Assembly: GCA_002167805.1 (NCBI GenBank)
Contig: NHBT01000009.1
Coordinates: 1-12,658 of the forward strand
Direction of reading: 5' to 3'
Length of the DNA stretch: 12,658 nt
Source of the DNA: Owenweeksia sp. TMED14
GTDB taxonomy: Bacteria; Bacteroidota; Bacteroidia; Flavobacteriales; Schleiferiaceae
How positions within the stretch are numbered: the stretch's first letter is position 1; each line of letters starts with the position of its first letter. The position numbers and the translations under genes were made by a program. The notes under the pieces were generated by a model. The model did no database searches. It was given only the letters and a program-made list of their open reading frames with translations, and was not told where the DNA came from. Below, piece by piece: positions 1-12,658 of this stretch.

Positions 1-222
1 ATCACTTCCAGCAACTCCAGCTAAGGTTCTAACAACACTTTCAACAGACTCTCCCGCATTCCCAATAGAATTGAGGGCGGAGGGATTAAGTGACAATATT
101 GACTCTTGATTTTCTCTTTTATCTTTTACTTCGACTTCAATTAAGCGTGTTGTGTTAGGAATAGTATCATTTATTGCAGATACACCCACGAAAGTTGTAA
201 GAAAAAAAGTAGTCAAAAACAT
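1..222 (-). CDS. TonB-dependent receptor, N-terminal fragment (signal peptide and start of plug)
   Basis: The frame starts at an ATG at 222 and stays open to the left edge (74 codons). Residues 1-16 form a hydrophobic signal peptide ending VSA, so export is expected. The following stretch, with LIEVEVKDKRENQE and later ESVVRTLAGVAGSD, matches the beginning of a TonB plug domain, where a conserved LPGV-type motif comes shortly before the RGG motif. The expected RGGNFDEN continuation is absent here but is found on the plus strand from about 505, so this and that piece look like the two halves of one receptor. The start lies two bases after the stop of the gene at 503-225, suggesting co-transcription. 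No carboxypeptidase-like regulatory domain precedes the plug. The receptor would import a large substrate across the outer membrane; the ligand is unknown. Confidence 0.75.
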   Translation of the reverse strand, partial: MFLTTFFLTTFVGVSAINDTIPNTTRLIEVEVKDKRENQESILSLNPSALNSIGNAGESVESVVRTLAGVAGSD

Positions 223-224
223 CT

Positions 225-503
225 TTAATTTTTAAAATCTCCGCGTTTGAGAGCTTGAAAAAATTGTGACCAAGCAAAAGGATTTGATAATCTACCCAAA
301 ATAGCCGCACCGCCACTTGCTCCATAATATCTATTGGCGTCATGAATAGTTTGAGATTGAGATTTCATAATATAATTTGATATTTCTCCCGCATCCATGC
401 CCATGACTTTTGCTTGTTCTTTAAGCGATTGAATCGCTAGATTTCTGAGAGCAATATCTCGATCTGTTGTTTCTATTGTCATCGATAATAGCTCACGATT
501 CAA
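225..503 (-). CDS. Unrecognised small protein upstream of the receptor start, possibly truncated at its N-terminus
   Basis: The open frame reads from 503 (TTG) or, more plausibly, from the ATG at 482 to a TAA at 225. It gives 92 or 85 residues. I do not recognise the family. The sequence is mostly polar and helical-looking in its first half (TDRDIALRNLAIQSLKEQAK), then has a small-residue stretch (GASGGAAILGRLSNPFAW) and a basic end. No signal peptide or clear membrane segment is seen. It ends two bases before the receptor ATG at 222, so the pair probably forms an operon. The frame stays open upstream to 578, but that sequence is antisense to the receptor, so residues before about 503 cannot be trusted. 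The gene may therefore be the C-terminal part of a longer protein cut at the junction near 504. Confidence 0.5.
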   Translation of the reverse strand: MNRELLSMTIETTDRDIALRNLAIQSLKEQAKVMGMDAGEISNYIMKSQSQTIHDANRYYGASGGAAILGRLSNPFAWSQFFQALKRGDFKN

Positions 504-524
504 ATTTTCAGGCCTTGGCCAAGG
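496..524. other. Inversion or chimera junction between two halves of a receptor gene, with a 12-bp palindrome
   Basis: To the left of about 504 the coding content runs on the minus strand (small gene, then receptor start). To the right it runs on the plus strand from inside the receptor plug, with no start codon that makes biological sense. The exact breakpoint cannot be fixed; receptor-like coding (FSGLGQGYRGGN) is credible from about 505. A perfect 12-base palindrome, CCTTGGCCAAGG, sits at 513-524 a few bases inside the plus-strand piece. Confidence 0.6.
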
Positions 525-2460
525 GTATAGAGGAGGAAATTTTGATGAAAACCTTTTAATTATAAATGGGTTTGAAATTTATAGACCGCAATTAGCGAGA
601 AGTGGTCAACAAGAAGGCCTAAGTGCCATAAATCCAGATATGGTTCGAAAACTTGAGTTCTCTGCAGGTGGCTTTAGCTCTGTCGAAGGTGATAAACTGT
701 CTTCCGTATTGAAATTAGAGTATGGTATTCCGAATACAGGTGAGTCCAACTTTCGTACTCGAGCTGGTATTTTCTCTGGGAGATTTTTTGCAAGCTATCG
801 AGGTCCAAAATCTAATAATAAAGAAAATAGAATTCAATCAAATGGAGGTATAGGAATTAGATATCGAAGTAATTCACCATTCATTAATACTGGTGATTCA
901 AAAGGAGATTTATTTTCAGCATCATACGACATTCAGTTTATTGAAAATTTTTATACAAAAAAATGGCATCATGAATTCTTGGGAATTGCTCAGTTAAGCA
1001 ATTTTACTTTGAATCCAATCAGCCGTGTCACAGAATTCGGAACAGTAACTGATGTTTTGAGACTCAACGTCAGTATGAGAGGCAAAGAGAGCTACTCTTA
1101 CAACAATGCTTTTTCAGGATGGAGAAGTACATTTCGACCCAATAAAAAGCTAAATATTTTCGCTGAAGGTTCATTAATTCAAGCACTTGAGTCCGAAAAT
1201 GCAGATGTTATTTCTGCCTATTTATTAGGAGAAGTCAACAATAACATGGGCTCAGACGATTTTGGGGAAATTTCATATCAAAGAGGATCAGGAGGACATC
1301 AGCGTTTTGCAAGAAATTATCTTTTTGCAAGAGAGTCACACCTTGCAATCGGTGGCACATTAGATTTAAATGACATCAATATAGATTTTGGAGTCGGAAG
1401 CCGGCGTCAATTCGGTCTAGATAGGCTTTATGAATGGGTTAACCTTGACTCTGCAGGTTATAGCCTTGCTCACAACCCTACACGGGTTACTCTCACCTCG
1501 GAGGATACTTTATTTGAATTCAAAGAATATCTTAAACTATTCCAAGTCACGGCGAGTGAAGGAGAACTAAATAATCTCAAAAATTATGCATTCTTTCGCA
1601 TCAACGGTGTGGACAAAATCAAAAATTCTTCCATCTATTGGGATGCTGGATTTCGACTTTTACATGATAGCAGAAGTAACGAGATTAGAATATCCCCAAG
1701 ATTGAGTTTTAAACATTGGGGTTCAAATGGTATCGTTTGGGATCTCAAATTTGGGTCTTATGCTCAAACTGCCAGTGTGAGAGAATTAAGAGATTGGCGT
1801 AATTCTAACCTTATAACGAATAGTAAAATGCAACATGCATGGCACAGCATCCTTGGTGCTGAGAAGAAATTTCTTTCACGTGACAGACCTTTTTTCTGGA
1901 GAGCTGAGATATATTATAAATTCTTAGATAATGCTTTCCCTTTTGAGCAAGACGGAATGCGGGTAAGGTACTTGGGTAATGGACCTGGAATAGCAAGAGT
2001 TTTTGGCTTGGATAATAGAGTCCATAGCCAATGGTTACCTGGTACTGAATCTTGGGTTTCACTTTCTCTTTTTCGATCTCAAGAAAAATTTGAAGATACA
2101 TGGTCTCGCAGGGGCAGCGACTACAGGTATGCTTTCTCTCTGAGGGTTGAAGATGCTTTGAAAGGATTTACGAATGATAAAGTTTATCTGCAAGTTTCGA
2201 TTACTGGAGGCTTCCCATTCGGATCTCCGTTGAGTTTCTCAAAACCATTCAAAGCTCCTCCATACAGGAGAATGGATCTTGGATTTCAGCATATTTTTAA
2301 TTCTAAATCGAGTGTATCTATTGAAGTTTTTAACCTGCTTGAAATTCGAAATACTGCAAGTTATTTTTGGATAATGGATATTTCCACGGCGCGTGAATAT
2401 GCTGTTCCTAACTATCTGACGAGCCGATTAATAAATTTCATCTATCAATATCAATTCTAG
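505..2460 (+). CDS. TonB-dependent receptor, plug remainder and beta-barrel (5' part missing)
   Basis: The frame is credible as receptor from about 505 (651 codons) to the TAG at 2458-2460. The ATG at 640 is internal, because clear plug sequence precedes it: RGGNFDENL begins at 529, then EIYRPQLARSGQQEGLSAIN and FSAGGFSSVEGDKLSSVL. These are hallmarks of Bacteroidota TonB-dependent receptor plugs. The remainder is rich in aromatic, Gly and Asn residues with alternating strands, as in a 22-strand barrel, and it ends in Phe (YQYQF), the usual outer-membrane assembly signal. No stops or frameshifts interrupt it. The missing start (about 75 codons) matches the minus-strand fragment at 222-1. As it stands here the gene lacks a signal peptide and promoter, so it would not make a functional receptor. 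Ligand and energy-box details are not readable. Confidence 0.85.
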   Translation, partial: FSGLGQGYRGGNFDENLLIINGFEIYRPQLARSGQQEGLSAINPDMVRKLEFSAGGFSSVEGDKLSSVLKLEYGIPNTGESNFRTRAGIFSGRFFASYRGPKSNNKENRIQSNGGIGIRYRSNSPFINTGDSKGDLFSASYDIQFIENFYTKKWHHEFLGIAQLSNFTLNPISRVTEFGTVTDVLRLNVSMRGKESYSYNNAFSGWRSTFRPNKKLNIFAEGSLIQALESENADVISAYLLGEVNNNMGSDDFGEISYQRGSGGHQRFARNYLFARESHLAIGGTLDLNDINIDFGVGSRRQFGLDRLYEWVNLDSAGYSLAHNPTRVTLTSEDTLFEFKEYLKLFQVTASEGELNNLKNYAFFRINGVDKIKNSSIYWDAGFRLLHDSRSNEIRISPRLSFKHWGSNGIVWDLKFGSYAQTASVRELRDWRNSNLITNSKMQHAWHSILGAEKKFLSRDRPFFWRAEIYYKFLDNAFPFEQDGMRVRYLGNGPGIARVFGLDNRVHSQWLPGTESWVSLSLFRSQEKFEDTWSRRGSDYRYAFSLRVEDALKGFTNDKVYLQVSITGGFPFGSPLSFSKPFKAPPYRRMDLGFQHIFNSKSSVSIEVFNLLEIRNTASYFWIMDISTAREYAVPNYLTSRLINFIYQYQF

Positions 2461-2693
2461 TGCGCATAGTAGAACAGATACCCCATTCAAAGTTTCGTAT
2501 TGTTTTATATACTACAGAAGTCTATTTCATAATCGAAATAGAAGCAGGACCTATGCGTCAGGCATATAAATACCATAAGGATAAATATCCTGATGTACCC
2601 AGCGTAAAAAAGACATTAACGGATGAGTGGCTAGAAAAATTGAGAGTTGGCTTTAACCAAATGTATACCGATTGGCCTGCAAATTCAAACTGA
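2460..2693 (+). CDS. Small conserved-looking protein of unknown function (77 residues)
   Basis: It starts with GTG at 2460, whose first base is the last base of the receptor stop codon, so translation is probably coupled to the receptor. The protein has a likely beta-strand pair at residues 10-29 (SKFRIVLYTTEVYFIIEIEA), then a charged middle and an amphipathic C-terminal helix with Trp residues at 57 and 72. There is no signal peptide, so it should be cytoplasmic. It recalls a family of roughly 80-residue uncharacterised Bacteroidota proteins, from memory only, and I assign no function. It ends 18 bases before the tail of the convergent ornithine aminotransferase gene. Confidence 0.65.
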   Translation: MRIVEQIPHSKFRIVLYTTEVYFIIEIEAGPMRQAYKYHKDKYPDVPSVKKTLTDEWLEKLRVGFNQMYTDWPANSN

Positions 2694-2711
2694 GTTGGAT
2701 CAAAAGCATAC

Positions 2712-3938
2712 TCATCGGCTTTCATACTTCCGGACAACTCTTTCGATAATATCCAAAGCCTGAAACATTTCATACTTAGTGATTACTAAAGGAGGGGCGA
2801 ACCTGATTATATTTCCATGAGTTGGTTTTGCTAAAAGGCCCATTTCTTTTAGTGAGATGCACATATCCCATGCAGTTGTGCTTTGATCAGAGTCATTAAT
2901 GACAATAGCGTTTAATAATCCTTTTCCACGTATTAAAGAGACAATTTCACAATCTTTCAAACGAGACCTAAGTTCATTTCTAAATAATTCACCCAGTATC
3001 TCAGCATTTTCTGCTAAATTTTCCTCAATAACAACCTCAATGGCAGCTTTTGCAACCATACAGGCGAGTGGATTTCCTCCATATGTAGAGCCGTGTTCTC
3101 CTGGCTTAATACAAAGCATGACCTCATCATCAGCAAGAACTGCAGATACCGGATAAACACCTCCGGATATAGCCTTTCCAAGTATTAGGATATCCGGACG
3201 AGCATCTTCAAAATCTGTAGCTAACATCTTACCCGTTCTTGCAATACCGGTTTGAACCTCATCGGCAATAAATAGCACATTATACTTTGAGCAAAGAGTT
3301 CTAACACCCTCTAGGTATCCTTCATCGGGGACAACAACTCCTGCTTCACCTTGAATCGGCTCTACCATAAAAGCCGTAACATTTGGATCCTTTAATTCAC
3401 TTTCAAGGGATTCCAGATCATTGTATGGAATTAAATCATAACCAGGCATATATGGTCCGAAGCCTTCATAAGAGGCAGGGTCATCTGAACTAGATATTGC
3501 CGCCAGAGTTCTACCCCAGAAATTTCCTTTAGCAAATAGAATCCTTGCCTTATTCTCTGGAATACCTTTTTTCAGGTAACCCCATTTTCTTGCTAATTTA
3601 TTTGCAGTCTCCCCTCCTTCTACCCCCGTATTCATTGGTAGCAACTTATCATAGCCAAAAACTTTGGTCATATATTTTTCAAACTCTCCTAGAATGTTAT
3701 TGTGAAATGCTCTAGATGTCAGAGTCAAAAGAGATGCCTGATCATTAAGAGCCTTTATTATCTTCGGGTGGCAATGGCCTTGATTTACAGCAGAATAAGC
3801 GGATAAAAAATCAAAATATTTTTCACCTTCAACATCCCATAAATGGACACCCTTACCTTTTTTGAGAACAACAGGTAAAGGGTGATAATTATGCGCGCCA
3901 TATCTATCCTCTAACTCTATAAATTTTTGGGAGTTCAT
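2712..3938 (-). CDS. rocD: Ornithine--oxo-acid aminotransferase
   Basis: It transfers the delta-amino group of ornithine to 2-oxoglutarate, giving glutamate 5-semialdehyde (cyclising to pyrroline-5-carboxylate). It links arginine/ornithine breakdown with proline and glutamate. The 408 residues match the family length and show the class-III aminotransferase layout: N-terminal [14 protein letters not shown] at 12-25, [17 protein letters not shown] at 44-60, [20 protein letters not shown] at 102-121, the cofactor Asp226 in ADEVQTG, and the PLP-binding Lys255 in [27 protein letters not shown] at 283-293 and the C-terminal RFAPPLVIT also fit. It is a cytoplasmic enzyme. The GVEGGETA and SGG-YPVSAVL signatures favour ornithine over acetylornithine or GABA aminotransferases. 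A TATCTTTG -7 element lies 22 bases upstream of the start. The gene is divergent from rlmD and convergent with the small gene at 2460-2693. Confidence 0.93.
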
Positions 3939-3960
3939 TTTATGATATTTAGATTCAATC

Positions 3961-3968
3961 CAAAGATA
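3961..3968 (-). promoter_or_regulatory. Bacteroidota-type -7 element for rocD
   Basis: The minus strand reads TATCTTTG, an exact match to TAnnTTTG. It lies 22 bases upstream of the rocD ATG, leaving a leader of roughly 15 bases. No clear TTG -33 element is visible. It forms an inverted pair with the same octamer at 3986-3993. Confidence 0.6.
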
Positions 3969-3985
3969 AGCCTTATAAAGACCAG

Positions 3986-3993
3986 TATCTTTG
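3986..3993 (+). promoter_or_regulatory. Bacteroidota-type -7 element for rlmD, probably giving a leaderless or very short leader
   Basis: TATCTTTG matches TAnnTTTG exactly and ends only four bases before the rlmD ATG at 3998. Transcription usually begins several bases after the -7 element, so the mRNA would start at or close to the initiation codon. No convincing -33 TTG is seen. Confidence 0.55.
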
Positions 3994-3997
3994 CTGT

Positions 3998-5413
3998 ATG
4001 ATAATTAAAAATGTTGTTATTAAGAGAGCTGGGGCAAAAGGGATTTCTATTGGCCACTCTCCGGAGGGTAAAACATTATTAGTTCGAGGAGCTGCTCCAG
4101 GAGATGTTGCAGATGTAAGAATTATAAAAAAAAGAAAAAAGCATCTTGAATGTATTACTGAGAATATAATTCAACCTGGTCCAGACCGAAGAGATCCATT
4201 ATGCAAACACTCTGAAATTTGTGGTGGGTGCAACTGGCAACATGTGTATTATTCCGCTCAATTGAAATTCAAAAGTCAAGAGGTTAAAGACAATTTAGAA
4301 AGAATTGGTAAACTTGAAAACGGGGAAATTCTCCCAATCATAAGTGCTCCAAACGAATATCGTTATCGAAATAAACTAGAGTTCAGTTTTTCATCAAATC
4401 GATGGTTAACTCTTGAAGAAGTGAATTCTGAAAAGAAAATCGAATCAAGAAATGCCTTAGGCTATCACGTACCTGGAATGTGGGATAAAATTATTGATAT
4501 CGACGAATGTCATTTGCAGCAGGAGCCTTCAAACTCGATAAGGCTATTTGTGAAAAATTATGCATTAAATAATGGTCTCACCTTCTTTCATCCGAGGGAC
4601 AAAAAGGGCCTCCTAAGAACAATTATGCTTAGATCTACATCAGAAAACAAATGGATGTTCGTGTTACAATTTTTTGAAGATCCCGAAAATGAAGGTCTAA
4701 AATTACTCGAGGCAGTTAAACTAAATTTTCCACAAATTGTAAGTATTTATTATGCTCATAACACAAAAGGAAATGATTCAATTTATGACTTGGATTTAAT
4801 ACTTTTCCATGGAAAGTCCTCACTAATAGAGAAAATGCCTTCAGTTACATCCAAAGGAAGAACACTCTCATTTAAGGTTGGCCCTAAAAGTTTTTATCAA
4901 ACTAACTCCGCACAGGCCTACGTTCTTTACTGTGAGGTTCTTAAAATGGCTAAAATAAAATCTAAAGACGTTGTTTATGATCTTTATACTGGGACTGGAA
5001 CTATAGCTTTGTTTATGGCACAAATAGCGAAAAAAGTCATAGGAATTGAAAGTGTTCAAGAAGCCATTGATGCCGCAAAACAGAATGCTCTAGATAATAA
5101 TATTGTGAATACGGAATTCATTGTTGGCGATATGAGAGAGGTATTTGATGAAGAACTATGGAATAAGCACGGAAAACCTGATGTTCTTATTACTGATCCC
5201 CCAAGAGATGGCATGCATCCAAAAGTTGTTCAGAAATTACTGGATCTTAAAATACCAAAAATTGTCTATGTTTCGTGCAATACTGCGACGCAGGCAAGAG
5301 ATCTTGATTTAATGCGTGGTGAATATCAGGTAGAATCAGTTCAACCAGTCGATATGTTTCCTCAAACGCATCACATTGAAAATATTTTATTGCTGAAATT
5401 GAAGTCAAATTAA
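3998..5413 (+). CDS. rlmD: 23S rRNA (uracil-C5)-methyltransferase, RlmD/RumA family
   Basis: It methylates C5 of a uracil in 23S rRNA (U1939 in E. coli numbering for RlmD) using S-adenosylmethionine. The 471 residues show an N-terminal TRAM-like RNA-binding segment (about 1-55), the four cysteines expected to hold a 4Fe-4S cluster (Cys69, Cys75, Cys78 in [10 protein letters not shown] and Cys171 in DECHLQ), and [16 protein letters not shown] at 292-307. The SAM-binding loop is [11 protein letters not shown] at 328-338, DPPRDGMHP lies at 400-408, the catalytic Cys427 is in [13 protein letters not shown], and the general base Glu461 is in HHIEN. All key residues are intact. RlmD, RlmC and TrmA share this fold; the TRAM segment and cluster cysteines favour RlmD or a close paralogue, and the exact target base is inferred. 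Confidence 0.9.
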
Positions 5414-5457
5414 GATTAAATTTAATTTTATCTTTAAGAGAATATATAGACCACGGT

Positions 5458-5958
5458 ATGAAAGAACGTACACTTATACTTGATCCTACGAAATTGGAAA
5501 GGGTAATCATGAGAATGGCTTGGCAAATCCTTGAGTTAAATTCTCAAGAAAAAGATTTTTACCTGGTCGGAATTAGCAAGTCTGGTTTCAAACTTGCTGA
5601 GAAACTCATGAAATGTTTATCTAAAATTTATGATGGGGATGTTCGCTTGGGAGAAATTTCTATTAACAAGAAAAACCCTCCTAAAGGTCCTACAAAATGC
5701 GATCTAGATCCTGAAGATTTCAAAGGTAAATCAGTCGTTATAGTTGATGATGTTCTTAATTCAGGGGCAACACTTATTTATGCGGTAAAGTATTTTTTAG
5801 TTGCAGAGACAAAAAATCTTTCAACAGCAGTTTTAATTGATCGAAATCATAAGAGATACCCAGTTAAAGCAGATATAAAGGGTCTAAGCTTAAGCACGAG
5901 CTATCAAGATAATGTTGAAGTGAGCTTCGAAGATAAAGCTGCTGTATACCTAGTCTAA
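5458..5958 (+). CDS. PyrR-like phosphoribosyltransferase
   Basis: This is a 166-residue type-I phosphoribosyltransferase. The PRPP-binding signature is VVIVDDVLNSGATL at 93-106 with the acidic pair Asp97-Asp98. The segment DRNHKRYPVKADIKG at 128-142 followed by STSYQDNVEV resembles the C-terminal region of PyrR (DRGHRELPI... type), which is a pyrimidine-operon regulator and uracil phosphoribosyltransferase in Firmicutes. No pyrimidine gene or attenuator is in view, so a regulatory role is not supported, and the substrate base is unknown. The start is an ATG 44 bases after rlmD. A TATCTTTA sequence at 5429-5436 is a weak -7 candidate, so co-transcription with rlmD is also possible. The last nine bases (5950-5958) overlap the end of aroK on the other strand. 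Confidence 0.8.
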   Translation: MKERTLILDPTKLERVIMRMAWQILELNSQEKDFYLVGISKSGFKLAEKLMKCLSKIYDGDVRLGEISINKKNPPKGPTKCDLDPEDFKGKSVVIVDDVLNSGATLIYAVKYFLVAETKNLSTAVLIDRNHKRYPVKADIKGLSLSTSYQDNVEVSFEDKAAVYLV

Positions 5959-6465
5959 GCTTTCTAAGCTTTCAATAAGTTCTTTTTCCCAACCTGGGTT
6001 TTCTGTATCACACATGATATCACATTGCTCATAAAAAGCTCGCCGTTCAAAAAGGTGCTTGGCGACAAACTCAGAGATATTCGTCTTATTAACTCCTTTT
6101 AAAAGAGGACGATCGATCATTTTATCGCTTAAAATTCTAGACACTAAAGTTGGGATTTTAGCTTTTAAATACACCGTAGTTCCGTGGAGATTCATCCATT
6201 TCATATTTTCATAATAGCATGGCGTCCCTCCTCCAACCGAAATTACTCCAGACCTTCCTTCAAATAGCCTTAATTGTTCCTTTTCTACTTTTCGAAAAAT
6301 CAATTCACCCTCCTTCTCAAAAATCTCATCAATATTTTTTCCTAGTGATGAGGATATGCAATCATCCAAGTCGAAATAATCACTATTTAAAGATTCACCT
6401 AAAACCTTTGCCAACCTTGTTTTACCCGACCCCATGTAACCTATAATGAAAATTGGTTTCCTCAT
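5950..6465 (-). CDS. aroK: Shikimate kinase
   Basis: It phosphorylates shikimate with ATP in the shikimate pathway to aromatic amino acids. At 171 residues it has normal family length. Visible motifs are the Walker A loop GYMGSGKT at 9-16, DLDD at 32-35 (shikimate- and Mg-binding Asp), Arg58 in IFRKVE (shikimate binding), GGG at 78-80, Arg119 in the lid (MIDRPLL), and the ERRAFYEQ region at 139-146. All expected functional residues are present. It is cytoplasmic. A TACTTTTG -7 element lies about 21 bases upstream of the ATG, back-to-back with the promoter of tRNA-Lys. Its stop codon overlaps the end of the convergent phosphoribosyltransferase. Confidence 0.93.
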   Translation of the reverse strand: MRKPIFIIGYMGSGKTRLAKVLGESLNSDYFDLDDCISSSLGKNIDEIFEKEGELIFRKVEKEQLRLFEGRSGVISVGGGTPCYYENMKWMNLHGTTVYLKAKIPTLVSRILSDKMIDRPLLKGVNKTNISEFVAKHLFERRAFYEQCDIMCDTENPGWEKELIESLESLD

Positions 6466-6486
6466 ACCTAAAAATATTGCTCAAAA

Positions 6487-6494
6487 CAAAAGTA
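6487..6494 (-). promoter_or_regulatory. -7 element for aroK
   Basis: The minus strand reads TACTTTTG, matching TAnnTTTG, 21 bases upstream of the aroK start. No clear -33 TTG at the right spacing. Confidence 0.45.
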
Positions 6495-6522
6495 CAGCAA
6501 CAATTAAATTAAAGTTTCTATC

Positions 6523-6530
6523 TATATTTG
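6523..6530 (+). promoter_or_regulatory. -7 element for the tRNA-Lys/tRNA-Leu unit
   Basis: TATATTTG matches TAnnTTTG exactly and ends 22 bases before the tRNA-Lys 5' end. The same octamer drives tRNA-Val at 7364-7371. A TTG at the usual -33 position is not evident. Confidence 0.6.
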
Positions 6531-6552
6531 CAGCCTTATTTGAAAAAATAAT

Positions 6553-6625
6553 GACTCGATAGCTCAGCTGGTAGAGCAATACACTTTTAATGTATGGGTC
6601 CTGGGTTCGAGCCCCAGTCGGGTCA
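6553..6625 (+). tRNA. tRNA-Lys (anticodon UUU)
   Basis: The 73-base cloverleaf has acceptor strands GACTCGA and TCGGGTC (one T-G pair), D-arm AGCTCAGCTGGTAGAGC, anticodon stem ATACA/TGTAT with loop CTTTTAA (anticodon TTT at 6586-6588), and T-arm CTGGG-TTCGAGC-CCCAG. The discriminator is A. CCA is not encoded. It is followed after 13 bases by tRNA-Leu, so the two are probably one transcript. Confidence 0.97.
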
Positions 6626-6638
6626 CATTTTTTCATTA

Positions 6639-6721
6639 GCCCTGGTGGTGAAATTGGTAGACACGCCACCTTGAGGGGGTGGTGACCTTCGGTTGTGCTG
6701 GTTCGAGTCCAGTCCAGGGCA
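6639..6721 (+). tRNA. tRNA-Leu (anticodon GAG)
   Basis: The 83-base class-II tRNA has acceptor strands GCCCTGG and CCAGGGC, anticodon stem CCACC/GGTGG with loop TTGAGGG (anticodon GAG at 6673-6675, reading CUC/CUU), a long variable arm (TGACCTTCGGTTGTG region) and T-arm CTGGTTCGAGTCCAG. The discriminator is A and CCA is not encoded. Confidence 0.96.
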
Positions 6722-6816
6722 CTATTAATTATTTTTTAAAAGCCTCTCCTTCATCAAGCAAAAAGGGGCTTACTAATAAAGACTCTGAACTAAAATTGAT
6801 CTAAAATGTTCTCATA

Positions 6817-7296
6817 ATGATGAACAAATTTTTAATTTTTTTCTTTTCACTGAACATTTTAACCCAATGTCAATCCCAAACGATAAACAAGATGGATGAT
6901 TTTAAGCCGCGTATTCAAAAAAGTGATTCAGAATGGCTTGAAAAACTGGGTCCTGAGCGATTCAGAATTTTAAGACAAAAAGGAACTGAATATCCTGGCT
7001 CGGGAGAATATGATAAGAATTTTAAAAAAGGAACATATAGCTGCGCAGGATGCGGAAATAAGTTATTCACCTCAGAGTCAAAATTTGACGCGCATTGTGG
7101 TTGGCCAAGTTTTGATAAAGAAATTATACCGGGGGCCATCACAGAAATTAGAGATTTTAGTGCGGGTATGATAAGAACAGAAATTTTATGTACCCAATGC
7201 GGAGGACATCTTGGTCATGTATTTGATGATGGACCAACAGAAACAAAGCTCCGATATTGCGTCAATAGCCTAAGCATGAGCTTTGAGGAAAGGTGA
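6817..7296 (+). CDS. msrB: Exported peptide-methionine (R)-S-oxide reductase
   Basis: It reduces methionine-R-sulfoxide in oxidised proteins. The 159-residue protein begins with a hydrophobic export signal (residues 4-17) followed by Cys18 in ILTQC. This could be a lipoprotein cysteine, but Gln before Cys is not a good lipobox, so a cleaved signal peptide or membrane-anchored form is equally possible. The catalytic domain covers about 36-158. It shows zinc ligands Cys76/Cys79 (CAGC) and Cys125/Cys128 (CTQC), CGWPSF at 94-99 with Cys94 as possible resolving cysteine, GHLGHVFDDGP at 130-140, and catalytic Cys148 in RYCVNS. All are intact. Location in the periplasm or on the outer membrane suggests repair of envelope proteins. 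The start could be either of two adjacent ATGs (6817 or 6820). It sits alone between tRNA genes. Confidence 0.92.
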   Translation: MMNKFLIFFFSLNILTQCQSQTINKMDDFKPRIQKSDSEWLEKLGPERFRILRQKGTEYPGSGEYDKNFKKGTYSCAGCGNKLFTSESKFDAHCGWPSFDKEIIPGAITEIRDFSAGMIRTEILCTQCGGHLGHVFDDGPTETKLRYCVNSLSMSFEER

Positions 7297-7341
7297 TTAT
7301 TTATTTTTGATACAGAGTAAATCTTTCATTTTTTAAATAGC

Positions 7342-7371
7342 TTGCATAACGGTATTCCAAACCTATATTTG
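7342..7371 (+). promoter_or_regulatory. Complete Bacteroidota-type promoter for tRNA-Val
   Basis: TTG at 7342-7344 is followed after 19 bases by TATATTTG at 7364-7371, the standard spacing and consensus of Bacteroidota primary-sigma promoters (TTG, 19-21 bases, TAnnTTTG). It ends nine bases before the tRNA. This is the best promoter in the window and strong evidence for the phylum. Confidence 0.8.
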
Positions 7372-7380
7372 CACCCCTCC

Positions 7381-7455
7381 GGGAGATTAGCTCAGCTGGT
7401 TCAGAGCACCTCGTTTACACCGAGGGGGTCGGGGGTTCGAACCCCTCATCTCCCA
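7381..7455 (+). tRNA. tRNA-Val (anticodon UAC)
   Basis: The 75-base cloverleaf has acceptor strands GGGAGAT and ATCTCCC, D-arm AGCTCAGCTGGTTCAGAGC, anticodon stem CCTCG/CGAGG with loop TTTACAC (anticodon TAC at 7416-7418), and T-arm GGGGGTTCGAACCCCTC. The discriminator is A and CCA is not encoded. Confidence 0.97.
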
Positions 7456-7463
7456 CAAAAAAT

Positions 7464-7489
7464 AAACCCACTCTAATGAGTGGGTTTTT
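7464..7489 (+). terminator. Intrinsic terminator after tRNA-Val
   Basis: A perfect ten-base-pair stem (AAACCCACTC / GAGTGGGTTT) closes a TAAT loop, and the 3' arm runs into five T in a row. It starts nine bases after the tRNA. Confidence 0.9.
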
Positions 7490-7566
7490 GTATAATTACA
7501 CTATTTTAAAATTAAGATAATTATTTTAAAAAAGTTCGAACTTAGGACCGAGAGGTCCACATTTTT
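7490..7566 (+). ncRNA. Possible small RNA or decayed tRNA remnant between two terminators
   Basis: This non-coding stretch contains a perfect 12-base palindrome AAGTTCGAACTT (7532-7543) and a short hairpin GGACC-GAGA-GGTCC (7545-7558) with a GNRA-type tetraloop. It is closed by a second terminator. GTTCGAAC and the final CCACA echo the 3' end of the preceding tRNA, but the spacing does not make a T-arm plus acceptor. No TAnnTTTG promoter is visible inside, so it may only be read-through sequence. No gene is seen in the rest up to 7643. Confidence 0.3.
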
Positions 7567-7593
7567 AACCTCAACATTTTGTTGGGGTTTTTT
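7567..7593 (+). terminator. Second intrinsic terminator
   Basis: AACCTCAAC pairs with GTTGGGGTT (nine pairs, one T-G) around an ATTTT loop, running into TTTTTT. It lies about 50 bases upstream of the nitroreductase start. Confidence 0.85.
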
Positions 7594-7643
7594 ATTGCTA
7601 TTTAAGGATAATTATTAAATCTCACTTTTTTTATTTTTACTTC

Positions 7644-8198
7644 ATGATAAACGAAGAAATATCTCAATTAATCAAATCCAGAAAATCAATTTACCCAAAT
7701 GAATTTAATGGTTCTGAAATTGATAAAGAAGTAATTATTGAATTACTTCAAAATGCTAATCATGCTCCAACACATAAATTAACACAACCATGGATTTTTA
7801 AAATATTTAGTTCCAATGCCAAAATAAAATTGCTAAACGAAATATTTAATATAAATACTGATATGGACGAGTTAAAAAAAAATCAACTGAGTCAAAATTT
7901 TCAAAAATCAAGCCATATTATCTGTATTTGCATGAAAGAAAATTCAAATCTTCTACCTGAATGGGAAGAAATCTCTGCAACGGCAATGGCCGTACAAAAT
8001 ATATGGATTTCTTGCTCAGGCACAAGTATTGGAGGATATTGGAGCACCCCTAAGTATGCAAAACATCTACATTCATTTTTATCTCTAAATGAAAATGAAA
8101 GATGCCTGGGCTTTTTTTATTTAGGTGTCCATGATTCCAACAGAAGTGGAACTAGCCGAAGAAAAAACATTTTAGAAAAAACAGAATGGTTTGAATAA
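7644..8198 (+). CDS. Nitroreductase-family FMN flavoprotein
   Basis: This is a 184-residue member of the nitroreductase fold, an NAD(P)H-dependent FMN enzyme that is usually a homodimer in the cytoplasm. Visible features are the N-terminal RKS at 13-15 (FMN phosphate contact), ANHAPTHKLTQPWIF at 38-52 (the AP-x-H/QPW flavin segment typical of the small YdjA-like branch), the central helix SATAMAVQNIWISCSGTSIG at 111-130 with GGYWSTP following, and GFFYLGVHD near the C-terminus. It contains no obvious second domain. The true substrate cannot be told from sequence; nitroaromatics are only the assay substrates of the family. No clear -7 promoter is seen upstream. It is convergent with the DUF2256 gene, with a hairpin and T-run overlapping the gap. 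Confidence 0.85.
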   Translation: MINEEISQLIKSRKSIYPNEFNGSEIDKEVIIELLQNANHAPTHKLTQPWIFKIFSSNAKIKLLNEIFNINTDMDELKKNQLSQNFQKSSHIICICMKENSNLLPEWEEISATAMAVQNIWISCSGTSIGGYWSTPKYAKHLHSFLSLNENERCLGFFYLGVHDSNRSGTSRRKNILEKTEWFE

Positions 8199-8203
8199 TA
8201 ACA

Positions 8204-8236
8204 AGACGATTTTTATATCCGTCGTCTAACTTTTTT
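8204..8236 (+). terminator. Weak hairpin terminator after the nitroreductase gene
   Basis: AGACGA (8204-8209) pairs with TCGTCT (8222-8227) around a 12-base loop, followed after three bases by six T. It overlaps the last codons of the DUF2256 gene on the other strand. The long loop makes it weaker than the two tRNA-side terminators. Confidence 0.45.
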
Positions 8237-8356
8237 ATTTCTTCTGCAGCGTTCACTGCAATATTTCACTTCTGCCCAGTTTTTCTCCCATTTTTTCCTC
8301 CAATTAAAAGGAATATTGCAAACAATACAAATTTTTGATTCTAGATTTTTAGGCAT
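8213..8356 (-). CDS. DUF2256-family zinc-ribbon protein (47 residues)
   Basis: The frame runs from an ATG at 8356 to a TAA at 8213. The 47 residues carry the full DUF2256 pattern: Cys10 and Cys13 (CIVC), then FNWRKKWEKNW at 17-27, then YCSERCRRNKK at 32-42 with Cys33 and Cys37, and a strongly basic end. Four cysteines in CX2C and CX3C pairs indicate a zinc ribbon. The function is unknown. From memory, DUF2256 proteins often lie beside or are fused to photolyase/cryptochrome-like genes, which is the arrangement here. The ATG lies inside the end of the photolyase-like gene (eight-base overlap), so the two are very probably translated from one mRNA. The match over such a short length is strong because nearly every conserved position is present. 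Confidence 0.88.
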   Translation of the reverse strand: MPKNLESKICIVCNIPFNWRKKWEKNWAEVKYCSERCRRNKKVRRRI

Positions 8357-9431
8357 ATTTCCTAAAAATTTCTTTTTTTGCTTTCTTCCAGAATGAAAAG
8401 AAAGAAGAGTGGTAGCCTTTAACCGAAGACATCCAATCTCTCTCGTCTTTTATCCCTTTATAATTATGATTATTGGGATGTTCTTTATAAATAACTTGAG
8501 ATTTTCCAATTGGCAATTCGTCAAACTCACCTACAAATACTTTAATCCCTTCTATATTTTTTGATAAAGAAAGCATGAAATTCATAGCTTTTTCACCGAT
8601 AGGCTGTAAATCAATGACACTTGGTTCGATGAGTAAAATTCTATGATAATTAGATTCTTTTCTCCAATTTGGGTCTAAGTTGTAATAATTATAGATGCAT
8701 ACTGTTTTTCCGTCATTAATATTAAAAAGATCAGATTTTGGATATACAACTTCAAAATCAAAACTAGTCAACTCTTTCAGTGTCTCAGGTTGTAGGATTT
8801 CGCTCAACTCAGAATAATCGATATCCAAGTACGTTTTTTTTTGTTGAGTCCTGGTATACTTATTAATATTATCTTGATTCGCTATGTATTTTTTACTACT
8901 GTTGGTACCAGCTACCCATTGCCAGCTGAGGGAATTGGAGGCCCAATCACCGTCGAGTAGGTGATAATACATCCATTTTGCTGGAACTTTCCAATGGTTT
9001 TTCGCAACGTTAACACTAAGTGCAGCAATGTACATTCTAAGATGGTTGTGCACATAACCTGTTTTATAAAGCTCTTTGATGGCTGTATCTAGGGCTTTAA
9101 TTCCAGTATTGTGATCTACAATATTTTTTGAAACCCCATAAGAAAGTATATCAGATTGGGGATTTTTTATGTCTCGATTAATATCTTTTTCCTGCCATAC
9201 TAGCTGCCAGTAATCCCTCCAAGCCAGTTCTTGTATGAATTTTTCAATTTTATTTAAATCAAACCCTCTATTGACTAAGTTTTTGAATATTTGATCTGTG
9301 GACAAAACTCCTCTTGATATGTAGGGCGAGAGACGTGATACATCTCCATCAATATAGTTACGATTGAAAGCATACCTCAAAGGATTAACTTTGTCAACTT
9401 TCTCCAAGATTGAAATATAATCGGTTTTCAA
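8349..9431 (-). CDS. Photolyase/cryptochrome-like FAD-binding protein with rearranged domains
   Basis: This 360-residue protein begins directly with the photolyase FAD-binding domain (about 20-200). Visible motifs are SPYISRGVLS at 35-44, FIQELAWRDYW at 65-75, GYVHNHLRMYIAALSVNV at 125-142, LDGDWASNSLSWQWVAGT at 159-176 (FAD-contacting Asp162 and Asn166 region), and NQDNINKYTRTQQ at 185-197. The usual N-terminal antenna domain is missing. Instead residues about 243-350 form an alpha/beta-looking segment (TVCIYNYYNLDP, RILLIEPS, GIKVFVGEFDEL) followed by a WKKAKKE tail. It probably binds FAD and responds to blue light, as a DNA repair enzyme or a sensor. The start is TTG at 9431: a stop lies 15 bases upstream with no ATG between, and the sequence from there matches the expected domain start. 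It overlaps the DUF2256 gene downstream. Confidence 0.85.
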   Translation of the reverse strand: MKTDYISILEKVDKVNPLRYAFNRNYIDGDVSRLSPYISRGVLSTDQIFKNLVNRGFDLNKIEKFIQELAWRDYWQLVWQEKDINRDIKNPQSDILSYGVSKNIVDHNTGIKALDTAIKELYKTGYVHNHLRMYIAALSVNVAKNHWKVPAKWMYYHLLDGDWASNSLSWQWVAGTNSSKKYIANQDNINKYTRTQQKKTYLDIDYSELSEILQPETLKELTSFDFEVVYPKSDLFNINDGKTVCIYNYYNLDPNWRKESNYHRILLIEPSVIDLQPIGEKAMNFMLSLSKNIEGIKVFVGEFDELPIGKSQVIYKEHPNNHNYKGIKDERDWMSSVKGYHSSFFSFWKKAKKEIFRKYA

Positions 9432-9520
9432 GAAATTGATTTTTATTTATTTCAGGAGCCTTTTACTCTTTGGAGTATAGCATAAATAACTAACGCATAT
9501 ATTATAGCCTAAGTTCGATA

Positions 9521-10426
9521 ATGAGAATAAAGTTTATCATATTTTTCTTTTTATTTCTTTTAAAATCGATATGTTTTGGTAAAAACGATCATCCTGACTC
9601 GACAAACAGCAATTCCAATATTTTAAATATTGCCACTTGGAATATTCAAATGCTTCCTACAAATTTTTCATTTGTTTCAAAATTCCTGCAAAAAAAACAG
9701 AAAACAAGAACCCCATTGATCATAGATTATTGCATAAAGCATGACTTCGATATTATTGTTTTTCAAGAAGTGTTTGATCGTAAAATTAGAAGAAAGATTA
9801 TTCAGGGTTTAAATAAATCTTACCCCTATCAAATCCATCCAATTAAAAATAAAAAAGCATTAGTGAGTAATGGTTTATTAATTGTGGGACGAATTCCTTT
9901 AAATTACCTTGATCATATTGTTTTTAAGCCAGGGGTCAAAGCAGATAAATATGCTGCAAAAGGATGCGTTTTATTTCACGCTCAAGTAAATGACATTGAT
10001 ATCCATTTTATGGGCACTCATCTTCAGTCAGGCAATTCTTCCAAAGCCATTTCCACACGTAAACTTCAATATCGAGATATTCGGAAATTAATGAATCGGA
10101 ATTCGAAGGATAATAATCCATTCATCATCCTTGGTGATCTAAATACGAAAAAGTCCGAGAAAGAAAAGTACTTAGAAATGTTAAATATACTGGGAGTTTC
10201 AGACTCTGAATCAATATTTAAAAATCTATACACTTTTAGTCCTGAAAATTCATGGAATAATAACTCAAGACCGCTTCAACTTGATTATATACTGATTCAA
10301 AAGGACAATATGAAGTTGAAAATAAATTGGCAAAAAGTCTTTAAGCCTACGCATTTGTATAAAGGCAAAGAAATGGACCTTGCTGATCATTATCTCCTGA
10401 ATGCTGAAATATTAGTTCGAAAATAG
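9521..10426 (+). CDS. Exported endonuclease/exonuclease/phosphatase-family enzyme, sphingomyelinase-like
   Basis: This is a 301-residue metal-dependent phosphodiesterase. Residues 4-19 are a hydrophobic signal peptide (cleavage likely near FG-KN), so it acts outside the cytoplasm. Motifs of the fold are all present: ATWNIQMLP at 38-46 (Asn41), IIVFQEVFD at 78-86 (Glu83, metal ligand), MGTHLQSG at 164-171 (His167), FIILGDLNT at 201-209 (Asp206, Asn208), QLDYILIQ at 253-260 (Asp255) and the catalytic Asp289-His290 in LADHYLL. GTHLQ and the spacing resemble bacterial neutral sphingomyelinases (sphingomyelinase C), so a phospholipid or sphingolipid head-group substrate is plausible. A nuclease or another phosphodiesterase cannot be excluded. 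It lies alone, divergent from the photolyase-like gene and convergent with the oxygenase gene (19-base gap). Confidence 0.8.
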   Translation: MRIKFIIFFFLFLLKSICFGKNDHPDSTNSNSNILNIATWNIQMLPTNFSFVSKFLQKKQKTRTPLIIDYCIKHDFDIIVFQEVFDRKIRRKIIQGLNKSYPYQIHPIKNKKALVSNGLLIVGRIPLNYLDHIVFKPGVKADKYAAKGCVLFHAQVNDIDIHFMGTHLQSGNSSKAISTRKLQYRDIRKLMNRNSKDNNPFIILGDLNTKKSEKEKYLEMLNILGVSDSESIFKNLYTFSPENSWNNNSRPLQLDYILIQKDNMKLKINWQKVFKPTHLYKGKEMDLADHYLLNAEILVRK

Positions 10427-10445
10427 GGTAATACTTAAAAAAACT

Positions 10446-11375
10446 CTAGGCGAGACCAATCTCTTTTAGTCTTTGTTGCAAGTATTGACCCGCGGTTATA
10501 TCATCAAAACTCTTTGGATTCTGCTCAGAAATACAAATATCTAAGCAGTTTAAGGGCATACTTTCATCTGGGTGAACAAAAAATGGCATCGAAAATCTTG
10601 GAAGGTGAAGTCTCTCAACAGGAGGATTAACAACCCGATGTGTAGTTGACCGCATAGTATTATTAGTGAGACGCTGAAGCATATCTCCTACATTTATTAC
10701 CAGAACATCACTCGTGACATGAATTGGTACCCACTCATCATCTTTATTGAGAAGTTCAAGTCCTTCAGCAGATGCTCCCATTAAAAGGGTAATAAGATTA
10801 ATGTCTTCGTGCGCTGCTGCGCGAATTCCTTTTTGAGTAAAATCTTTTTGCCCGGGATAGTGGATTGCCCGGAATATCGAGTGCCCCTGATTCAAATATG
10901 ATTCAAAGAAATTCTCTTCAAGAGATAAATACGAAGCTATTGCTTTCATAAGCTGATGGCCAATTCTTTCAAGCTTATTGTATGCTATTGAAACGGCGCT
11001 GTCCATGTTTTCGATGTTCGGAACTAGAACATTTTTATCAAGACCGCGTTCTGCAGCATTCATAGGACCCCATTGAAAGAATTCTTTTAAATCAGGTCTT
11101 GTTTCTCCTTTCGCATGTTCAGTCCCAAATGGTGTAAAGCCTCTTTGCCCTTTGGCACCTGGTACAAAAGACTTCATTTTAAATTCATTATCCTGATTGA
11201 AGAATTCTTTGATTACATTTTGTAACAAATCCCTATCCGCATTTGTAAAGTCGTGTCCCTCAATAGCTGCAAAACCAATGGATTCGAAAGCTTTTCCTAA
11301 ATCCAATACGAAATTTTTTCGCATGGGTTCTGTTCCGTCAATGTAATTGCTTAAGTCAAGTGTTTTCAATTTCAT
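10446..11375 (-). CDS. Isopenicillin-N-synthase-like 2-oxoglutarate/Fe(II) oxygenase
   Basis: This is a 309-residue protein of the non-haem Fe(II) oxygenase superfamily. The iron triad is His189, Asp191 (AAHEDINLITLL) and His246 (STTHRVVNPP). The 2-oxoglutarate-binding RxS is Arg260/Ser262 in LPRFSMPFFVHP. The N-terminal part has the typical DIOX_N pattern, including FESIGFAAIEGHDF at 30-43 and GQRGFTPFG at 76-84. FFQWGP at 99-104 and IFRAIHYP at 167-174 also match this group. The Arg suggests a true 2-oxoglutarate user rather than isopenicillin N synthase itself. The substrate is unknown; such genes are common in Bacteroidota outside antibiotic clusters, and no other biosynthetic gene is nearby. 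It is cytoplasmic. A TATCTTTG -7 element ends five bases before the start, implying a nearly leaderless mRNA. Confidence 0.85.
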   Translation of the reverse strand: MKLKTLDLSNYIDGTEPMRKNFVLDLGKAFESIGFAAIEGHDFTNADRDLLQNVIKEFFNQDNEFKMKSFVPGAKGQRGFTPFGTEHAKGETRPDLKEFFQWGPMNAAERGLDKNVLVPNIENMDSAVSIAYNKLERIGHQLMKAIASYLSLEENFFESYLNQGHSIFRAIHYPGQKDFTQKGIRAAAHEDINLITLLMGASAEGLELLNKDDEWVPIHVTSDVLVINVGDMLQRLTNNTMRSTTHRVVNPPVERLHLPRFSMPFFVHPDESMPLNCLDICISEQNPKSFDDITAGQYLQQRLKEIGLA

Positions 11376-11380
11376 ATTTG

Positions 11381-11388
11381 CAAAGATA
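11381..11388 (-). promoter_or_regulatory. -7 element for the oxygenase gene, probably leaderless
   Basis: The minus strand reads TATCTTTG, an exact TAnnTTTG match, only five bases upstream of the ATG at 11375. The layout is nearly identical to that at rlmD (3986-3993). Confidence 0.5.
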
Positions 11389-11394
11389 CTAGGA

Positions 11395-11425
11395 TTGTTT
11401 CATTAAGGATTCTACCCCACCTTTG
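11395..11425 (+). promoter_or_regulatory. Probable promoter of the 2-oxoacid dehydrogenase E1 gene
   Basis: TTG at 11395-11397 is followed after 20 bases by CACCTTTG (11418-11425), which keeps the TTTG core but has C instead of T at the first position. It ends nine bases before the ATG at 11435. Confidence 0.4.
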
Positions 11426-11434
11426 TCAAGTCTC

Positions 11435-12658
11435 ATGTCACAAAATAATTTTTATTCTAAACTTGACAAATCAGATGCACAAAAGTATTTCGAGCACCTC
11501 TTCCTTCCCCGTGCTGTTGAGGATAGAATGCTTCTAGCTTTGCGTCAAGGAATAATTTCTAAATGGTTTTCTAGCTATGGCCAGGAAGCTGTATCAGTCG
11601 CAACCACACTTGCTATGCACGAAGATGAATGGATTTGTACAATGCATAGAAACTTGGGAGTTTTTACGTCAAGAAATATTCCTTTGGAAAAGCTCTTTTC
11701 TCAGTTTCAAGGGAAACCTAATGGTTTTACCAAAGGCAGAGATCGCTCTTTTCATTTCGGCTCCAAGGAGCATAATATTTTTGGAATGATAAGCCATTTA
11801 GGCGCACAATTAGGAGTCGCAGATGGGCTAGCTTTCGCAAGAAAACTAAATCATGAAAAAAAATGTGTTTTGGTGTTTACTGGAGATGGAGGTGCATCCC
11901 AGGGAGACTTCCATGAAGCTTTAAATGTTGCTTCAGTATGGAAACTTCCCGTTCTTTTTGTCGTAGAAAACAACCAATGGGGGCTATCAACTCCATCCAA
12001 CGAACAATTCAACTTTGACTCTTTTACGGTAAAAGGAGATGCATATGGAATGGAAGCACATAGTGTTGATGGAAATGATTTTGCAGCAACTCTGTCTTTA
12101 TCAAAAAAATTAACGTCGAGTATTCGAAGCAACCCAAGGCCAATTTTATTAGAATGTAAAACGTTCAGAATAAGAGGTCATGAAGAAGCTTCAGGGACAA
12201 AATACTATCCAAAAGGCCTTATTGATTCATGGAAATCGAAAGACCCCATTCTTAATTTTCGAGGGAATTTGATTTCAGAGAAAATTCTTTCTAAGAATGA
12301 GATAAAATCGATTGAAGAAAGTCTAAATGATAAGGTTCTTGGGAGTCTCAAAATTGCATTGAAAGAGTCGGATTCTGAATTTAAACTGGAGAATGAGTTA
12401 AAAGATGTCTTCAGTAACAAAAAATATGATTCAGAAAAAACCCAAAATAAAGGTAAACTAAAAAAAATGCGTTTTATCGATGCAATTCACTCAGGCCTAG
12501 AGTGCTCATTAAAAGAACATGACAACCTAATTTTTATGGGCCAAGACATAGCCGATTATGGTGGTGTGTTTAAAGCAACAGATACTTTTTTAGAAAAGTT
12601 TGGAAAAGAAAGAATAATAAACACTCCATTGTGTGAATCTGCGATTGTAGGGGTTGGT
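11435..12658 (+). CDS. 2-oxoacid dehydrogenase E1, fused alpha and beta subunits (3' end beyond window)
   Basis: The frame opens at an ATG at 11435 and runs off the right edge without a stop (408 codons seen). Residues 1 to about 325 are an E1 alpha chain: SYGQEAVSVATTLA at 47-60, FGMISHLGAQLGVADGLA at 116-133, and the thiamine-diphosphate motif with GDG at 150-152 and NN at 179-180. A lysine-rich linker (about 328-344) leads to an E1 beta chain starting MRFIDAIHSGLECSL at 345, with IFMGQDIADYGGVFKAT at 366-382 and TPLCESAIVG at 397-406. Glu401 corresponds to the cofactor-activating Glu59 of human pyruvate dehydrogenase beta. Fused E1 of this type in Bacteroidota is usually the branched-chain 2-oxoacid (2-oxoisovalerate) enzyme, making branched acyl-CoA for iso-fatty acids and Val/Leu/Ile breakdown. 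Pyruvate or acetoin use cannot be excluded. The gene is divergent from the oxygenase gene. Confidence 0.88.
   Translation, partial: MSQNNFYSKLDKSDAQKYFEHLFLPRAVEDRMLLALRQGIISKWFSSYGQEAVSVATTLAMHEDEWICTMHRNLGVFTSRNIPLEKLFSQFQGKPNGFTKGRDRSFHFGSKEHNIFGMISHLGAQLGVADGLAFARKLNHEKKCVLVFTGDGGASQGDFHEALNVASVWKLPVLFVVENNQWGLSTPSNEQFNFDSFTVKGDAYGMEAHSVDGNDFAATLSLSKKLTSSIRSNPRPILLECKTFRIRGHEEASGTKYYPKGLIDSWKSKDPILNFRGNLISEKILSKNEIKSIEESLNDKVLGSLKIALKESDSEFKLENELKDVFSNKKYDSEKTQNKGKLKKMRFIDAIHSGLECSLKEHDNLIFMGQDIADYGGVFKATDTFLEKFGKERIINTPLCESAIVGVG

Follow-up and report, generated by a model that had tools for sequence, protein, structure and literature searches.

The stretch of DNA analysed, hereafter the window, comprised the first 12,658 bases of contig NHBT01000009.1 (C23:1-12658) in the draft genome of Owenweeksia sp. 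TMED14. Its left edge (base 1) was a contig end, a possibility that the sequence-only reading had raised, and C23 continued to the right of the window, a later search having found a match at C23:25246. The draft genome consisted of 32 contigs with 1,720,102 bases (~1.72 Mb), a completeness of 93.2% and a contamination of 4.46%. At the left end of the window, an open frame of 74 amino acids on the minus strand (222-1) faced away from a plus-strand frame ending at 2460. Comparison with a second contig of the same draft, C17, confirmed the earlier proposal that a single TonB-dependent receptor gene lies here in two opposed halves, the frames corresponding to residues 1-74 (minus strand) and 83-725 (plus strand) of the 725-amino-acid protein encoded on C17. 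Codons 1-74 occupied window 1-222, an inverted copy of C17:20249-20470 that ran off the contig end. They were followed at window 225-532, also on the minus strand, by an inverted copy of C17:19939-20246 containing the last ~102 of the 212 residues of a small gene that precedes the receptor on C17. Codons 83-725 with the stop codon lay at window 529-2460 on the plus strand, corresponding to C17:20495-22426.

A search of the same draft genome with window 1-1200 returned, besides the window itself, two matches, both on C17 (29 of 29 candidates scored), one with window 528-1200 on the plus strand and one with window 1-532 on the minus strand. Full alignment showed that window 528-7625 (plus strand) had been assembled twice, being 99.972% identical over 7098 bases to C17:20494-27591, and that window 1-532 was 99.812% identical over 532 bases to C17:20470-19939 in inverted orientation. 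The two contigs differed at three bases (window 312, 2774 and 6638), suggesting that they perhaps derive from different strains or samples; the nearest relative, genome G016, carried the C23 base at two of these three sites. C17 terminated within the duplicated stretch, at window 7625, and beyond this position the window matched C23 only, save for a match of 99 bases at 78% identity to C28, over the tRNA-Val region (40 of 88 first-look candidates scored).

The intact receptor copy that the sequence-only reading had proposed to look for was thus present in the same assembly, at C17:20249-22426, directly after the small upstream gene, which encodes 212 amino acids and stops two bases before the receptor ATG. 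In the window this upstream gene is cut as well. The intact receptor contained a Plug domain (PF07715, E 2e-06, 28.7 bits against a cut-off of 23.9), and no Pfam barrel domain was matched in its 725 amino acids at E up to 0.01; the window fragments 1-222 (minus strand) and 640-2457 (plus strand) matched no Pfam family at the same limit. The whole upstream gene gave a weak match to CarbopepD_reg_2, below the cut-off. Short tandem repeats with a period of apparently ~27 bases were seen at the left end of C17 (L005:1-97); these matched the left end of C5 (L014) and were also found at the corresponding place in G016 (L090:1-260).

Elsewhere in the window, three tRNA genes (Lys, Leu and Val) were located at 6553-7456, in stretches unusually conserved among relatives, with C17 breaking off ~170 bases past tRNA-Val. 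An endonuclease/exonuclease/phosphatase-type protein, matching sphingomyelin phosphodiesterase below the cut-off and, as judged by eye, likely to carry a signal peptide, was encoded at 9521-10426. The frame at 11423-12658 gave two successive matches below the cut-offs, first to the alpha subunit of pyruvate dehydrogenase E1 and next to the beginning of the beta subunit; it probably encodes an E1-type protein with alpha and beta fused, truncated at the window end.

The two arms met at window 528-532 in the word TAGAG, common to both, and 23 bases of the intact locus (C17:20471-20493) were missing between them. These bases comprise codons 75-81 and two bases of codon 82 and encode ELSSQYSV, after which the receptor resumes at its RGG motif. 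The plus-strand half had been thought to begin near 505; the residues FSGLGQGY read from 505-527 are antisense to the upstream gene and do not belong to the receptor. Turning over the left end does rejoin the gene, as had been suggested for bases 1 to about 504, with the break placed at 528-532 and the 23 bases still lacking. Window base 1 corresponded to C17:20470, 23 bases short of the point where the arms meet, and this starting point of C23 may be due to the word length of the assembler or to a gap in coverage. In 200,000 random inverted self-joins of C17, a word of at least five bases common to both sides occurred in 0.7%; it is therefore probable that base pairing guided the join, as happens in template switching.

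Receptor matches were obtained in 55 of 60 genomes searched with the inner 536 residues, including the organism's own genome, some of these matches being distant, and with the whole protein as query the receptor was found in all 22 genomes of the genus, again including its own. The best copies were uninterrupted in 19 of the 21 same-genus relatives, with open frames of 715-828 amino acids; the exceptions were G004, where the gene was cut at a contig end (618 amino acids), and G021, which had one TAA and started near a contig edge. Of 20 loci read (the C17 locus and those of 19 of the 21 relatives, G011 and G020 having returned no locus), 18 had ELSSQYSV exactly and running straight into RGG, and one residue was changed in the other two. 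G016 (95% protein and 94% DNA identity) was collinear with C17 for 27,277 bases, across the position of the break, its contig stopping at about window 7427. In G003 and G013, which are more diverged in DNA sequence, weaker matches placed both window arms in the intact arrangement; the pyruvate dehydrogenase region from the far end of the window was matched on the other strand in these two genomes. G005 contained, in addition to a whole copy, a second partial receptor match (residues 13-152, 55% identity) at the start of one of its contigs (C42:22-444). Eleven relatives with names were metagenome-assembled Cryomorphaceae, Schleiferiaceae or other Flavobacteriales, a group that is probably marine, given the Tara Oceans origin of one relative.

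Redundancy of the draft was not confined to C17 and C23. The 30 other contigs have 60 ends, of which at least 12 pairs overlapped without having been merged (at least 93 bases, 92-100% identity); the pairs included C1/C25, C9/C19, C20/C24, C21/C24 and C4/C26. These overlaps give the bin the look of a redundant composite, and part of its 4.46% contamination may stem from this. There were 105 Ns scattered in C17, and Ns were present at 35 of the 60 ends of the other contigs; the G016 contig had 80 Ns in 27.6 kb, and the stretches of G003, G010, G013 and G015 had none. The G016 contig corresponds to NYSL01000021.1, an accession inside the range of a Tara Oceans genome set, for which the assembly procedure outlined in PMC5769542 consists of per-sample assembly with Megahit and subsequent merging of contigs with Minimus2. 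The Ns and the unmerged overlaps suggest that the TMED14 genome was built in a similar way. Chimeras of the kind considered here had no report for the Tara set in the literature consulted. A comparison of the 60 ends (2 kb each) with each other, with C17 and with the window revealed no second inverted contig end, a comparison that would miss an inverted arm with a partner away from the ends of an unfetched contig, and this kind of artefact is accordingly not shown to be frequent in the assembly. For C27 and C31, which had overlapping ends with unmatched overhangs, no inverted origin was found among the ends, and the C27 overhang searched against the whole genome gave no inverted origin, with only short matches (71-81% identity) to a dispersed repeat.

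We consider it very probable that the left end of the window arose as a fold-back (inverted) chimera, and that C23, which carries it, is one of two redundant contigs in a composite metagenome assembly. As the receptor is whole in C17 and in close relatives, the flip most likely arose in the assembly or the library, as an artefact, rather than through a genetic switch. The locus was intact elsewhere in the assembly and in relatives, the homology at the join was short, and the arms lay within 555 bases of each other on opposite strands. Template switching through TAGAG/CTCTA during library preparation or amplification would produce a chimeric molecule or read in which the reverse complement of the receptor start is joined to the receptor's own plug region; an equivalent false route through the assembly graph could give the same product. 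The inverted overhang of 527 bases would then have blocked merging of C23 with C17, leaving both copies in the bin. In the organism itself, the receptor would be one intact gene, two bases past the small CarboxypepD-like gene. The fold-back chimera or misassembly, which the sequence-only reading had wanted to see ruled out before anything else, is retained as the best reading.

A real inversion of ~555 bases (C17:19939-20493) in part of the natural population, acting as a switch or as a sporadic loss of function of both genes, would also generate the locus as assembled. A clean flip between the words CTCTA and TAGAG would yield exactly the observed junction and would put the 23 missing bases immediately past the contig end, given that window base 1 is C17:20470. 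The three base differences between C23 and C17 leave room for another strain. Nevertheless, the inverted repeat coinciding with the breakpoints amounted to five bases. Elsewhere between the 200-base breakpoint flanks, inverted matches reached at best 8 bases when exact and 14 bases at 86% identity, and C17 aligned against itself showed none at E 1e-3. With up to three mismatches allowed, the flipped junction turned up in one of the 22 genus genomes, where it lay on C23 itself; the reciprocal junction was absent from all 22, the organism's own included; as the junction patterns are species-specific, they are expected to work in very close relatives only and carry little weight for relatives whose identity is 72% or lower. 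The organism's own genome yielded no serine recombinase (PF00239), in a search whose control was positive in 10 of 14 genomes, an absence that is not absolute in a genome 93.2% complete. Two tyrosine recombinases (PF00589) were found there, on C26 and C9; in NCBIfam the first scored above the XerD cut-off and the second matched XerC best, below the cut-off of that family, and the two most plausibly are the housekeeping XerCD pair. Such an inversion would furthermore destroy two genes and expose no alternative; none of the results speaks in its favour, and we regard it as unlikely. That a minor part of the wild population of this uncultivated flavobacterial species carries a genuine 555-base inversion, driven by microhomology with no dedicated invertase and jointly switching off the receptor and its partner gene, for example under phage pressure, is a distinctly improbable version of events.

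Invertible outer-membrane receptor loci exist in Bacteroides, and the break in the window had been likened to them; a locus of this type would be expected to come with a dedicated invertase in the genome, usually adjacent. What the two have in common is a TonB-type receptor gene, interrupted in the plug, in a lineage of Bacteroidota. Unlike the Bacteroides loci, the present one had no long inverted repeats and no dedicated invertase was detected; window 1-1200 matched only C17 and C23 in the organism's own genome, and thus no spare receptor start or plug exists there at the DNA level. Also unlike those loci, the flipped form was seen at one contig end only. With an intact form in the same assembly and in relatives, the comparison to Bacteroides was not upheld, and the search for a recombinase that accompanied it yielded the two Xer-like proteins alone. 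Three more specific candidates were likewise set aside: an invertible locus with repeats, given the five-base word at the breakpoints and the lack of an inverted self-match in C17; a dedicated invertase, there being no PF00239 protein and two Xer-like PF00589 proteins; and a different receptor to the left, where the arm is the start of the same receptor. A further possibility is that the genome holds a real duplication of 7.6 kb, one copy of which has a broken receptor. The presence of the same 7.1 kb in two contigs is what such a duplication would give; against it, the end of C17 falls within the shared stretch. Of the five relatives fetched, G010 and G015 have the receptor, the genes of the shared stretch and additional C23 genes in one piece and in window order to ~9800, where the fetched stretches end. 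The shared stretch also includes housekeeping genes (ornithine aminotransferase, RlmD and tRNAs), which are usually single-copy, and the 99.97% identity together with the many unmerged end overlaps fits assembly redundancy. A duplication is accordingly very hard to credit.

The fold-back chimera resembles inverted chimeras known from strand-displacement amplification or library preparation, which likewise unite two nearby pieces of one locus from opposite strands and have a short shared word where these meet. In the reads of phi29-amplified human DNA for which PMC6515389 gives figures, inverted chimeras averaged 91.36% of single-end chimeras, counted with an overlap of more than two bases and pieces 25-5000 bases apart. 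The data given there are human reads and not contigs, and in the present case the chimera may stem from ordinary library preparation or from the assembler. As to the TonB-dependent receptors, the intact C17 protein shares the Plug domain with them, at a length of 725 amino acids and with no Pfam barrel domain matched. The reading as a fold-back chimera removes one false candidate for phase variation, and it offers a cheap check for metagenome-assembled genomes: when a gene looks split or flipped next to a contig end, the intact locus should first be sought on another contig of the bin. Were the inversion true after all, it would constitute an off-switch for a receptor that operates without inverted repeats.
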